Shown here: positions 1 to 64,000 of the stretch, piece by piece
How positions within the stretch are numbered: the stretch's first letter is position 1
Layout: each line of letters begins with the position of its first letter
Source: Methylobacterium organophilum
GTDB lineage: Bacteria > Pseudomonadota > Alphaproteobacteria > Rhizobiales > Beijerinckiaceae
Direction: 5' to 3'
NCBI RefSeq assembly: GCF_022179465.1
Contig: NZ_BPQV01000005.1
Span: 248,001 to 312,000 of the forward strand
Length of the DNA: 64,000 nucleotides
Translations under genes and position numbers: made by a program
Notes under the pieces: model-generated
Database searches by the model: none
The model's input: the letters and a program-made list of their open reading frames with translations, nothing else
What the model was told of the DNA's origin: nothing

Positions 1-2525
1 CGCAGATCACCACCGGCTCGCTGGGCAAGCTGCCGATGGACCGGGCGACGCCCTTCGAAGTGCAGCTCGTCACCAAGGGCCGGCTGGTGAAGCCGGAGGA
101 ATTCGCCAACATCGTCCTGCGGGCCAATCCCGACGGCTCGGTGGTGCGGGTCTCGGATGTGGGCCGGGTCGAGCTCGGCTCCGAGCAATACGGCGTCACC
201 TCGAATTTCGACGGCAAGCCCTCGGCCACGCTCGGCATCTTCCAGAACCCGGACGCCAACGCCGTCGAGGTGATGAACGGGACGCGCGCCACCATGGCGG
301 AGCTCGCCCGGCGCTTCCCCCCGGGCCTGCACTACAAGATCGCCCTCGATTCCACGGAGTTCGTCAAGGAGGCGATCTTCGAGGTGGTGCGCACGCTGAT
401 CGAGGCGATCGCCATCGTGATCGTGGTCACCTTCGTCTTCCTGCAGAACTGGCGGGCGACGCTGATCCCGACCATCGCCGTGCCCGTGGCGCTGATCGGC
501 ACCTTCGGGCCGATGGCGCTGCTCGGCTTCTCCTTCAACACCCTGAGCCTGCTCGGCCTCGTCCTGGCGGTCGGCCTCGTGGTCGACGACGCCATCATCG
601 TGGTGGAGAACACCGAGCGCCTGATGGCGGAGGGCCTGGAGCCCAAGCCCGCGGCGCGGGAGGCGGTCAACGAGGTCGGCGGCCCGGTCATCGCCACGAC
701 CCTGGTGCTCGCCGCCCTGTTCGTGCCGGTCGCCTTCATCCCGGGCCTGACCGGCCAGCTCTACAACCAGTTCGCGCTCACCATCGCGATCTCGGTGCTG
801 ATCTCGGCCGTCGTCTCCCTGACCCTGACGCCGGCGCTCTGCGGCCTGCTGCTGCGCCCGCACGAACGGACGCGGCATCCCTGGTGGCTGCGACCGCTCG
901 ACGGGTTCAACACGGCGCTCGACGGGGCGGCCCGCTTCGTCGTGGCCGCGATCGGGCTGCTCGCCCGGCACGTGGTGCTCACCCTCCTCGTCTTCGCCCT
1001 GTTCGCGGGGGCGACCGTGCTGCTGCTCCAGCAACGGCCGACCGGCTTCGTGCCGGAGGAGGACCAGGGCTATCTCTACGCGGAGGTGGCGATGCCCCTC
1101 GGCGCCTCGGTGCAGCGCACGGAGGCGATGAATGCCCGCTTCGGCGCGGCGTTGCGCGCCCGCGACGACGTCGACCACACCATCGGCGTGAGCGGGCGCA
1201 GCTTCCTCGCCGACACCGTCGCCCCGTTCTACGGCTTCAACATCCCGGTCATGAAACCCTGGGACGCGCGCACGACCATGGTCAACGACCTGATCGCGGA
1301 GATGGAGACGCGCTTCAAGAACGACCCGGACGGGCAGGTGCGCATCGCCAATCCCTCGCCTCTGCCGGGGCTCGGCACCCGCGGCGGCCTGACCCTGGAG
1401 ATCCAGGACCGCTCCGGCAATGGCGGGCTCGGGCTTGCCAGGACCGCCAACGACTTCGTCGCGAAGATCAAGGCGCTGCCCGGGGTGAGCGGCGCCACGC
1501 CGACCACGGATTGGGGGGTGCCGCAGATCCGCCTCGACATCGACCGGGCCAAGGCCGAGCAGCTCGGCGTGCCCCTCTCCCGGCTGTTCGAAGCCCTGGG
1601 CACCTATGTGGGCTCGAGCTTCGTCAACCTCTTCAACCGCTTCGGCTTCGTCTACCAGGTCTATGTGCAGAGCGAGGCCTCGGGGCGGCGCCAGTTCCAG
1701 GACCTGGAGGCGCTGACCGTGCTCAACGTGGAGGGCCAGCCCGTGCGGCTCGGCTCCCTGGTCCAGCCGCATTTCACCACCGGGCCGACGGCGGTCCTGT
1801 CCTACAACACCTACCCGGCGATCGAGGTGGCGGTGACGATCGACCCGAGCTCCAGCTCCGGCACGATCATCGAGGCGGTCGAGCAGCTGGCGGGGGAATT
1901 GCCGAGCAGCTTCTCGATCGAGTGGACCGAGGTCGCCTACCAGGAGAAGATCGCCGGCAACTTCGCGCCGATCATCTTCGGGCTCGGCGTGTTCATGATC
2001 TTCTGCTTCCTGGCCGGCCAGTACGAATCCCTGCGGCTGCCCCTCGTGATCCTGCTCGCGACCCCGCTGGCGATCTTCGGGGCGGTCGGCTTCCTGGCCT
2101 TGCGCGACATGCCCCTCGACGTGTTCGGGCAGATCGGGCTGCTGCTCCTCGTCGGCCTGGCGGCCAAGAACGCGATCCTGCTCGTCTCCTTCGCCGAGGA
2201 ATTGCGGCAGCAGGGCGAGGACGCGCTGGAAGCGGCCAGGCACGCGACGCGGATGCGCATGCGCCCGATCCTGATGACCTCCTTCGCCTTCATCCTGGGC
2301 TCGGTACCCCTGGCCATCGCCAGCGGGGCGGGGGCGAATGCCCGGCTCTCCATGGGCACGGTGGTGATCGGCGGCCTGCTGGTGGCCACGATCCTGACCC
2401 TGTTCGTCACCCCGGTCTTCTACGTCGCCGCGGAGCGCCTGCGGGGCGGGGAGGGGGATCAATCCCGCGCGAGGAAGCCCGAGAGCGGGCCGGACAGCCG
2501 GCAGACCACCCCGGCCGCGTCGTAA
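1..2525 (+). CDS. RND multidrug efflux inner-membrane pump, AcrB/HAE1 type (5' end outside window)
   Basis: The reading frame is open from base 3, so the gene enters from the left edge and its first roughly 220 residues are missing. It ends at a TAA at 2523-2525. What remains matches AcrB-type proton-driven pumps: the second half of the first porter domain, then a transmembrane block with FLQNWRATLIPTIAVPVALI and the charged helix GLVVDDAIIVVEN, whose paired Asp residues carry protons. A second periplasmic loop and a second transmembrane block ending LFVTPVFYVAAERL follow. Such pumps export drugs or solvents with a periplasmic adaptor and an outer-membrane channel, both presumably upstream of the window. 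The last 67 bp overlap convergently with the end of the histidine kinase gene. The substrate cannot be told from sequence. The truncation is only the window edge, not a pseudogene. Confidence 0.93.
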   Translation, partial: QITTGSLGKLPMDRATPFEVQLVTKGRLVKPEEFANIVLRANPDGSVVRVSDVGRVELGSEQYGVTSNFDGKPSATLGIFQNPDANAVEVMNGTRATMAELARRFPPGLHYKIALDSTEFVKEAIFEVVRTLIEAIAIVIVVTFVFLQNWRATLIPTIAVPVALIGTFGPMALLGFSFNTLSLLGLVLAVGLVVDDAIIVVENTERLMAEGLEPKPAAREAVNEVGGPVIATTLVLAALFVPVAFIPGLTGQLYNQFALTIAISVLISAVVSLTLTPALCGLLLRPHERTRHPWWLRPLDGFNTALDGAARFVVAAIGLLARHVVLTLLVFALFAGATVLLLQQRPTGFVPEEDQGYLYAEVAMPLGASVQRTEAMNARFGAALRARDDVDHTIGVSGRSFLADTVAPFYGFNIPVMKPWDARTTMVNDLIAEMETRFKNDPDGQVRIANPSPLPGLGTRGGLTLEIQDRSGNGGLGLARTANDFVAKIKALPGVSGATPTTDWGVPQIRLDIDRAKAEQLGVPLSRLFEALGTYVGSSFVNLFNRFGFVYQVYVQSEASGRRQFQDLEALTVLNVEGQPVRLGSLVQPHFTTGPTAVLSYNTYPAIEVAVTIDPSSSSGTIIEAVEQLAGELPSSFSIEWTEVAYQEKIAGNFAPIIFGLGVFMIFCFLAGQYESLRLPLVILLATPLAIFGAVGFLALRDMPLDVFGQIGLLLLVGLAAKNAILLVSFAEELRQQGEDALEAARHATRMRMRPILMTSFAFILGSVPLAIASGAGANARLSMGTVVIGGLLVATILTLFVTPVFYVAAERLRGGEGDQSRARKPESGPDSRQTTPAAS

Positions 2526-5263
2526 TCGACCGCGACCTCGCCGCCCACCGCCCCGGACAGGCCGCGCTCGATCAGCCGCGAGCCGAAGCCGGTGCGGGCC
2601 GGCGGCGTCACCGGCGGGCCGCCGCTCTCCTGCCAGCGCATGTTCAGCCGGGGCTCGGCCGCGCCGTCGGCGACGATCTCCCAGGTGATGCCGACGCGGC
2701 CCTCGGGCACGGAGAGGGCGCCGTACTTGGCCGCGTTGGTGGCGAGCTCGTGCAGCATCAGGGTGAGGGGGAGGGCGGCGGCCGCCCCCACCTGGATCGG
2801 CGGCCCGGCGAGGCGGAAGCGGCCGGCCTGGCCGTCGTCGTGGCTGGCGAGGGCCCCGGCGATCAGGGCCTCCATGTCGGCGGCCTCGCTCGAGCCGTCG
2901 AGCAGGATGTCGTGCGCCTTGCCGAGGGCGATCAGGCGCGCCACCAGGGTCTTCTTGGCCGTCTCGACCTCGGTGACGTTGCGCAGGCTCTGCGCCGCGA
3001 TGGCCTGCGCCATGGCCAGGGTGTTCTTGAGCCGGTGGGAGAGCTCGCGGTTGAGCAGGCGCTGCTGCTCCTCGGCCTGGATGCGGGCGACGGCCCCCCA
3101 GGCGCGCTCGGCGATCTCGCGGGCGAAATCGACCTCGCCGCTCGACCAGTCGCGGGCGGCGGCGGACTGGGCGAAGAGCACGCCGACCAGGGCGCCGCGC
3201 CGGACCAGGGGCACCTCGACCGCCGCGCCGATTCCCGCCCGCGCATAGGCGGCGGCGCGCGCCGGGGGAAGCTCCGCCGCGGCATCCCGCAGCACGCAGA
3301 CCGCCCCCCGGGCGAGCTCGGGGAGCCGCAGGGGGAGCGCGGCGGCGGCATGGGTGCCGGCTAGGCTCGGCAGGGCACCCGCGCTCCAGTCCCGCTCGAC
3401 GGTGAGCGTCGCCTCGGCGCCGTCGGGGAAGGCGTAGCCGGCCCGGTCGAGATCGAGGCTGCGGCCGAGGAGGGCCGCCGTCGCCTCGGCGATCTCGGCG
3501 GTGCTGCCCGCGTCCCGCAGGCGGTCCCCGAGGGCGATCAGGGCGCGCTGGCACTCCGCCGCCCGGCGCTCCTCGGTGATGTCCTCGATCATCGCCGTGA
3601 CCTGGATCTCGTCGCCGCGCCATTGCGAGACGAGGTTGACCCGGGCCCAGATCAGCCGTCCGTCCTTGCGCCGGTAGCGCTTCTCCAGGGTCTCCTGCAT
3701 GATCTCGCCGGCGGCCAGCCGGCGATGGAGCCGGTCGCGTTCCTCCGCATCCTCCTCCGGCGTCCATTGCGCCACCGACTGGCCGACGATGTCGGCGGGC
3801 TCCGCCGCCCAGATCGCGCAGAGCTTGGCGTTGACGCGCAGGGCCTTCAGGCTGCGCGGCTCGAGCTGGACGATGCCGACATTGGCGCCCTCGAACACCG
3901 CCCGGAACTGGGCCTCGGCCCGCTTGCGCTCGGTGAGGTCGAGCATCGCCCCGATCATGCGGACCGGCCGGCCGGCGGGATCGCGCACCATCGAGCCCCG
4001 GTCGAACACGTCGGCATAGCTGCCGTCGGCCCGCAGGAAGCGGTATTCGTGCCGCCAGTCCATCGCCCGGCCGGCGATGACGGCGCGGATATCCGCCTCG
4101 ACGCCGGCCCGGTCCTCGGGATGGACGTGGTCGAGCCACCAGCCGCCGGTCGGCGCGATCCGGGCGGGATCCCAGCCATAGGCGGTGAGCAGGGCCTCGT
4201 TCCACAGGACGTGGTCGGCGACGAGGTCCCAGTCCCAGATCGCGTCGTTGGTGGCGTGGGTGACGAGGCGGTAGCGCTCCTCGGTCGCCAGGATCTCGGC
4301 CTGGGCGCGGCGCTCGGCGGAGATGTCGCGCACCGTGCCGACGAAGCGGGTCGGGCGGCCCTCGACGCTGGTCAGCCGGCCGCGGGCCGCGATCCAGCGC
4401 AGGACGTTCCCGTCGGCGGCGACGGTGCGGTACTCGCAGTCGAACACGCCCGAGCCGGCGGGATCGAGGGCCGCCCGCACCGCCGCGTCGGTCCGCGCCC
4501 GGTCCTCCGGGTGGAGGCCGGAGAGGAAGGCGCCCTCGTAGCTGACCGGATCCTCCGGCCCGAGGCCGAACATCTCCCGGGTGCGGGCGTCCCAGATCAG
4601 GGTGCCGGTGACGAGGTCGTAGTCGAAGATGCCGACGCCGGTCGCCTCCACGGCGAGCCGCAGGCGCAGGGCGCTCTCGGCGAGGGCGGCGGCACTGGCC
4701 CGCAGCTCCCGCTCCTCCCGGGACCGGCGGGCGAGGTCGGCGTCGCGGGCCTCGACGCTGCGGCGCAGGGCGAGCTGGAGCATCACCTGGCGGGCCAGCG
4801 CCTCGAGCCCGGTCATCTGGGCCGGGGACAGCCCGCCGGGGCGGGGATGCGTGTCGAGGATGCAGAGCGAGCCGAGGCCGTAGCCCTCCGGCGTCACCAG
4901 GGGGGCGCCGGCGTAGAAGCGCAGATGGGGCGGCCCGGTCACCAGCGTGTTGGCGCGGGTGCGGGGGTCCGCGGCGAGGTCGGGGATGACCAGGATGCCG
5001 GACTGCTCGAGGGCATGGGCGCAGACCGACTGCGCCAGGGACGTCTCGCAGGGCTCGAAGCCGACCCGCGCCTTGAACCACTGGCGGTCCTCGGCGACGA
5101 AGCTGATCAGGGCGGTCGGCGCCACGCAGAGCCGGCTCGCGATCAGCACGATATCGTCGAAATCGGGTTCCGGCGGCGTGTCGAGGATGTCGTATCCGTC
5201 GAGGGCGGCGAGCCTCCCGGCATCCGCGACGGCCTCTGGCAACTCGGGAGACCGGGCACTCAT
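2459..5263 (-). CDS. Multi-sensor HWE-family histidine kinase (GAF, three PAS, GAF, HWE kinase)
   Basis: This 934-residue soluble sensor kinase has no membrane segment. The order is an N-terminal GAF domain (about 25-165), three PAS/PAC units (about 205-570, each ending in a PAC-like stretch such as RFVGTVRDISAERR), a second GAF (about 590-730) and an HWE kinase module. The phospho-acceptor box is ELSHRLKNTLAMAQ with His743. The N box reads HELATNAAKYGALS near 838, and WQE is the WxE signature; these are the hallmarks of the HWE family common in Rhizobiales, often linked to light or general-stress signalling. The frame is open for 61 more codons upstream, but the ATG at 5263 begins directly before the GAF domain. 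No cognate response regulator lies beside it; the next gene on the strand is a Crp/Fnr-type regulator 64 bp upstream. The signal sensed is unknown. Confidence 0.9.
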   Translation of the reverse strand: MSARSPELPEAVADAGRLAALDGYDILDTPPEPDFDDIVLIASRLCVAPTALISFVAEDRQWFKARVGFEPCETSLAQSVCAHALEQSGILVIPDLAADPRTRANTLVTGPPHLRFYAGAPLVTPEGYGLGSLCILDTHPRPGGLSPAQMTGLEALARQVMLQLALRRSVEARDADLARRSREERELRASAAALAESALRLRLAVEATGVGIFDYDLVTGTLIWDARTREMFGLGPEDPVSYEGAFLSGLHPEDRARTDAAVRAALDPAGSGVFDCEYRTVAADGNVLRWIAARGRLTSVEGRPTRFVGTVRDISAERRAQAEILATEERYRLVTHATNDAIWDWDLVADHVLWNEALLTAYGWDPARIAPTGGWWLDHVHPEDRAGVEADIRAVIAGRAMDWRHEYRFLRADGSYADVFDRGSMVRDPAGRPVRMIGAMLDLTERKRAEAQFRAVFEGANVGIVQLEPRSLKALRVNAKLCAIWAAEPADIVGQSVAQWTPEEDAEERDRLHRRLAAGEIMQETLEKRYRRKDGRLIWARVNLVSQWRGDEIQVTAMIEDITEERRAAECQRALIALGDRLRDAGSTAEIAEATAALLGRSLDLDRAGYAFPDGAEATLTVERDWSAGALPSLAGTHAAAALPLRLPELARGAVCVLRDAAAELPPARAAAYARAGIGAAVEVPLVRRGALVGVLFAQSAAARDWSSGEVDFAREIAERAWGAVARIQAEEQQRLLNRELSHRLKNTLAMAQAIAAQSLRNVTEVETAKKTLVARLIALGKAHDILLDGSSEAADMEALIAGALASHDDGQAGRFRLAGPPIQVGAAAALPLTLMLHELATNAAKYGALSVPEGRVGITWEIVADGAAEPRLNMRWQESGGPPVTPPARTGFGSRLIERGLSGAVGGEVAVDYDAAGVVCRLSGPLSGFLARD

Positions 5264-5327
5264 CGGTCGGTCGGCTCGCGCGGCGTCGGGGCGATGTCGG
5301 GCCGCCGCCGGAGCGGAGACCGGCCCC

Positions 5328-6149
5328 TCAGGCGATCGGGGCGTCCGGCGCGGTCGCACCGTTGCCGCCCTTGCCCTGCACGGGGTCGGGATCGATCGCG
5401 ATGAAGCGGCCGCTGCGGCTGCACACTGCGCCGAGCACGGTTTCAAAGTGCCGCTTGACGCTGGCGTGGCACTCGCAGGCGGCGGCCTCGACCTCGGTGC
5501 GGTTCAGGATCGTGATGCGGCCGCGGCCGATGGCGATCAGGCCCTGGTCCTGCAGCGAGCGCAGGATCCGGGTCAGGTAGGTCCGCTGCACGCCGAGCAT
5601 GGCGGCCAGCACCTCCTGCGTCACCGGCAGGACGGGCGTGTCGAGCCGGTCCTGAAGGGTCATCAGCCAGCGCATGCAGCGCTGCTCGATCGGGTGGAGG
5701 GCGTTGCAGGCCACCGCCTGCAGCACCTGGGCAAGCAGGCAGTCCGAATAGCGGGTGAACAGGTTGCGCAGGGTCTCCGAGCGGCGCTTGGCCTCCTGCA
5801 GGCGGCGCACGTCGATGCGCAGGGCCGGCCCCGGGATCTGCACGACCGCGTTGGCGGAAGCCGGCAGGCCCCCGTTGCTGACGACGCCGCCGACCGCGCC
5901 CTCGCGGCCGACGGTCGCGGTCTGGGCGCTGCGCCCGTCCGCCATCTCGATGACGAGGGTGATCACCGTGAATTCGCAGGGGAAGGTGACGAAGCCGACC
6001 TCGCTGCCGGCGGAGAAGATCACCTCGCCGCGCTGGTGCTCCCACCGCTCCAGATAGGGGGCGAGGAGCGCCCTGTCGTCCGGGCTCAAAGCCTTGAGGA
6101 GGAGGTTTCCTTCGAACAGGGGCTCGCGAGCCGCCGACATGGTCGACAT
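5328..6149 (-). CDS. Crp/Fnr-family transcriptional regulator
   Basis: A 273-residue regulator with an N-terminal cyclic-nucleotide-binding-like beta barrel (about 15-140, including RGEVIFSAGSEVGF and EGAVGGVV) and a C-terminal winged helix of the Crp_2 type. The recognition region reads LPVTQEVLAAMLGVQRTYLT. There is no Cys cluster at the N terminus, so an oxygen-sensing Fe-S FNR is unlikely. The usual cAMP-contact arginine motif is also not evident, so the ligand is unknown. I chose the ATG at 6149; an in-frame ATG at 6140 and an upstream extension to 6230 are possible. The gene sits upstream of the HWE kinase on the same strand, which may suggest a shared stress-response role (inference). 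Confidence 0.85.
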   Translation of the reverse strand: MSTMSAAREPLFEGNLLLKALSPDDRALLAPYLERWEHQRGEVIFSAGSEVGFVTFPCEFTVITLVIEMADGRSAQTATVGREGAVGGVVSNGGLPASANAVVQIPGPALRIDVRRLQEAKRRSETLRNLFTRYSDCLLAQVLQAVACNALHPIEQRCMRWLMTLQDRLDTPVLPVTQEVLAAMLGVQRTYLTRILRSLQDQGLIAIGRGRITILNRTEVEAAACECHASVKRHFETVLGAVCSRSGRFIAIDPDPVQGKGGNGATAPDAPIA

Positions 6150-6291
6150 GATGACGCTTTGTTCACGCTTCGTATCAGGTGCTCGTAGCGCAAACACCTT
6201 CGATCGTCTGTCCACTAGTAGACAGATCAATCGACCATTCGTTCAATTTGTTCCTAATATCGGGTCCACTTGCACCGCAAGGCCGGGCCCG

Positions 6292-7134
6292 TCATTTCTC
6301 CGTACAGAGGCCGCGGCTCGACAGGCGGCGATGCTCCCGCGGATCGCAATCGGTCGCCAGGAACGAGGCCCATTCGGCCTGGGTGCCGTAGAAGGCGTTC
6401 CGGTCCACGTCCCCGCGCACGCCCGGCACGCGGCCGGTCGAGGTGAACTGCCAGAGCATCCACTGGCGGTTGGCGAAGCGCTGCTCGGGCTCCGCCGCGG
6501 TGGAGCGCACCCAGTGCGGGTAATCGGGCAGCTCGCCTTCCAGCACGTCCCGGTGGAAGGTGATGTCGGTGTAGATGATCGGGCGCTTGCCGGTGTAGCG
6601 CTCCATCTCGTCGAGCATGTACTGGATCATGCCCAGCGCCTGGGCCTTGGGCAGCCGCTTCGGGCAGGCGACGGAATGGCCGTTCCACTCCACGTCCAGC
6701 ACCGGGGGCAGGGCGGTCGGGTCGTTGGGCACGTTCCGCTTGAACCAGTCCATCTGCTCCTTGGCGGAGCGGCACCAGAACACGAAATGGTAGGCGCCGC
6801 GGGGCACGCCGGCCCGGCCGGCCCCCTCCCAGTTCTCGCGGAAGCGCTCGTCCACGTGGTCGCCGCCCTCGGTCGCCTTGATGAAGGCGAACTGGGTGCC
6901 CGCGCCCCGGACCGAGGCCCAGTCGATCGGGCCCTGCCACTTGGAGATGTCGATGCCCTGGATCGGGTGGCGCTTGGCCCGGGCCACACCGGGATGGGGC
7001 TTGGCGTCGCCCTTTGTGGGGTAGAAGCTCGTGTCGGCGGCGCAGGCGGCCAGGCTCGACAGGGCGAGGGCGGCGGCCAGCCGCTTGAGGCGCGGCACGC
7101 AGGCCAGAACCGTCTTCGCGATCTCCAGCGACAT
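6292..7134 (-). CDS. GH25-family lysozyme-like lipoprotein
   Basis: A 280-residue protein with a type II signal peptide ending in the lipobox LAAC, followed by a glycoside hydrolase family 25 (Chalaropsis lysozyme) domain. Diagnostic stretches are QGIDISKWQGPIDW with the first catalytic Asp, FIKATEGGDHVD, GAYHFVFW, VLDVEWNG with the Asp-x-Glu pair, and RPIIYTDITFHRD. GH25 enzymes cut the beta-1,4 link between N-acetylmuramic acid and N-acetylglucosamine, so a role in peptidoglycan turnover in the periplasm is likely. The frame also allows an ATG at 7167; the ATG at 7134 gives a more normal signal peptide. It is transcribed away from the DUF488 gene and stands alone. Confidence 0.9.
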   Translation of the reverse strand: MSLEIAKTVLACVPRLKRLAAALALSSLAACAADTSFYPTKGDAKPHPGVARAKRHPIQGIDISKWQGPIDWASVRGAGTQFAFIKATEGGDHVDERFRENWEGAGRAGVPRGAYHFVFWCRSAKEQMDWFKRNVPNDPTALPPVLDVEWNGHSVACPKRLPKAQALGMIQYMLDEMERYTGKRPIIYTDITFHRDVLEGELPDYPHWVRSTAAEPEQRFANRQWMLWQFTSTGRVPGVRGDVDRNAFYGTQAEWASFLATDCDPREHRRLSSRGLCTEK

Positions 7135-7336
7135 CGAGGCCCCGCAACCGTCTTCGCGCCAATGCATGGCTATTGGTTGCCCTGGGCGCGGTTAAGAGAG
7201 GTTTGACGCCATTGCGGCGAATTTCCGGTAGCCGTTGTAGGGGAGGCACATCGCGAGGACCTTCCCACGACAATCCTCAGGGGGCGTGGCCCGCAAGCCT
7301 CAAGAAGAGCCCGCGTTTTCGGATCGCCGTCACATC

Positions 7337-7777
7337 ATGAAGACTCTGTTCACCATAGGATACGAGGGCCTCGATCCGGAGCGCCTGCACGCGGCGCTCA
7401 AGGAGGCGGGGGTGGCAACGCTCGCCGACGTGCGGGCGGTGGCCAATTCCCGCAAGCGCGGATTCTCGAAGGGCGCCCTGAAGGCCGGGCTGGAGGAGGC
7501 GGGCCTCGGCTACGCGCATCTGCGGGCGCTGGGCACGCCGAAGGCCGGCCGCGAGGCCGCCCGCGCCCACGATGCCGGGCTGATGCGGAGGATCTATTGC
7601 GAGGAGGTGCTCGACACCGCCGACGGGGGGCTCGCCCTCGACGCCCTGGCCGAACTCGCGGGCAGGGCGCCGGTCTGCCTGCTCTGCTTCGAGCGCGATC
7701 CCGAGCGCTGCCACCGGCGGGTGCTGGCCGAGCGCCTGGCGGCGCGCGGCTTCGCCACGGTCGACCTGTTCGGGTGA
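7337..7777 (+). CDS. DUF488 family protein
   Basis: A 146-residue cytoplasmic protein starting MKTLFTIGYEG, the typical opening of DUF488 proteins. It continues with LADVRAVANSRKRGFSK and ends with the conserved CLLCFERDPERCHRRVLAERL, whose Cys and His residues are characteristic of the family. The biochemical role of DUF488 is not established. An upstream in-frame ATG at 7286 exists, but family alignment supports 7337. Its stop lies 13 bp from the stop of the convergent hydroxyacid dehydrogenase gene. Confidence 0.9.
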   Translation: MKTLFTIGYEGLDPERLHAALKEAGVATLADVRAVANSRKRGFSKGALKAGLEEAGLGYAHLRALGTPKAGREAARAHDAGLMRRIYCEEVLDTADGGLALDALAELAGRAPVCLLCFERDPERCHRRVLAERLAARGFATVDLFG

Positions 7778-7790
7778 GCCCCGCCCAGGC

Positions 7791-8795
7791 TCAGAGCATG
7801 CTGGGCAGGATGCGGTCCGGCGGCCGGTGGCCGTCCATGAAGGTCTTGATGTTGATGATGACCTTCTCGCCCATGTCGACGCGGCTCTCGTGGGTGGCCG
7901 AGCCCATATGCGGCAGCAGCACCACCTTGCCGTTGCGGGCGAGGCGCACGAGGCGCGGGCTCACTGCCGGCTCCTGCTCGAACACGTCGAGGCCCGCCCC
8001 GCCGATCTCGCCGGCCTCGATCAGGCGCGCCAGGGCGTTCTCGTCGATCACCTCGCCGCGGGCGGTGTTCACCACCACGGCCTCGGGCTTCAGGAGCTTG
8101 AGGCGGCGGGCGGAGAGCAGGTGATAGGTCGCCGGCGTGTGCGGGCAGTTGACCGAGACGATGTCGACCCGGGCGAGCATCTGGTCGAGGGATTCCCAGT
8201 AGGTCGCCCCCGTCTCCTCCTCGATGCTCGCGGGCACGCGGCGGCGGTTGTGATAGTGGATCGACAGGCCGAAGGCCCTGGCGCGGCGGGCGAGGGCCTG
8301 GCCGATCCGGCCCATGCCGACGATGCCGAGGCGCTTGCCGGTGATGCGGCGCCCGAGCATCCAGGTCGGCGACCAGCCGGTGGTCCAGTCGTCGTCGGGG
8401 ATGATGCGCGCCCCCTCCGCCACCCGCCGGGCCACGGCGAGGATCAGCGCCATGGTCATGTCGGCGGTGTCCTCGGTCAGCACGCCGGGGGTGTTGGTGA
8501 CGGTGATGCCCCGCTCCAGGGCCACGGCCACGTCGATGTGATCGACGCCGTTGCCGAAATTCGCGATGAGCCGCAGGTTCGGACCGGCCTGGGCGAGCAG
8601 GGCGGAATCGATCTCGTCGGTCACGGTGGGCACCAGCACGTCCGCCTCGCGCAGGGCGACGGCGAGCGCCTCGGCCGACATCGGCGCATCGTCATGGTTG
8701 AGGCGCGTGTCGAAGAGCTCGCGCATGCGCGTCTCGACCGCGTCCGGCAGGCGCCGCGTCACCACGACCAGCGGCTTGCGCTTGAACGACGACAT
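7791..8795 (-). CDS. D-2-hydroxyacid dehydrogenase (glyoxylate/hydroxypyruvate reductase, GyaR type)
   Basis: A 334-residue NAD(P)-dependent oxidoreductase of the D-isomer-specific 2-hydroxyacid dehydrogenase family. The Rossmann signature is GIVGMGRIGQALARRA. The catalytic Arg, Glu and His lie in NTARGEVIDE, LDVFEQEP and LPHMGSATHES. The closest described type reduces glyoxylate or hydroxypyruvate to glycolate or D-glycerate. In a serine-cycle methylotroph this would act beside the main hydroxypyruvate reductase HprA, but this protein looks more like the GyaR branch. Substrate specificity is inferred. It is a single gene, convergent with DUF488. Confidence 0.9.
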   Translation of the reverse strand: MSSFKRKPLVVVTRRLPDAVETRMRELFDTRLNHDDAPMSAEALAVALREADVLVPTVTDEIDSALLAQAGPNLRLIANFGNGVDHIDVAVALERGITVTNTPGVLTEDTADMTMALILAVARRVAEGARIIPDDDWTTGWSPTWMLGRRITGKRLGIVGMGRIGQALARRARAFGLSIHYHNRRRVPASIEEETGATYWESLDQMLARVDIVSVNCPHTPATYHLLSARRLKLLKPEAVVVNTARGEVIDENALARLIEAGEIGGAGLDVFEQEPAVSPRLVRLARNGKVVLLPHMGSATHESRVDMGEKVIINIKTFMDGHRPPDRILPSML

Positions 8796-9045
8796 GACCC
8801 CCTCCCGGCACCACGCGCGGCACCCGACTGACCTCGCCGGCGGCTCCGGCCCGGCTTACGCTCCCTTAACCACGTCCCGGCCAGATGGGGCGGAATGCGG
8901 CATCGGGTGGGGAGAGCCGGCGGGCTGCCCGCGTCTTCCGGCCTCTCTACCAGAGCGACGGGCGAAGACAATGCGGGCGGCCGGTCCGGCGCCCTTCCGC
9001 GCCCCGAACGCCGCCTGCGACAGGATCCCGGGCAGGAGACCGACG

Positions 9046-9654
9046 ATGCGACGGACGATGCGACGGACGGCCCGGGCGCGCGCCCTGTCCCTGCTTCTCG
9101 CGGCCCTTCCGGGGCTGGCCGGAACGCTGCCGGCGCTCCCCGCCCTGGCGGCGCCGGCGACGCCGGAGGCGGGCCTCGGCCCCGTCACCAAGCTGCCGCT
9201 GCCGCGCTATGCCAGCCTCAAGACCGACCGGGTGAACCTGCGGGAGGGCCCGTCCAAGGACCACCGCACCCTCTGGGTGTTCCAGCGGGCCGGCCTGCCG
9301 GTGGAGATCATCGCCGAATTCGAGACCTGGCGGCGCATCCGGGATTCGGAGGGCACCGAGGGCTGGGTGCTGCATTCCCTGCTCTCGGGGCGGCGGACCG
9401 CCGTGGTGATCGCCAGAGCCGGAGGCGACAAGACCGGGGGCGACAAGGCCGCCACCGTGACGCTGCGCTCCCGCGCGGACGAGACCGCGGGGGAGGAGGC
9501 GCGCCTCGAGCCCGGCGTGATCGGCAGCGTGAAGAGCTGCACCGGCACCTGGTGCCGGCTGGTCGTGTCCCTTCCGCAGAAGCGCGGCGACGTCGACGGC
9601 TACATCCGCCAGGACCGGCTCTGGGGCGTCTACCCGAACGAGCGGGTCGAATAG
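9046..9654 (+). CDS. Exported SH3-domain protein
   Basis: A 202-residue protein with an N-terminal signal peptide (basic MRRTMRRTARARAL, then a hydrophobic run ending ALPALAA) and two SH3-like folds. The first is KTDRVNLREGPSKDHRTLW followed by WRRIRDSEGTEGWV. The second, more divergent, contains VTLRSRADETAGEEARLEPG and GYIRQDRLWGVYP. Bacterial SH3 domains of this kind usually bind cell-wall peptides, so a periplasmic or cell-wall role is likely. AGGAG at 9034-9038, 7 bp upstream, fixes the start at 9046. The first 24 coding bases are a perfect 12-bp duplication that also duplicates the start codon. A strong hairpin terminator follows. Confidence 0.85.
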   Translation: MRRTMRRTARARALSLLLAALPGLAGTLPALPALAAPATPEAGLGPVTKLPLPRYASLKTDRVNLREGPSKDHRTLWVFQRAGLPVEIIAEFETWRRIRDSEGTEGWVLHSLLSGRRTAVVIARAGGDKTGGDKAATVTLRSRADETAGEEARLEPGVIGSVKSCTGTWCRLVVSLPQKRGDVDGYIRQDRLWGVYPNERVE

Positions 9655-9684
9655 GCGCACCGCGCGAGCGGCGGGCGCAAACGA

Positions 9685-9710
9685 AAAGGCCCGGGACATC
9701 CCGGGCCTTT
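9685..9710. terminator. Bidirectional hairpin terminator between the SH3 gene and irr
   Basis: A perfect 11-bp inverted repeat, aaaggcccggg / cccgggccttt, with a 4-base loop. The A tract on one side and T tract on the other make it usable from both strands, and it sits between two convergent genes. Confidence 0.85.
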
Positions 9711-9747
9711 CGCATGTCTCGCAGATGCCGATGAAGCGGGTGACGCG

Positions 9748-10254
9748 TCAGGCGCGGCCCGAAGCCGCCCGGCGGCGCAGGCGCACGATCACCTCGACGC
9801 CGGCGATCTCCATGCCCTCGGGCGCCTCGGGCAGCGAATCGACGGAGATGCCGCATTCCGGCATGTCCATCACCTCGCCCTCCTCCTCGAGGAAGAAGTG
9901 GTGGTGCTCGCTCGGGTTGGTGTCGAAATAGGCCTTCGACCCGTCGAGGGCGAGCTGGCGCAGCAGGCCGGCCTCGGTGAACTGGTGCAGGGTGTTGTAG
10001 ACGGTGGCGAGCGAGACCGGCACCTTGGCGCGCATGGCCTCGTCGTAGAGCATTTCCGCGGTCAGGTGGCGGTCGCCACGGCCGAAGAGCAGCCAGCCGA
10101 GGGACAGGCGCTGCCGCGTCGGGCGCAGGCCGGCGCGGCGCAGGCGGTCCCGAAGGTCGGAGAGCGGGCAACCGCGGCGCGCAGCCGCGCCGGCCTCGGC
10201 GGCATTGGCCGGGCGGGCGTTCAGGACGGCCTGAAGTGGCGACAGGTCGGACAT
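9748..10254 (-). CDS. irr: Irr-type iron response regulator (Fur superfamily)
   Basis: A 168-residue Fur-family DNA-binding protein of the Irr type. Near the N terminus the [20 protein letters not shown] segment carries the Cys-Pro heme-regulatory motif of rhizobial Irr. The winged helix ([19 protein letters not shown]) follows, then the HHHFF metal/heme region and EGEVMDMP. In Rhizobiales Irr represses iron-consuming functions such as heme synthesis under low iron and is degraded or released when heme binds. I place the start at the ATG at 10254 rather than the in-frame GTG at 10281, because the predicted promoter would leave only about 11 bases of leader for the GTG. It is divergent from fabA. 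Confidence 0.9.
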
Positions 10255-10298
10255 CGGCGGGACGGCTTTCTCACTCTTCACTTGACATCTGGCGCAAT

Positions 10299-10327
10299 AG
10301 TATACGTGCCTGCGGCAACGACGACAA
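10299..10327 (-). promoter_or_regulatory. Predicted sigma70-type promoter of irr
   Basis: On the minus strand, TTGTCG (plus 10322-10327) and TATACT (plus 10299-10304) are separated by exactly 17 bp. This would start transcription about 38 bases before the irr ATG. No inverted repeat matching the known Irr/ICE box is visible here. Confidence 0.45.
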
Positions 10328-10490
10328 CCCGACAGAGCCTCGAACCTGCGCCGCCCGGCCCTCCGCCGGGACGGCTATCAGGCAGGGGGGCACTGTGCTA
10401 ACGAGGCGCCGCCTCGGACCCGGCATCGGCGCCGGCCCATCCTCCGCCTCCCCGGACAAGAAACCAGCCGAAGGGAACCGAACCGCTCAC

Positions 10491-11051
10491 ATGGCTCCTG
10501 TGTCTTCCGAATCCGAGACCCCCGCGCAGCCGGAGCAGGGCGGCCCTGCGCCGCGGCCGTCGAGCTTCACCTACGAGGAGCTGCTGGCCTGCGGCCGCGG
10601 CGAGATGTTCGGGGCCGGCAACGCCCAGCTTCCGCTGCCGCCGATGCTGATGTTCGACCGCATCACCTCGATCGGCACCGAGGGGGGCGCCTACGGCAAG
10701 GGCCATGTGCTCGCCGAGTTCGACATCCGGCCCGACCTCTGGTTCTTCCCCTGCCACTTCCAGGGCGACCCCGTGATGCCCGGCTGCCTCGGCCTCGACG
10801 CCCTCTGGCAGCTCGTCGGCTTCCATCTCGGCTGGCTCGGCAGCCCCGGCCGCGGCCGGGCCCTCGGCGTCGGCGAGGTCAAGTTCACCGACCAGGTGCT
10901 GCCCACCGTCAAGAAGGTCGTCTACGGCATCGACATCCGGCGGGTGCGCCAGGGCAAGCTCGTGCTCGGCATCGCCGATGGCTGGCTCGAGGCGGATGGC
11001 CGCCGGATCTACGAGGCCAAGGACCTGCGCGTCGGCCTGTTCCAGTCGTAA
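10491..11051 (+). CDS. fabA: Bifunctional 3-hydroxydecanoyl-ACP dehydratase/isomerase
   Basis: A 186-residue FabA, slightly longer than the E. coli enzyme because of a Pro/Glu-rich N-terminal stretch. The active site His89 lies in [23 protein letters not shown]-type context, with the partner Asp103. FabA dehydrates 3-hydroxydecanoyl-ACP and isomerises trans-2 to cis-3-decenoyl-ACP, the branch point of anaerobic unsaturated fatty acid synthesis. FabB, encoded next, extends the cis product. The ATG at 10491 is chosen because family homology begins shortly after it. Confidence 0.95.
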
Positions 11052-11187
11052 AATCCGTCCCCGCAGCGGTCGAACGCGTGCCAATCGGGCACGGATCGGG
11101 CTTTGCGTGGTTGAGATTATGCGCACATCATCTTAGGTGACGCCGTGCGGCGCGTCTGGCGCGGCGACGGAGATTCCTTCGAGCATC

Positions 11188-12414
<1,227 letters not shown>

Positions 12415-12543
12415 GGCGCCCGGAGGCGGCCCTCTCGCAGCTGCGAGACGTACAGCCAAGGTTAGGCCCGGGCTCGTCTTGGGGGTGCCCAAGGAACCGG
12501 TGCAGACAGCCGGCGTTCATACGACCGGAGGTATGATGCATCC

Positions 12544-12663
12544 ATGTTGATCTGTCTCGCGGTCTTCCTGGTTGCTTGCACGCTCGGCCTCGGCACCTTG
12601 GCCGTGCGCGTCAAGCAGACCCTGATCGACGACGCCCGCTCCGGCACCCGCGGCTATTTCTGA
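12544..12663 (+). CDS. 39-residue single-pass membrane microprotein
   Basis: A small ORF beginning MLICLAVFLVACTLGLGTLA, one hydrophobic helix, followed by a basic/polar tail ending RSGTRGYF. GGAGG at 12527-12531 lies 12 bp upstream, and an intrinsic terminator follows 35 bp after the stop; together these support it being a real gene. Two out-of-frame ATGs at 12533 and 12536, nearer the Shine-Dalgarno, would give 4-5-codon peptides ending inside the ORF. No function is recognised. The position between fabB and fabI does not prove a lipid role. Confidence 0.55.
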   Translation: MLICLAVFLVACTLGLGTLAVRVKQTLIDDARSGTRGYF

Positions 12664-12697
12664 GGCCGAGCCGCACGCGTCCCCCGCTCCTGTCCCG

Positions 12698-12720
12698 GCC
12701 CCGCCCCGGCGGGGCTTTTT
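12698..12720 (+). terminator. Rho-independent terminator
   Basis: A GC stem gccccg / cggggc with a short C-rich loop, followed by five T residues. It ends the transcript carrying the 39-residue ORF and separates it from fabI. Confidence 0.8.
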
Positions 12721-12826
12721 CGTGCCCGATCGCGGTCCGGATGCGTGGACAGGCATGCAACCGGCGCGTTAAGCCTCGTCGGGGAACTGACCGGGCGCCG
12801 CCCGGAACGAGCGTTCGGGACAGCGT

Positions 12827-13657
12827 ATGACGGGTTTGATGGCGGGCAAGCGCGGCCTCATCATGGGGGTCGCCAACGATCATTCGATCGCCTGGGGCAT
12901 CGCCAAGGCGCTGCACGCCCAGGGCGCGAGCCTCGCCTTCACCTATCAGGGGGACGCGCTCGGCCGGCGCGTCACGCCGCTCGCCGCCTCCCTGGGCTCG
13001 GACGTGGTGCTGCCCTGCGACGTCGAGAATCTCGCCTCCGTCGACGCCACCTTCGCCGCCCTGGACGAGCGCTTCCCCGAGGGGATCGACTTCCTCGTCC
13101 ACGCCATCGGCTTCTCGGACAAGGCGCAGCTCAAGGGCCGCTACGTCGACGTCACCACTCGCGAGAATTTTTCGCGGACCATGACGATCTCCTGCTTCTC
13201 CTTCACGGAGCTGGCCCAGCGGGCGGCCCAGCGCATGCCGCGGGGGGGCTCGCTGCTGACCCTGACCTATGGCGGCTCGACCCGGGTCATGCCGAACTAC
13301 AACGTGATGGGCGTGGCCAAGGCGGCGCTGGAGGCCTCGGTGCGCTACCTCGCCTCCGATCTCGGCCCGGACGGGATCCGGGTCAACGCCCTCTCGGCCG
13401 GCCCGATGCGCACCCTGGCCGGCGCCGGCATCGCCGATGCCCGGCTGATGTACAATCACCAGAAGGCCCATGCCCCCCTGCGCCGCACGGTGACGCTGGA
13501 GGATGTCGGCGGCTCGGCGCTCTACCTGCTCTCCGACCTGTCGAGCGGCGTGACCGGAGAGGTCCACTTCGTGGATTCCGGCTTCAACATCATCTCGATG
13601 CCGCGGCCCGCCGTGCTGCAGGCCCAGGACGAGGCCGGCGTCGTCGGCGACGACTGA
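12827..13657 (+). CDS. fabI: Enoyl-ACP reductase (NADH), FabI
   Basis: A 276-residue SDR-fold enoyl-ACP reductase. It shows the FabI-specific cofactor loop GVANDHSIAWGIAKAL and the catalytic block LTYGGSTRVMPNYNVMGVAKAALE, with Tyr and Lys spaced as in FabI (Y-x6-K). The end GEVHFVDSGFNIISMP is also typical. It reduces trans-2-enoyl-ACP in the last step of each fatty acid elongation cycle and is the triclosan target in many bacteria. Placement after fabA-fabB is common in alphaproteobacteria. The ATG at 12839 is an alternative start. Confidence 0.93.
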   Translation: MTGLMAGKRGLIMGVANDHSIAWGIAKALHAQGASLAFTYQGDALGRRVTPLAASLGSDVVLPCDVENLASVDATFAALDERFPEGIDFLVHAIGFSDKAQLKGRYVDVTTRENFSRTMTISCFSFTELAQRAAQRMPRGGSLLTLTYGGSTRVMPNYNVMGVAKAALEASVRYLASDLGPDGIRVNALSAGPMRTLAGAGIADARLMYNHQKAHAPLRRTVTLEDVGGSALYLLSDLSSGVTGEVHFVDSGFNIISMPRPAVLQAQDEAGVVGDD

Positions 13658-13663
13658 GCCTTA

Positions 13664-14023
13664 TCAGCCGCGCTGGGGCGGCCGCAGGGAACGCAGGAGC
13701 CGCGGGAACAGGCCGGGCCTGACGCTCGGCGCCCCGGCCATGCCCTCGGCCGACGCCCCCTCCGTCTCCAGATCCTCCGGCTCGGACAGGGCCTCCGCCC
13801 CGTTCTCCCCGCCGCCATGGACGCGCATCAGCACGTCGGCGACGAGATCGGGAATCGGCTGGCTGAAATCGTCGAGCAGCAGCGCGGCCTTGCCCAAAGC
13901 CGTCACCTTCGCCTCCGATGGCTCGCCCGTCATGCTTTCCCGCAGGATCTGATCGGCCAGCGCCCCGGCGAGCCGGGACACTTCCGACAGCCGATCGGCC
14001 TGCCCTTCCCCCTCCGCCCTCAT
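13664..14023 (-). CDS. Hypothetical protein, 119 residues
   Basis: A soluble, acidic protein of unknown function. The N-terminal half is predicted helical (SRLAGALADQILRE, then IPDLVADVLMRV); the middle is a Glu/Ala/Gly-rich linker and the tail basic (LFPRLLRSLRPPQRG). GGAGG (plus 14030-14034) sits 6 bp before the ATG, which makes the gene credible. Its stop is 6 bp from the fabI stop (convergent). No signal peptide or membrane segment is seen. Confidence 0.65.
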   Translation of the reverse strand: MRAEGEGQADRLSEVSRLAGALADQILRESMTGEPSEAKVTALGKAALLLDDFSQPIPDLVADVLMRVHGGGENGAEALSEPEDLETEGASAEGMAGAPSVRPGLFPRLLRSLRPPQRG

Positions 14024-14292
14024 CGCGTACCTCCGCCCAAGTCGAGATGGATCGGAGAGAGATATTGCCGAAATTTATCGCCCGCAAATCAACCTGTGTT
14101 TAATTGACGCGGCGTTCGCCGCGCGCCATCTGTATTCTGCACCGCGGATGTTCTGGCGGGACCAAGCAGAACCCGGTTCGCGGAGCGGTCCGCACTTGCC
14201 CGGCGGCTCGAAAACTTTCCGGGGATTTCCTCCGGCCGCCCCGCCCGACCCCTTGCCCTCACGGGAAACTTGCGGAACCGCCCGGGACCGCC

Positions 14293-14427
14293 TCAGATCA
14301 GGAGCAGGTCGAGCCCCACGACGAGGACCGCGCCGGCAAGGGACAATCCGAGCAGAACGAGGCTCGAGAGCTGATCGACGGTATCGATGCGCTGCCCGGC
14401 ATGGTGCCGGGGATCCTGAGCGGACAT
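14293..14427 (-). CDS. 44-residue membrane microprotein with hairpin-covered ribosome-binding site
   Basis: A small ORF with a polar N terminus (MSAQDPRHHAGQRIDTVDQL) and one hydrophobic helix (LVLLGLSLAGAVLVVGLDLLL). AGGAG lies 8 bp upstream of the ATG, ideal spacing. That Shine-Dalgarno forms one arm of a perfect 11-bp hairpin (see 14434-14460), so translation may be conditional. No homologue is recognised. Confidence 0.5.
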   Translation of the reverse strand: MSAQDPRHHAGQRIDTVDQLSSLVLLGLSLAGAVLVVGLDLLLI

Positions 14428-14433
14428 GCTTTC

Positions 14434-14460
14434 TTCTCCTCACGCGGCTCGTGAGGAGAA
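14434..14460 (-). promoter_or_regulatory. Hairpin masking the Shine-Dalgarno of the 44-residue ORF
   Basis: ttctcctcacg and cgtgaggagaa form a perfect 11-bp inverted repeat around a 5-base loop. Read on the minus strand, the downstream arm contains AGGAGAA, the ribosome-binding site of the ORF starting at 14427. The arrangement resembles a translational switch or thermometer. It lacks a U tract on the minus strand, so it does not look like a simple terminator. Confidence 0.45.
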
Positions 14461-14564
14461 AACCGCCGCAGGCCGCGAAGGTTTGGGTGCAATACCGACG
14501 CAGCCGCGCCCACGCCGGCCCCGATGCGGCAGGCACCGGACGCGCCGCCCGGCAGGAAAGGGCC

Positions 14565-15635
14565 TCAAGCGGGCCGCTGTTCGATCATCCCGTACCAGCC
14601 GAGCCCCTCGTAGGTCTCGTAGCCGGGCGTGCGGTGGAAGGCGGTGAGCGTGCCGGTGCGCGGATCGCGCGCGGTCCCACTCTTGCGCCCCTCGGGATCG
14701 GCCGCCACCGTCGCGCCGAGGGCGGCCCCGCCGCCGGAGGCGGCGAGGATGCGCCGCTGGGCATCGACGAGCAGAACGCGCGTGCGGGCCCGATCCTCGG
14801 GGGCCACCCGCACCCCCTCGACGATGGCGCGGGCCTGGGGCTCCCAGTCGAAATGGATGGCGAGCAGGCCGCAGGGCGGCCCGTTCCGCTGCCCGCGCCC
14901 CCGCACCGCCGCCGTATAGGTCGCCACCTGCGCGTTCTCGAGCAGGGCTTCGCGGCGGACATCGGCGCAGCCATAATCGTCGCCGCTGCTCAGGGCGAGG
15001 GCCTCCTCGAACCAGCGCTCGCCGGCGACGCTTCGGCCGGTCAGGCCCGGATAGCGGCTGGAGCGGCCCGTCGCGAGGATGCGGCCGGATCGGTCGCACA
15101 GCCACAGATCGAGATAGACCGTATAGGCCGAGAGGATGACGCCGAGCCGCTCGGCCGCGTAGGCGGCGGCCTCCGGCGAGGGCTGGGCCGCGCAATCCAC
15201 GATGGCGGCGTCCGTCGCCCACCAGCGCACATCGCAGGTCCGCTCATACAGATTGCGGTCGATCAGCTCGACGGCATTCAGGGCGAGGTCGATGAGGCGC
15301 TCTTCCTGCGCGCAGCCGGCCATCGCGCGGACGGCCTCCTGCACCTCGACGATCTTGCCGGACAGATGCGTCTCCAGCTCACGGGCCAGCCCTTCGATCT
15401 CCGTCCCGATCGCCCGAACCTCCTGGGCGACCACGGAGAAGCCGCGCCCATGCTCGCCGGCCCGGCCGGCCTCGATCAGCGCGTTGAGGGCGAGGATACG
15501 GGCCTGGCCGGTGATCTGCCGGATCCGCCCGGTCTTGTCCTGCGCCACGTGGCGTAACTCCGCCGCGAGCGCCGCGATCGCCGCGAGCGTCGGCGGAGAA
15601 CCAGTCTTGGGCTCTTGGGTCGGAGCAGGATGCAT
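14565..15635 (-). CDS. Soluble methyl-accepting-chemotaxis-like protein with C-terminal Cache-like sensor
   Basis: A 356-residue protein with no membrane helix. The N-terminal third holds a shortened MCP signalling hairpin: IRQITGQARILALNALIEAG then RAGEHGRGFSVVAQEVRAIG, the CheA/CheW-contact tip. The C-terminal two thirds look like a PDC/Cache sensor fold (YLDLWLCDRSGRILATGRSS, then GLLAIHFDWEPQARAIV). This is the reverse of the usual order, where the sensor is N-terminal and periplasmic. There is no HAMP and little room for methylation helices. Upstream in-frame starts at 15665 (ATG) and 15668 (TTG) are possible. The ligand and the array it joins are unknown. Confidence 0.75.
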   Translation of the reverse strand: MHPAPTQEPKTGSPPTLAAIAALAAELRHVAQDKTGRIRQITGQARILALNALIEAGRAGEHGRGFSVVAQEVRAIGTEIEGLARELETHLSGKIVEVQEAVRAMAGCAQEERLIDLALNAVELIDRNLYERTCDVRWWATDAAIVDCAAQPSPEAAAYAAERLGVILSAYTVYLDLWLCDRSGRILATGRSSRYPGLTGRSVAGERWFEEALALSSGDDYGCADVRREALLENAQVATYTAAVRGRGQRNGPPCGLLAIHFDWEPQARAIVEGVRVAPEDRARTRVLLVDAQRRILAASGGGAALGATVAADPEGRKSGTARDPRTGTLTAFHRTPGYETYEGLGWYGMIEQRPA

Positions 15636-15807
15636 GGGAGATCCGCATGGAGACACGCGGATCATCAATTGTGATCAATAAAACTCGGTTAATTTTCATT
15701 CCCAGAAGGAAAGAGGCCGGTCGGCACAACTCCAGAACTGCAAATACACAATCTACGATATTATTTTTGCCGGCACGATCAATTTCACCACGAAGTGACG
15801 AGGCCCC

Positions 15808-16692
15808 TCAGTGCGTCGGCTCGCCCGCCGCGACCTTGGCCGTCCAGTCGTCGAAGGCGACGACGCTCTGGCGCTGCTCGCCGAGACCGTCGATGCGCAG
15901 CACCATCTCGTCGCCGCTCTTCAGGAAGCGCTGCGGCTTCATGCCGACGCCGACGCCCGGCGGGGTGCCGGTGGTGATGACGTCGCCGGGCTCCAGCATC
16001 ATGAAATGCGAGACGTAGGCGACGATCTGCGGCACGTCGAAGATCATCGTCGCGGTGGAGCCGGTCTGCATGCGCTGCCCGTTGATGTCGAGGCTGAGCG
16101 ACAGGCCCTTGAGATCGGGGATCTCGTCCAGGGTGACGAGCCAGGGGCCGAGGGGGCCGAAGGTCGGGCAGCCCTTGCCCTTCGTCCAGGTGCCGCCACG
16201 CTCCATCTGGAATTCGCGCTCGGAGAGATCGTTGCAGATGCAGGCGCCGGCCACGTAGTCCAGCGCCTCGTTGGCGTGGACATAGGAGGCGCGCCGGCCG
16301 ATCACCACCGCGAGCTCCACCTCCCAGTCGGTCTTGGCCGAGCCCTTGGGCAGGATGACCGTGTCGTTCGCCCCGGCCATGCAGGAGGGCGCCTTGTTGA
16401 ACACGATCGGCTCGGCCGGAATCTGCGCGCCGATCTCGGCAGCGTGGTCGGAATAGTTCAGGCCGATCGCGACGAAGTTGCGGGTGCCGCCGACGCAAGG
16501 GCCGAGCCGGGTCGCGGCCGGGAGCGGGGGGAGGGTCTCGGGGTCGATCCTGCGCAGGCGGTCGAGGCTCTCGCGGGACAGGGCCGGCCCGGCGACGTCG
16601 CGCAGGAGCCCCGACAGGTCGCGCAGGCCGCCGTGGCGATCGACGAGGCCGGGTTTCTCCTCACCGGGATTTCCGTGGCGGATGAGCTTCAT
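15808..16692 (-). CDS. Fumarylacetoacetate hydrolase family protein (ureidoglycolate lyase-like)
   Basis: A 294-residue protein of the FAH superfamily. GLNYSDHAAE, VFNKAPSCMAG, the metal-ligand region DWEVELAVVIGRRA, and TWTKGKGCPTFGPLGPWLVT followed by ITTGTPPGVG mark the catalytic domain. Relatives include ureidoglycolate lyase, 2,4-diketo-3-deoxy-L-fuconate hydrolase and 5-carboxymethyl-2-hydroxymuconate isomerase; the sequence alone does not decide among them. The start at 16692 (MKLIRHG) fits the family N terminus. It stands alone with no catabolic operon partners. Confidence 0.85.
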   Translation of the reverse strand: MKLIRHGNPGEEKPGLVDRHGGLRDLSGLLRDVAGPALSRESLDRLRRIDPETLPPLPAATRLGPCVGGTRNFVAIGLNYSDHAAEIGAQIPAEPIVFNKAPSCMAGANDTVILPKGSAKTDWEVELAVVIGRRASYVHANEALDYVAGACICNDLSEREFQMERGGTWTKGKGCPTFGPLGPWLVTLDEIPDLKGLSLSLDINGQRMQTGSTATMIFDVPQIVAYVSHFMMLEPGDVITTGTPPGVGVGMKPQRFLKSGDEMVLRIDGLGEQRQSVVAFDDWTAKVAAGEPTH

Positions 16693-17110
16693 CGGGTCTG
16701 CGTCCGGTCCTGCCTTGCGGGGGCGCGACCATGGCGCCGTCATGGAGCCGGTGCAAGGGTCGACGCGGGCGCCGGCGCGGGAATGGTGGCCGCCCGCGGA
16801 CGTGACGCAAATGACACAGACCGGAATCAAAGCGCCGAAACGCCCGCTCAACGCCGATCGTCAATGCAGGATAGCGCATAAGGTTCAGATGTGAACCATT
16901 TGCGGCGGATCTCTGCGACAACAGCGCGCGCAGGTTTTCGCAAGCAGAGAATCAGTCGAGACACGTCAATTTACTGATAAACCCTTAAGAAACATAGGCA
17001 TTGATAAGTACCCGCAAATGCGCCACCGTTGCGCCAAGGTGCCAGCCCGGGCGACGCAGCCGAGAGGAATCCAGCACCGTCGAACAATAGGTCTGAGAAG
17101 GGGTCAGGAC
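16693..17110. other. 418-bp intergenic region between the FAH gene and the fadL-type porin
   Basis: This divergent promoter region has no credible gene. Its right half (about 16,890-17,000) is clearly AT-richer than the surrounding DNA. A perfect inverted repeat lies at 16882-16897 (separate entry). I found no -35/-10 pair good enough to call. Confidence 0.6.
16882..16897. promoter_or_regulatory. Inverted repeat, candidate operator
   Basis: GGTTCA-GATG-TGAACC, a perfect 6-bp inverted repeat with a 4-bp spacer. It lies upstream of both divergent genes, where a dimeric regulator would bind. The regulator is not identified. Confidence 0.35.
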
Positions 17111-18469
17111 GTGGGGAAGATCGGCAGGATTCGCGCACACGCGCTCTCGGGGGTCTCGGCCCTGTGCCTCGCAGGGCTCGCGGCGGGCGTGACGACCCAG
17201 GCCCAGGCCGGCGCCTTCGGCATCCGTGAGCAGAGCACGCAGGCCCAGGGCCTGTCCTTCGCCGGCGCGGCCTCGGGCTCGGGCGGCGTCTCCTCGATGT
17301 TCTGGAACCCGGCCGTGATCACCATGCGGCCGGGCTGGGTCAGCGAGCAGAACCTGACCTTCATCAATCTCTCGTCCGAGATCCAGCCCACGGCCGGCAC
17401 CAATCCCGGCTTCCTGCCCCTCGGCGGCTCGGGCGATATCGGCCAGGGCGCGGTGGTGCCGGCGGGGGCGACCTCCTACCAGCTGAGCGACCGGGTCTGG
17501 ATCGGCCTGCAGACCGGGGCCCCCTTCGGCCTCGTGACGAAGCCCCGGGACGTCTGGGCCGGCGAGGTCTACGGGCGGTCCTCGCGGATCTTCTCCCTCG
17601 CCTTCAACCCGGTGATCGGCTTCAAGGTCAATGACTGGCTCTCCGTCGCCGCCGGCCCGAACATCGAGTATTTCCGCCTGACCCTGCGGCAGGCCGTGCC
17701 GCTGACGCCGCTGCTGCCGGCGGCCGCCCTCCCGAGCGCCTTCCTGAAGGGAGATTCCTGGGGCGTCGGCTTCACCGCGGGCGCGACGATCACGCCCTGG
17801 GACGGCACCGTGCTCGGCATCGGCTACCGCTCCTCGGTGCATCACGACCTCGAGGGCTCGATCGGCGTGCCGCTGCTCGCGCTCGCCCGGGCGGCGGGCC
17901 AGGTCAAGGCGAACCTCAACACCCCGGACAAGCTCAGCGTGGGCCTGACCCAGGCGATCAACCCGGTCACCCGGGTCAGCCTCGGCTTCGAGTGGGACAA
18001 CTGGTCGAGGCTCGGCACGATCGGCATCGTCTCGAAGACCCTCGGCGTGCCGGTGAACTTCCTGCCGCTCAACTACAAGGACGGGTTCACCTACTCGATC
18101 GGCGCCGAATACGACTGGTCGCCGGCCCTCACCCTGCGGGCGGGCTTCGCCTACGAGGAATCGCCGATCGACTTCAGCAACCGCTCGGTGCGCCTGCCCG
18201 ACAACGACCGCTACATCGCCTCGATCGGCGCGAGCTACCGCTGGAGCGACCAGCTCACGCTCAACGCGGCCTATTCGCACTTCTTCCTGGACAAGAGCAG
18301 CATCCTGGCCGGGCTGGGACGCGACTACGACACGCGGAACGTGCTGGGCGCCAGCATCGCCTTCGCCGGCACGGTCGATTCGAGCGCGGACGTCGTCTCG
18401 GTCGGCTTCCGCTACGTCTTCGCGCCGCCCCCCGCCGCCATCCCGGCGCCGCTCGTGCGCAAGTACTGA
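17111..18469 (+). CDS. OmpP1/FadL/TodX-type outer-membrane porin
   Basis: A 452-residue beta-barrel protein. A GTG start at 17111, preceded by AAGGGG at 17098-17103, gives a signal peptide cleaved after TTQAQA. The mature protein begins GAFGIREQSTQAQG, the N-terminal plug region of FadL-type channels, and continues SFAGAASG and MFWNPAV. The end, VSVGFRYVFAPP, is a typical outer-membrane barrel terminus. Family members import long-chain fatty acids or hydrophobic compounds. A GC hairpin follows, and phaC is convergent. The substrate is unknown. Confidence 0.88.
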   Translation: MGKIGRIRAHALSGVSALCLAGLAAGVTTQAQAGAFGIREQSTQAQGLSFAGAASGSGGVSSMFWNPAVITMRPGWVSEQNLTFINLSSEIQPTAGTNPGFLPLGGSGDIGQGAVVPAGATSYQLSDRVWIGLQTGAPFGLVTKPRDVWAGEVYGRSSRIFSLAFNPVIGFKVNDWLSVAAGPNIEYFRLTLRQAVPLTPLLPAAALPSAFLKGDSWGVGFTAGATITPWDGTVLGIGYRSSVHHDLEGSIGVPLLALARAAGQVKANLNTPDKLSVGLTQAINPVTRVSLGFEWDNWSRLGTIGIVSKTLGVPVNFLPLNYKDGFTYSIGAEYDWSPALTLRAGFAYEESPIDFSNRSVRLPDNDRYIASIGASYRWSDQLTLNAAYSHFFLDKSSILAGLGRDYDTRNVLGASIAFAGTVDSSADVVSVGFRYVFAPPPAAIPAPLVRKY

Positions 18470-18486
18470 CGGCGCTCCTCATGTCC

Positions 18487-18507
18487 GGGGCCGCCGCGGG
18501 CGGCCCC
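18487..18507. terminator. GC hairpin between the fadL-type gene and phaC
   Basis: A perfect 9-bp stem ggggccgcc / ggcggcccc with a 3-base loop in the 56-bp gap between two convergent genes. It lacks a long T tract, so efficiency is uncertain. Confidence 0.55.
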
Positions 18508-18525
18508 GTTCGCGGCGCGGGGCCT

Positions 18526-20334
18526 TCAGGCCTTCATGCGGACATAGGTGCCCGGCGCCGGGCCGAGGGAGGGCAGGCCCCCCTCGCCGGGGATGCGGGC
18601 GGGAACCCGCTCCGGCGCCTGCTCCTCCAGCCACTTGAACCAGTAGGGCCACCAGGAGCCCTCGTGCTCGGTGGCGGCCGTGAGCCAGTCCTCGAACTGA
18701 CCCTTTGTCGGGCCGCCGGTGCGGAAGCCGTATTTGGCCTTCTTGCCCGGCGGGTTGACGACGCCCGCGATGTGGCCGGAGCCCGCCAGCACGTAATCGA
18801 CCTTGCCGCCGAACTTCTTGGAGCCCTCGAAGACCGAGACGGCGGGGGCGATGTGGTCCTCGCGGGTGGCGAGGTTGAAGACCGGCACCTTCACCTTCTT
18901 CAGGTCGAGGCGCACGTTGCCGAGCACCATCTCGCCCTTGGCGAGCGTGTTGTTGAGATAGCAGTTGCGCAGGTAGAAGGAATGGTTGGCCGCCGGCATG
19001 CGCGTGGCGTCGGCGTTCCAGTAGAGCAGGTCGAAGGGCAGGGGCGCCTTCCCCTTCACGTAGTTGTTGACCACGTAGGACCAGATCAGGTCGTTGGGCC
19101 TGAGCATGTTGAAGGCGTTGGCCATGCGCGCGCCCTCGAGATAGCCGCGCTCGGCCATCCGCGCCTCGATCACCCGGATCTGCTCCTCGTCGGCGAAGAC
19201 CTTGAGATCGCCGGCATGGGTGAAGTCGACCTGCGTGGTGAGGAAGGTCACGCTCTTGATGCGCCGGTTGCCGGTGGCGGCCTGATAGGCCAGCGTCACG
19301 GCGAGCAGGGTGCCGCCGACGCAGTAGCCCGCCGCGGACACCTCGGTCTCGCCGGTGGCGACGCCGATCATGTCGATCGCGGTCTCGATGCCCTCGCGCA
19401 TGTAGGACTCGAAGTCCTTGTCGCGGTGGCGCTCGTCCGGGTTGACCCAGGAGATCACGAACACCGTGAGGCCCTGGCTGACCATCCAGCCGATCAGGCT
19501 TTTGGCCGGGTTGAGGTCGAGGATGTAGAACTTGTTGATCCAGGGCGGCACGATCAGGAACGGTCGCTTGAGCACCGTCTCGGTCTTGGGCGCGTACTGG
19601 ATCAGCTCCATCAGATCGTTGCGGAACACGACCTCGCCGGGGGTGACGGCGACGTCCTCGCCGAACTTGAAGGCGGAGAGGTCGGTCTGGCGCACCCGCA
19701 GCTGGCCGCCGCCGGCCTCGATATCCTCGGCGAGCATCTTCATGCCGCGCACGAGATTGGCCCCGTTCTCCTGCAGGGTGTGGCGCAGCAGTTCGGGGTT
19801 GGTCATCACGTAGTTGGAGGGCGACATCGCCCCGAGGATCTGGCGCAGGTAGAACTCCGCCTTGTGGCGGGTATGGGGGTCGAGCCCCTCCGCCTCGCGC
19901 ACCAGGGTCTCCGCCCAGCGGGCGGTGATGAGATAGCTCTGCTTGACGAAATCGAAGACCGGGTTGCTCGACCATTCCTCGTGGGCGAAGCGCTTGTCCT
20001 TGGGCTCCGGCTCCGCCACGGGCGCCGCCGCCTGCCCCTGCATCCGCGTCCAGGTCGCGCCCCACAGGGCCATGAAGGCCTCGCTGAGCCTGCGCTGCGC
20101 CGTCAGCGCCTTCTCCGGATCGCTCATCCAGGCTTCCGCCACCCGGGTCAGGGTGCGGGTCATCTCGTTGATCTCGTCGGTGCCCTCGGGCGCCGCGGGA
20201 AACGCCCCGTCCTTCGCCTCGAAGGGCCGCATCGAGGCGGCGGCGATCTTGCCGAATTCCTCCGCGAGCTGACCGGCGTTGCGCGAGATCGCCTCAAGGT
20301 CCGGTACGCCGGGTACGCTTCTCTCGGTCGCCAC
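18526..20334 (-). CDS. phaC: Class I poly(3-hydroxyalkanoate) polymerase
   Basis: A 602-residue class I PHA synthase. The lipase-like box is [14 protein letters not shown] with nucleophile Cys338. The N-terminal domain contains [13 protein letters not shown] and the [11 protein letters not shown] motif, and the catalytic His is in [13 protein letters not shown]. It polymerises (R)-3-hydroxybutyryl-CoA into the granule polymer typical of Methylobacterium. The start is a GTG at 20334, with GGAGGAGA about 8 bp upstream on the minus strand. No phaA, phaB or phaE lies nearby, as usual for this genus. Confidence 0.95.
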
Positions 20335-20470
20335 GCGCGCGCTCTCCTCCCTGGAGGCTCTGCTCGGGCCGCGTCAGCGGAGACGGCGGGCCTCGTTTCC
20401 GACAAATTAACGCGCCAACCGCTTTCCTTGCCAGTGCCGGCCCGCGATTTAGGTTTTCAAGCCAAAGCCG

Positions 20471-20899
20471 ATGACACTCCTGTGGCACCTCGCAGCGCGC
20501 TCCGCCGAAGGCGCATCCCCGTCGGCGCAGGCCCGCAGGATCGGGCGTAGGCTCGCCACCGCCGCGGCCCTGCTGCCGATCGCCGCGGGGCTCTGCGCCT
20601 GCTCCAGCGACGTGAACCCGATGAAGGCCGCCTTCGTCGGCGCCGGCCACGGCCCGAAGGAGATGCAGGCCCCCGATTTCGTGGCCAATTCCCGCCGCGA
20701 GGGCGTCGGCTACATGCCCGTGGGCGAGGACGCCCCGAAGCGCGCCATCCGCGCCCGCTCGTCCGAGGGCCAGAAGGCCCTCGCCGCGGAGCTGGAAGGC
20801 GCCCGCAGCCGCAACGAGGCCCGCGGAAAGGCCGCGGAGGGCGCGGGCAAGTCGGCCGGGAAGGATCTGTCCGCCCCCTCGGCCCCGCCCAACCCGTAG
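20471..20899 (+). CDS. Hypothetical lipoprotein
   Basis: A 142-residue protein with a type II signal peptide: a long basic n-region (ARRIGRRLATAAALL), a hydrophobic core and lipobox LCAC at about residues 41-44. The mature part is polar and Ala/Glu/Lys-rich (EGQKALAAELEGARSRNEA), with no recognised domain. It is divergent from phaC by 136 bp and 135 bp upstream of the aminotransferase. No strong Shine-Dalgarno is visible. Confidence 0.6.
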   Translation: MTLLWHLAARSAEGASPSAQARRIGRRLATAAALLPIAAGLCACSSDVNPMKAAFVGAGHGPKEMQAPDFVANSRREGVGYMPVGEDAPKRAIRARSSEGQKALAAELEGARSRNEARGKAAEGAGKSAGKDLSAPSAPPNP

Positions 20900-21034
20900 C
20901 CTTCGCCGCTCCCGCGGCTTCACGGGGGCGTCACAAAAAGATCGGCGCGGGCGCGCGTCGGTGGTAAACGAGCCGCTTCGCCGCGTTCCGGCCCAACAGC
21001 GCCCTGCCGGAACCTCCGCGCCGATGGACCTGTC

Positions 21035-22255
21035 ATGACCGATTTCCACCGCATCAAGCGCCTCCCGCCCTACGTCTTCGAGCAGGTGAACCGGATCAAG
21101 GCCGCTGCCCGAGCGCAGGGCGCCGACATCATCGATCTCGGCATGGGCAACCCCGATCTCGACGCGCCCCGGCACGTCATCGAGAAGCTGGTCGAGACCG
21201 CCGGGAAGCCGCGGACCGACCGCTACTCCGCCTCCAAGGGCATTGCCGGCCTGCGCCGCGCCCAGGCCGGCTACTACCAGCGCCGCTTCGGCGTGAGCCT
21301 GAACCCCGACACCCAGGTCGTGGCGACGCTGGGCTCGAAGGAAGGCTTCGCCAACATGGCGCAGGCGATCACCGCCCCGGGCGACGTCGTGCTGGTGCCC
21401 AATCCGAGCTACCCGATCCACGCCTTCGGCTTCCTGATGGCCGGCGGCGTGATCCGCTCCGTGCCGGCCGAGCCGACCCCGGCCATGTTCCCGGCCCTGG
21501 AGAAGGCGGTGGTCCACTCGATCCCGAAGCCCGTCGCCCTGGTCGTGTGCTACCCCTCGAACCCGACCGCCTACGTGGCGAGCCTCGACTTCTACAAGGA
21601 CCTCGTCGCCTTCGCGAAGAAGCACGAGCTGATCCTGCTCTCCGACCTCGCCTATGCCGAGGTCTATTTCGACGACGACACCCCGCCCCCCTCCGTGCTG
21701 CAGGTGCCGGGCGCCATCGACGTCACGGTGGAGTTCACCTCCCTTTCCAAGACCTTCTCGATGGCGGGCTGGCGCATGGGCTTCGCGGTCGGCAACGAGC
21801 GTCTGCTCGCGGCGCTGACCCGGGTGAAGTCCTATCTCGATTACGGCGCCTTCACGCCGATCCAGGTGGCGGCCACCGCCGCGCTGAACGGGCCGGACGA
21901 CTGCATCAAGGAGATGCGGGCGACCTACAAGAAGCGCCGCGACGCGCTGATCGAGTCCTTCGGCAAGGCCGGCTGGTCCCTGCCGGTGCCCCAGGCCTCG
22001 ATGTTCGCCTGGGTGCCGATTCCCGAGAAGTACCGGCCGCTCGGCAGCCTCGAATTCTCGAAGCTGCTCCTGGAGAAGTCGGACGTGGCGGTGGCGCCGG
22101 GCATCGGCTTCGGCGAGCACGGCGACGAGTACGTGCGCATCGCGCTGGTCGAGAACGAGCAGCGCATCCGCCAGGCCGCGCGCAACATCCGCCGCTTCTT
22201 CGACAATTCCGACCGCACGCTCCACAACGTGGTGCCGATGCAGAAGGCGGTGTGA
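21035..22255 (+). CDS. PLP-dependent aminotransferase, AlaC-like (class I/II)
   Basis: A 406-residue fold-type I aminotransferase. Landmarks are DLGMGNPDLDAP at the N terminus, YSASKGIAGLRRA, CYPSNPTA with the cofactor-contacting Asn, SDLAYAEVYFD, the PLP lysine in SLSKTFSMAGWRMGF, and EYVRIALVENEQRIRQA with the carboxylate-binding Arg. It is closest to the AlaC / LL-diaminopimelate aminotransferase-like group, which makes alanine from pyruvate and glutamate. The methionine- or lysine-pathway alternative cannot be excluded. It is convergent with the YVTN propeller gene. Confidence 0.9.
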   Translation: MTDFHRIKRLPPYVFEQVNRIKAAARAQGADIIDLGMGNPDLDAPRHVIEKLVETAGKPRTDRYSASKGIAGLRRAQAGYYQRRFGVSLNPDTQVVATLGSKEGFANMAQAITAPGDVVLVPNPSYPIHAFGFLMAGGVIRSVPAEPTPAMFPALEKAVVHSIPKPVALVVCYPSNPTAYVASLDFYKDLVAFAKKHELILLSDLAYAEVYFDDDTPPPSVLQVPGAIDVTVEFTSLSKTFSMAGWRMGFAVGNERLLAALTRVKSYLDYGAFTPIQVAATAALNGPDDCIKEMRATYKKRRDALIESFGKAGWSLPVPQASMFAWVPIPEKYRPLGSLEFSKLLLEKSDVAVAPGIGFGEHGDEYVRIALVENEQRIRQAARNIRRFFDNSDRTLHNVVPMQKAV

Positions 22256-22277
22256 GGGGCCTCCGGCGGAGAGGGTC

Positions 22278-23282
22278 CTAGCGCAGGAAATCCCCGAAGG
22301 CGCGGGGGCCGTCGCCGGTGGCGATGGTCCCCGTGACCTTGAGGGTCGCCACGTCGATCACGCTCAGGCTGTTGTCGCCCCAATTGGCGACGTAGACGGT
22401 CCTGCCGTCCCGCCCGGTGCCGATGCCCTCGGGATGGTCGCCGACATCGATCGTACCGACCTTCTCCAGGCTCGCCAGATCGAACACCGTCACGTCGTTC
22501 ACGTACTGGTCGGTGACGAAGCCGCGGCCACCGGCCAGGGCGATGACGTAGGGGCGCTCCCCGGTCTTCACCCGGCCGATCTCCCGGGCCGCCGCCACGT
22601 CGATCGCCGAGACGTCGTCGGAGACGACGTTGGCGGTGTAGGCGCGGGTCCCGTCCGCGGACAGGGTCAGCCCGAAGGGATGCTGACCGACGGGAACGAC
22701 CGCGCACTCCTTGCCCGAGGCGAGGTCGACGATCGAGACGCTGTCGGATTCCCGGTTGGCGACGAGCAGGGTGGCCCCGTCGGGCGTCACCGCGATGCCG
22801 GAGGGCGAGCGGCCGACCGCGATCTCGCCGGAGCGCCGGAGGCTCCCGCCCTCGGGGAGGAGCACGAAGACGCGGGCGCCATACCAGTCGGCCACGTAGA
22901 CCGCGCCGGTCCTCGGATTGACGCCGATGCCGAGGGGGCCGCCGGGCAGGGGCACCGTCGCGCTGACCCGTCCCGCATCGAGATCGATCACCGCGAGGCC
23001 ATGGCCCTCGGGGCGGGTGACGTAGGCCGTCCTGCGATCGGGCGCGAGGGCGATGCCGGCGGGCGCCCCGTCCACGGGGATCGAGCGCACCACCTTGCCG
23101 GCGGCGAGATCCACGACGTCGACGGCGTTGCCGAGCTGCGTCGTGACATAGGCCTGCTGCGCGAGGGCGGGGGACACGGCGAGCATCCCCACCGCCAGCA
23201 GGACGCCGCGCGGCGCCCTGATCCTCGCCCCCGCCCAGGCGGGCGGAAAGGGCCGGCGGGCCCACCGAAACGATCGACGCAC
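22278..23282 (-). CDS. YVTN-repeat beta-propeller, exported (methylotrophy run)
   Basis: A 334-residue protein of about seven repeats with YVTN/NHL-like cores (YVTTQLGNAVDVVDL, VYVADWYGARVFVL, VYVANWGDNSLSVIDV). A GTG at 23282, with GGAGA about 7 bp before it, starts a signal peptide ending SPALAQ, so it works in the periplasm. Such propellers are often found with PQQ-dependent alcohol oxidation systems; the exact partner is unknown. It is the last gene of the minus-strand run from mfnB and starts 26 bp after the SRPBCC gene. A second propeller of this type (29647-30636) belongs to the lut-type locus. Confidence 0.82.
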   Translation of the reverse strand: MRRSFRWARRPFPPAWAGARIRAPRGVLLAVGMLAVSPALAQQAYVTTQLGNAVDVVDLAAGKVVRSIPVDGAPAGIALAPDRRTAYVTRPEGHGLAVIDLDAGRVSATVPLPGGPLGIGVNPRTGAVYVADWYGARVFVLLPEGGSLRRSGEIAVGRSPSGIAVTPDGATLLVANRESDSVSIVDLASGKECAVVPVGQHPFGLTLSADGTRAYTANVVSDDVSAIDVAAAREIGRVKTGERPYVIALAGGRGFVTDQYVNDVTVFDLASLEKVGTIDVGDHPEGIGTGRDGRTVYVANWGDNSLSVIDVATLKVTGTIATGDGPRAFGDFLR

Positions 23283-23308
23283 GCCGGCTCTCCGAAGACT
23301 CAAAGCCC

Positions 23309-23839
23309 CTACGAGCCCTTCTCGACCTTGGCCTTCAGGTTCTCGAGGCCGGCCTTGTAGAGGCCGAGCACGGCCTTCTTGGAGGCCTCGTCGTTCAGCT
23401 CGGGCGGCGGGTCGTTGTTCATGTAGCCGCGGTAGAAGGCGCCCTTCCAGGTGACCTTGGTCTTGCCGCCGTCGCCCTCGAGCTCGATCGTCGAGGAGTA
23501 GTCGTTCACCGGCAGCACCTTCACGTCGACCTTGTTGATCCGGTACATGAGGAGCTTCTTCTCGGCGTCGTACTTGGCGAGCTCTTCCTCGACCGTGGCG
23601 CCGCCCTTGAGCGTCAGCGTCCGGGTCGCCTTGACCTCGTTGCCGCCCTTGCCCTCGGTCTTCTCGACCACCGGGATCCAGCTGGCGTCCTGGAAGTTGC
23701 CGACCACCGTCCAGACCTTGTCGGCGGGCGTGTTGATCTCGATCGTCTCCGAGACCTTCTGCCGGGTCGGGCCGTGGGCTTGGGCCGTGAACGAGACCGT
23801 GGCGAGGGCCGCCACGGCCGCGAGCGTCATGAAGCGCAT
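23309..23839 (-). CDS. Periplasmic SRPBCC protein, MxaD-like
   Basis: A 176-residue protein with a signal peptide (MRFMTLAAVAALATVSFTAQA) and a single START/SRPBCC fold (ETIEINTPADKVWTVVGNFQ, then ATRTLTLKGGATVEEEL and KTKVTWKGAFYRGYMNND). It resembles MxaD, the periplasmic protein of methanol oxidation clusters that aids electron transfer between methanol dehydrogenase and its cytochrome. It is not in an mxa operon here, so a paralogue serving another PQQ dehydrogenase such as XoxF is possible (inference). It lies 27 bp downstream of DUF447 and 26 bp upstream of the propeller. Confidence 0.8.
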   Translation of the reverse strand: MRFMTLAAVAALATVSFTAQAHGPTRQKVSETIEINTPADKVWTVVGNFQDASWIPVVEKTEGKGGNEVKATRTLTLKGGATVEEELAKYDAEKKLLMYRINKVDVKVLPVNDYSSTIELEGDGGKTKVTWKGAFYRGYMNNDPPPELNDEASKKAVLGLYKAGLENLKAKVEKGS

Positions 23840-23866
23840 CAGAGGTTTCTCCGTTGAGCCGCCGCG

Positions 23867-24463
23867 TCAGGACGCGGAGCCGGTGTTTCCGAGGACGCGT
23901 TCGCTCCGCCCGAGGGCTTGCGCGACCTTGTCCTCGATCCAGTCCCAGGCCTCCCGCTCGGCAGGCCCGGCCGTCTTGGATATCGCGATGGCGTGATAGG
24001 CCATCTCCGTCAGGATCTTGTCGGGGGGCAGCATGTGCAGACGCGTCGACAGGATCGCCGCCTCCAGCACCGCCGCCTGGGCGCGGTTGTAGCCGATGAA
24101 CGGCCGGTGGCTCATGGCATGGACCAGCCGGCCACGATAGCGAGGGCGGGCCGCGTCCTCCTCCACCGCCACCACCTCGAACTCGGCATGGCCGAAGCAC
24201 TCCGCGAGGCGCTGCCCGGCGATCTTCTCGCAGGGCACGACCGGCCAGTCGCGCCGCCCCGTGACCACACCGGCGATCACCCGCACGTCGCTCGGCGCCG
24301 AGGCGGCGAAGACCGGATTCGTCGCGAGATTGTGAATGGTCGGGGAAGGCCGGAACGGGGCCAGCACGTAGTCCGCGCCGTCCTGGATCAGCCCGAACGG
24401 CACGAGGTGGAGCGCGCCCTCGGGGGAGAGCGTGGTCACGATGGTCTCGAGGATCAGCGGCAC
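23867..24463 (-). CDS. DUF447 family protein (tetrahydromethanopterin/methanofuran-linked)
   Basis: A 198-residue cytoplasmic protein starting VPLILETIVTTLSPEG, the usual N terminus of DUF447. It continues HLVPFGLIQDG, VLAPFRPSPTIHNLATN and a helical C terminus (FIGYNRAQAAVLEAAILSTR). DUF447 proteins occur in methanogens and in methylotrophs that use tetrahydromethanopterin, and a flavin-binding-type fold is assumed; the reaction is not established. A GTG at 24463 with an upstream AGGGG is the best start, 16 bp after the stop of the DHPS-like gene. Confidence 0.82.
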   Translation of the reverse strand: MPLILETIVTTLSPEGALHLVPFGLIQDGADYVLAPFRPSPTIHNLATNPVFAASAPSDVRVIAGVVTGRRDWPVVPCEKIAGQRLAECFGHAEFEVVAVEEDAARPRYRGRLVHAMSHRPFIGYNRAQAAVLEAAILSTRLHMLPPDKILTEMAYHAIAISKTAGPAEREAWDWIEDKVAQALGRSERVLGNTGSAS

Positions 24464-24479
24464 CGTCTCAACCCCTGGC

Positions 24480-26063
24480 TCAATCCTCGCCCGCCCGGCC
24501 CGCATCGGGCACGAGCTTCCCGCAGACCACGCGGCCGCCCCGAGGCTGGGACAGCGGGTCGGCGGCCTCCGGGCGGCCCTGGCCGTCCTCCCGCCGGGGC
24601 GGGGCGGCGTCCCGCTCGGGATCCGCCGCGTCGCGGGTGCCCGGCGGGGGCGCGTCCGGCCCGCTATGCCGGGTGTGGCCGGCCTTCTTGAAGGCGGTGG
24701 TGTCCTCGGCGGCGCGGTCGGCGGCGCAGCCCCAGTCGAGGGGCTCGTCCTGCACATAGCGCTTGCCGAGGCGGAAGGCGGTCTCCGCCTTGGTCAGCTC
24801 CCCGCCGAGATAGAAGGCGTGGGCGCCGTCGCTCGCCACGTTCAAGTCGGGGAAGAAGGCCATCGCGTCGGTGCCGACCTTGTGGATGTCGCGGTTGTAG
24901 ACGTGGATCCCGTCCTGCGCGACGGCGATGCGGTAATTGGGATCGCGCACCTCGGCGGCCAGGGCCGCGATCTCATCGGGGGTCTGCACGAAGGGGCGCT
25001 TGTCGTGCAGGGCGAGCAGCGCCCGGCCATAGCCCTTGGGCAGCGCCGCGTCGGCCTTGGCCGCGTACATCACCCGCCGGGCCGCATCGTGCTCCTCCAC
25101 CGTGCGGAGGGTGTGGTTCGAGACCTGCACGATCAGCACGTTGCGGATCGAGAGTTCCGAGCACATGCCGACGAGGAGCGCGGTGACGCCGAGGCTGTCG
25201 GCCTCGGTGAGCTCGGTGAGGTTGCCGGTGCCCATCATCATCTCGATGCCCGGCCAGCGCCGGCGCACCTCGTTGTAGCGGGCGACCGACTCGACGAAGC
25301 CGAAATGGATCGGCTCCAGGATCGGGTCGGCCATATAGGGCCGGCCCGCCTTCTCCATCCGCGCGATGGCGCGGTCGAGGGAGGGCAGGTCGTCCGGCCG
25401 CATCGGCACCAGCACCGGCACCGCGTCGGTCTCGAAGGCGAGGTCGAGGGTCTCCTCGTTGAGGCTGAGGAGATAATCGGCCCCGGCCCGCGCCCCGCGG
25501 GTCAGTTCGTCGAGGGAGAAGGAATCGACGCTGACCGTCAGGCCCGCGCGCTTCATCGCCCGCACGGCGTCGTCGAGATGGGGGAAGGGGGTGTCGGGCA
25601 GGCCGCCGAGATCGATCACGTCCGCGCCGCGGCGGGCGAGGTCGAGCCCCTTGGCCACGATCTGGTCGACGGTCATCTTCGAGGCGTCGACGATCTCGGA
25701 GAAGATGCGCAGGTCGTGGCGCGACAGGTCGACCTTGCGGCCGCTGAGCCCGAGATAGGCCGGCAGGTCCACGATCTCGTCGGGGCCGCGCTCCACGGGC
25801 AGGCCGAAATGCGCGGCGAGCGCCTCCGGGTTCGCCCGGCAGCGCCCGGGCAGGACGATGCGCGTCGCGCCCTCGGGGATGCTCACCCGGCGCTTGATGA
25901 TCTCCTCGGTCATCAGCGCGGCGACCTTCACCCCCGCATCGGCGATGCTCCAGGCGAAGCGGTCCGGGGGGAGGGTGGCCGCGACCTTCTCCAGCCGGGC
26001 ATGGGCGAGCTTGCCGGTGACGAAGACGAGGTGGTCGCGCGGGCTCTGTCCGGGGGCGCTCAT
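24480..26063 (-). CDS. Dihydropteroate-synthase-like protein (DUF6513 type, H4MPT cofactor pathway)
   Basis: A 527-residue protein. An N-terminal domain (LVFVTGKLAHARLEKVAA) is followed by a TIM-barrel region like dihydropteroate synthase (GADVIDLGGLPDTPFPHLDD, LTVSVDSFSLDELTRGA, MMMGTGNLTELTEADS). The last ~70 residues are a Pro/Asp/Arg-rich tail. In methylotrophs this gene type accompanies tetrahydromethanopterin and methanofuran biosynthesis genes and is thought to act in pterin/arylamine condensation; the exact step is inferred. Its ATG overlaps the stop of the kinase gene by 4 bp (ATGA), indicating translational coupling. Confidence 0.85.
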   Translation of the reverse strand: MSAPGQSPRDHLVFVTGKLAHARLEKVAATLPPDRFAWSIADAGVKVAALMTEEIIKRRVSIPEGATRIVLPGRCRANPEALAAHFGLPVERGPDEIVDLPAYLGLSGRKVDLSRHDLRIFSEIVDASKMTVDQIVAKGLDLARRGADVIDLGGLPDTPFPHLDDAVRAMKRAGLTVSVDSFSLDELTRGARAGADYLLSLNEETLDLAFETDAVPVLVPMRPDDLPSLDRAIARMEKAGRPYMADPILEPIHFGFVESVARYNEVRRRWPGIEMMMGTGNLTELTEADSLGVTALLVGMCSELSIRNVLIVQVSNHTLRTVEEHDAARRVMYAAKADAALPKGYGRALLALHDKRPFVQTPDEIAALAAEVRDPNYRIAVAQDGIHVYNRDIHKVGTDAMAFFPDLNVASDGAHAFYLGGELTKAETAFRLGKRYVQDEPLDWGCAADRAAEDTTAFKKAGHTRHSGPDAPPPGTRDAADPERDAAPPRREDGQGRPEAADPLSQPRGGRVVCGKLVPDAGRAGED

Positions 26064-26641
26064 GCGGCGTCCCTCCCGGAGCCGGCCTCGGGACCGCGGA
26101 CCAGAATCGTGCCGGGGAAGGCGGCGGCGAAGCGCGGGAAGGCCGCATCCACCAGCCCGCAGGCCGCCAGCGCCGCGGGATCGGCCCCGGCGGGTGCCGG
26201 CGCCGATTTCTCGAGGATGCAGCGCGCCGCGCCGAGCCGGGTGGCGAGCCAGAGGGCGAGGCTGTCGGAGGTGACCGCCCAGCTCTCGGGGATGTCGGGA
26301 TGGCCGGCCTTGAGCGCCGCCGGGTCCCAGATCCCGCTCCGGCCGGCCCGCAGGGCGCCGGCGAGGGCGTCGAGGGAGGCCGAGACGGGAAGCCGCGGCT
26401 CAAGGGCGCGGAAGATCTCGGCCATGCGGCCCATGGCGTCGAGGGCGAGGCGGTGGGCGAGGCCGTCCTCGAAGCCGAGGCTGGCCTGGGCCCGGCGCAC
26501 CGCGTCGGCGAAGGGGCCGCCGCCGGGCACCACGGCGACCGGCCCGGCCTCGACGGCGGCGGCCAGCACCGCCCGCAGGCGGTCCCGGTCGGTGAGCAGG
26601 CTGCCGCCGACCTTCACGACGGTGAGGGACGGGCCCGTCAC
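26060..26641 (-). CDS. Amino acid kinase family protein, MfnE-like
   Basis: A 193-residue small amino-acid-kinase-fold protein. The phosphate-binding N terminus is TVVKVGGSLLTDRDRL, then VAVVPGGGPFADAVR and ESWAVTSDSLALWLATRLGA. In methanogens MfnE converts aminomethyl-furanmethanol phosphate to its diphosphate for methanofuran assembly, and the methylotroph homologue sits next to mfnB as here. The GTG start at 26641 overlaps the mfnB stop by 4 bp. It also overlaps the DHPS-like gene by 4 bp at its end. Confidence 0.82.
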   Translation of the reverse strand: MTGPSLTVVKVGGSLLTDRDRLRAVLAAAVEAGPVAVVPGGGPFADAVRRAQASLGFEDGLAHRLALDAMGRMAEIFRALEPRLPVSASLDALAGALRAGRSGIWDPAALKAGHPDIPESWAVTSDSLALWLATRLGAARCILEKSAPAPAGADPAALAACGLVDAAFPRFAAAFPGTILVRGPEAGSGRDAA

Positions 26642-27411
26642 GCGGCCGCATCCCGGGCGAGCGCCCGCAGGGCGGCGACGGCCTCTGCGACGCGGCCCGC
26701 ATCGAGCCCCTGCCGGCGGTCGCCCTCGCGGCAGAGCCCGCCGCGGAAGCCGAGATAGTCGGGGCGCAGGGCCGCCAGGGCCGGGATGTCCGCGACCGCG
26801 AGGGAGCCGGCCAGCCCGCTCATCAGCCGATGCGCCCGGCAGGAGGCCACGAATTCGGTCAGCACCGCCGGGGACAGAAGGTCGCCCAGGCGGCGCCCGG
26901 CCTTGCCGCGCGTATCGATCATCGCCCCGGCGAAGCCCGCCGCGGCGAGGCGCGCGACCCATGCCGGGGCGGCGCCCGCCTCGGCCAGGCCCTCCTCGGC
27001 GAACAGCACGCCGATCAGCCGGCCGGGCGCGGCGGCGGCCATGGCGGCGAGCGGACGGCCCTCCGCAGCGCCGACCGCGACCTTCACCCAGTCGACGCCC
27101 GTTTCCGCCATGGCCGCCACCGCGGCCACGGGGTCTTCGCCGCACGCTTGGCCGCATGCTTGGCCGCGCTCTTGCCCCCCCTCGTCGCCGGCCACCGCGC
27201 TGGTGACGATGCCCGGGGCAAGGCCCACGCGGATCGCCCGCACGGCCTGCGGGGTCAGGCCGCCCAGCGCCCCGCGCTCGGGATCTTTGGCATCGACGAG
27301 ATCGGCCCCGGCCGCGGCGGCCAGGCGCGCCTCGGCGCCGTCGCGCACGCTGACCAGCAGGCGGACGGGGGCGGGCAGGGGGGACGCGATCGGGTGGCTA
27401 CGCTGCGGCAC
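26638..27411 (-). CDS. mfnB: (5-formylfuran-3-yl)methyl phosphate synthase, MfnB (DUF556)
   Basis: A 257-residue TIM-barrel enzyme that condenses two glyceraldehyde-3-phosphate molecules into the furan ring of methanofuran/methylofuran. Family marks are RLLVSVRDGAEARLAA, GADLVDAKDPERGALGG with a catalytic-site Lys, KVAVG, GAMIDTRGKAGRRL, and YLGFRGGLCREGDR. A GTG at 27411 is the only reasonable start. Residues near 77-92 form an unusual Gly-Gln-Ala-Cys-rich loop coded by a 12-bp tandem repeat. It heads the translationally coupled run mfnB, mfnE-like, DHPS-like. Confidence 0.88.
   Translation of the reverse strand: MPQRSHPIASPLPAPVRLLVSVRDGAEARLAAAAGADLVDAKDPERGALGGLTPQAVRAIRVGLAPGIVTSAVAGDEGGQERGQACGQACGEDPVAAVAAMAETGVDWVKVAVGAAEGRPLAAMAAAAPGRLIGVLFAEEGLAEAGAAPAWVARLAAAGFAGAMIDTRGKAGRRLGDLLSPAVLTEFVASCRAHRLMSGLAGSLAVADIPALAALRPDYLGFRGGLCREGDRRQGLDAGRVAEAVAALRALARDAAA
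27141..27176. repeat. Degenerate 12-bp tandem repeat inside mfnB
   Basis: Three copies of a 12-bp unit: cgcacgcttggc, cgcatgcttggc, and the more diverged cgcgctcttgcc. They encode a repetitive GQACGQACGED-like loop in MfnB. Confidence 0.6.
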
Positions 27412-27462
27412 GCTGTCTCGGTGTTCCGGATCAAGGGCTCCCCGGGCACCGCCTCGGGACCC

Positions 27463-28026
27463 TCAGGAGCGTCCCGGCAGCGGCTCGGTGAGGAGCCGGT
27501 TCTTCACGACCCAGCGCATGGCGTGGGTCCAGTCGTCGTCGGTGTTGGCTCTTATCACGACGAGGCCGCTGCGCACGACCTTGCCGGTGGCCGAATCCGC
27601 GATGGCGACGTCCAGATTGAAGATCTGGCCCGCGCCCTTCTCGACCGTCGTCGTCACCGCATAGCCGGCGCCGAGCGCCTTGGCGATGTCCGACGCGCAG
27701 CCGTTGCATTTCCACAGGGGCGCCTGCTTCGCAATCTCCTCCTGCTGCGGGGCGAGGTCGACGCTGGCCAGCCCCGCCTTGTCGGACAGGGCCTTGCGCA
27801 ATTCGTCCGTCACCAGGGCGAGGCGCTTCTGCTCGGCGGGCACGGGCTTGCGGCCATAGGCGAGGGAGGGATCGTTCATCTCCGCCGCGAAGACCGCCGC
27901 CTTGCCGCCCTCCCCGGCCGGCGCCTCGGCCCGGACGGGGCCGAGGGGCGCGAGCAGGGCCGGGCCGGCACAGGTGAGGAGCCCGAGCAGGCGCGGGGCG
28001 CGGATTCTCCTGGCACGAACCGTCAT
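27463..28026 (-). CDS. Exported DUF3280/DUF2380-like protein
   Basis: A 187-residue protein with a basic signal peptide (MTVRARRIRAPRLLGLL to GPVRA). The mature domain resembles DUF3280/DUF2380 proteins: FAAEMNDPSLAYG, LALVTDELRKALSD, a Cys pair in WKCNGCASDIAKALGAGYA, and VAIADSATGKVVRSG. Proteins of this kind occur next to PQQ-linked ABC transporter genes in methylotrophs. The ATG at 28026 has GGGAGA 8 bp upstream. It is divergent from lutA across 197 bp and 51 bp upstream of mfnB, so it could be the first gene of that run. Confidence 0.72.
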   Translation of the reverse strand: MTVRARRIRAPRLLGLLTCAGPALLAPLGPVRAEAPAGEGGKAAVFAAEMNDPSLAYGRKPVPAEQKRLALVTDELRKALSDKAGLASVDLAPQQEEIAKQAPLWKCNGCASDIAKALGAGYAVTTTVEKGAGQIFNLDVAIADSATGKVVRSGLVVIRANTDDDWTHAMRWVVKNRLLTEPLPGRS

Positions 28027-28223
28027 GAGCGTCGTCTCCCGGGGGAGGCCGGCTTTTCCTGCGGCCTCTCGTCTCCCCAAGGTCGGGCGCATGGCGGTTT
28101 TGGCAACGCCCGCCGCCTCTGCCTCCCGGGTCGTCGGGTGGTTTTTCCGGGCGAAAAGCTTATGATGCTCTTATGCTTCCGGCGTTGAGGCGGCCGGCGC
28201 AATGTTGCTAGCGTGCCGCCCGC

Positions 28224-29477
28224 ATGCATCATCCTGCCCTTCGCCCCTCCACCCTCGCCCTGTCGCTGATCCTCGCCGCCCCGCTGCCGGCCGGTGCCGC
28301 GCGGGCTCAGGAGAGCCGGGCCGCGGAGGACAAGCCGGCGCCCGGCGCGGAGGCGCCGGCGGCCGGCGGCAGCGACACGCGGATCGGCCTCCTCTACCGG
28401 CCCTTGCCGGCGCCGTCCTCCTACGACGCCGAGGCCGACCCGGAGGATCTCGGCGTCGCCGGGGCGCGGATGGCGGTGAAGGACAACAACACCACCGGCC
28501 GCTTCACCAAGCAGACCTACGCCCTCGACGAGGTGGCTCTCGAAGAGGGCCAGGATGCGGTCGCCGCCGCCAGGGCGCTCGTCGCCAAGGGGGTGAAGTA
28601 TGTCGTGCTGACCCTGCCGGCGGCCGAGGTGCTGGCCGTGGCCGACGCCCTCAAGGGGGAGGGCGCCGTGGTGCTGAATGCCGGGGCGCCGGACGACGCC
28701 CTGCGCGGGGTCGAGTGCCGCGCCAACGTCTTCCACGTGCTGCCGAGCCGGGCCATGCAAACGGATGCACTGGCGCAGTACATGACCCTGATGCGCTGGC
28801 GGAAGATCTTCCTGATCGTGGGTCCGACCGAGCGGGACAAGGCCTATGCCGACGCCCTCAGGAACGCCGCCCGCAAGTTCGGCCTCAAGATCACGGCGGA
28901 GAAGCCCTGGACCTTCGGGCCGCTGGCCAAGGCACGGGGCGACACCCCGACCCGGGCCGAGGCGATGGTCTTCACCCGGGGCCTCGACTACGACATGGCG
29001 GTGGTGGCCGACGAGGAGGGCGACTGGGGCGACTACGTCCCCTACCGCACCGTCGATCCCCGCCCCGTGGCCGGCACGCAGGGGCTGATCGCCACCACCT
29101 GGCATCCGACCCTGGAGACCTGGGGCGCGGCCCAGGCGCAGAACCGCTTCCGCCGCCTCTCGGGCCGGCTGATGCGCCCCCTCGACTACCAGGCCTGGGC
29201 GGCGGTGCGCACGGTGGGCGAGGCGGCGACCCAGAAGAAGTCGACCGACCCGGCGGTGCTCGCCCCCTACCTGACCACGCCCGATTTCTCCCTGCCCGCC
29301 TACAAGGGTGTCAGCCTGACCTACCGCCCCTGGGACCACCAGCTGCGCCAGCCGATCATCGTGGTGCAGCCCAAGGCCATGGTCTCGGTGGCCCCCGAGC
29401 AGGGCTTCATCCACCAGCGCACGCCGCTGGACACCCTGGGCACCGACGAGCCCGAGACGACGTGCAAGTTCAAATGA
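28224..29477 (+). CDS. lutA: ABC transporter periplasmic substrate-binding protein, LutA-like
   Basis: A 417-residue protein with a signal peptide (LALSLILAAPLPAGAARAQ) and a two-lobe periplasmic binding fold of the branched-chain amino acid/PQQ-linked type: TRIGLLYRPLPAPSSYD, GVAGARMAVKDNNTTGRF, KIFLIVGPTERDKAYADAL. It belongs to the PQQ-dependent alcohol ABC binding protein group. Position and order match lutA, first gene of the lanthanide utilization and transport locus of Methylorubrum extorquens. The predicted ligand is a lanthanide or lanthanide-chelator complex (inference from the lut context and from lanM downstream). Confidence 0.82.
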   Translation: MHHPALRPSTLALSLILAAPLPAGAARAQESRAAEDKPAPGAEAPAAGGSDTRIGLLYRPLPAPSSYDAEADPEDLGVAGARMAVKDNNTTGRFTKQTYALDEVALEEGQDAVAAARALVAKGVKYVVLTLPAAEVLAVADALKGEGAVVLNAGAPDDALRGVECRANVFHVLPSRAMQTDALAQYMTLMRWRKIFLIVGPTERDKAYADALRNAARKFGLKITAEKPWTFGPLAKARGDTPTRAEAMVFTRGLDYDMAVVADEEGDWGDYVPYRTVDPRPVAGTQGLIATTWHPTLETWGAAQAQNRFRRLSGRLMRPLDYQAWAAVRTVGEAATQKKSTDPAVLAPYLTTPDFSLPAYKGVSLTYRPWDHQLRQPIIVVQPKAMVSVAPEQGFIHQRTPLDTLGTDEPETTCKFK

Positions 29478-29646
29478 CGGCGGGGCTCTCGCCGGCGCCG
29501 GCCCGATGCGGCAATCGACCGCCTGCGTAAGGGGCGGGGACAGCCCGAATTTTCAGTTTGTGCGGCCCGCCCCGACAGGGCATCCCGCGCGGGACCATTT
29601 CTCGGAGACGGCGCGCGCAAGCGCCGGAACGACAGGGAGGACACGG

Positions 29647-30636
29647 ATGGGCGCTCGCTTCGGGGCGGGAACGGGCTTGGCGGCGCTCGCGGCGGCCTGG
29701 CTCGTCGCGGGCACGGCCGGCGCGCGGGCCGTGACCGCCTACGTCACCAACGAGAAGGCCAATTCGGTCTCCGTGATCGATGTCGGCACCATGACCGTGA
29801 CCGCCACCTGGAAGGTCGGGCGCCGGCCCCGCGGCGTCACCCTCTCGAAGGACGACAAGGAGCTGTTCGTCTGCGCGAGCGACGACGACCGCATCGACGT
29901 GCTCGACACCGCCACGGGTAAGGTGGTCCGCTCCCTGCGCTCCGGCCCCGACCCGGAGCAGTTCATCCTCGATGCCTCGGGCAACCCGCTCTACGTCGCC
30001 AACGAGGACGACAGCCAGGTCACCATCCTCGACATCGAGAAGAACAAGGTCCTCGCCGAGGTGCCGGTGGGCGTCGAGCCGGAGGGCATGGGCCTCTCGC
30101 CGGACGGCAAGATCCTGGTGAACACCTCCGAAACCACCAACATGGCCCATTTCATCGACACCAAGACCTTCCAGGTGATCGACAATGTGCTGGTGGATGC
30201 GCGGCCGCGCTTCGCCGAGTTCTCCGGCGACGGCAAGACGCTCTGGGTCTCGGCCGAGGTCGGCGGCACGGTCTCGGTGATCGATGTCGGCACCCGCAAG
30301 GTCATCAAGAAGATCACCTTCAAGATCCCGAGCGTGACCGACGAGCAGATCCAGCCGGTCGGCGTGCGCCTGACCAAGGACGGCGCCAAGGCCTTCGTCG
30401 CCCTGGGCCCGGCCAACCGCGTCGCCGTGATCGACACCAAGACCTACGAGGTGCTGAAATACCTGCCCGTGGGCCAGCGGGTCTGGCAGCTCGCCTTCAC
30501 CCCGGACGAGAAGCAGCTCTACACGACCAACGGCACCTCGAACGACGTCTCCGTGATCGACGTGGAGAACCTCAAGGTGGTCAAGAGCATCCCCGTCGGC
30601 CTGCTGCCCTGGGGCGTGGCGATCACGAAGAAGTAA
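29647..30636 (+). CDS. lutB: Periplasmic YVTN beta-propeller, LutB-like
   Basis: A 329-residue exported protein. AGGGAGG precedes the ATG at 29647. A signal peptide (GLAALAAAWLVAGTAGARA) is followed by about seven YVTN repeats (TAYVTNEKANSVSVIDVGT, LYVANEDDSQVTILDI, LYTTNGTSNDVSVIDVEN). It matches the PQQ-linked ABC-associated repeat protein family and the second gene of the lut order. Its job in lanthanide handling is unknown; propellers may scaffold or deliver cargo to a PQQ dehydrogenase. Confidence 0.82.
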   Translation: MGARFGAGTGLAALAAAWLVAGTAGARAVTAYVTNEKANSVSVIDVGTMTVTATWKVGRRPRGVTLSKDDKELFVCASDDDRIDVLDTATGKVVRSLRSGPDPEQFILDASGNPLYVANEDDSQVTILDIEKNKVLAEVPVGVEPEGMGLSPDGKILVNTSETTNMAHFIDTKTFQVIDNVLVDARPRFAEFSGDGKTLWVSAEVGGTVSVIDVGTRKVIKKITFKIPSVTDEQIQPVGVRLTKDGAKAFVALGPANRVAVIDTKTYEVLKYLPVGQRVWQLAFTPDEKQLYTTNGTSNDVSVIDVENLKVVKSIPVGLLPWGVAITKK

Positions 30637-30692
30637 TTCCCGACCAGAACGGCACGGACCGCCGGGCAACGGCGGCGGAGGAGGAAACGGAC

Positions 30693-31127
30693 ATGACACG
30701 GATGATGCGGGCCGCCCTGTCGGCCGCGGCCCTGATGCTCGCCGCCGCCCCGGCGGGCGCCCTCGACCTGACCAAGAAGCGCCAGAACCTGCCCGACCTC
30801 GTGCTCGGCAACGAGGAGGGCAACGACTTCGTGGTCGAGAACAAGGACATCGAGCTCGAGGCCGGCAAGGCCTATCGCCTGCGCATCGTCGCCAAGGGGC
30901 GGCAGGAATACAAGTTCTACGCGCCGGAGTTCTTCCGCTACATCTGGTTCAACCAGATCGTGATCGAGCACAAGGAGATCCATGGCGGCGGCGCGCCCGA
31001 TCACCTCGAATTCGACGATCCGGGCGAGATCGCCCTCGAATTCGTCGCGATCAAGCCCGGCACCTACAAGTGGTACGCCCAGGGCCTCGAGGACAAAGGC
31101 CTGACCGGCACGATCTCGGTGAAGTGA
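30693..31127 (+). CDS. lutC: Small periplasmic cupredoxin-fold protein, LutC-like
   Basis: A 144-residue exported protein (signal ending APAGA) with a cupredoxin-like beta sandwich (DIELEAGKAYRLRIVAKG, GEIALEFVAIKPGTYKWYAQ). It has no cysteine, so a type 1 copper site is not possible. Instead the centre is rich in acidic residues and His (IVIEHKEIHGGGAPDHLEFD). It is third in the lut order, with GGAGGAGG before the ATG. Its stop lies 2 bp from the start of the next gene. Confidence 0.78.
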   Translation: MTRMMRAALSAAALMLAAAPAGALDLTKKRQNLPDLVLGNEEGNDFVVENKDIELEAGKAYRLRIVAKGRQEYKFYAPEFFRYIWFNQIVIEHKEIHGGGAPDHLEFDDPGEIALEFVAIKPGTYKWYAQGLEDKGLTGTISVK

Positions 31128-31129
31128 GC

Positions 31130-31396
31130 ATGCGCAGCCTGCCCCGACCCGCCCTCCTGGCCGCGACCCTTCTGGGCGCGGCCCTCCTCCTCGCCGGACC
31201 GGCCCGCGCCGACGACAAGGCGGCCTGCGCCGACGGCATCGGCCTGATCGAGGCCGAGATCGCCAAGGCGCCCCCGGAGCCGGTGCTCGCCAAGCTGAAG
31301 AAGGCCCTGCGGGTCGCCCGGCGCGAGCAGGGGGAGGGCGAGTTCGACGAGTGCCTCGACGCCGTGGGCGACGCCAAGAGGGCGCTGCCGAAATGA
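31130..31396 (+). CDS. lutD: Small exported protein, LutD-like
   Basis: An 88-residue protein with a signal peptide (RPALLAATLLGAALLLAGPARA). The mature region is short and helical with two Cys (CADGIGLIEAEI and DECLDAVGDAKRA), which could form a disulfide. It is fourth in the lut order. Its TGA overlaps the ATG of the ATPase gene (ATGA). No domain is recognised. Confidence 0.72.
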   Translation: MRSLPRPALLAATLLGAALLLAGPARADDKAACADGIGLIEAEIAKAPPEPVLAKLKKALRVARREQGEGEFDECLDAVGDAKRALPK

Positions 31397-32130
31397 GCGC
31401 CGCCCTCGACGTCGCGCATGTGAGCCACCGCTTCGGCCAGCGCGCGGCCTTGTCCGACGTGTCGCTCGCGGTGGAGCGCGGGCGCTTCATGGCGCTGCTC
31501 GGCCCCAACGGCGCGGGCAAGACCACGCTGTTCTCGGTGATCACGCGGCTCTACAACAACCAGGAGGGCCGGGTCGCGATCTTCGGCCATCCCCTCGACC
31601 GGGAGCCCTCGCGGGCGCTCGCCCGGCTCGGCGTGGTCTTCCAGGCCCGCACCCTCGACACCGACCTCACCGTCGCGCAGAACCTCCACTATCACGCGAG
31701 CCTGCACGGCATCGGCCGGCGGGCGGCGCGGGCGCGCATCGAGCAGCTTCTCGCCCGGGTCGGCCTCGCCGAGCGGCGCGACGACAAGATCCGCACCCTC
31801 TCGGGCGGCCAGTCCCGGCGCATCGAGATCGCCCGCTCCCTGATCCACGAGCCGCGCCTGCTGCTCCTCGACGAGCCCACCGTCGGCCTCGACCTCGAAT
31901 CCCGCGCCGACATCGTCGGCATCGTACGGGCCCTGGTGCGGGAGGAGGGGCTCTCCGTGCTCTGGGCGACCCACATCTTCGAGGAGATCGCCCCCGAGGA
32001 CGAGGCCGTGGTCCTGCATCGCGGCCGCATCGTCGCCCGCGGCCGGGCCGGGGCGATCGGCACCCCCGGCGAGACCCTGGAAGCCGCCTTCCGCCGCCTC
32101 GTGGCCGAACCCGCAAAGGCCGCCGCATGA
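31393..32130 (+). CDS. lutE: ABC transporter ATPase, LutE-like
   Basis: A 245-residue ATPase with Walker [10 protein letters not shown], signature LSGGQSRRIEIA, Walker B LLLLDEPTVGLD and an H loop in WATHIFEE. It belongs to the PQQ-dependent alcohol ABC ATPase group and energises the permease encoded next. ATGA overlaps link it to both neighbours, so LutD, LutE and LutF are translationally coupled. Confidence 0.88.
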   Translation: MSAALDVAHVSHRFGQRAALSDVSLAVERGRFMALLGPNGAGKTTLFSVITRLYNNQEGRVAIFGHPLDREPSRALARLGVVFQARTLDTDLTVAQNLHYHASLHGIGRRAARARIEQLLARVGLAERRDDKIRTLSGGQSRRIEIARSLIHEPRLLLLDEPTVGLDLESRADIVGIVRALVREEGLSVLWATHIFEEIAPEDEAVVLHRGRIVARGRAGAIGTPGETLEAAFRRLVAEPAKAAA

Positions 32131-33020
32131 GCCGTTCCCCCACCCCCGCCGTCGCGAGCGGCGCCGAGGCGGGCGCCCGGCCCGTGCCCCATGCCGGACG
32201 GCTCGACGCGGTCGGCTACGGCATCGCCCTGGGCGGCATCGTGCGCCGGGAATTGCTGCGCTTCTTCAACCAGAAGGAGCGGTTCTTCTCGGCCCTGGTG
32301 CGCCCGCTCGTCTGGCTGTTCATCTTCGCCGCCGGCTTCCGCAACACGCTGGGCGTCTCGATCACGCCGCCCTACGAGACCTACGTGCTCTACGAGGTCT
32401 ACGTGGTGCCCGGCCTCGCCGTGATGATCCAGCTCTTCAACGGCATGCAATCCTCGCTCTCGATGGTCTACGACCGCGAGGTCGGCTCGATGAAGGTGCT
32501 GCTCACCTCGCCCTATCCGCGCTGGACGCTGCTCTTCGCCAAGCTGATCGCCGGCGTCTGCGTCTCCATCGTGCAGGCCTATACCTTCCTCGCGGTGGCC
32601 TCTTTCTGGGAGACCGACATCCCGCCGCTCGGCTACCTGACGGCCCTGCCGGCCTTCCTGGCGGCGGGCATGATGCTCGGCGCCATCGGCCTGTTCCTGT
32701 CCTCCCTGGTGCGGCAGCTCGAGAACTTCGCGAGCGTGATGAACTTCGTGATCTTCCCGATGTTCTTTGCCTCTTCCGCCCTATATCCCCTCTGGCGGAT
32801 CCGGGAATCGAGCGAGACGCTGTACTGGATCTGCGAGGCCAACCCGTTCACGCACGCGGTCGAGCTGGTCCGCTTCGCCCTCTACGTGAAGTTCGAGCCG
32901 CTCGCCTGCGCCGTCGTGGTCGGCACCACGCTCGCCTTCTTCACGCTCGCCGTCATCGCCTACGACCCCGGCCGCGGCCTCATGGCCCGGCGCGGCGGCC
33001 CGGCGGGCGAACCGAACTGA
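32127..33020 (+). CDS. lutF: ABC-2 type permease, LutF-like
   Basis: A 297-residue inner-membrane protein with six predicted helices of the ABC-2 type (LVWLFIFAAGF, AVMIQLFNGMQSSLSMVYD, MMLGAIGLFLSSLVRQ, ASVMNFVIFPMFFASSALYP). It falls in the PedC-like permease group linked to PQQ-dependent alcohol metabolism. With LutE and LutA it would form the inner-membrane lanthanide transporter. An ABC-2 permease is more usual in exporters, so combining it with a binding protein is a peculiarity of this family. Confidence 0.86.
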   Translation: MSRSPTPAVASGAEAGARPVPHAGRLDAVGYGIALGGIVRRELLRFFNQKERFFSALVRPLVWLFIFAAGFRNTLGVSITPPYETYVLYEVYVVPGLAVMIQLFNGMQSSLSMVYDREVGSMKVLLTSPYPRWTLLFAKLIAGVCVSIVQAYTFLAVASFWETDIPPLGYLTALPAFLAAGMMLGAIGLFLSSLVRQLENFASVMNFVIFPMFFASSALYPLWRIRESSETLYWICEANPFTHAVELVRFALYVKFEPLACAVVVGTTLAFFTLAVIAYDPGRGLMARRGGPAGEPN

Positions 33021-33032
33021 GAGACCCCCGGG

Positions 33033-33671
33033 ATGCTCCGCCTTCTGTCCCCCGCCCGCCTCGCGCCCCTCCTCGCCCTCGCCCTGGCCGGGCCGGCCCT
33101 CGCCCAGCCCAAGGCCGACCCGGACTGGCCCTGCGCCCAGCGCAAGGTGACCACCCTCGGCTACGGCTCGTTCTGGACCGGTCCCGACCTCGCCGAGGCC
33201 GGCGAATGGGGCAACGACCGCGAGGTGGCCCAGCTCGCCCGCAAGATCGCCTCCCGCCGCACGGAGCTGAGCGAGGTCGACGGCCTCCTCGACGAGTTCC
33301 TCGCCAAGAGCGGGGGCGACAAGGCCGAGAAGGACAAGCGCCTCACCCGCCTCTTCGCCGGCGTGTTCGAGGTGATCAACGGCGAGCGCAACACCGTGAT
33401 CAGCGGCATCACCCGCTACGCCCAGGGCCAGCGCCGGCTCGCCGAGCGCATCCGCGACGAGGCCGACAAGGTCAGCGCCGCCAAGGACAGCCCGGACAGC
33501 GACCCGACCAAGGTCTCCTCCAAGGAGACTGCCGACCTCGAGAGCGCCTTCAACTGGGACCGGCGCATCTTCCAGGAGCGCAGCCAGTCGGTCTCCTATG
33601 TCTGCGAGGTGCCGACCCTGCTGGAGCAGCGCCTCGGCGAGATCGCCCGGAAGATTCAGGCGAAGCTCTAA
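33033..33671 (+). CDS. lutG: Exported helical protein, LutG-like
   Basis: A 212-residue protein with a signal peptide (RLAPLLALALAGPALAQ). A Cys near the mature N terminus (DWPCAQRKVTTLGYGSFWTG) and another in YVCEVPTLLEQ may pair. Most of the rest is amphipathic helix (EVAQLARKIASRRTELSEVD). It is the seventh and last gene of the plus-strand run here, in the position of lutG. Its function is unknown. Confidence 0.75.
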   Translation: MLRLLSPARLAPLLALALAGPALAQPKADPDWPCAQRKVTTLGYGSFWTGPDLAEAGEWGNDREVAQLARKIASRRTELSEVDGLLDEFLAKSGGDKAEKDKRLTRLFAGVFEVINGERNTVISGITRYAQGQRRLAERIRDEADKVSAAKDSPDSDPTKVSSKETADLESAFNWDRRIFQERSQSVSYVCEVPTLLEQRLGEIARKIQAKL

Positions 33672-34017
33672 CCCCTTCGGAAGCCTCGATCGCAGGCAGC
33701 GCGGGACCCGGCGGGTCCGGCGCCGCTTCGCCCTGCGCCGCCAGAACCGGAAGCCAGGCCCGGTAGCCAAGCCCGGAGGCCAAGCCCCTTGGCGTCCGCG
33801 AGGACGGAGCGGCCCCGGAGAGAGCGCCCCGAAACGGCATCATTCTTCACAAAGTTACCCCGTGGGCATTGCCAAATTATCCCGGGACGGTTAGGCAAGC
33901 GACACAGGAAGACCCAAGTCCCCCCAGGCCCTTCCACGGCCCCTGCGCCTTCCTGATCCCCTCGCTGACCGGCGGCGGCTCCTCGGCTGCGGCTGCTCTC
34001 ACGGAGACTTCCACGAC
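33672..34017. other. 346-bp gap between lutG and lanM with no gene (lutH missing)
   Basis: In the described lut locus a TonB-dependent receptor gene (lutH, well over 2 kb) lies between lutG and lanM. Here the interval has no coding potential in the expected direction and no TonB-receptor fragment. It holds a weak GC inverted repeat (ggaccc/gggtcc region near 33705-33720) and an AT-richer patch at about 33840-33895 (aaagttacccc, ccaaattatccc), which is the likely lanM promoter area. No clear -35/-10 pair is called. Confidence 0.7.
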
Positions 34018-34428
34018 ATGGCTTCCCGGTTCTCCCGCCTCGCCTTCGCCGCGCTTCTCGGCCTCTCCTCCGCCGCCCTGGTCGCCGCCGCGGCCGAAGC
34101 CAAGCCCGCCGCCGCCATCGCCGCCTTCGACCCGGACAACGACGGCACCATCGACCTCAAGGAGGCACAGGCCGCCGCCGCCGCGACCTTCGACGGCCTC
34201 GATCCGGACAAGGACGGCACCCTGGACGCCAAGGAGCTCAAGGGCCGCGTCTCCAAGAAGGAGCTGAAGGCGGCCGATCCGGATTCCGACGGCACCCTCG
34301 ACAAGAACGAGTACCTCGCCCTGGTCGCCGCCCGCTTCCAGGCCGCCGAGCCCGACAACGACGGCACCATCGACGCCAAGGAGCTGGCGAGCCCGGCCGG
34401 CAAGAAGCTGCTCAAGCTCATGAAGTGA
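34018..34428 (+). CDS. lanM: Lanmodulin, periplasmic lanthanide-binding EF-hand protein
   Basis: A 136-residue protein with a signal peptide (RLAFAALLGLSSAALVAAAA, cut near AEA) and four EF-hand loops: DPDNDGTIDLKE (38-49), DPDKDGTLDAKE (62-73), DPDSDGTLDKNE (87-98) and EPDNDGTIDAKE (111-122). Proline at loop position 2 in all four and only 12-13 residues between loops are the hallmarks of lanmodulin, which binds lanthanides with picomolar affinity instead of calcium. Loop 4 begins with Glu rather than the Asp of loops 1-3 or the Asn I recall in M. extorquens, which may change its metal preference. Placement after the lut-type genes matches the known locus. A terminator follows. Confidence 0.93.
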   Translation: MASRFSRLAFAALLGLSSAALVAAAAEAKPAAAIAAFDPDNDGTIDLKEAQAAAAATFDGLDPDKDGTLDAKELKGRVSKKELKAADPDSDGTLDKNEYLALVAARFQAAEPDNDGTIDAKELASPAGKKLLKLMK

Positions 34429-34460
34429 GCCGTTCCGCCCTCACTGCGGAGAACGGCGCG

Positions 34461-34498
34461 GGGCGCGGATCCGAGAGGGTCCGCGCCCTTCCTGTTTT
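34461..34498 (+). terminator. Terminator downstream of lanM
   Basis: gggcgcgga-t-cc pairs with ggtccgcgccc (one bulged base) around a 4-5-base loop, followed by ttcctgtttt. Confidence 0.75.
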
Positions 34499-34679
34499 CG
34501 CCTCCCGCCGGCGGCCGACGAGAGGGGATCGCGCGACCTTCAGAACTTAATAAGGGCAAGGTGGGCGGGGCAGCATGCGGAATCCTTCGACTCGAGGATC
34601 TTCGGGCGATAGGACTCCCGGCGAACGAGAGGCCGATCGCGGCCCGAAACGCCCCAGGGCAGGAAACACCGGTCTCCCG

Positions 34680-35048
34680 ATGAACCATCTCTTTGCCGCC
34701 GCCGCGCTCCTCGCGAGCCTGAGCGCCTCCCAGGCCCTGGCGGAGACGGCCCCCGGGCCCGGTCCCCAGCCCGCCGCGGACAAGCGCAACAACGCCGCCA
34801 AGATCGCCGGCCTTGCCGGCTTCGTGAACCTGTCCTGCCCGACCCTGCGCACCGACACGGCCCGCCTGAAGAGCACGGTCACGGCGATGGGCGTCTCCCT
34901 GGAGGAGCTGGAGCAGGGCGAGCTGCGCCTGCGCGCCCAATCCTACATCGAGGCTTACCGGAAGGACGTCGAGGCGAGCTGCAAGCGGGCGGCGGAGCTG
35001 TTCGGCGCGGAGGGCAGGGTCGTGCCGGGCCTGTTCGTCGCCCGGTAG
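34680..35048 (+). CDS. Small exported hypothetical protein
   Basis: A 122-residue protein with a signal peptide (MNHLFAAAALLASLSASQAL, cut after ALA). The mature part has two Cys (VNLSCPTLRTD and EASCKRAAELFG) and helices. No family is recognised. It lies 251 bp after lanM and its terminator, in the position of the exported-protein gene that follows lanM in M. extorquens (recalled, not checked). An upstream in-frame ATG at 34575 is less likely because it would bury the signal peptide. Confidence 0.65.
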   Translation: MNHLFAAAALLASLSASQALAETAPGPGPQPAADKRNNAAKIAGLAGFVNLSCPTLRTDTARLKSTVTAMGVSLEELEQGELRLRAQSYIEAYRKDVEASCKRAAELFGAEGRVVPGLFVAR

Positions 35049-35240
35049 GGCGTCGTCTCGGGGCGCCTCGGCGCCCGCAAGGATCCGCAAGTCCCCGTGA
35101 TTCCGCGCAAGAGGGCAGAACAGCAAGCCGCGTGCGAAACGGCACGTCGGCCCTGCAAGCGGCTTCCTATCTCACGGTCACCACAAGATGACACGGCCCC
35201 CGAACAAGACGGAGACCGCGCCAGACGAAAGGAAAGACCG

Positions 35241-35525
35241 ATGAATACTCGTCTTGCATCCGTCGCTGCTGCGCTCGCCCTGAGCCTCGCCCTTCCCGCC
35301 TCCTCCGCCTTCGCCCAGAGCTATACGGCTCCGGCCGGCATCCCCACGGGTGCCACCGTCGCGACCGGCGACGTGCTGACCACGGGCTCGATCGGCCCGC
35401 GGGGCGGCTGGGGTCTCAGCCGGACCCAGCGCGCCATCGACAGCTCCGCCAAGGGCGGCAACGCCGCCCAGCCGAACTTCCTGGTGCCCCAGTACGGCAA
35501 CACCGCCGGCGGCCCGGCGCAGTAA
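35241..35525 (+). CDS. Small secreted hypothetical protein
   Basis: A 94-residue protein with an excellent signal peptide (MNTRLASVAAALALSLALPA to SAFAQ), AAGGAAAG before the ATG, and a terminator directly after. The mature part is Gly/Thr/Ser-rich and low in structure (GDVLTTGSIGPRGGWG). No domain is recognised. Confidence 0.7.
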   Translation: MNTRLASVAAALALSLALPASSAFAQSYTAPAGIPTGATVATGDVLTTGSIGPRGGWGLSRTQRAIDSSAKGGNAAQPNFLVPQYGNTAGGPAQ

Positions 35526-35551
35526 CCCCACCTCCTCACGGAAGGTCCCGG

Positions 35552-35578
35552 ACGGCGGAGCGCGCGCTCCGCCGTTTT
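35552..35578 (+). terminator. Rho-independent terminator
   Basis: A perfect 10-bp stem acggcggagc / gctccgccgt with loop gcgc, followed by TTTT. Confidence 0.85.
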
Positions 35579-35841
35579 GCGTTGCGCGCCAGGGTCTTGC
35601 GACACGTTTTCGTGAGGCGGGCGGGATGGGCCTCCTGCCCCGAATCCGTCGCATTCGGGTCAGGATCGGTTCACCCGGGCGGGTCCACTCTGCTGGACAA
35701 GCCCGGCCGGCTCCCCGCCGGAAGGGCGTGAGCCCCGGGCCCGCTCCAGGGTCCGAGGCTCGAGGATGTCGTTCCGCACCGGCCCTCTCCGGGAGGAGGC
35801 TTCCCTCTCCGGGTCGGTGCTCCAGCGTAGGAGATCACGTC

Positions 35842-36141
35842 ATGAGGCACGCAAAGGTGCTGGCAATGGCTGCCGCGATCGCCGGCGGCCTCGGTCTCGC
35901 AACGGCGGCGCAGGCCGCCCCCTTCTCCCCCGCGCCCCTCGGCGCTTCGGCCCCGATCGAGACGGTCGACTGGGCCTGCGGCCCCGGCTTCCACCTCAAT
36001 CCCTGGGGCCATTGCCGGCCGAACTGGGGCTACGGCCCGCGGCCCTATTGGCGCCGGAGCTGGTACGGGCCGGGCCCGGGCTTCTACCGCCCCCCGCCGC
36101 CGCGCTATTACGGCTATTACGGCCCGCGGCCGTTCTACTGA
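35842..36141 (+). CDS. Small secreted Gly/Tyr/Pro-rich protein with GCG/CRPN-type motif
   Basis: A 99-residue exported protein: signal peptide (VLAMAAAIAGGLGLATAAQA), then the CGPGFHLNPWGHCRPNWG motif with a Cys pair, as in the GCG_CRPN prefix domain. A low-complexity tail rich in Pro, Tyr and Arg follows (FYRPPPPRYYGYYGPRPFY). AGGAG precedes the ATG by about 8 bp. Such proteins are frequent in Methylobacterium and of unknown role, perhaps envelope-linked. Its last 7 bp overlap the convergent tetR-type gene. Confidence 0.75.
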   Translation: MRHAKVLAMAAAIAGGLGLATAAQAAPFSPAPLGASAPIETVDWACGPGFHLNPWGHCRPNWGYGPRPYWRRSWYGPGPGFYRPPPPRYYGYYGPRPFY

Positions 36142-36803
36142 GTATCTTCGAGGGCCGGGCGCGCGTCGTCCGGCCCTTCTCCGTCCCGGAGGGCGAGGCC
36201 GTTCAGCAGGAGATCGATCTGCGCGTCCCGGTAGGCGTCGATGTCGAGGGGGTGGCTCTCGCCGTAGAGGCTCTGCCAGTGGCAGGCCATGATGATGGGC
36301 GCGAGCAGCAATTCGGGAAACTGCACTGCGGCGCTCCCCCGGAACTCGCCGCGCCCGATGCCGTAGGCGACGACCTGGCGCAGCCGCAGCATCTGGGGCT
36401 CGATCACCTCGTCGTGCCAGCGGTTGGCGAGCTCGGGAAAGCGGCAGGCCTCCGCCACCAGCATGCGGATCAGCTCGCGGCCGCGGCGATCCTCCACCAT
36501 CCGCGCGAAGATGAAGCCGAAATGCTGGCGCAGGATCGCCGCCGCGCTGCCCCGCAGGGCGGCGGTGAGCCCCTCGAGATTCTCGCGCACCGGCCGGACG
36601 ATCTCCTTCACCGTGGCGATGAACAGCTCCTCCTTGCTGGAGAAGTAGACGTAGATCGTGCCCTTGGTGATGCCGGCGCGCGCCGCCACGTCGTCGAGCC
36701 GGGTGCCCGCGAAGCCCGTCCGGGCGAATTCCTCGAAGGCCGCCTCGAGGATCTCCCCCGGACGCGCCTGCTTGCGCCGCTGTCGTCCACCTGACGAAGG
36801 CAT
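36135..36803 (-). CDS. TetR/AcrR-family repressor of the divergent RND operon
   Basis: A 222-residue regulator. The N-terminal helix-turn-helix is ILEAAFEEFARTGFAGTRLD then VAARAGITKGTIYVYFSSKE, and the variable C-terminal ligand domain includes ACHWQSLYGESHPLDI. It is divergent from the RND adaptor gene, the standard layout for AcrR-type repressors of efflux pumps. A 14-bp inverted repeat lies 25 bp upstream of the ATG at 36803. A GTG at 36821 is an alternative start. Confidence 0.88.
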   Translation of the reverse strand: MPSSGGRQRRKQARPGEILEAAFEEFARTGFAGTRLDDVAARAGITKGTIYVYFSSKEELFIATVKEIVRPVRENLEGLTAALRGSAAAILRQHFGFIFARMVEDRRGRELIRMLVAEACRFPELANRWHDEVIEPQMLRLRQVVAYGIGRGEFRGSAAVQFPELLLAPIIMACHWQSLYGESHPLDIDAYRDAQIDLLLNGLALRDGEGPDDARPALEDTQ

Positions 36804-36828
36804 CTCGCGCCCGTTCCGCACCCATTAT

Positions 36829-36842
36829 TGACTGACCAGTCA
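36829..36842. promoter_or_regulatory. Candidate TetR-family operator
   Basis: TGACT-GACC-AGTCA, a 5-bp inverted repeat with a 4-bp spacer, surrounded by the AT-rich attattg and ttattatta. The TGACTGNNNNNTCA style is common for TetR-family sites at efflux loci. It lies between the divergent tetR and adaptor genes. Confidence 0.55.
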
Positions 36843-37003
36843 GTTATTATTAGCTCTCTGCCCGGCAGGCAACGATTCGGCTCCCGCTTTCCCGACAGGG
36901 GGCGGCGCCGGGACCCCGTGGGCGGACGGGGCGATCTTCCTGCCGGGAAGGCGAGGGGACCGGGTCCGGTTCCCCTCATCGGCAACGAGGAGATCGCTCC
37001 GCC

Positions 37004-38083
37004 GTGAAGGGTCGTGTCTCTACCGCAGCGACCGGGCTCGCTCTCGCAGCCTGCCTCGGGATCGGTCCCCCCGCCCGCGCCGAGGACGCGCTGGCCCGGA
37101 TCAAGACCGTGACGGCCACCCTCGCCAGCATCGCCGACGAGGTCGTGCTCACCGGCGACGTCCAGGCCAAGTTCCAGAGCAACATCGCCTTCCGGGTGAG
37201 CGGCAAGATCGCCGCCCGCCTCGTCGAGGTCGGCGCGCATGTCGAGGCCGACCAGGTCCTGGCGCGGCTGGAGCCGCAGGAGCAGCAGGTCAATCTCGAC
37301 ACCGCCCAGGCGCAGCTGACCTCGGCCGAAGCCCTGCTGACCCAGGCCAAGGTCGCCTTCGAGCGCCAGAAGCAGCTCATGCGCTCGGGCTACACCACCC
37401 GCAGCGCCTACGATCAGGCGGAGCAGAGCCTGCGGACCACGCAGGCCTCGGTGGATTCGGCCCAGGCCGCCCTCCAGACCGCCCGGGAGCAGTTCTCCTA
37501 TACCGAGCTGAAGCCCGGCGTGTCCGGCATCGTCACCGCCCGGGACGCGGAGGCCGGCCAGGTGATCCAGGCGGGGCAGACGGTGTTCACCATCGCCCAG
37601 GACGGCCCGCGCGACGCCGTCTTCACCGTCTCGGAGACGCTGCTCGCCGAGCCGCCGGAGAGCAGGAAGGTCGACATCGTGCTCCAGGCCGACCCGTCGG
37701 TGCGCACCACCGGCACCGTGCGGGAGATCTCGCCCGCCCTCGACCCCTCCAGCGGCGGCGTCAAGGTGAAGCTCGCCATCGATCCGGTGCCGCCGCAGAT
37801 GAGCCTCGGCGCCGTGGTGATCGGCAGCGGGCGCTTCCGCCCGAAGACGGCGGTGACCCTGCCCTGGAGCGCCCTCTACCGCTGGGAGAACGCCCCCGCC
37901 GTCTGGATCTACGACCGGCAGGCGGGCACGGTGGCGCCGCGGCGGATCGAGATCGCCCGCTATTCCGGCTCCGCCCTGGTGCTGTCGGGGGGCGTCTCGG
38001 CCGGCGAGCAGGTGGTCAGCGCCGGCATCCAGCTCCTGCGCCCGGGCCAGCGGGTCGCGGTGACGGGGGAGGGCACGCTGTGA
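37004..38083 (+). CDS. RND efflux periplasmic adaptor (membrane fusion protein), first of two
   Basis: A 359-residue adaptor with a cleavable signal (GLALAACLGIGPPARA). It has a split lipoyl/barrel-sandwich domain (FRVSGKIAARLVEVGAHVEADQVLARL ahead of the coiled coil, then PGVSGIVTARDAEAGQVIQAGQTVFTI) and a helical hairpin between. The GTG start at 37004 is preceded by GAGGAGA. It would bridge the inner-membrane pump to an outer-membrane channel. Its end overlaps the second adaptor by 4 bp (GTGA). Confidence 0.88.
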   Translation: MKGRVSTAATGLALAACLGIGPPARAEDALARIKTVTATLASIADEVVLTGDVQAKFQSNIAFRVSGKIAARLVEVGAHVEADQVLARLEPQEQQVNLDTAQAQLTSAEALLTQAKVAFERQKQLMRSGYTTRSAYDQAEQSLRTTQASVDSAQAALQTAREQFSYTELKPGVSGIVTARDAEAGQVIQAGQTVFTIAQDGPRDAVFTVSETLLAEPPESRKVDIVLQADPSVRTTGTVREISPALDPSSGGVKVKLAIDPVPPQMSLGAVVIGSGRFRPKTAVTLPWSALYRWENAPAVWIYDRQAGTVAPRRIEIARYSGSALVLSGGVSAGEQVVSAGIQLLRPGQRVAVTGEGTL

Positions 38084-39147
38084 GGCCCGCTCTTCTCCTC
38101 GCGCCCGCGCTCCTCCTCGGCCTTTCCGCCTGCCACAAGACGGAGGAGGCCCCCGCCCCCGTGCGCCCGGTCCTCACCGTCACGGTGGAGCCCCGCGCGC
38201 GCGCCACCTTCGGCCCCTTCGCCGGCACGGTCGAGCCGCGCTACCAGACCCAGGCGGGCTTCCGGGTCGGCGGCCGCATCGTCGCCCGCGACGTCTATGT
38301 CGGCGACCTCGTCGCCAAGGGCACCCGGCTCGCCGCCCTCGACCCGACGGTGGCCCAGTTCGCCCTGACCCGGGCCAAGGCCGACGTGGCCGATGCCGAG
38401 GCGCAATTCGCCAACGCCGCCGCCACGGAGCAGCGCCAGCGCACCCTGTTCGAGGGGGCGAACGTCACCCAGGCCCAGCTCGATTCCGCGGTGGCCAACC
38501 GCGACACCGCCGCCGCCCGCCTCGCCCAGGCGAAATCGGCCCTCCAGCGGGCGCAGGACGAGCTCGGCTACGCGACGCTGTCCTCCGATTTCGACGGGGT
38601 CGTCACCGCCTGGAACGCCGAGGTCGGGCAGGTGGTCAGCGCCGGGCAGGCGGTGGTCACCCTCGCCCGCCCCGACATCCGCGAGGCGGTGGTCGACATC
38701 CCCGACGACCTGATCGGCGGGATGAGTCCGGAGGCGAACTACACCGTGGCGCTCCAGGCGGCGCCGGGAGTCACGGCGCAGGCCAAGGTGCGCGAGGTCG
38801 GCCCCATCGCCGATCCCATGACCCGGACCCGCCGGGTGCGCCTCACCCTGCTCGCGCCCCCGCCCGCCTTCCGCCTCGGCACCACCGTCACCGTCGCCCT
38901 GGAGCGGAAGACGCAGCCGCGGATCAGCCTGCCCGCGGGCGCCCTGCTGGAGGCGGAGGGCAAGACGGAGGTCTGGGTCGTCTCCGCCGACGGCAGCCGG
39001 GTGAACCGGCGCGCCGTCACCGTGTCCGGGCGCAGCGACGGCCAGGTCACGATCGGCGCCGGGCTCGCGCCGGGGGAGCGGGTCGCCGTCGCCGGGGTGC
39101 ACAGCCTCGAAGAGGGCCAGACCGTGCGCCTCGCCGCGAACCGGTGA
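38080..39147 (+). CDS. RND efflux periplasmic adaptor, lipoprotein type, second of two
   Basis: A 355-residue adaptor. Its lipobox LSAC (residues about 15-18) anchors it to a membrane, unlike the first adaptor. The barrel-sandwich halves are GFRVGGRIVARDVYVGDLVA and DFDGVVTAWNAEVGQVVSAG, with a coiled coil between. It starts with GTG overlapping the previous stop, so the two adaptors are made in equal amounts. The pump gene begins 97 bp later. Confidence 0.88.
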   Translation: MRPALLLAPALLLGLSACHKTEEAPAPVRPVLTVTVEPRARATFGPFAGTVEPRYQTQAGFRVGGRIVARDVYVGDLVAKGTRLAALDPTVAQFALTRAKADVADAEAQFANAAATEQRQRTLFEGANVTQAQLDSAVANRDTAAARLAQAKSALQRAQDELGYATLSSDFDGVVTAWNAEVGQVVSAGQAVVTLARPDIREAVVDIPDDLIGGMSPEANYTVALQAAPGVTAQAKVREVGPIADPMTRTRRVRLTLLAPPPAFRLGTTVTVALERKTQPRISLPAGALLEAEGKTEVWVVSADGSRVNRRAVTVSGRSDGQVTIGAGLAPGERVAVAGVHSLEEGQTVRLAANR

Positions 39148-39244
39148 GTCCCCGGCCGCGGGCCCGGACCCGCCGCAAAGCCTTCAGGCGGGGCGTCAGG
39201 ATCGCCCCGCATCCGATTGATCGCAAAGACGTTCGCTCCGCCCG

Positions 39245-42200
39245 ATGCTGAAGTCCTTCAACCTCTCCGAATGGGCGCTCGCGCATCGCTCCTTCGTCTG
39301 GTTCCTGATGGTGGTCTCGGTGATCGCCGGCGCCATGGCCTATCAGCGGCTCGGCCGCGAGGAGGACCCGGCCTTCGCGATCAAGACCATGGTCGTGCAG
39401 GCGCGCTGGCCGGGCGCCACCATCCAGGACACCCTCGAGCAGGTCACCGACCGGATCGAGAAGGAGGTGCAGCAGATCAACGCGGTGGATTTCACCCGCA
39501 GCTACACCACGCCCGGCCAGGCCACGGTGTTCGTGCAGCTGCGCGAGACCACGCCGCCCAAGACCATCCCCTGGCTGTTCTACCAGGTGCGCAAGCGCAT
39601 CGGCGACATCCGCAACACCTTCCCCGAGGGGATCGAGGGGCCATCCTTCAACGACGAGTTCGGCGACGTCTTCGGCAACATCTACGCCTTCACCGCCGAC
39701 GGCGTCTCGATGCGGCAATTGCGCGACTACGTGGAGCGGGTGCGCACCATCATCCTGCGCGTCAAGAACATCGGCAAGACGCAGATCCTCGGCGCCCAGA
39801 ACGAGGTGATCTATCTCGACTTCTCCACCCGCAAGCTCGCCGGGCTCGGCATCGATTTCCAGACCCTGGTCCGGACCCTGCAGGCGCAGAACGCGGTCGC
39901 CCCCTCCGGGGTGATCCAGGCGGGGCCGGAGCGGGTCTCCGTGCGCGTCGGCGGCCAGTTCGCCGACGAGAACAGCCTCAAGGCGATCAACCTGCGTGTG
40001 AACGACCGCTTCTTCCGCCTTGCGGACGTTGCGGAAATCCACCGCGGCTATACCGACCCGCCCCAATCCCTGTTCCGCTACAACGGCAAGCCGGCGATCG
40101 GCCTCGCCATCGCCATGCAGCCGAGCGGCAACCTGCTGGAATTCGGCGAGGAGCTGAAGGCGCGCCTGCGGGTTGCCGAGGCCGAGCTGCCGATCGGCGT
40201 GGGCGTCCACCTCGTCTCCGACCAGCCCAAGATCGTCGAGGAGGCGGTGGGCGGCTTCACCAAGGCGCTGGTCGAGGCCGTCGTCATCGTGCTCGCGGTC
40301 TCCTTCGTGAGCCTCGGGGTGCGGGCGGGCCTCGTCGTCTCCCTCTCGATCCCCCTCGTGCTCGCCATCGTGTTCATCGTCATGGAGATCATGGGGGTGA
40401 CGCTGCAGCGCATCTCGCTCGGCGCGCTCATCATCGCCCTGGGTCTGCTCGTCGACGACGCCATGATCACCGTGGAGATGATGGTGGCGCGGCTGGAGCA
40501 GGGTGACAGCCTGCACAAGGCGGCGACCTTCGCCTACACCTCCACCGCCTTCCCGATGCTCACCGGCACGCTGGTGACGGTGGCGGGCTTCCTGCCCATC
40601 GGCTTCAACGGCTCGGCGGCGGGCGAGTACACCTATTCGCTCTTCGTGGTGATCGCGGCCGCGCTCCTGGTCTCCTGGGTGGTGGCGGTGCTGTTCGCGC
40701 CGCTGATCGGCGTGAAGATCCTGCCCAAGACGATGAAGCATCACAGCGAGAAGCCGAGCTTCCTGCTGCGCAGCTTCCGGGCCGTGCTGATCCCGGCCAT
40801 GCGCTTCCGCTGGGTGACGGTGCTGATCTGCCTCGGCCTGCTCGGGGCGGCCATCGTCGGCATGGGGCACGTGCAGCAGCAGTTCTTCCCCGCCTCCGAC
40901 CGCAACGAGGTGCTGGTCGACCTGACCCTGCCGCAGAATGCCAGCATCGGCGAGACCAAGGCCCAGATGGACCGGTTCGAGGAGGCCCTAAAGGGCGACC
41001 CGAAGATCCGCCACTGGAGCTCCTACGTGGGCGAGGGCGCGATCCGCTTCTACCTCCCCCTCGACCAGCAGCTCGGCAACGCCTTCTTCGGGCAGATCGT
41101 GATCGAGACCGTGTCGCTCCAGGCCCGGGACGAGACCATGGCGCGGCTGAACGAACTCGCCCGCACGCAGTTCGTCGGCACCGACGTGTTCGTGCACCCC
41201 CTCGATCTCGGCCCCCCCGTCGGCCGGCCGATCCAGTACCGCCTGTCCGGGCCCGACCTGCAGGTGGTGCGCGCCCAGGCGCTCAAGCTCGCCAACGTGA
41301 TGGCGACCGATCACCGGATCGGCGTGCCCACCTTCGACTGGAACGAGCCCGGCAAGGTGCTGCGGGTCGAGATCCTGCAGGACAAGGCGCGCCAGCTCGG
41401 GGTGACGAGCCAGGACATCGCCGGCATCCTCAACGGCATCGTCGGCGGCACCACGATCACGCAGGTGCGGGACTCGATCTACCTCGTGAACGTGGTCGGC
41501 CGGGCGCTCGCCGTCGAGCGCAACTCCGTCGACACCCTGCAGAGCCTGCAGGTGCCGCTGTCGAACGGCGCCACCGTGCCGCTGCTCGCCTTCGCCCGGC
41601 TCCACTACGACCTGGAGCAGCCGATCGTCTGGCGGCGCGACCGCCTGCCGACCATCACGGTCCGGGCCGCGATCACCGACGACACGCAGCCGCCCACCGT
41701 GGTCAACGCCCTGGCGCCGGCCATCGCGCAGTTCACCAAGGAACTGCCCGAGGGCTACGAGCTCGCCGTCGGCGGCGCCGTGGAGGAGAGCGCCAAGGGC
41801 CAGGGCCCGATCGCGGCGGTGGTGCCGGTGATGCTCCTCGCCATGGCCTTCTTCCTGATGGTGCAGCTCCAGAGCGTGCAGAAGCTCTTCCTCGTCTCCA
41901 GCGTCGCGCCCCTCGGGCTGATCGGCGTGGTCGCGGCCCTGCTGCCCTCCGGGGCGCCGATGGGCTTCGTGGCGATCCTCGGCGTGCTGGCGCTGATCGG
42001 CATCATCATCCGCAACGCGGTGATCCTGGTGACGCAGATCGACGAGTTCGCGGCCGAGGGCATGGCGCCCTGGGACGCGGTGGTGGAGGCGACCTGCCAC
42101 CGCATGCGCCCGATCCTGCTCACCGCCGCCGCGGCGAGCCTCGGCATGATCCCGATCGCCCGCGAGGTGTTCTGGGGGCCGATGGCCTATGCCATGATCG

Positions 42201-42316
42201 GCGGCATCCTCGCGGCGACCTTCCTGACCCTGCTGTTCCTGCCGGCCCTCTATGTCGGCTGGTACCGGATCCGCCCGGGCAAGCCGGCGGCGGGGGCGGC
42301 GCCCGCGCAGGCGTGA
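39245..42316 (+). CDS. RND efflux inner-membrane pump (AcrB/HAE superfamily)
   Basis: A 1023-residue, 12-helix proton-driven transporter. Landmarks are MLKSFNLSEWALAHRSFVWF at the N terminus, the Asp pair in LGLLVDDAMITVEMMVARLE (transmembrane helix 4), and the duplicated C-terminal half (RMRPILLTAAAASLGMIPIA and FLTLLFLPALYVGWY). The subfamily resembles pumps paired with two adaptors. No outer-membrane factor gene is in the operon, so a TolC-type protein elsewhere must be used. Control by the divergent TetR protein is inferred. Confidence 0.93.
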   Translation: MLKSFNLSEWALAHRSFVWFLMVVSVIAGAMAYQRLGREEDPAFAIKTMVVQARWPGATIQDTLEQVTDRIEKEVQQINAVDFTRSYTTPGQATVFVQLRETTPPKTIPWLFYQVRKRIGDIRNTFPEGIEGPSFNDEFGDVFGNIYAFTADGVSMRQLRDYVERVRTIILRVKNIGKTQILGAQNEVIYLDFSTRKLAGLGIDFQTLVRTLQAQNAVAPSGVIQAGPERVSVRVGGQFADENSLKAINLRVNDRFFRLADVAEIHRGYTDPPQSLFRYNGKPAIGLAIAMQPSGNLLEFGEELKARLRVAEAELPIGVGVHLVSDQPKIVEEAVGGFTKALVEAVVIVLAVSFVSLGVRAGLVVSLSIPLVLAIVFIVMEIMGVTLQRISLGALIIALGLLVDDAMITVEMMVARLEQGDSLHKAATFAYTSTAFPMLTGTLVTVAGFLPIGFNGSAAGEYTYSLFVVIAAALLVSWVVAVLFAPLIGVKILPKTMKHHSEKPSFLLRSFRAVLIPAMRFRWVTVLICLGLLGAAIVGMGHVQQQFFPASDRNEVLVDLTLPQNASIGETKAQMDRFEEALKGDPKIRHWSSYVGEGAIRFYLPLDQQLGNAFFGQIVIETVSLQARDETMARLNELARTQFVGTDVFVHPLDLGPPVGRPIQYRLSGPDLQVVRAQALKLANVMATDHRIGVPTFDWNEPGKVLRVEILQDKARQLGVTSQDIAGILNGIVGGTTITQVRDSIYLVNVVGRALAVERNSVDTLQSLQVPLSNGATVPLLAFARLHYDLEQPIVWRRDRLPTITVRAAITDDTQPPTVVNALAPAIAQFTKELPEGYELAVGGAVEESAKGQGPIAAVVPVMLLAMAFFLMVQLQSVQKLFLVSSVAPLGLIGVVAALLPSGAPMGFVAILGVLALIGIIIRNAVILVTQIDEFAAEGMAPWDAVVEATCHRMRPILLTAAAASLGMIPIAREVFWGPMAYAMIGGILAATFLTLLFLPALYVGWYRIRPGKPAAGAAPAQA

Positions 42317-42356
42317 GGGCCGGCCCCGGCCCCCACGCCCCCAAGTTATCAGATCC

Positions 42357-43820
42357 TCAGGCGGCGCGGCCGAGGCGGCTGTGGCGCCGGCCCCAGGCGA
42401 AGTAGATCACCAGCCCGATCGCGAGCCAGATGAGCAGGCGCAGCCAGGTCTCCCCGTCGAGGGAGGCCATCATCGCGCCGCAGAACAGGATGCCGAGGAT
42501 CGGCACCAGGGGCACCAGGGGCGTGCGGTAGTCGCGCCGGGCATCGGGCTGGGTGCGGCGCAGGATGATCACGCCGAGGCAGACCAGGATGAAGGCGAGC
42601 AGGGTGCCGATGCTCGTCATGTGGCCGAGCTGCGAGATCGGCAGCAGGCCGCCGAGCGCGCTCGTGAACACCATGAAGAACAGGTTCGAGCGGTAGGGCG
42701 TCTTCCAGGTCGGGTGGATCGCGGAGAAGAAGCCCGGCAGCAGCCGGTCCTGGCTCATGGTGTAGAAGACCCGGCTCTGGCCGAGCAGCAGCACCAGGAT
42801 CACGGTGGAGAAGCCGCAGATCACGCCGAAGGTCACGAGGGTCTTCAGCCAAGGGTAGGGCGTCTGGGCGATGGCGGTGTTCACCGGCGCGGCGTCGCCC
42901 CGCATGGCGTCGTAATGCACGAGCCCGGTGAGCACGCCGGCGAAGGCGATATAGAGCGCCGTGCAGATCGCCAGCGAGCCCAGGATGCCGATCATCATGT
43001 TGCGCTGGGGGTTCTTGGCCTCCTGCGCCGCGGTCGAGACCGCGTCGAAGCCGACATAGGCGAAGAAGACCACGCCCGCCGCGCGCATGATGCCGGAGAT
43101 GCCGTACTCCCCGAAGGTGCCGGTGTTCTCCGGCAGGAACGGCACGTAGTTCTGGCGCTTCACGTAGAACAGGCCGACCCCGATCACCACGAGCACCACG
43201 GCGAGCTTCACGAGCACGATCACCGCGTTGACCCGGGCGGATTCCCGGATGCCGACCATCAGGAGGAACGAGGCCGCCACGATGATGAGGACCGCCGGCA
43301 GATTGACGATTCCCGCCGCTGTGGTCCCGTTGGCCAGGGTGTAGGTCTCGAAGGGGGCGTGCACGAGGGCGGCCGGCAGGTCGATGCCGAACTGGTGCAG
43401 CAGCCGCGTGACGTAGCGCGACCAGCTCACCGAGACCGTGGCCGCGCCGACCGCGTATTCGAGGACGAGGTCCCAGCCGATGATCCAGGCCACGAACTCG
43501 CCCATCGTGGCGTAGGAATAGGTGTAGGCCGAGCCCGCCACCGGGATCATCCCCGCGAGCTCGCTGTAGCACATGCCGGCGAAGGCGCAGCCGATCGCGG
43601 CGATGGCGAAGGAGACCACGACCGCGGGGCCGGCATGCTCGGCCGCCGCGATGCCCGTGAGCGAGAACAGCCCGGCCCCGATCACCGCGCCGATGCCGAG
43701 CCCGATCAGGCTCCAGGGGCCGAGATGGCGTTGCAGCTTGTTCTCGCCGGCCTCCGCATCGGCGTTCAGCCGCTCCAGCGACTTCACCCGAAAAAGATCG
43801 CCCGCGATGCCCGACGCCAT
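42357..43820 (-). CDS. Amino acid permease of the APC superfamily (cationic amino acid transporter type)
   Basis: A 487-residue, 12-helix transporter starting MASGIAGDLFRVKSLE, with GAGGA 5 bp upstream. It shows the APC helix 1 motif LIGLGIGAVIGAGLFSLTG and helix 6 region FFAYVGFDAVSTAAQEAKNPQRN, typical of the YhdG/CAT group. It probably imports amino acids or amines by proton symport; the substrate is not visible. It ends convergently 41 bp from the RND pump gene and is divergent from the SDR gene. Confidence 0.88.
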   Translation of the reverse strand: MASGIAGDLFRVKSLERLNADAEAGENKLQRHLGPWSLIGLGIGAVIGAGLFSLTGIAAAEHAGPAVVVSFAIAAIGCAFAGMCYSELAGMIPVAGSAYTYSYATMGEFVAWIIGWDLVLEYAVGAATVSVSWSRYVTRLLHQFGIDLPAALVHAPFETYTLANGTTAAGIVNLPAVLIIVAASFLLMVGIRESARVNAVIVLVKLAVVLVVIGVGLFYVKRQNYVPFLPENTGTFGEYGISGIMRAAGVVFFAYVGFDAVSTAAQEAKNPQRNMMIGILGSLAICTALYIAFAGVLTGLVHYDAMRGDAAPVNTAIAQTPYPWLKTLVTFGVICGFSTVILVLLLGQSRVFYTMSQDRLLPGFFSAIHPTWKTPYRSNLFFMVFTSALGGLLPISQLGHMTSIGTLLAFILVCLGVIILRRTQPDARRDYRTPLVPLVPILGILFCGAMMASLDGETWLRLLIWLAIGLVIYFAWGRRHSRLGRAA

Positions 43821-44063
43821 GCCTGTCCTCGATTGTCCGTTGCGTGAGGTTCTGGAACCTTGGCGCAATCAAGCGTCGAAAACGCCGGCCGCGCAATGCG
43901 GTCCCGACGACGCGTCGGGGAGGGCGGGTCTCCGGCCGGCGGGACGGGCCGGGGAATCTTTGAACGGGGAGGGTCTCCGGCGGTTTCCGGGGCAGAGGGC
44001 GGACGTGCCGGCGGGGATCCGCCGACGCGGTCCGCCCCAGCCCCCCGAGGACCGGACCGCCCC

Positions 44064-45074
44064 ATGAAGACCGCCCGCACTCCGCTCGACCGCCAGGTCG
44101 TCGTCATCACCGGCGCCTCGAGCGGGATCGGCCTCGCCACCGCCCGCCTCGCCGCGCAGAGGGGCGCGCGGGTCGTGCTCGCCGCCCGCAACGGCGAGGC
44201 GCTGGCCGAGATCGTCCAGGAGATCGCGCGCGCGGGCGGCACCGCGAGCCACGTCGCCGCCGACGTCGCCGAGCGGGCCGCGGTCCAGGCCGTCGCCGAT
44301 CACGCGATCGCGCGCTTCGGACGCATCGATACCTGGGTGAACGATGCGGGCCTCTCGATCATCGGCCGCCTCGAGGAGGTGAGCGAGGCCGACCACGAGC
44401 GCCTGTTCCGGACGAACTTCTGGGGTGTGGTGAACGGCTCCCTGGTGGCGGCGCCGCACCTCAAGGAGAGCCACGGCACGCTGATCAACCTCGGCAGCAT
44501 CGCCTCCGACATCCCGTTCCCGCTCCAGGGCATGTACTGCGCGAGCAAGCACGCCATCAAAGGCTTCACCGACACCCTGCGCATCGAGTGGGAGGACGAG
44601 GGGGCGGACGTGGCGGTGACGCTGATCAAGCCGGCGGCGATCGACACCCCCTTCCCGCAGCACGCCCGGAACTACACCGACCGCGCGCCCAAGCTGCCGC
44701 CGCCGGTCTACCGCCCCGAGGCGGTGGCGGAGGCGATCCTGCATGCCGCCGTCCATCCGCGGCGCGACCTCTATGTCGGCGGCGGCGGCCGGCTGATGAC
44801 CGCGGCCCAGGCCCTCGCCCCCCGCGCCTTCGACCGGATCGGCAGCACCCTGATGGGCCAGCAGTTCCAGGACGCCCCCGCCCGCGACCGGGAGGGCAGC
44901 CTGCACGCCGCCGGCCGCAGCGCGGGGCGCGTCTCGGGCGGCCATCCCGGGCACGTGATGCAGCGCAGCCTCTACACCCGCAGCCAGCTGCACCCCCTCG
45001 CCACCGCGGCCGTGGTGGCGGGCGTCGGGCTCGCCGCGGCGAGCCTGATCGGCGGCGGCCCGCGCCGCCCCTGA
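44064..45074 (+). CDS. Short-chain dehydrogenase/reductase with C-terminal membrane extension
   Basis: A 336-residue protein. The first ~250 residues are a classical SDR: cofactor motif TGASSGIGLATARL, NDAG in DTWVNDAGLS, and catalytic YCASKHAIKGF. The last ~85 residues are unusual for the family: a basic linker and a single hydrophobic helix near the end (LATAAVVAGVGLAAASLIGG), so it may be membrane-anchored. The substrate is unknown. It heads a run with three micro-ORFs. Confidence 0.85.
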   Translation: MKTARTPLDRQVVVITGASSGIGLATARLAAQRGARVVLAARNGEALAEIVQEIARAGGTASHVAADVAERAAVQAVADHAIARFGRIDTWVNDAGLSIIGRLEEVSEADHERLFRTNFWGVVNGSLVAAPHLKESHGTLINLGSIASDIPFPLQGMYCASKHAIKGFTDTLRIEWEDEGADVAVTLIKPAAIDTPFPQHARNYTDRAPKLPPPVYRPEAVAEAILHAAVHPRRDLYVGGGGRLMTAAQALAPRAFDRIGSTLMGQQFQDAPARDREGSLHAAGRSAGRVSGGHPGHVMQRSLYTRSQLHPLATAAVVAGVGLAAASLIGGGPRRP

Positions 45075-45108
45075 GCCCATCCGTCCACCCGAGAGAGGAG
45101 ACCGTCCC

Positions 45109-45288
45109 ATGACGACCGCACCCCCGCCGGTCCCGCCGGCCAACCGCTCCGACAAGGGCCCCGGCAGCGCCGCGCCCGCCCCGAAGGAGACGGGCCGGCC
45201 CAATGCCGGCGCCAATCCGGACAAGACCGGGCAGGCCGGGAACGCCAAGGTCAACACCACGCATCAGGGACACCAGCAGGACCGATGA
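45109..45288 (+). CDS. 59-residue disordered microprotein
   Basis: A hydrophilic, Pro/Gly/Asn/Lys-rich peptide (MTTAPPPVPPANRSDKGPGS to NTTHQGHQQDR), with GAGAGGAG placed well before the ATG. It lies 34 bp after the SDR stop. The low-complexity, charged composition suggests an intrinsically disordered, perhaps stress-related peptide (inference). Confidence 0.55.
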   Translation: MTTAPPPVPPANRSDKGPGSAAPAPKETGRPNAGANPDKTGQAGNAKVNTTHQGHQQDR

Positions 45289-45395
45289 GCACCTCCTCGA
45301 AGACGCCCGCCGCCGACCGCCATCACGGCGGCCCCGGCAGCAGCCACCAACGCCCCGACCGGCCGGATCCGGCGGACACGCCGCGCTCCCACTGA
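45285..45395 (+). CDS. 36-residue disordered microprotein, coupled
   Basis: Its ATG overlaps the previous TGA (ATGA), a strong sign of translational coupling. The sequence is His/Pro/Asp-rich (MSTSSKTPAADRHHGGPGSS, ending DTPRSH). It is unlike any known family. Confidence 0.4.
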   Translation: MSTSSKTPAADRHHGGPGSSHQRPDRPDPADTPRSH

Positions 45396-45411
45396 CGACG
45401 GGATCCGCGCG

Positions 45412-45672
45412 ATGACGACCCGGGAGCCGACACTCGACGCCTTCCGCGTCCTCCTGATCGCGGATCCGCCCTCCCCCCTGGCCGCCTTCGACGCGGCCCT
45501 CTGGAGCTACCTGGCTCCCATCGAGGGCCTCACCGCCCAGATGCAGGCCCTCGACGTGCTGGAGCGCGCCGTCGCGGGCGGCTTGGCCCGCGGCGCGCGC
45601 GCCTCGTCCCTGCCCCTCCTGCTCGCGGCCCTCGGCCGCCACCGGGCCAGGCTGTCCGAGCCCTCCGCCTGA
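45412..45672 (+). CDS. Hypothetical protein, 86 residues
   Basis: A small, mainly helical protein (FDAALWSYLAPIEGLTAQMQ then LPLLLAALGRHRARLSE) with no signal peptide. It lies 16 bp after the 36-residue ORF and so is likely cotranscribed with the SDR gene. Function unknown. Confidence 0.6.
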   Translation: MTTREPTLDAFRVLLIADPPSPLAAFDAALWSYLAPIEGLTAQMQALDVLERAVAGGLARGARASSLPLLLAALGRHRARLSEPSA

Positions 45673-45884
45673 CCGGAGGCCCCGTGCCGCCGCGGGACCG
45701 GAACCGGCAGCGCCGTTAAGAATTCGGAAACCATACCGCGCAAAGCGCCGCGCCGGGGGTGTGGGCAGGTGTGAGCAACGGTGAGGAAACGCACCGCAGA
45801 ATCCCGCCCGTTCCGGTTAAGGACTATTAACGTTTGAGGTGGCGCGAAGGCGCCGACCGGCCCGAACCCAGCAGCAGTACGACG

Positions 45885-45974
45885 ATGAGCGACCGGATCG
45901 AAGACCTGAAGTTCCTGATGACCATGATGGTCGTGACCCTGGGCGGCAGCGCCCTGGCGGCCCTCGTCGGCTGA
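45885..45974 (+). CDS. 29-residue membrane peptide
   Basis: MSDRIEDLKFLMTMMVVTLG, then an Ala/Gly/Leu helix ending ALVG. A polar N terminus and one hydrophobic helix fit a bitopic membrane micropeptide. It is flanked by a TTAA-N6-TTAA element upstream and an intrinsic terminator 7 bp downstream, so a discrete short transcript is plausible. The Shine-Dalgarno is weak. Confidence 0.45.
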   Translation: MSDRIEDLKFLMTMMVVTLGGSALAALVG

Positions 45975-45981
45975 GGCGCAA

Positions 45982-46010
45982 GCCCGCTCCGAGACCGAGC
46001 GGGCGGCTTT
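45982..46010 (+). terminator. Hairpin terminator after the 29-residue ORF
   Basis: Stem gcccgctc / gagcgggc with a 7-base loop, followed by ggcttt. Confidence 0.6.
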
Positions 46011-46160
46011 CCGGGAGGGCAGGCCATCGGCGAGGGCCGGTGGGGCATCCCGGTGACAGCGCCGGCGGCGAGAATCGCCTAAATCCTTCGGATGAGAACG
46101 GGTGGGGAACGTCGGCGGGTGCCGGCGGCGGCCCTCCGTGCCGGTCCGAGGAGGGGAGCC

Positions 46161-46556
46161 ATGCGAGTGGGATGCGCGTCCGTAGCCTTGGCCCTGCCGC
46201 TGGCCCTCGGGCCGCTCCCGGCCCTGGCGGCTCCGGCGGAAAGCACCCCGGAAACCGGCGTCCCGGCGAGCCCTGACCTGGAGAGCCTGCGCCGGCAATG
46301 GCATCGATGCGTGCGCCAGGCCTATTCCGGCCAGCCCGTCAGCGTGCCCAAGCAGGCGGCGCAGAACGCGGCGCTCGCCGAATGCAAGCCGGCCGAGGAC
46401 GCCTATGTCGCCGGCGTTCTCGCGGCCCAGGGCAGCGAGGGCGCCAGCGCCCATGACGGCCATAGCCTGACGAGCCGCGCCCGGGCCTGGATGGCCTCGG
46501 TGGCCGCCTATGTCGTCGATCCCGTGACCGCCTGGCTCGGCGGCCTCACCCGCTGA
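46161..46556 (+). CDS. Exported hypothetical protein
   Basis: A 131-residue protein. GAGGAGGGGAG precedes the ATG, and a signal peptide (VALALPLALGPLPALAAPA) follows. The mature part has a Cys pair (WHRCVRQAY and AECKPAEDAYV) and a hydrophobic C-terminal segment (AWMASVAAYVVDPVTAWLGG). No family is recognised. It lies 20 bp upstream of cobF. Confidence 0.65.
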   Translation: MRVGCASVALALPLALGPLPALAAPAESTPETGVPASPDLESLRRQWHRCVRQAYSGQPVSVPKQAAQNAALAECKPAEDAYVAGVLAAQGSEGASAHDGHSLTSRARAWMASVAAYVVDPVTAWLGGLTR

Positions 46557-46576
46557 CGCCTCGATCCCGAAGCTCC

Positions 46577-47332
46577 GTGCGCAAACTCCTCGTCATCGGC
46601 ATCGGCACGGGCAACCCCGCGCATCTCACCGTCCAGGCGGTCGAGGCCCTGCGCAGCCTCGACGCCGTGTTCGTCCTCGACAAGGGCGGCTCGAAGAGCG
46701 CGCTCACCCGGATCCGCCAGGAGATCTGCGACCGCTACATGGGCGAGCGGCCCTACCGCTTCGTCGCCGCCCCCGATCCCGAGCGCGACCGCGCCCCCGC
46801 CGATTACGGCACGGCGGTCGCGGACTGGCACGCCGCCCGGGCCGTCCTGCTCGAGGACCTGATCGCCCAGAACCTGCCCGAGGGCGGGACCGGCGGCTTC
46901 CTCGTCTGGGGCGACCCCTCCCTCTACGACAGCACGCTGCGCATCATCGACCGCATCGCCGTCCGGGGCCGGCTGCCCTTCACCCATGCGGTGATCCCGG
47001 GGATCAGCAGCGTGCAGGCCCTCTGCGCGAGCCACCGCATCGCCCTCAACCGCATCGGCGAGCCGGTCCATGTCACCACCGGCCGGCGCCTCGCGGAGGG
47101 GCTGCCGGAGCCCCTCGACACCACCGTGGTCATGCTCGACGGCGACCCCGCCCTCGACCGACTCGACCCGGACCTCACCATCCATTGGGGCGCCTATCTC
47201 GGCACGCCCGACGAGATCGTGGTGGCCGGCCGGATCGGCGACGTGGCGCCGGAGATCCTGCGGCGGCGGGCCGAGGCGCGGGCGCGCCACGGCTGGATCA
47301 TGGACACCTACCTGCTGCGCCGGCCGCGCTAG
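46577..47332 (+). CDS. cobF: Precorrin-6A synthase (deacetylating)
   Basis: A 251-residue SAM-dependent methyltransferase of the aerobic cobalamin route. It methylates C-1 of precorrin-5 and releases the acetyl group. Family marks are LLVIGIGTGNPAHLTVQAVE, VFVLDKGGSKSALT, GGFLVWGDPSLYDSTL and PGISSVQALCASHRIAL. It starts with GTG. Other cob genes are not in the window, so cobF stands apart from any cob cluster here. Confidence 0.93.
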   Translation: MRKLLVIGIGTGNPAHLTVQAVEALRSLDAVFVLDKGGSKSALTRIRQEICDRYMGERPYRFVAAPDPERDRAPADYGTAVADWHAARAVLLEDLIAQNLPEGGTGGFLVWGDPSLYDSTLRIIDRIAVRGRLPFTHAVIPGISSVQALCASHRIALNRIGEPVHVTTGRRLAEGLPEPLDTTVVMLDGDPALDRLDPDLTIHWGAYLGTPDEIVVAGRIGDVAPEILRRRAEARARHGWIMDTYLLRRPR

Positions 47333-47387
47333 GCGGCACGGAGCCGGCGGGCAGGGTGCGACAAATCGGCCCGGCCGCGGGAGGCCC

Positions 47388-47416
47388 TTGCCTGTTCGCC
47401 CTTCCGTACGAATAAT
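47388..47416 (+). promoter_or_regulatory. Predicted promoter upstream of the ClpP-like gene
   Basis: TTGCCT and AATAAT separated by exactly 17 bp in an otherwise GC-rich interval. The next start codon is about 155 bp downstream at 47572. Confidence 0.35.
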
Positions 47417-47571
47417 CCTTTCTATCGGACGATCGGCGACCGCACGAGTCCGTCTCCCGCCCGGAATCGGCCTCGGAAAGGCCCTGGCAGAGCCCTTGCT
47501 TGGCCGGCTCCATACGGGACACTGAGCCGCGGACGAACAAGGTCGCGCTACGTCCCGAAGGGGCTGACACC

Positions 47572-48876
47572 ATGACACGAGCGGCGCGGAACGCGTTGCG
47601 CGGATTGAGCCTTCTGGCCGGTGGCCTGTGCTGTGCCCTGGGCATGACCGGCTTGGCGCCGGCCGGGCTCGGGCCGCCGCCGGAGCCGGTTCCGGCCCTC
47701 GCGGCGCCCCCCGCCCGCGGCCTCGCCTTCCGGCCGGAGACTTTGCCCGGCCCCGAGCCCGAAGCCGCCCCCGCCCGTGTCGCCCTCGGCCCCGGCGGCC
47801 ACGACATCCGGCTCTCCGGCGAATTGGGGGAGGGGACGGCGGACCGGCTCGCCCGGCTCCTCGCCGCGCATTCGGGGGTGGAGCGCATCCATCTCACCAG
47901 CGAGGGCGGCCTCGTCGACGAGGGCAACGCGCTCGGGGAGCTGATCGCGGCCCACCGCCTCGTGACCTACGTGCCGGATTACTGCGTCTCCGCCTGCACC
48001 CTCGCCTTCGTGCGCGGCCGCGAGCGGCTGATCGTGGCGAGCGCCCGGCTCGGCTTCCACGCGCCCTACGAGACGGGGCCGCTCGGGCTCGACATCCAGG
48101 CCGATTCGGGGCCGGAGCGGGCGGCCTATCTCGCGGCGGGGGTGACGGCGGATTTCGCCGACACCGCCCTGGCGGTCGCCTCCGGCGATCTCTGGATCCC
48201 GGATCCGGCCCGGCTGATGCGCGGCAACGTCGCCACCGGCGTGGTCGGGACCGACCGCTTCCCGGATTCGAGCCTCGACGACGGGCCGGACCTCGCCCAT
48301 GCCCGCGCCGCCGCCCTGCGCAACGTGCCGCTCCTCTCCGCCTTCGAGGGGAGGGCGCCGCAGGTGATCGATGCGGTCGCGGTCCGGGCGCTCGGCGCCT
48401 ATCTCGAGGGCCGATCGGAGGACGCGGTCCTCGCGGGGATGCAGCGGGACGCCGCCCGGGCGGCGGCGCGAGCGCTGCACGGCGCCTCCGACGAGACCCT
48501 GCTCGCCCTCGGGCGCCTCCTGGTGCGGGCGATGGAGCGGGCCGGCCCGAGCCACCCGCAGACCTGCGTCCGCCTCGCGGAAACGGGGGACCTCGTCCTC
48601 GCGCAGCGGATGCTGACGGGCGAGGCCGAGGCGCGGGATCTCGTCCGGCAGGCCCTCGACGACGCCGTCCTGCCCGTGACGATCGAGGTGGAGGACACGG
48701 AGGCGGCCCGGCTCGAAGCGGCGGCGACGATTCCCGATCCGGCCTCCGCCTGCGCGCTCCAGCATCGCCGCTACCTGCGGGCCCTGAGCCTGCCCTTGCC
48801 CGAGGCGGCCACGGCCCTGCGCCGGCTGATCGCCCCCGGGAAGCGGCCGGCCCTGGAGGCGACGGCCCGCCCCTGA
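47572..48876 (+). CDS. Exported ClpP/crotonase-fold protein (COG3904-like)
   Basis: A 434-residue protein with a hydrophobic N-terminal signal segment. It then has a ClpP-like core (about 70-250): DIRLSGELGEGTADRL, HLTSEGGLVDEGNALGELI, the candidate nucleophile Ser140 in DYCVSACTLAFVRG, and His163 in ARLGFHAPY. Cys138 and Cys142 flank the Ser and may form a disulfide. The remaining ~180 residues are helical and unassigned. It is likely a periplasmic protease or a peptidase-like binding protein; activity is inferred from the motif only. Confidence 0.7.
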   Translation: MTRAARNALRGLSLLAGGLCCALGMTGLAPAGLGPPPEPVPALAAPPARGLAFRPETLPGPEPEAAPARVALGPGGHDIRLSGELGEGTADRLARLLAAHSGVERIHLTSEGGLVDEGNALGELIAAHRLVTYVPDYCVSACTLAFVRGRERLIVASARLGFHAPYETGPLGLDIQADSGPERAAYLAAGVTADFADTALAVASGDLWIPDPARLMRGNVATGVVGTDRFPDSSLDDGPDLAHARAAALRNVPLLSAFEGRAPQVIDAVAVRALGAYLEGRSEDAVLAGMQRDAARAAARALHGASDETLLALGRLLVRAMERAGPSHPQTCVRLAETGDLVLAQRMLTGEAEARDLVRQALDDAVLPVTIEVEDTEAARLEAAATIPDPASACALQHRRYLRALSLPLPEAATALRRLIAPGKRPALEATARP

Positions 48877-48886
48877 GCCGACCGGC

Positions 48887-49432
48887 TCAGTGGGACTGGC
48901 TGCCCTCCGGCGGCTGCAACCGCCGCGCGAGTTCGAAACCGATCTCCAGCGCCACCGCATCGACGAGGCGGGCGAGGGGCGGATTGGGCAGGCCCTCGAC
49001 CAGCCCCTTCATCGCCACCACGTGGTCGGCGAGGCGGTTGACCCGGCGCTGCGCCTCCCGGGCCGCGCTGCCGCGGACCATGCGCTCCTCCGTGAGGTCG
49101 AAGGCGAGGCCGGTGGCGCGGTCGTGCTCGCCCCGCCCCATCAGCCGCAGCCAGCGCCGCCCCTCCGGACCGCCGCGGGTGCGGAACTCGACCTCGAAGG
49201 GCTCCCTGCCCTGCCGGGCCGCGAGCAGCACGCTCTCGACCCGCGTGCCTTCCTCGATCCGGGCGAGAAAGGCGGCGAGCGGCACGCCCGCCGTGGCGTC
49301 TTCCTCGAGCCCCAGCAGCCGGGTCAGCGCCTGGGCCGCGGCGAAGCGGTCGCAGGCCGCCTGGTGTGACCAGGGGCCGAGACAGGCCGACCGGGCGAGG
49401 GCATCTTCGAGATCGGGGTGAAGGGCCGACAT
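48887..49432 (-). CDS. Single PAS-domain protein
   Basis: A 181-residue soluble protein. The central PAS fold (FAAAQALTRLLGLEEDATAG, FEVEFRTRGGPEGRRWLRLMG, GLAFDLTEERMV) ends in a helical segment (VNRLADHVVAMKGLVEGLPN), reminiscent of a dimerisation helix. There is no output domain, so it may act by protein contact. The ATG at 49432 is preceded by GGAG. It is divergent from the parA-type gene. Confidence 0.7.
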   Translation of the reverse strand: MSALHPDLEDALARSACLGPWSHQAACDRFAAAQALTRLLGLEEDATAGVPLAAFLARIEEGTRVESVLLAARQGREPFEVEFRTRGGPEGRRWLRLMGRGEHDRATGLAFDLTEERMVRGSAAREAQRRVNRLADHVVAMKGLVEGLPNPPLARLVDAVALEIGFELARRLQPPEGSQSH

Positions 49433-49804
49433 GGGGCTCCGGGCTACGGGCGGGCGACCCACGACCCGGAAGGCGTCCCGCCCCGGCTATTCGCCGCTCA
49501 GAGACAAACCTCAGGTTAAGGCGTTGGTGCCCGGATTTTGCAATTCCGGGAGCCTACAGTCCTTATCATACATCAGTAAAGCGAAGATCGAAGCGGCAAC
49601 GCAGATTCAATTTCAAGTTAAATTTGCGCGCACGGAAGCGGTGCCGCCCCACCGGCGGGCGCCCCCGCCGGATGCACTTTAACCAACGGTTAACCCTGTT
49701 TGGCGATCAGGGGATCAGGCGATCCCGGTGTCACAGGACGGGCGCCCGCGCTCAGAGCGCCCGGACGACAAGAGCCCGCCTGGACCGAAAGGGAGCGCCC
49801 GATC
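49433..49804. other. 372-bp AT-rich divergent intergenic region
   Basis: No gene is supported. The stretch 49,540-49,700 is strikingly AT-rich for this genome and contains a CtrA-like box. It would serve the PAS gene (leftward) and the ParA/RHH pair (rightward). Confidence 0.6.
49679..49693 (+). promoter_or_regulatory. CtrA-like box (TTAA-N7-TTAA)
   Basis: ttaaccaacggttaa, followed by c, matches the alphaproteobacterial CtrA consensus TTAA-N7-TTAAC exactly. It also forms an inverted repeat TTAACC-AAC-GGTTAA. It lies about 112 bp before the ParA-type start, so cell-cycle control is possible. Confidence 0.5.
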
Positions 49805-50443
49805 ATGAAAGCCATCACGTTCGTCACCCAGAAGGGAGGCAGCGGGAAGAGCACGCTGTGCATCTCGCTGGCCGTCGCGGCGCAGGAAGCCGGACACAGC
49901 GTCTGCATCCTGGAGATGGACCGGCAGGCCACGATCTCGGACTGGCTCGACCACCGCACGGCGGAGGGCCCCGAGGTGGCGCAGATCGACGCCACGCAGA
50001 TGGAGCTCGTGATGGAGCGCCTGCGCGATTCGGCCTACGACTACGTCTTCATCGACACCCCCGGCGTCGATTCCCCCGGCACCCTGGCGGCGATCCGCGC
50101 GGCCGATCTCTGCATCATCCCCTGCCGGCCCACCCCCGCCGATCTGCGCGCCTTCAAGCCGACGCTGGCGGCGGTCTACCGCTTGGAGAAGAAGTTCGCC
50201 TTCGTGCTGAACCAGACCCCGCCCCGCTCCTACCGCATCCGCGACGCGGCGGACGGCCTCGCGGTGCTCGGCATCCTGCCCGACGTGAACATCGTGGCCC
50301 GCACCGACCACCAGGACGCCATCGGCGTCGGCCAGGGCGTGACCGAGTTCAACCCGAAGGGTCAGGCCGCCGACGAAGTGCGCCGGCTCTGGGGCTGGAT
50401 CGAGCGGCGCATGCAGGTGAGCCGTCATGTCAAAGCCGCCTAA
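49805..50443 (+). CDS. Orphan ParA/MinD-family ATPase
   Basis: A 212-residue ParA-family protein with the deviant Walker A motif in TQKGGSGKSTL (Lys10 to Thr17), LEMDRQATISDWLD and Walker B YVFIDTPGVDSPGT. It is short, with no N-terminal DNA-binding domain, as in ParA-like ATPases that position chromosomes, polar factors or other cargo. It is not next to parB, gidB or a replication gene. Its partner is the RHH protein whose gene overlaps its end by 17 bp. Confidence 0.85.
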   Translation: MKAITFVTQKGGSGKSTLCISLAVAAQEAGHSVCILEMDRQATISDWLDHRTAEGPEVAQIDATQMELVMERLRDSAYDYVFIDTPGVDSPGTLAAIRAADLCIIPCRPTPADLRAFKPTLAAVYRLEKKFAFVLNQTPPRSYRIRDAADGLAVLGILPDVNIVARTDHQDAIGVGQGVTEFNPKGQAADEVRRLWGWIERRMQVSRHVKAA

Positions 50444-50732
50444 GCTCAACCTCGCCTCCATCGTGGCGGCGGCGAGCCCGGCGCGGGGACAGAAGACGGC
50501 GGAGATCGTCTCCCTCGACCGCGCCCCGCCCCAGCGCCCGGCCCCCGCCACATTGAAGCAGCGGGCGCGGCAGATGTCGGTCTATCTGGAGCCGCCGGTC
50601 CACGACCAGCTGCGCGACCTCGCCCATGTCGAGCGCACCAAGATGCACAGCCTGATGCTCGAGGCACTCGACCTGCTGTTCCGCCAGCGCGGCGCCCGCT
50701 CGATCGAGCAGGTCATGGCGGATCGCCGCTGA
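50427..50732 (+). CDS. Ribbon-helix-helix partner of the orphan ParA
   Basis: A 101-residue protein with a basic, disordered N terminus and a C-terminal RHH-type segment (QMSVYLEPPVHDQLRDLAHV, then MHSLMLEALDLLFRQRG). The start inside the parA-type gene (AGGTGA upstream) implies translational coupling. The arrangement parallels plasmid ParA with small RHH centromere-binding proteins, but here it is chromosomal and free of plasmid genes. A hairpin terminator follows. Confidence 0.75.
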   Translation: MSKPPKLNLASIVAAASPARGQKTAEIVSLDRAPPQRPAPATLKQRARQMSVYLEPPVHDQLRDLAHVERTKMHSLMLEALDLLFRQRGARSIEQVMADRR

Positions 50733-51033
50733 GGGCGGCCGGAACGCGAAGACGCCCGCTGTCCGAGGGGCTTGAGGACGGATCCTGATCCGCCGCCTCA
50801 GGCCCCTTTCCCCGTGCGGCCTCGCCGGGCGCCCGTCCGCCGGCGCGCAAGCCCCCGGCCCCGCAGGAAGATTGTTGTGCGCAAACGAATCCGTTCAGCT
50901 TTCCTTTACGGCGTTCGGACGATTTTGGGCGGGGGAGGCGGCTGCCGCCGGCTTCCCGTGTGACGGCCCCGCACCGGCGCTCCCCGCGCTGCGGGTGCCC
51001 GTGTGGCGTGACGGGGAGCCCGGGCGTGTCCTC
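50733..51033. other. 301-bp intergenic region before rlpA
   Basis: It holds the terminator at 50767-50809 and, on its right side, an AT-richer patch near 50,870-50,925 (attgttgtgcgcaaacg, tttcctttacggcg) where the rlpA promoter probably lies. No gene is seen. Confidence 0.55.
50767..50809 (+). terminator. Long hairpin terminator after the RHH gene
   Basis: An outer stem ggggcttgagg / cctcaggcccc (one G-U pair) encloses an inner stem cggatc / gatccg. TTT follows. Confidence 0.7.
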
Positions 51034-52377
51034 ATGGCGGGTGTCGAGAAGACCGGAAAGGGTCCCTTCCCGTATGCGTCGGCCCTGCCGCCGTTCGGCG
51101 CGCCCTTCTGGAAGCTCCTCGGCGTCTGCGCGGTGGCGCTGACGACCGCCAATTGCAGCACCAATCCGCAGAAGCTCGCCGGCGCCTCCGGGGGCAACGG
51201 CATCGATCCGAAATACGGCGTGCGCGCCAGCCGGCGCCTCTACAACGAGGGCGACGTGATCCCGAAGGGCGGCGGCCGCCGCTTCTCCGGCAAGCCCTAC
51301 GTGGTGGCGGGCAAGACCTACGTCCCGCGGGAGGAGGCCCGGGGCTATGTGCGCCAGGGCTTGGCCTCCTGGTACGGCAGCGCCTTCCACGGCCGCATGA
51401 CCGCCAACGGCGAGGTGTTCGACCGCCACTCGATCGCGGCGGCCCATCCGACCCTGCCGCTGCCGAGCTATGCCCGGGTGACCAATCTCGACAACGGCTA
51501 CTCGATGGTGGTCCGCGTCAACGACCGCGGCCCCTACCATGCCGGCCGCGTCATGGACGTGTCGGAGGAGGCGGCCCGCGCCCTCGATTTCCACCGCCGC
51601 GGCACCGCCCATGTGCGGGTCGAATATGTCGGCAAGGCCTCCACCGCCGGCAGCGACGACCGCCGGCTGCTCGCGACGCTCCGCACGGACGGCCGCCCGG
51701 CCGGCATCAGCACTCCGGTCATGATGGCCGATCTCGGCCCCGACACGGATCCCGACGTCGAGCGCTTCACCCGGCCGGAAGCCGCGCCCCTCGCCTTCAA
51801 GCCGAAGGACGAGGAGGCCCGGGAGACCGGAACGGCCGAAGCGCCCGAGCCCGCCCCGGCCCCGCGCCCGGCCCGGCCCGCCCCGGTCATGGTCGCGAGC
51901 GCGGCGAGCGTCGCCGTGCCGGCGGCCCTGCAGCCGACCGCGCGCCGCGCCGCGCCGTTCCGCCCCGCCCCCGTCGTGGCCGGCACGGCCCCGCGCGCCA
52001 CCTTCGCGGCGGCGCAAGGGCCGGCCCGCAGCCAGCACGCCCAGGCCGCGCCGCTCAGCCTCGCCCCCGCTCCGCTCAAGCTCGCCGCCGCGCCCGCCGG
52101 CCGGGCGCCGATGGCGATCCACGGTTCGGGCCCGAAGGGCGCGCCGGCGATCCGCAACGCCGCCCTGGCGCCCGGCAAGGCCGCGGCCGCGCCCCGCATG
52201 GCGGCCCTCTCCGCCCCCGGTCCGGGCAAGGCCAAGCCGGCGGTGATGCCGGCCGCCGCCCAGGCCGCCATGGCCAAGCTCGCCGCCGCCTCGGCGCCGA
52301 AGGGCAAGGCCCCCGCGATGGCCGACACGAAGGCCGGCGCCAAGGGCAAGCGCTCGCGGATCGCGGGCGTCTACTGA
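51034..52377 (+). CDS. rlpA: RlpA-type septal ring lytic transglycosylase (lipoprotein)
   Basis: A 447-residue lipoprotein with lipobox TANC (Cys41). The double-psi beta-barrel ([20 protein letters not shown], then [20 protein letters not shown]) is followed by about 230 residues of Ala/Pro/Lys-rich low complexity. RlpA binds and cleaves glycan strands lacking stem peptides at the septum. The usual C-terminal SPOR domain is not evident, so septal targeting may differ. The frame is open upstream to 50872; the ATG at 51034 gives a sensible signal sequence. Confidence 0.85.
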
Positions 52378-52463
52378 CGGGAGGGGCGCCCCGGCCTTGT
52401 GATGCCGGGAGCGATGCGGCAAAGCGGGCCGGCCGACTTTCGAAGACGCCGCCCGAGCCCCCC

Positions 52464-53750
52464 ATGCACGACATCCGCGCCATCCGCGAGAACCCGCAAG
52501 GCTTCGACCACGACCTCGCACGCCGCGGGCTGGCGCCGCTCTCCGCCGAGCTGCTCGCCCTGGACGATGCCCGCAAGAACGCCGTTTCGGCCGCGCAGGC
52601 CAACCAGGAGCGCCGCAACGCCCTGGCCAAGGAGATCGGCGGCGCCAAGAAGGCGAAGGACGAGGCCCGCGCCGCCGAACTGATGGCCGAGGTCGCCCGG
52701 CTGAAGGAGGAAGGGCCGGCCCTCGACGCGGCGCAGGCGGAGGCCGCCAAGGCCCTGGACGAGCGCCTCGCCGCGATTCCCAACCGGCCGAAGGCCGAGG
52801 TGCCGGAAGGCGCCGACGAGCACGGCAATGTCGAGTATCGCCGCTTCGACTCCGCGCGCAGCCGCCTCGCCGAGGGCCGCCAGCATTTCGAGCTCGGCGA
52901 GGCCACCGGCCTGATGGATTTCGAGGCGGCGGCCAAGCTCTCCGGCGCGCGCTTCGTGGTGCTCAAAGGTCAGCTCGCCCGGCTGGAGCGGGCGCTCGGC
53001 CAGTTCATGGTCGACCTGCACACGCAGGAGCACGGCTATCTGGAGGTCGCGCCGCCGATCCTCGTGCGCGACGAGGCGATGTTCGGCACGGCGCAGCTGC
53101 CGAAGTTCCGTGACGACCAGTTCGCCGCCGGCGACGGCTTCTGGCTCGTCCCCACCGCCGAGGTGCCGCTGACCAACCTCGTGCGGGAGAGCATCCTCTC
53201 GGAGGACCAGCTCCCCCTGCGCTTCACCGCGCTCACGCCCTGCTTCCGGGCCGAGGCCGGGGCGGCGGGACGCGACACCCGCGGCATGCTGCGCCAGCAC
53301 CAGTTCAACAAGGTCGAGCTGGTCTCGATCACCGCCCCCGAAAAATCGGACGAGGAGCACGAGCGCATGCTCGCCTGCGCCGAGGCGGTGCTGAAGAAGC
53401 TCGACCTGACTTACCGGGTGATGACGCTCTGCACCGGCGACATGGGCTTCGCCAGCCAGAAGACCTACGACATCGAGGTCTGGGTGCCCGGCCAGCAGAC
53501 CTACCGCGAGATCTCCTCCTGCTCCGTCTGCGGCGACTTCCAGGCGCGGCGGATGAACGCGCGCTACCGGCCGAAGGACGGCAAGGGCGTTTCCTACGTG
53601 CACACCCTCAACGGGTCGGGCGTGGCCGTGGGCCGCGCCCTGATCGCGGTGATGGAGAACTACCAGAACCCGGACGGCAGCGTCACGATCCCGTCCGTGC
53701 TCCAGCCCTATATGGGCGGCCTCAACCGGATCGAGGGACCGAACTCCTGA
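52464..53750 (+). CDS. serS: Seryl-tRNA synthetase
   Basis: A 428-residue class II synthetase that charges tRNA-Ser. An N-terminal coiled-coil arm (about 30-110) is followed by a catalytic domain with motif 2 [20 protein letters not shown] and motif 3 [18 protein letters not shown]. The TGA overlaps the surE ATG by one base (TGATG). The ATG at 52464 begins [11 protein letters not shown], typical for SerRS. Confidence 0.97.
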
Positions 53751-54514
53751 TGCGCATTCTCGTCACCAACGACGACGGCATCCACGCGCCGGGCCTCGAG
53801 ACGCTGGAGCGCATCGCCGGGGAGATCAGCGACGACGTCTGGGTGGTCGCCCCCGAATCCGACCAGTCCGGCGTGTCGCATTCGCTGTCGCTGAACGATC
53901 CCCTGCGCCTGCGCCAGGCCGGCGAGAAGCGCTTCGCCGTGAAGGGCACGCCCTCGGATTGCGTGATCATGGGGGTGGCCCACCTCCTCAAGGACCACAA
54001 GCCGGACCTCGTGCTGTCCGGGGTCAATCGCGGCCAGAACGTCGCCGAGGACGTGACCTATTCCGGCACCATCGCCGGCGCCATGGAGGGCACCATCCTC
54101 GGCGTGCCCTCGATCGCCCTGAGCCAGGCCTACGGCCTCGGCGGCCGGGCCAACATCAAGTGGGGCTGCGCCGCCCATCACGGCGCCAAGGTGATCCGCA
54201 AGATCCTGGAGATCGGGATCGAGCCGGGCATCCTCGTCAACGTGAACTTCCCCGATTGCGAGGCGGAGGAGGTGCAGGGCATCGCGGTGGCCGCCCAGGG
54301 CCAGCGCAACCAGGCCCTGCTCGCCATCGACGCCCGCCACGACGGGCGCGGTAATCCCTATTTCTGGCTCGCCTTCGCCAAAGCCCGGTTCGAGCCGGGC
54401 AACGGCTCGGACCTCAAGGCCATCGCCGACCACAAGATCTCGGTGACGCCCCTGCGCCTCGACCTCACCGACGAGCCGACCCTGACCCGCTTCGCCCAGG
54501 CCTTCCGGGATTAG
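53750..54514 (+). CDS. surE: 5'/3'-nucleotidase SurE
   Basis: A 254-residue metal-dependent phosphatase acting on nucleoside monophosphates. It shows the N-terminal [15 protein letters not shown] with the metal-binding Asp pair, APESDQSGVSHS and SGVNRGQNVAEDVTYSGTIA. The serS-surE order is conserved in alphaproteobacteria. The start overlaps the serS stop. Confidence 0.96.
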   Translation: MRILVTNDDGIHAPGLETLERIAGEISDDVWVVAPESDQSGVSHSLSLNDPLRLRQAGEKRFAVKGTPSDCVIMGVAHLLKDHKPDLVLSGVNRGQNVAEDVTYSGTIAGAMEGTILGVPSIALSQAYGLGGRANIKWGCAAHHGAKVIRKILEIGIEPGILVNVNFPDCEAEEVQGIAVAAQGQRNQALLAIDARHDGRGNPYFWLAFAKARFEPGNGSDLKAIADHKISVTPLRLDLTDEPTLTRFAQAFRD

Positions 54515-54534
54515 GGGAGCGGCCCGGCGAGAGC

Positions 54535-55674
54535 TCAGGGCACCGGGTAGCGCCGCCCCTTCCAGCGGGCCACGCCCGCGCGCTCGGCGCGGGTGAGGGC
54601 GTTCCACTGGATCGCCAGGGCGATCAGGACGGTGACCGGATGAAGCGGGATCGTGGCCGCCGGCTCGGCCGCGGCCCGGGTGATCGCGGCCCGGGTCGCA
54701 AGCGAGATCAGGCCGGCGGCGAGGCTGACGGCGAGCGAAGCGGTCGAGAGCCCGCCGAGGAGCCCCAAGAGGAACCCTACGAGCACGAGCAGCCAGGGCA
54801 GGACGTGGCCGCCGAACAGGAGCAGCGTCCAGACGGGCAGCGCCCGCGGCGTCGCCATGCCCTCGTTGGCGTTCTTCGAGAAGCCCGCCCAGGCGGCCGC
54901 GAAGCCCGGATACATCCGGCAGGTCGCCAGCGCCGAGGCCGCGACCAGATCCGTCCGATAGCCGGCCGCCCGGAACAGGCGGGGCAGCCGCACGCCATCG
55001 TGCAGGCTCCTGCGGATCGCCCCGTGGCCGCCGCTCGCGGCATAGGCCGCCGCCTCGACCAGGATCAGCTGACCGCAGGCGGCGCCGAGGGAGGGATCGG
55101 GCCGCGCCCGCATCAGCGGCATCGGCAGGTAGCCGAGGAGCAGGAAGCCGATCATCGGCACGGTGAGGCGCTCGCCCAGCGTCTCCATGCGCTGGCGGGG
55201 CAGGCCGCTCACCAGGGCGGCCCCGCTGCGGGCGGCATGGGCCGCGAGGCGCGCGGCGCCCTCCGGCGCGAGGCGCACATCCGCGTCGATGAAGAGCAGG
55301 CGCTCGCCCCGCGCCGCCGCGGCCAGGGCCGCGCAGGCGTTGTTCTTCCCCGTCCAGCCCTCCGGCAGGGAGGGCACGGGCAGGAGGCGCAGGCGGGGAT
55401 CGCGGGCGGCGAGGGCGGCGACGATCGCCGCGGTGTCGTCGCTGGAATGGTCGTCGCCGACCAGCACCTCCACCGCCACGCCGCGGCTCGCCAGGGCCGC
55501 CTCGACGGTTTCGGCGATGATCGCCGCCTCGTTTCGGGCCGGGATCAGGATCGAGACGAGGCCGGTCCCGACCGGGCCGGGCTCGGGCGTGCGGTAACCG
55601 ACGAGGTTCACCGCCGCGATCACGGCCGGGAGCAGGGCGAGGACGAGGGCCAGGAGCGCGAGGGCGAACATCAT
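54535..55674 (-). CDS. Membrane-associated GT2 glycosyltransferase, CrtQ-like (carotenoid block)
   Basis: A 379-residue GT2 protein. An N-terminal membrane helix precedes the GT-A domain (SILIPARNEAAIIAETVEAA, VGDDHSSDDTAAIV, then LLFIDADVRLAPEG with the DxD-type motif). Two to three C-terminal membrane helices follow (VLPWLLVLVGFLLGLLGGL). The layout matches CrtQ, which glucosylates diaponeurosporenoic acid in staphyloxanthin synthesis, and HpnB-like hopanoid enzymes. The adjoining CrtI-family and acyltransferase genes favour a carotenoid acceptor (inference). Its ATG overlaps the acyltransferase stop by 4 bp. Confidence 0.8.
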   Translation of the reverse strand: MMFALALLALVLALLPAVIAAVNLVGYRTPEPGPVGTGLVSILIPARNEAAIIAETVEAALASRGVAVEVLVGDDHSSDDTAAIVAALAARDPRLRLLPVPSLPEGWTGKNNACAALAAAARGERLLFIDADVRLAPEGAARLAAHAARSGAALVSGLPRQRMETLGERLTVPMIGFLLLGYLPMPLMRARPDPSLGAACGQLILVEAAAYAASGGHGAIRRSLHDGVRLPRLFRAAGYRTDLVAASALATCRMYPGFAAAWAGFSKNANEGMATPRALPVWTLLLFGGHVLPWLLVLVGFLLGLLGGLSTASLAVSLAAGLISLATRAAITRAAAEPAATIPLHPVTVLIALAIQWNALTRAERAGVARWKGRRYPVP

Positions 55675-56474
55675 CGCGGCCGTTCCCCCTCCGGGCGATG
55701 GGCGGGGTCGAAGGACCGTCCGCGGGCGAGGGCGACGAGCCGGCGCCAGCCGTCATAGACCCCACCGATGCCGCTCCGGCCCGCGAGCACGGGTTCGAAC
55801 CGGCCGGGATCGCGGGCGATCACGTCCTGGCTCAGGCGGTCGAGCAGGGCCGTCAGATCTCCCTCCAGCCGGGCCAGGCGGGCGGGGCGCGGGAGGGACA
55901 GCAGCACGGAGGCGGGGATCGGCGGGCCGAAGGCGCAGAAGGCTTCCACCCCGCGCTCCTGCCAGAGGGCGTATTCGAGGGCGACGGGCACGAACAGGGC
56001 ATCGGGGGCGATCTCGGCGAGATGGGCGATGCCGGGCTTCAAGCCGAGGGGCCGCTCGCGCACATCCGCGAAGCGGCCCTGCGCGGTGACCCAGAGGGCG
56101 CGGTTCCGCCCCGAGAGCACGCTGCGCGCCGCGGCGAGGAACTGCAGCGCCCCCTTCCGCGACGCGAGGTCGACCGGGAAGGCGCCCATGCGGCGGAACA
56201 CGCCGTAGCGCTCCAGCATCCGCGCCTCGAACGGCGCGAAGCCCTCGCGCTCCGGAAACAGCCGGCCGGCGAGCACGATGAGGGTGGCGGCATCCCACCA
56301 GGCGGGATGGTTGCAATAGAGGACGAGCGGCCCGGCATGGCCGGCGCAGGCCGGCCGTCCCCAGCGGGCGAGGCGCAGGGCGTTCATGTGCCGGCGGAAG
56401 AAGCGGTCGAACCAGGGCAGCATGAAGCGCCAGACGAGGGCCGACCGCTCCGGCGGAGGCGGGGGGGCGCTCAC
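55671..56474 (-). CDS. PlsC-type acyltransferase (carotenoid block)
   Basis: A 267-residue lysophospholipid-acyltransferase-like protein. The catalytic HX4D motif is in LYCNHPAWWDAAT, and the substrate-binding block is WVTAQGRFADVRERPLG. In staphyloxanthin synthesis an acyltransferase (CrtO) esterifies the glucose of the glycosyl carotenoid; this gene sits where such an enzyme would be expected. It starts with GTG, lies 28 bp after the upstream CrtI-family gene and is coupled to the glycosyltransferase gene. Confidence 0.8.
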   Translation of the reverse strand: MSAPPPPPERSALVWRFMLPWFDRFFRRHMNALRLARWGRPACAGHAGPLVLYCNHPAWWDAATLIVLAGRLFPEREGFAPFEARMLERYGVFRRMGAFPVDLASRKGALQFLAAARSVLSGRNRALWVTAQGRFADVRERPLGLKPGIAHLAEIAPDALFVPVALEYALWQERGVEAFCAFGPPIPASVLLSLPRPARLARLEGDLTALLDRLSQDVIARDPGRFEPVLAGRSGIGGVYDGWRRLVALARGRSFDPAHRPEGERPR

Positions 56475-56502
56475 GCGCGCGAGCCCGTCACGCGCCGGCT
56501 CC

Positions 56503-58053
56503 TCACGCGCTCTGGCGCAGGGCCGGCTCCGCCTGCTGCGGACGGCCCTTGCGCAGGTCCTGATCGAGGGCGTCGGCGGCGATCCAGCCGGACATCATCA
56601 CCATGGGCATGCCGGGCCCGGGATGGGCGGCGCCCCCGGCGAGGTAGAGGCCGCCGACCTCCCGCGAGCGGTTGCCGGGCTTGAAGGCGCCCATCATCCG
56701 CCCGTGCGAGGCCAGCCCGTAGATCGCGCCGTTGAGCACGTTGTAGCGCTCGTGGATGTCCCGGGGCGTGAGGTGCCGCTCGACGACGATGCGCGCCTCC
56801 AGGTCCGGCATGCCGCCGGTGCGCTTCAGCTTCTCCAGGATCACCCGGCGATAGATCGGGAACATCGCCGACCAGTCGTGATGCGGCCGCAGATAGGGCG
56901 TGTGCACGAGGACGTAGAGCGCCTCGCCGCCCTCCGGCGCCACGCTCGGATCGGTGATCGAGGGCGCGGCCAGATAGGCGGTCGGGTCGGGGGCGGGCTC
57001 GCCCTTCCGGTAGATGAAGTCGAACTCCTCCTCCGGGTCGCGGGAGAAGACGAAATCGTGGTGGGCCAGGTGCTCGTAGCGGCGGTCGAGGCCGAGATAG
57101 AGCACCACGCCGGAGCAGGCGGGCTCGAAGCTCCGCTTCTCGTAGGCCTTGCCGACCGCCCCGCCGACGAGCTCGCGGTAGGTGCGCACGGAATCCATGT
57201 TGGAGATCACCGCGTCGTAGGCGACGCTCTCCCCGCCGAGGCGCAGCCCGCGCACGGCGCCCCCGGCGATGTCGAGCCCGGTCACCGCGGCGGCGGGCCG
57301 CAGGGCGACGCCGAGCTCCTGGGCGAGCCGGGTGAGCCCCTCGGCCACGGCCCGGGTGCCGCCCATCGGGTACCAGACGCCCTCCGCGGTCTGCATATGC
57401 GCGATCGCGCAGAGCACCGCCGGCGCGCCGTAGGGGGAGGAGCCGACATATTGCACGAAATGGTCGAGCATCTGCGCGAGGCGGGCATCCTTCACCTTGC
57501 CGCGGATGGTGCTCGCCACGGTGGCATGCATGCGCAGGCTCAGAACGTCGCGCAGGGTGCCGGGATTCATGTTGGCGCGCAGGTCGATCGTGTCGAACAG
57601 GTCCTGCACCGCCTTCCAGAAGAAGAACCGCTCCGAGACGCCGTGCAGATGCTCGGAGAGGGCGATGAACCGCTTGTAGCCCTCGCCCACGCCCTGGCCG
57701 GGGGCGAAGCGCTCCATGGTGGCGGCCATGGCCTCCACGTCCTCGATCAGGTCGATCCGCGCGCCGTCCTCGAAGAAGCAGCGCCATTGCGGGTCAAGCC
57801 GGCGCAGGTCCATGTAGTCGTGGACGCTGCGGCCGGCCTCGGCGAAGATCCGCTCCAGCACCCGGGGCACGGTGAGGATGGTCGGCCCCATATCGAAGCG
57901 GAAGCCGCCCTCGTGCAGCACCGCGGCCTTGCCGCCGAGCCAGGGATTCTTGTCGTAGAGGGTGACGCGGTGCCCCCGCGCCGCCGTCACGCAGGCCGCC
58001 GCCAGCCCGCCGAGGCCGCTGCCGATCACGGCGATCGAGGAATCCTGGCTCAT
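56503..58053 (-). CDS. CrtI/CrtN/CrtP-family carotenoid oxidoreductase, copy 1
   Basis: A 516-residue FAD-dependent amine-oxidase-fold enzyme. The nucleotide-binding N terminus is AVIGSGLGGLAAACVTAARG, followed by FRFDMGPTILTVPRVLERIF, and the C-terminal signature is GGLYLAGGAAHPGPGMPMVM. Members desaturate or oxidise C30/C40 carotenes. With a second homologue in the block, one is probably the desaturase (CrtN-like) and the other the terminal oxidase (CrtP-like); I cannot tell which is which. It lies 124 bp after the ABC permease gene. Confidence 0.85.
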   Translation of the reverse strand: MSQDSSIAVIGSGLGGLAAACVTAARGHRVTLYDKNPWLGGKAAVLHEGGFRFDMGPTILTVPRVLERIFAEAGRSVHDYMDLRRLDPQWRCFFEDGARIDLIEDVEAMAATMERFAPGQGVGEGYKRFIALSEHLHGVSERFFFWKAVQDLFDTIDLRANMNPGTLRDVLSLRMHATVASTIRGKVKDARLAQMLDHFVQYVGSSPYGAPAVLCAIAHMQTAEGVWYPMGGTRAVAEGLTRLAQELGVALRPAAAVTGLDIAGGAVRGLRLGGESVAYDAVISNMDSVRTYRELVGGAVGKAYEKRSFEPACSGVVLYLGLDRRYEHLAHHDFVFSRDPEEEFDFIYRKGEPAPDPTAYLAAPSITDPSVAPEGGEALYVLVHTPYLRPHHDWSAMFPIYRRVILEKLKRTGGMPDLEARIVVERHLTPRDIHERYNVLNGAIYGLASHGRMMGAFKPGNRSREVGGLYLAGGAAHPGPGMPMVMMSGWIAADALDQDLRKGRPQQAEPALRQSA

Positions 58054-58177
58054 GGGCGTCGTGCTCTCCGGATCGGCGTGAGGCCCGAAGCTCGGCCGAT
58101 CCGCTGGGCCGAAGCTACGATCGGGAATCGCGGGGTCAACGCGCCAACCGGTCGCGCCATCCCCTTCGACAGGTTTT

Positions 58178-59377
58178 TCATGCGGGCTGCCCCCGTCGCA
58201 CTAGGGCGAGGGCGGCGGCGAGGCCGGCCAGGGCCAGCCCCGCCAGCACGGCCCAGGCCGGAAGCGCCGCCGTGGCGCCCTCGCTCAGGGCGCGCTGGAA
58301 GGCCTCGATCGACCAGGCATTGGGCGTGAGCCATCCGGCCTGCTGCAGCCAGGGCGGCATGAGGAAGCGGGGCACCATGCTGCCGCCCACGGCGGAGAGC
58401 AGGAGCACGCCGAAGGTCGCGACGAGATGGGCCTGCTGCCGCGTCGCCGCGAGGGCGCACCCGGCCAGCGCCAGGCCCGCAGCCATGGCGGCGACGAGGA
58501 GCGCGGTGACGAGCCAGCCGATCCCGTGGCGGGACACGTCGACCCCGTGGAGCAGGGCGGCGGCGGCGAAGATCAGCGCCGTCTGCACGACGCCCTGGAG
58601 GGTGAGGAAGGCGAACTTGCCCAGGACGATCGCCGGCAGGCCGCCGGGGGCGGCGGCGAGCCGGTCGGCCAGGCCCGCGCTCCGCTCGTCGACGAGGGAG
58701 AGCGCCCCCTGCATCGCCGAGAACAGCAGGAACACGGCGGTGATGGCGCCGGCGTAATAGGCGACGCGGTCGTTGCCGCGGCCCGATCCGGTGGAGCGGC
58801 GCTCCACCCAATGGGCGAAGGCGAAGGGCTCCTTCTTGGCCCGCTGCTCGGCGAAGGTCTCCTCCAGGAAGGCGCGCTCGTCCGCGCCGATCTTGCCCGA
58901 GCGCTCGACGTCGGCGACGATCCGGGCCAGCACCACGTCGGGCAGGGCCTCGTTGAGGACCCGCTGGAGCTGGCCCAGGGCGATCGGCGTGGCCAGCGCC
59001 CGCGCGGGATTCTCGACGAGCAGCACCGGCTGATCGGCCGGCGCGGACGCGCTGCCTGCGGCGAGATCGCCGCGCAGGACCAGGGCGACGTCGACCGTCC
59101 CCCGGCGCACCGCCGCCACGACCGCGTCGACGTCGCCCGCCTCCAGCCGTTCGAGGCGCAGGGAGGGCTCGGCGGCAAGGGCGCTCAGCAGGCGCCGGGT
59201 CGTCGGCGTGTCGGCGAGATCGGCCACGCCGAGATGGATCCGGATGCGCTCGCCGATGGCGCCGGAGAAGATCGCGGCGAAGACCACGAAGATCACCGTC
59301 GGCAGCAGGAAGGCCATCGCCAGGGCCGCCCTGTCGCGCAGGAGGGACAGCCACATCACCCGGAAGGCGGCGCTCAT
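58178..59377 (-). CDS. ABC-2 type transporter permease (carotenoid block)
   Basis: A 399-residue inner-membrane protein of the ABC-2/DrrB-like group. It has one N-terminal helix ([20 protein letters not shown]), a large extracytoplasmic domain (about 45-200), then five helices ([40 protein letters not shown]). It pairs with the ATPase gene, which it overlaps by 4 bp. Location inside the pigment block suggests export of a lipid or pigment intermediate, but this is only inference. Confidence 0.83.
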
Positions 59378-60351
59378 CGGCCCGTCTCCGCCAGGGACAG
59401 GGCGGGGGCGGGCGCCGGGGGCGCGCCGGCCAGCACCGCGCGGTAGAGCGATTCCAGCCCCGGCCGGCGCAGGCGGATCTCCGCCACCGGCACGCCGAGG
59501 GCGCGCAGATGCGCGAGCAGGGCCGCCCCGTCGAGGCCGTTCTCGGTTCGTCCCCGCCACACCGTGGCACCGGCCGGGGTGAAGCCGGCGGCGGCGAGGG
59601 CGGCCCGCGCCGCCGCGGCGGGGGCGTCTTCGAGGAGCACCTCCTGCTCGGGCGCGTCCCGGCGCAGGGGATCAAGCAGGGCGGGGAGGGGCCCCTCGCG
59701 CAGGAGGCGCCCCTCCCCGAGGACGGCGACGCGGTCGGCGAGCCGTTCGGCCTCGGCGAAATCGTGCGTGCTGACGAGGAGCCCGGCGCCCTCCGCGCGC
59801 AGGCCGGCCAGCAGGGCATGGATCGCGGCCCGCGCCTCGAGATCGACGCCCTGGGTCGGCTCGTCGAGCAGGATCAGGCGGGGGCGGGCGACGAGGCTCG
59901 CGGCGATGTTCGCCCGGCGCTGGTAGCCGCCCGACAGGGTGCCGACGATCCGCCGCGCCACCGGCCCGAGCGCCCCCTGGTCGAGGGCCCGGGCGACGGC
60001 CGCCCGGCGCGTCCCGGCGGACAGCCCGGCCAGCTCGGCGAAGACGTCGAGATTCTCCGCTACGGTGAGCCGCGGATAGAGGGCGATCTCCTGCGGGACC
60101 CAGCCGATCAGGCGGCGCACGGCGCCCGCGCGGAACGGATCGCCTCCGGCCACCCGGACGCTGCCGGCGGCCGGGGCGAGGCGCCCGGCCACGAGGCGCA
60201 TCAGCGAGGTCTTGCCCGCCCCGTTGGGGCCGAGCAGCGCCAGGATCTCCCCCGCCCGGAGCGTCAGGTCCACCCGCGCCAGGGCCGGCCGGCCGCGATA
60301 GGCCAGGGAGGCGGAGGCGACGACCACGAGGGGGGATCCGCTCTGGCTCAT
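59374..60351 (-). CDS. ABC transporter ATPase (carotenoid block)
   Basis: A 325-residue ATPase with Walker [10 protein letters not shown], signature TLSGGYQRR, Walker [16 protein letters not shown] and [16 protein letters not shown]-terminal extension (about 225-325) resembles the regulatory tail of ABC-2 ATPases. The start at 60351 lies 8 bp from the DUF2141 stop, and the end is coupled to the permease gene. Confidence 0.86.
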
Positions 60352-60359
60352 CGGCCGGG

Positions 60360-60785
60360 TCAGCGGGGCGGCAGCGCCCGGACGAGCTGCAGATGCAGCG
60401 CGGCGCCGGGCTCGTTCAGGCGGAAGCTGGCGGAGGCGAAGTCCGGCCGTGCCCGGCGCCCGCCGCCGGAGAAGGCGTAGGGCTCGCGGGGGAGGCCGAG
60501 GGGCGTGCGGTCGAGGCGGCGATTGCCGTTGCGATCCTGGAAGGCCGCGACGGCCCAGATCCCGGGGGGCAGGTCGCGGAAGACGAAACGCTGGCTCGCC
60601 CCGGCCGCGGGCGCGTCCTGCCCGATCCGGCAGGCCTCCTCCGACAGGCCGCCCTGGCACAGGGCGACGTAGAGCGTGCCGCCGGGCTCGATGCCGCTCA
60701 CCGTCACGTCGAGGCCGGCCGCCTGCCCGGGGACGAGGGCGAGGGCCGCGAGGAACCCGCCCGCGCCGGCGGCGGCGCGAATCAC
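60360..60785 (-). CDS. Exported DUF2141 protein (carotenoid block)
   Basis: A 141-residue protein with a signal peptide (GFLAALALVPGQAAG) and the DUF2141 beta-sandwich: LDVTVSGIEPGGTLYVALCQ, PPGIWAVAAFQDRNGNRRLD and GLPREPYAFS. DUF2141 proteins are periplasmic and of unknown role. Its GTG overlaps the stop of the upstream CrtI-family gene by 4 bp, tying it to the pigment pathway. Confidence 0.82.
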   Translation of the reverse strand: MIRAAAGAGGFLAALALVPGQAAGLDVTVSGIEPGGTLYVALCQGGLSEEACRIGQDAPAAGASQRFVFRDLPPGIWAVAAFQDRNGNRRLDRTPLGLPREPYAFSGGGRRARPDFASASFRLNEPGAALHLQLVRALPPR

Positions 60786-62353
60786 GACGGCTCCCCCTGC
60801 GTCGCCAGGGGCTGCGTGGCGGGAAGCTCCGCCAGCACCTCCGGCGCCCGGCGGCCGGCGAGATCCTCGATCAGCAGCCGGGCGGAGATGCGCGCGCCCT
60901 CGTAGATCACCGGCAGGCCCGAGCCGGGATGGGTGCCGCCGCCGACGAGATAGAGGCCGTGGCCGAAGCGGTTGTGCGGCCGGAACCAGAGCATCTGGCC
61001 GAGATCGTGGGCGAGGTTGAAGGTCGCCCCCTCATGCACCGCGAAGTCGTCGCGCCAGCCGCGGGGATCGACGACGCGCTCGTAGCGGATGCGCTCCTCG
61101 ATATCCTCGATCCCGAGGAGCCTCAGGCGGTCCAGGACCAGCCGGCGATAGGCGGGCCCGACCGCCGCCCAGTCGATGCCGGCCTTCAGGTTGGGCACCG
61201 GCACCAGCACGTAGAGGGCGGTGTGGCCCGGGGGCGCCATGCCGCCGTCCGTGAAGCCCGCATGCTGCACGTAGAGCGAGGGCTCCATCGGCAGCACGCC
61301 GCCGGTGATCTCCTCGATGTTGCGCCGGTAATCCCGGGCCAGCAGGATCGTATGGTGCCCGAGCGCCTCGGGCATGCGTCCCTCGATGCCGAGATAGAGC
61401 ATGTAGGTCGAGCAGGAGAGGCGGGCCTTGTCGACCTTGGCGTCGCGCCAGCGCGGCCGGTAGGCCTCCGGCACGATCTGCGGGACGACCTTGGCGAAGT
61501 CGCCGTTGATGACGACGGCATCGGCCTTCAGGGTCTCGCCCGGCACGGCCACGCCGCTCGCCTTGCCGTTCTCGAACAGAACCTGCTCCGCCGGCGTGTT
61601 GAGGCGGATGTCGACGCCCATGCGCCGGGCGAGCCCCGCCATCGCCTCGGAGACCGCGCCGCAGCCGCCGACCGGGTGATAGACCCCGTGCTCGTATTCG
61701 AGGAACGAGAGGATCGTGAATAGGCTCGGGCAGCGGAAGGGCGACATCCCGAGGTATTTGGTCTGGAAGGAGAAGGCGAGGCGCACCCGCGGATCGGCGA
61801 AGAAGCGCTTGAGGTCGCCCTCCACGCTGCGGCCGGGATGCAGGTGGGGCAGGGCGGTGAGCATGGCGGGGCTCGCCATCGACAGGAGGCTGTCGAAGGG
61901 CTGCTCCAGCACCGGCTTGAACTTCGAGAGCTTCTTCCGGTTCTCGGCGAAAAAGGACCGCAGGTTGCGGGCGTCCTGCGGGGCGATCCGGGCGATCTCC
62001 GCCTCCAGACGGTCGAGGTCGCCGGTGGCGCGGATCTCACTGGAACGGCCGCCCTCCCCCTCGAAGACGAGGTGGTATTGCGGGTCGAGCCGCTTGAGCG
62101 CCACGTGGTCCTCCAGCCGCTCGCCGCAGGAGGCGAAGATGTCGGCGAGGATCTGCGGATAGAGGAAGAAGGTCGGACCGATGTCGAAGCGGTAGCCGCC
62201 CGGCGCCTCGACGGTCTTGGTGCGGCCGCCGACGGCGGCGTCGCGCTCCAGCACGGTGACGTGGAGGCCGGCCCGGGCCAGCAGGAGCGCCGTGGCGAGG
62301 CCGCCGGGGCCGGCTCCCACGACGATCACGCGGCTCCCGGACAGAGTGCGCAT
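60782..62353 (-). CDS. CrtI/CrtN/CrtP-family carotenoid oxidoreductase, copy 2
   Basis: A 523-residue FAD enzyme of the phytoene desaturase family: VIVVGAGPGGLATALLLARA, FDIGPTFFLYPQILADIFAS, and the C-terminal GLYLVGGGTHPGSGLPVIYE. It is the first gene of the minus-strand pigment block. Copy 1 lies about 2.7 kb downstream, and the two differ enough to be distinct enzymes rather than a recent duplication. A TTG at 62410 is an alternative start; the ATG at 62353 has GGGAGG very close upstream. Confidence 0.86.
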   Translation of the reverse strand: MRTLSGSRVIVVGAGPGGLATALLLARAGLHVTVLERDAAVGGRTKTVEAPGGYRFDIGPTFFLYPQILADIFASCGERLEDHVALKRLDPQYHLVFEGEGGRSSEIRATGDLDRLEAEIARIAPQDARNLRSFFAENRKKLSKFKPVLEQPFDSLLSMASPAMLTALPHLHPGRSVEGDLKRFFADPRVRLAFSFQTKYLGMSPFRCPSLFTILSFLEYEHGVYHPVGGCGAVSEAMAGLARRMGVDIRLNTPAEQVLFENGKASGVAVPGETLKADAVVINGDFAKVVPQIVPEAYRPRWRDAKVDKARLSCSTYMLYLGIEGRMPEALGHHTILLARDYRRNIEEITGGVLPMEPSLYVQHAGFTDGGMAPPGHTALYVLVPVPNLKAGIDWAAVGPAYRRLVLDRLRLLGIEDIEERIRYERVVDPRGWRDDFAVHEGATFNLAHDLGQMLWFRPHNRFGHGLYLVGGGTHPGSGLPVIYEGARISARLLIEDLAGRRAPEVLAELPATQPLATQGEPS

Positions 62354-62422
62354 GCCCTCCCGCGACTGCAGCACTGCACACCGCTCCCCGTTTCGTGAAC
62401 CCGACGCCAATCTTGGCCGGCT

Positions 62423-63280
62423 TCAGGGAGCCGGCAATTGGCGCGGATTGTCGCGCGTATGGCCCCGCTTGCGCGCGGCCACGGTGTTCAGCGCCAAGTG
62501 ATGCAGGGCGATGGCCCCCGCGGTGGCGACGTTCAGCGAATCGAAGCCCGGCGCCATGGCGATGCGCAGCCGGCGCATCCGGGCCATCAGGGCGGCGGGC
62601 AGGCCCGGCCCCTCGGTGCCGAGCAGCAGGAGGGCGCGCGGCGGGGCGGCGAAGGCGCCGATCTCCTCGTCGCCGGACGGCGTCAGGGCAAGGGGCTCCA
62701 GGGCATGCCGCTCGGCCAGCGCCAGCAGGGCCGCCCCGTCCGCGACCCGGGCGAAGGGGACGGTCAGCGCCGCCCCGGCGGAGACGCGGATCGCCTTGCG
62801 GTAGAGCGGGTCGCAGGTCGCGGCATCGAGCAGGACCGCGTCCGCGGCGAAGGCGGCGGCGTTGCGGAACAGGCCGCCGACATTGTCGTGATTGGTCAGC
62901 CCGACCAGGGCGACCACCGTCGCCGGGGCGGGGGCGGGCGGGATCAGCGCCTCTGCCGCGGGCTCCGCCCCGCGCAGGCCCACGGCGAGGACGCCGCGAT
63001 GGATCGGAAAGCCCGCCACCGCGCTCATGACCGGCTTGGCGGCGAGATGGACCGGCGGCGCCTCCGGCCCGTCGAGAAGATCCGCCAGGCCGGCGAGCCG
63101 GTTCGGGCTCAGCAGGACGGATTCGACGCGAAAGCGCGCCCGGCCCGAGAGCAGGGTGCGCAGGGTCACCTCCCCCTCGACGATGAAGCGGCCCTCGCGC
63201 CCGACGAGGTCGCGCTCGCGCATCGCGGCATAGGGCGCCAGCCGGGGGTCCAGGGGATCGTCGATGAGGATCGGGGTCAT
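62423..63280 (-). CDS. TrmH/SpoU-family RNA 2'-O-methyltransferase
   Basis: A 285-residue SPOUT methyltransferase. An N-terminal RNA-binding substrate domain (REGRFIVEGEVTLRTLLSGR) precedes the knotted catalytic domain: motif 1 NHDNVGGLFRNAAAF, motif 2 LLLGTEGPGLP and motif 3 IAMAPGFDSLNVATAGAIAL. It uses SAM to methylate ribose in tRNA or 23S rRNA; the target nucleotide is not visible. It lies 69 bp upstream of the carotenoid block on the same strand but is probably unrelated. Confidence 0.9.
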   Translation of the reverse strand: MTPILIDDPLDPRLAPYAAMRERDLVGREGRFIVEGEVTLRTLLSGRARFRVESVLLSPNRLAGLADLLDGPEAPPVHLAAKPVMSAVAGFPIHRGVLAVGLRGAEPAAEALIPPAPAPATVVALVGLTNHDNVGGLFRNAAAFAADAVLLDAATCDPLYRKAIRVSAGAALTVPFARVADGAALLALAERHALEPLALTPSGDEEIGAFAAPPRALLLLGTEGPGLPAALMARMRRLRIAMAPGFDSLNVATAGAIALHHLALNTVAARKRGHTRDNPRQLPAP

Positions 63281-63444
63281 CCCGCCTCTGTAGCGGATGT
63301 CCGGCCGCGCCGTGAGGCGGCCCCGGGATCCCCGGAGCCGCCCGCGCGGAACCGCGCCCGGTCGCGGGGCGACCGGGCGCGGCGCGGCATCCTGGCGTCC
63401 CCTCCGCCGGACCGGGACCGCTTCCGCGGATGCCCGATCCGGCC

Positions 63445-64000
63445 TCAATGGGCGGGCACCGGGCCCACCGCCGCGATCAGGCGGTCGCGCATCGAGCGGC
63501 TGCCGCCCACCACCTCGATCCGCGTCCCGCTCTTGAGCCGGCGCGAGGCCCATTCGCCGATCGCCTCCAGGCAGGTGTGGTCGACATGGTGCAGTTCGTC
63601 CGCGGCGAGCCGCACCGGGCCGCTCGAGGGCGTGCGCTCCAGGGCTTCGTTGAGGTGGGGCAGCTGCAGGAAGGTGGCCGAGCCCGAGAGGCGCAGCTCC
63701 GGCACCGCCTTGCCCACGCCGGCGGGCTGCGCCGTCTCCGCCGCGCCGGTCTCGATCTTGAGCCGGCCCTTCAGGAGGTAGGGCACGACCTGGATCAGGC
63801 TGAGGCCGAGCCCCACCAGCACGCCGGTGAGCAGGTCCGTGGCGACCACCATGACCATGGTGGCGAGCCAGATCGCCGCGGTGGCGAGGCCGTACTGGCG
63901 ATGCAGGTGCAGGGCGTGGTGCGGCCCGATCAGGCGCCAGCCGGTGACGACGAGGATGCCGGCGAGGGCGGCCGTCGGCACCAGCTTGAGCAGGCCCGGC
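63445..64000 (-). CDS. SulP-family anion transporter with STAS domain (5' part outside window)
   Basis: The frame is open to the right edge; only the last ~185 residues are present. The final membrane helices (ALAGILVVTGWRLI, LATAAIWLATMVMVVATDLL) are followed by a cytoplasmic STAS domain (ELRLSGSATFLQLPHLNEAL, LHHVDHTCLEAIGEWA), the SulP architecture. SulP proteins move sulfate, bicarbonate or other anions. A GTG at 63981 is internal, because homology continues beyond it. Confidence 0.88.
   Translation of the reverse strand, partial: PGLLKLVPTAALAGILVVTGWRLIGPHHALHLHRQYGLATAAIWLATMVMVVATDLLTGVLVGLGLSLIQVVPYLLKGRLKIETGAAETAQPAGVGKAVPELRLSGSATFLQLPHLNEALERTPSSGPVRLAADELHHVDHTCLEAIGEWASRRLKSGTRIEVVGGSRSMRDRLIAAVGPVPAH

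Follow-up and report, generated by a model that had tools for sequence, protein, structure and literature searches.

The window (the whole 64-kb stretch of DNA analyzed) contains the genes lutA to lutG in order, followed by lanM, at positions 28224-34428, all on the + strand. This arrangement had been described in an earlier note on this DNA and is confirmed by the open reading frames (ORFs), Pfam matches, and alignment with relatives. The cluster starts with lutA (28224..29477), encoding a periplasmic binding protein (Pfam Peripla_BP_6) and placed as in relatives, and lutB (29647..30636), encoding an exported beta-propeller protein identified by Pfam and by relatives, for which the start codon is our choice. 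The next two genes, lutC (30693..31127) and lutD (31130..31396; a small exported protein, judging by its sequence), have no Pfam match and were recognized by the relatives at the same place. These are followed by lutE (31393..32130), encoding an ABC ATPase (Pfam ABC_tran; relatives), for which the ATG at 31393 was chosen over the GTG at 31351; lutF (32127..33020), encoding an ABC-2 permease (Pfam ABC2_membrane); and lutG (33033..33671), encoding an exported protein that lacks a Pfam match and aligns with the ORF of relatives at the same place. The lanM gene (34018..34428) encodes a lanmodulin, with a signal peptide called by eye and four D/E-P-D EF-hands (Pfam EF-hand and sequence) that all have proline at position 2 (DPDNDG, DPDKDG, DPDSDG, and EPDNDG). 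Further downstream, a small exported ORF (34680..35048, +) occupies the position of lutI in AM1; a similar sequence was detected in only one other examined locus (L133, non-lut), and the assignment as lutI is not confirmed.

The interval between lutG (end 33671) and lanM (start 34018) spans 346 bp (33672..34017) within one contig that also holds its flanks, and, as the earlier note had pointed out, contains no receptor gene. Short mechanically called ORFs overlap the interval, none of them a receptor, and no receptor remnant was detected: the best translated similarity to 47 receptors (21.6 bits) is within the range of 20 shuffles (20.0-28.5 bits). Simple promoter and terminator patterns and Rfam matches were likewise not found in this region. 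The description of the gap as non-coding held with respect to the receptor, but the interval is not featureless, given that it contains a conserved dyad at 33868-33899. The alignment of the interval with relatives revealed no deletion scar and, together with the tree described below, does not decide between an ancestral absence and a deletion. The lut clusters of Methylorubrum extorquens AM1 and PA1 share with this locus the lutA-G order, lanM, the ABC transporter, and the periplasmic proteins, but have lutH in the slot that is empty here, where the receptor is unlinked and of the TonB_Ln type.

The unlinked receptor and its spread in the genus

The genome to which the window belongs (5.06 Mb, 113 contigs) contains 17 plug-domain genes. 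A genome-wide search for a LutH-like receptor and its neighbors, which the earlier note had proposed, yielded a single candidate, on another contig (G000:C4:203919-206450, - strand; hereafter, the C4 receptor). It is 843 aa long from the ATG, without an internal stop, and has Plug and barrel domains. With LutH as the query, the C4 gene was the sole match in this genome at E <= 1e-50 among the 8 of 11 candidates scored, and the query with the slot receptor of M. haplocladii gave one match at E <= 1e-5, with all 23 candidates scored. The C4 receptor is 39-42% identical to LutH (39-40% to M. populi LutH), that is, below the >50% identity used to define LutH orthologues (PMC8561711). Its identity to the M. 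haplocladii slot receptor is 78%, and three receptors from other genomes are 69.6, 70.1, and 71.0% identical to it. Two of the three precede a MoxY-type kinase (Pfam) and the third a homologue of that kinase; in one further locus tested, a LuxR-type regulator follows next, as in the published gene order of tonB_Ln and mxcQE in 22A. We assigned the C4 receptor to the TonB_Ln type by its domains and closest kin, a comparison to which the 22A protein itself is external. The earlier note had offered three options, namely, that lutH had moved, that an unrelated receptor is used, or that lanthanides enter by another outer-membrane route. The first is the closest, in that a receptor is encoded elsewhere in the genome, although it is of the TonB_Ln type and hence not LutH proper; the other two may hold but are not needed. 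Thus, the receptor was probably not lost, a gene of the right type being present elsewhere; because the assembly consists of 113 contigs, a second receptor could be missing from it.

The neighbors of the C4 receptor are ntrYX (convergent) and a malonate decarboxylase operon, so that a location beside mxcQE was ruled out in this genome. TonB_Ln of Methylobacterium aquaticum 22A (Maq22A_c14845) is also unlinked to lut, but its gene adjoins mxcQE, lying upstream of it, and the protein is 35.7% identical to LutH (PMC9260416); the C4 receptor is ~70% identical to the receptors of other genomes that adjoin mxcQ-like kinases, the 22A protein being outside this comparison. A further difference is that lanM adjoins lutG here and, according to the accessible part of the published record, is located elsewhere in 22A. 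Earlier work accounts in kind for the absence of lutH. In the accessible portions of the papers, almost all lut genes except lutH are reported as conserved, and LutH at >50% identity is confined to clade B and two clade A strains, such that the others may use another receptor (PMC8561711); an mxaF mutant of 22A requires TonB_Ln for growth with lanthanide (PMC9301485).

We compared 112 genomes of the genus that holds Methylobacterium and Methylorubrum. lutG was matched in all of them, twice as a short fragment, and a receptor of the LutH/TonB_Ln type in 110, with at most 8 candidates per genome scored. By coordinates and among the same candidates, the receptor is located directly after lutG (same contig, same strand, <2.5 kb) in 76 genomes and only elsewhere in 34, with no match in 2; at least two of the 34 (G108 and G083) are cut by contig ends. 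Two receptor types, LutH and TonB_Ln, with 35-41% mutual identity, occupy the slot. Four genomes (G035, G094, G114, and G075) resemble the window in that lutG is followed by lanM and the receptor is encoded elsewhere.

Quick phylogenetic trees, with SH-aLRT support only, were built for the lut proteins and the receptors. The lut protein tree (39 loci) places the window with the Methylorubrum-type and G029/G131/G088/G089 lineages at 92% SH-aLRT, and two changes are needed on it to account for an empty slot next to lanM. In the receptor tree (47 rows), the C4 receptor groups with those of G030, G019, G075, G114, G035, and G094 and one metagenome locus (99%), and does not group with the M. haplocladii receptor. 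This placement would fit either exchange between lineages or an old duplicate. The receptor type in the slot, LutH or TonB_Ln, differs between related lut loci (L007 and L150 versus L008, L151, and L152), suggesting that one receptor was replaced in place by the other. In three genomes (G131, G089, and G088; L128, L129, and L130), a LutH-lanM pair is found away from lutA-G; hence, the receptor and lanM can move together.

A DNA element upstream of lanM, receptor, and mxaF genes

Comparison of the lutG-lanM interval with relatives revealed one clearly conserved stretch, upstream of lanM. It is a 32-bp dyad (33868..33899) of the half-site ATTGCCnnATnnTCCCGG, begins 150 bp before the lanM ATG, and consists of ATTGCCAAATTATCCCGG (33868-33885, +) and CTTGCCTAACCGTCCCGG (33882-33899, -), with symmetry at 11/16 positions. 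The promoter region of the C4 receptor contains ATTGCCGAATGATCCCGA, starting 227 bp upstream of the ATG (23.6 bits), with a second copy 22 bp on. An exact core, TTGCCNNANNNTCCCG, a pattern fixed after the sites of this receptor were known, occurs twice in the window (0.03 expected) and twice in the receptor locus L114 (0.01 expected). Throughout the 5.06 Mb, there are five exact matches, two at lanM, two upstream of the receptor, and one orphan, against none for the reversed control; across the 112 genomes, the counts are 748 and 148, respectively. The orphan (G000:C10:148306-148321; L160:8307-8322, -), near which no target gene was recognized, recurs with the same letters at G033:C1:707205-707220.

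A position weight matrix (PWM) was built from 17 lanM upstream stretches including that of the window, of which lut loci supplied 14 and LutH-lanM pairs 3; receptor promoters were outside the training set. The shuffled controls for the 20-receptor, 16-receptor, lanM, and mxaF tests preserve base composition only. A score of 15 bits was reached by 17 of 20 further promoters of receptor genes (shuffles, 1/200). When these 20 were included in a scan of 63 receptor regions, for which the shuffle control covers 20 of the 63, 57 reached this score on the better of both strands; L010, L140, L152, and L153 were left out as repeats, and because L010 is the L152 locus, it is uncounted. The six regions below 15 bits include that of the M. 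haplocladii slot receptor (10.9 bits). Half of the lanM genes outside the lut locus carry the element (10/20 with, 10/20 without; shuffles, 0/200). A scan of 44 loci gave 60 sites with at least 18 bits, and 36 of these are in the 420 bp preceding a receptor, a space of 18,480 of 745,840 bases (2.5%); sorted manually, the other 24 are divided among lanM upstream regions (13, of which 12 belong to the training set), lutA upstream regions (7), and other places (4).

A motif of TonB receptors in general was ruled out: none of the 16 other receptor regions of the same genome, one of which (L213) spans only 419 bp, reaches 15 bits (best, 13.3; shuffles, 2/160). The genome also holds XoxF/ExaF-type genes, recognized by the D-Y/F-D signature, and the flanks of four of these contain no site of 10 bits or more. 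Six loci of MxcE-like regulators in this genome (seven matches) yielded one weak site (best, 10.6 bits). Upstream of lutA in the window, there is a weak reverse-oriented half-site (28090..28107, -; 8.9 bits); stronger half-sites occupy similar places in the M. haplocladii and Methylorubrum-type loci, and none of at least 5 bits was found there in several other loci compared. Upstream of the second lanmodulin-like gene of this genome (G000:C5:28510-28890; L161:7511-7891), the product of which is 65% identical to the window LanM, lies a weak half-site copy (7.9 bits), then a further ATTGCC.

In related species, the element also precedes mxaF, which encodes the calcium methanol dehydrogenase. This gene was matched in 50 of 60 genomes, and the best 30 promoters were scored: 25 reach 12 bits (shuffles at 12 bits, 1/300) and 17 reach 15 bits. 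In the promoters scored, the half-site occupies a near-fixed place, 229-248 bp upstream of the ATG; the site of the genome studied here scores 14.8 bits at 245 bp and has no exact core match. The mxaF transcript is reported to start 167-170 nt upstream in Methylobacterium/Methylorubrum strains (PMC9320726, as far as accessible), so that the element would be located ~60-80 bp before the start, in an activator-like place. In the Methylorubrum mxaF promoter, the half-site lies upstream of the published AAGACA/TAGAAA promoter (PMC9320726). The geometry differs among targets, with a dyad at lanM, a direct repeat in many receptor promoters, and a single half-site copy at Methylorubrum mxaF. By eye, the upstream regions of seven unlinked receptors (L182, L184, L187, L188, L189, L190, and L201) have the half-site with an opposed similar partner and not a direct repeat.

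A possible lanthanide switch

The best explanation, to which we assign a probability of about 0.8, is that the lut cluster is complete except for the receptor, which is encoded elsewhere by the TonB_Ln-type gene, and that the receptor and lanM promoters share the element of a regulator. Judging from the sequence, the C4 receptor would carry lanthanides in this strain, and the element is a putative regulator binding site. The lanthanide, probably chelator-bound, would enter the periplasm through the C4 receptor, be bound there by LanM and LutD, and, with LutA, reach the LutEF ABC transporter. Because the receptor and lanM promoters carry the same element, the two genes could be kept under one control although they are located on different contigs.

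We favor the possibility that the element is the site for the response regulator of the lanthanide switch, MxcE or MxbM; these are candidates because mxcQE is reported to affect both lanM and mxaF-dependent growth. In the accessible sections of the papers, lanM of 22A is lanthanide-induced, with the promoter response lost without mxcQE or tonB_Ln, and mxcQE is required for MxaF-dependent growth (PMC9260416); the 22A tonB_Ln promoter is weaker with more lanthanum (PMC9301485, which also gives 69 homologues); and lanthanum causes a fourfold repression at the promoter of lutH (PMC7391723). The result on the 22A promoter conflicts with a 1.3-fold induction of the receptor gene by lanthanum in an earlier study, quoted in PMC9260416. 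Considering that the receptor and mxaF are lanthanide-repressed and lanM is induced in 22A, and that all carry the element, a common regulator is the simplest view. Such a regulator would activate mxaF and the receptor under lanthanide scarcity and, with lanM induced while the other two are repressed, would have to act both ways. The choice of regulator, its direction of action, and the role of the repeat geometry are what we infer from the placement of the sites and the published responses.

The presence of the element at the receptor, at lanM, and, in related species, before mxaF may point to a single lanthanide switch common to these genes. Both lanthanide sensing and the change between calcium and lanthanide methanol dehydrogenases are unsettled in Methylobacterium; the published picture has been called "currently patchy" (PMC9260416), and PMC9301485 only infers the sensing mechanism, according to the parts of these papers that are accessible. 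A short, consistently placed element at these three targets offers a direct handle on this question that can be altered in a reporter or serve as bait in a search for the regulator. Where a species lacks lutH, the element also helps single out which of its many TonB receptors is likely to be the one for lanthanides, a choice useful for rare-earth recovery work. No earlier description of such an element was found, including in word searches of the accessible text of PMC9260416, PMC7391723, PMC9301485, PMC9320726, and PMC11845868 (for the first and last of these, among the matches listed), with most subscription papers beyond the search; as far as this search reached, the shared element is new, and it may be described elsewhere.

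In a broader reading, to which we give even odds, ATTGCCnnATnnTCCCGG would act throughout the genus as the operator of the lanthanide switch. A single regulator that reads lanthanide status would control mxaF, lanM, and the receptor gene of either type (LutH or TonB_Ln), whether or not it lies in the slot, as well as lutA in some clades, with the geometry, single copy or direct repeat versus dyad, setting repression or induction. Receptor genes could then change place or pass from one lineage to another because the element-bearing promoter goes with them.

Somewhat less probable, although a serious alternative, is a wider role of the regulator, in methanol use or general methylotrophy and not in lanthanide sensing as such. 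The occurrence of the element upstream of mxaF in many genomes, the published need for mxcQE in MxaF-dependent growth, and the opposite directions of the published lanM and receptor responses all speak for such a role. However, the three targets with published data, mxaF, the receptor, and lanM, are all lanthanide-responsive, and the exact core in this genome is confined to lanM, the receptor, and one orphan place, which argues against it. An alternative in which the C4 receptor has a different task and one of the remaining 16 TonB receptors transports the lanthanide complex is unlikely: the 17 plug-domain genes leave room for this, and published receptor sets vary between species (to judge from the accessible literature), but at the thresholds used, the C4 gene is the only one with a match to the LutH/TonB_Ln type, and its promoter region alone reaches 15 bits. 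A recent deletion of the LutH gene from the slot, or an assembly fault, appears slightly less likely still, for although the nearest lineages in the lut tree have LutH proper and the slot is filled in 76 of the 112 genomes, the gap with its flanks lies within one contig and retains no remnant, and in four other genomes lutG is likewise followed by lanM and the receptor is encoded at another place.

Outside the genus, 61 loci (1.1 Mb) contain three sites of at least 19 bits. One of the three, a half-site in Paracoccus sp. M683 (L036:794-811, +), is strong (27.7 bits).
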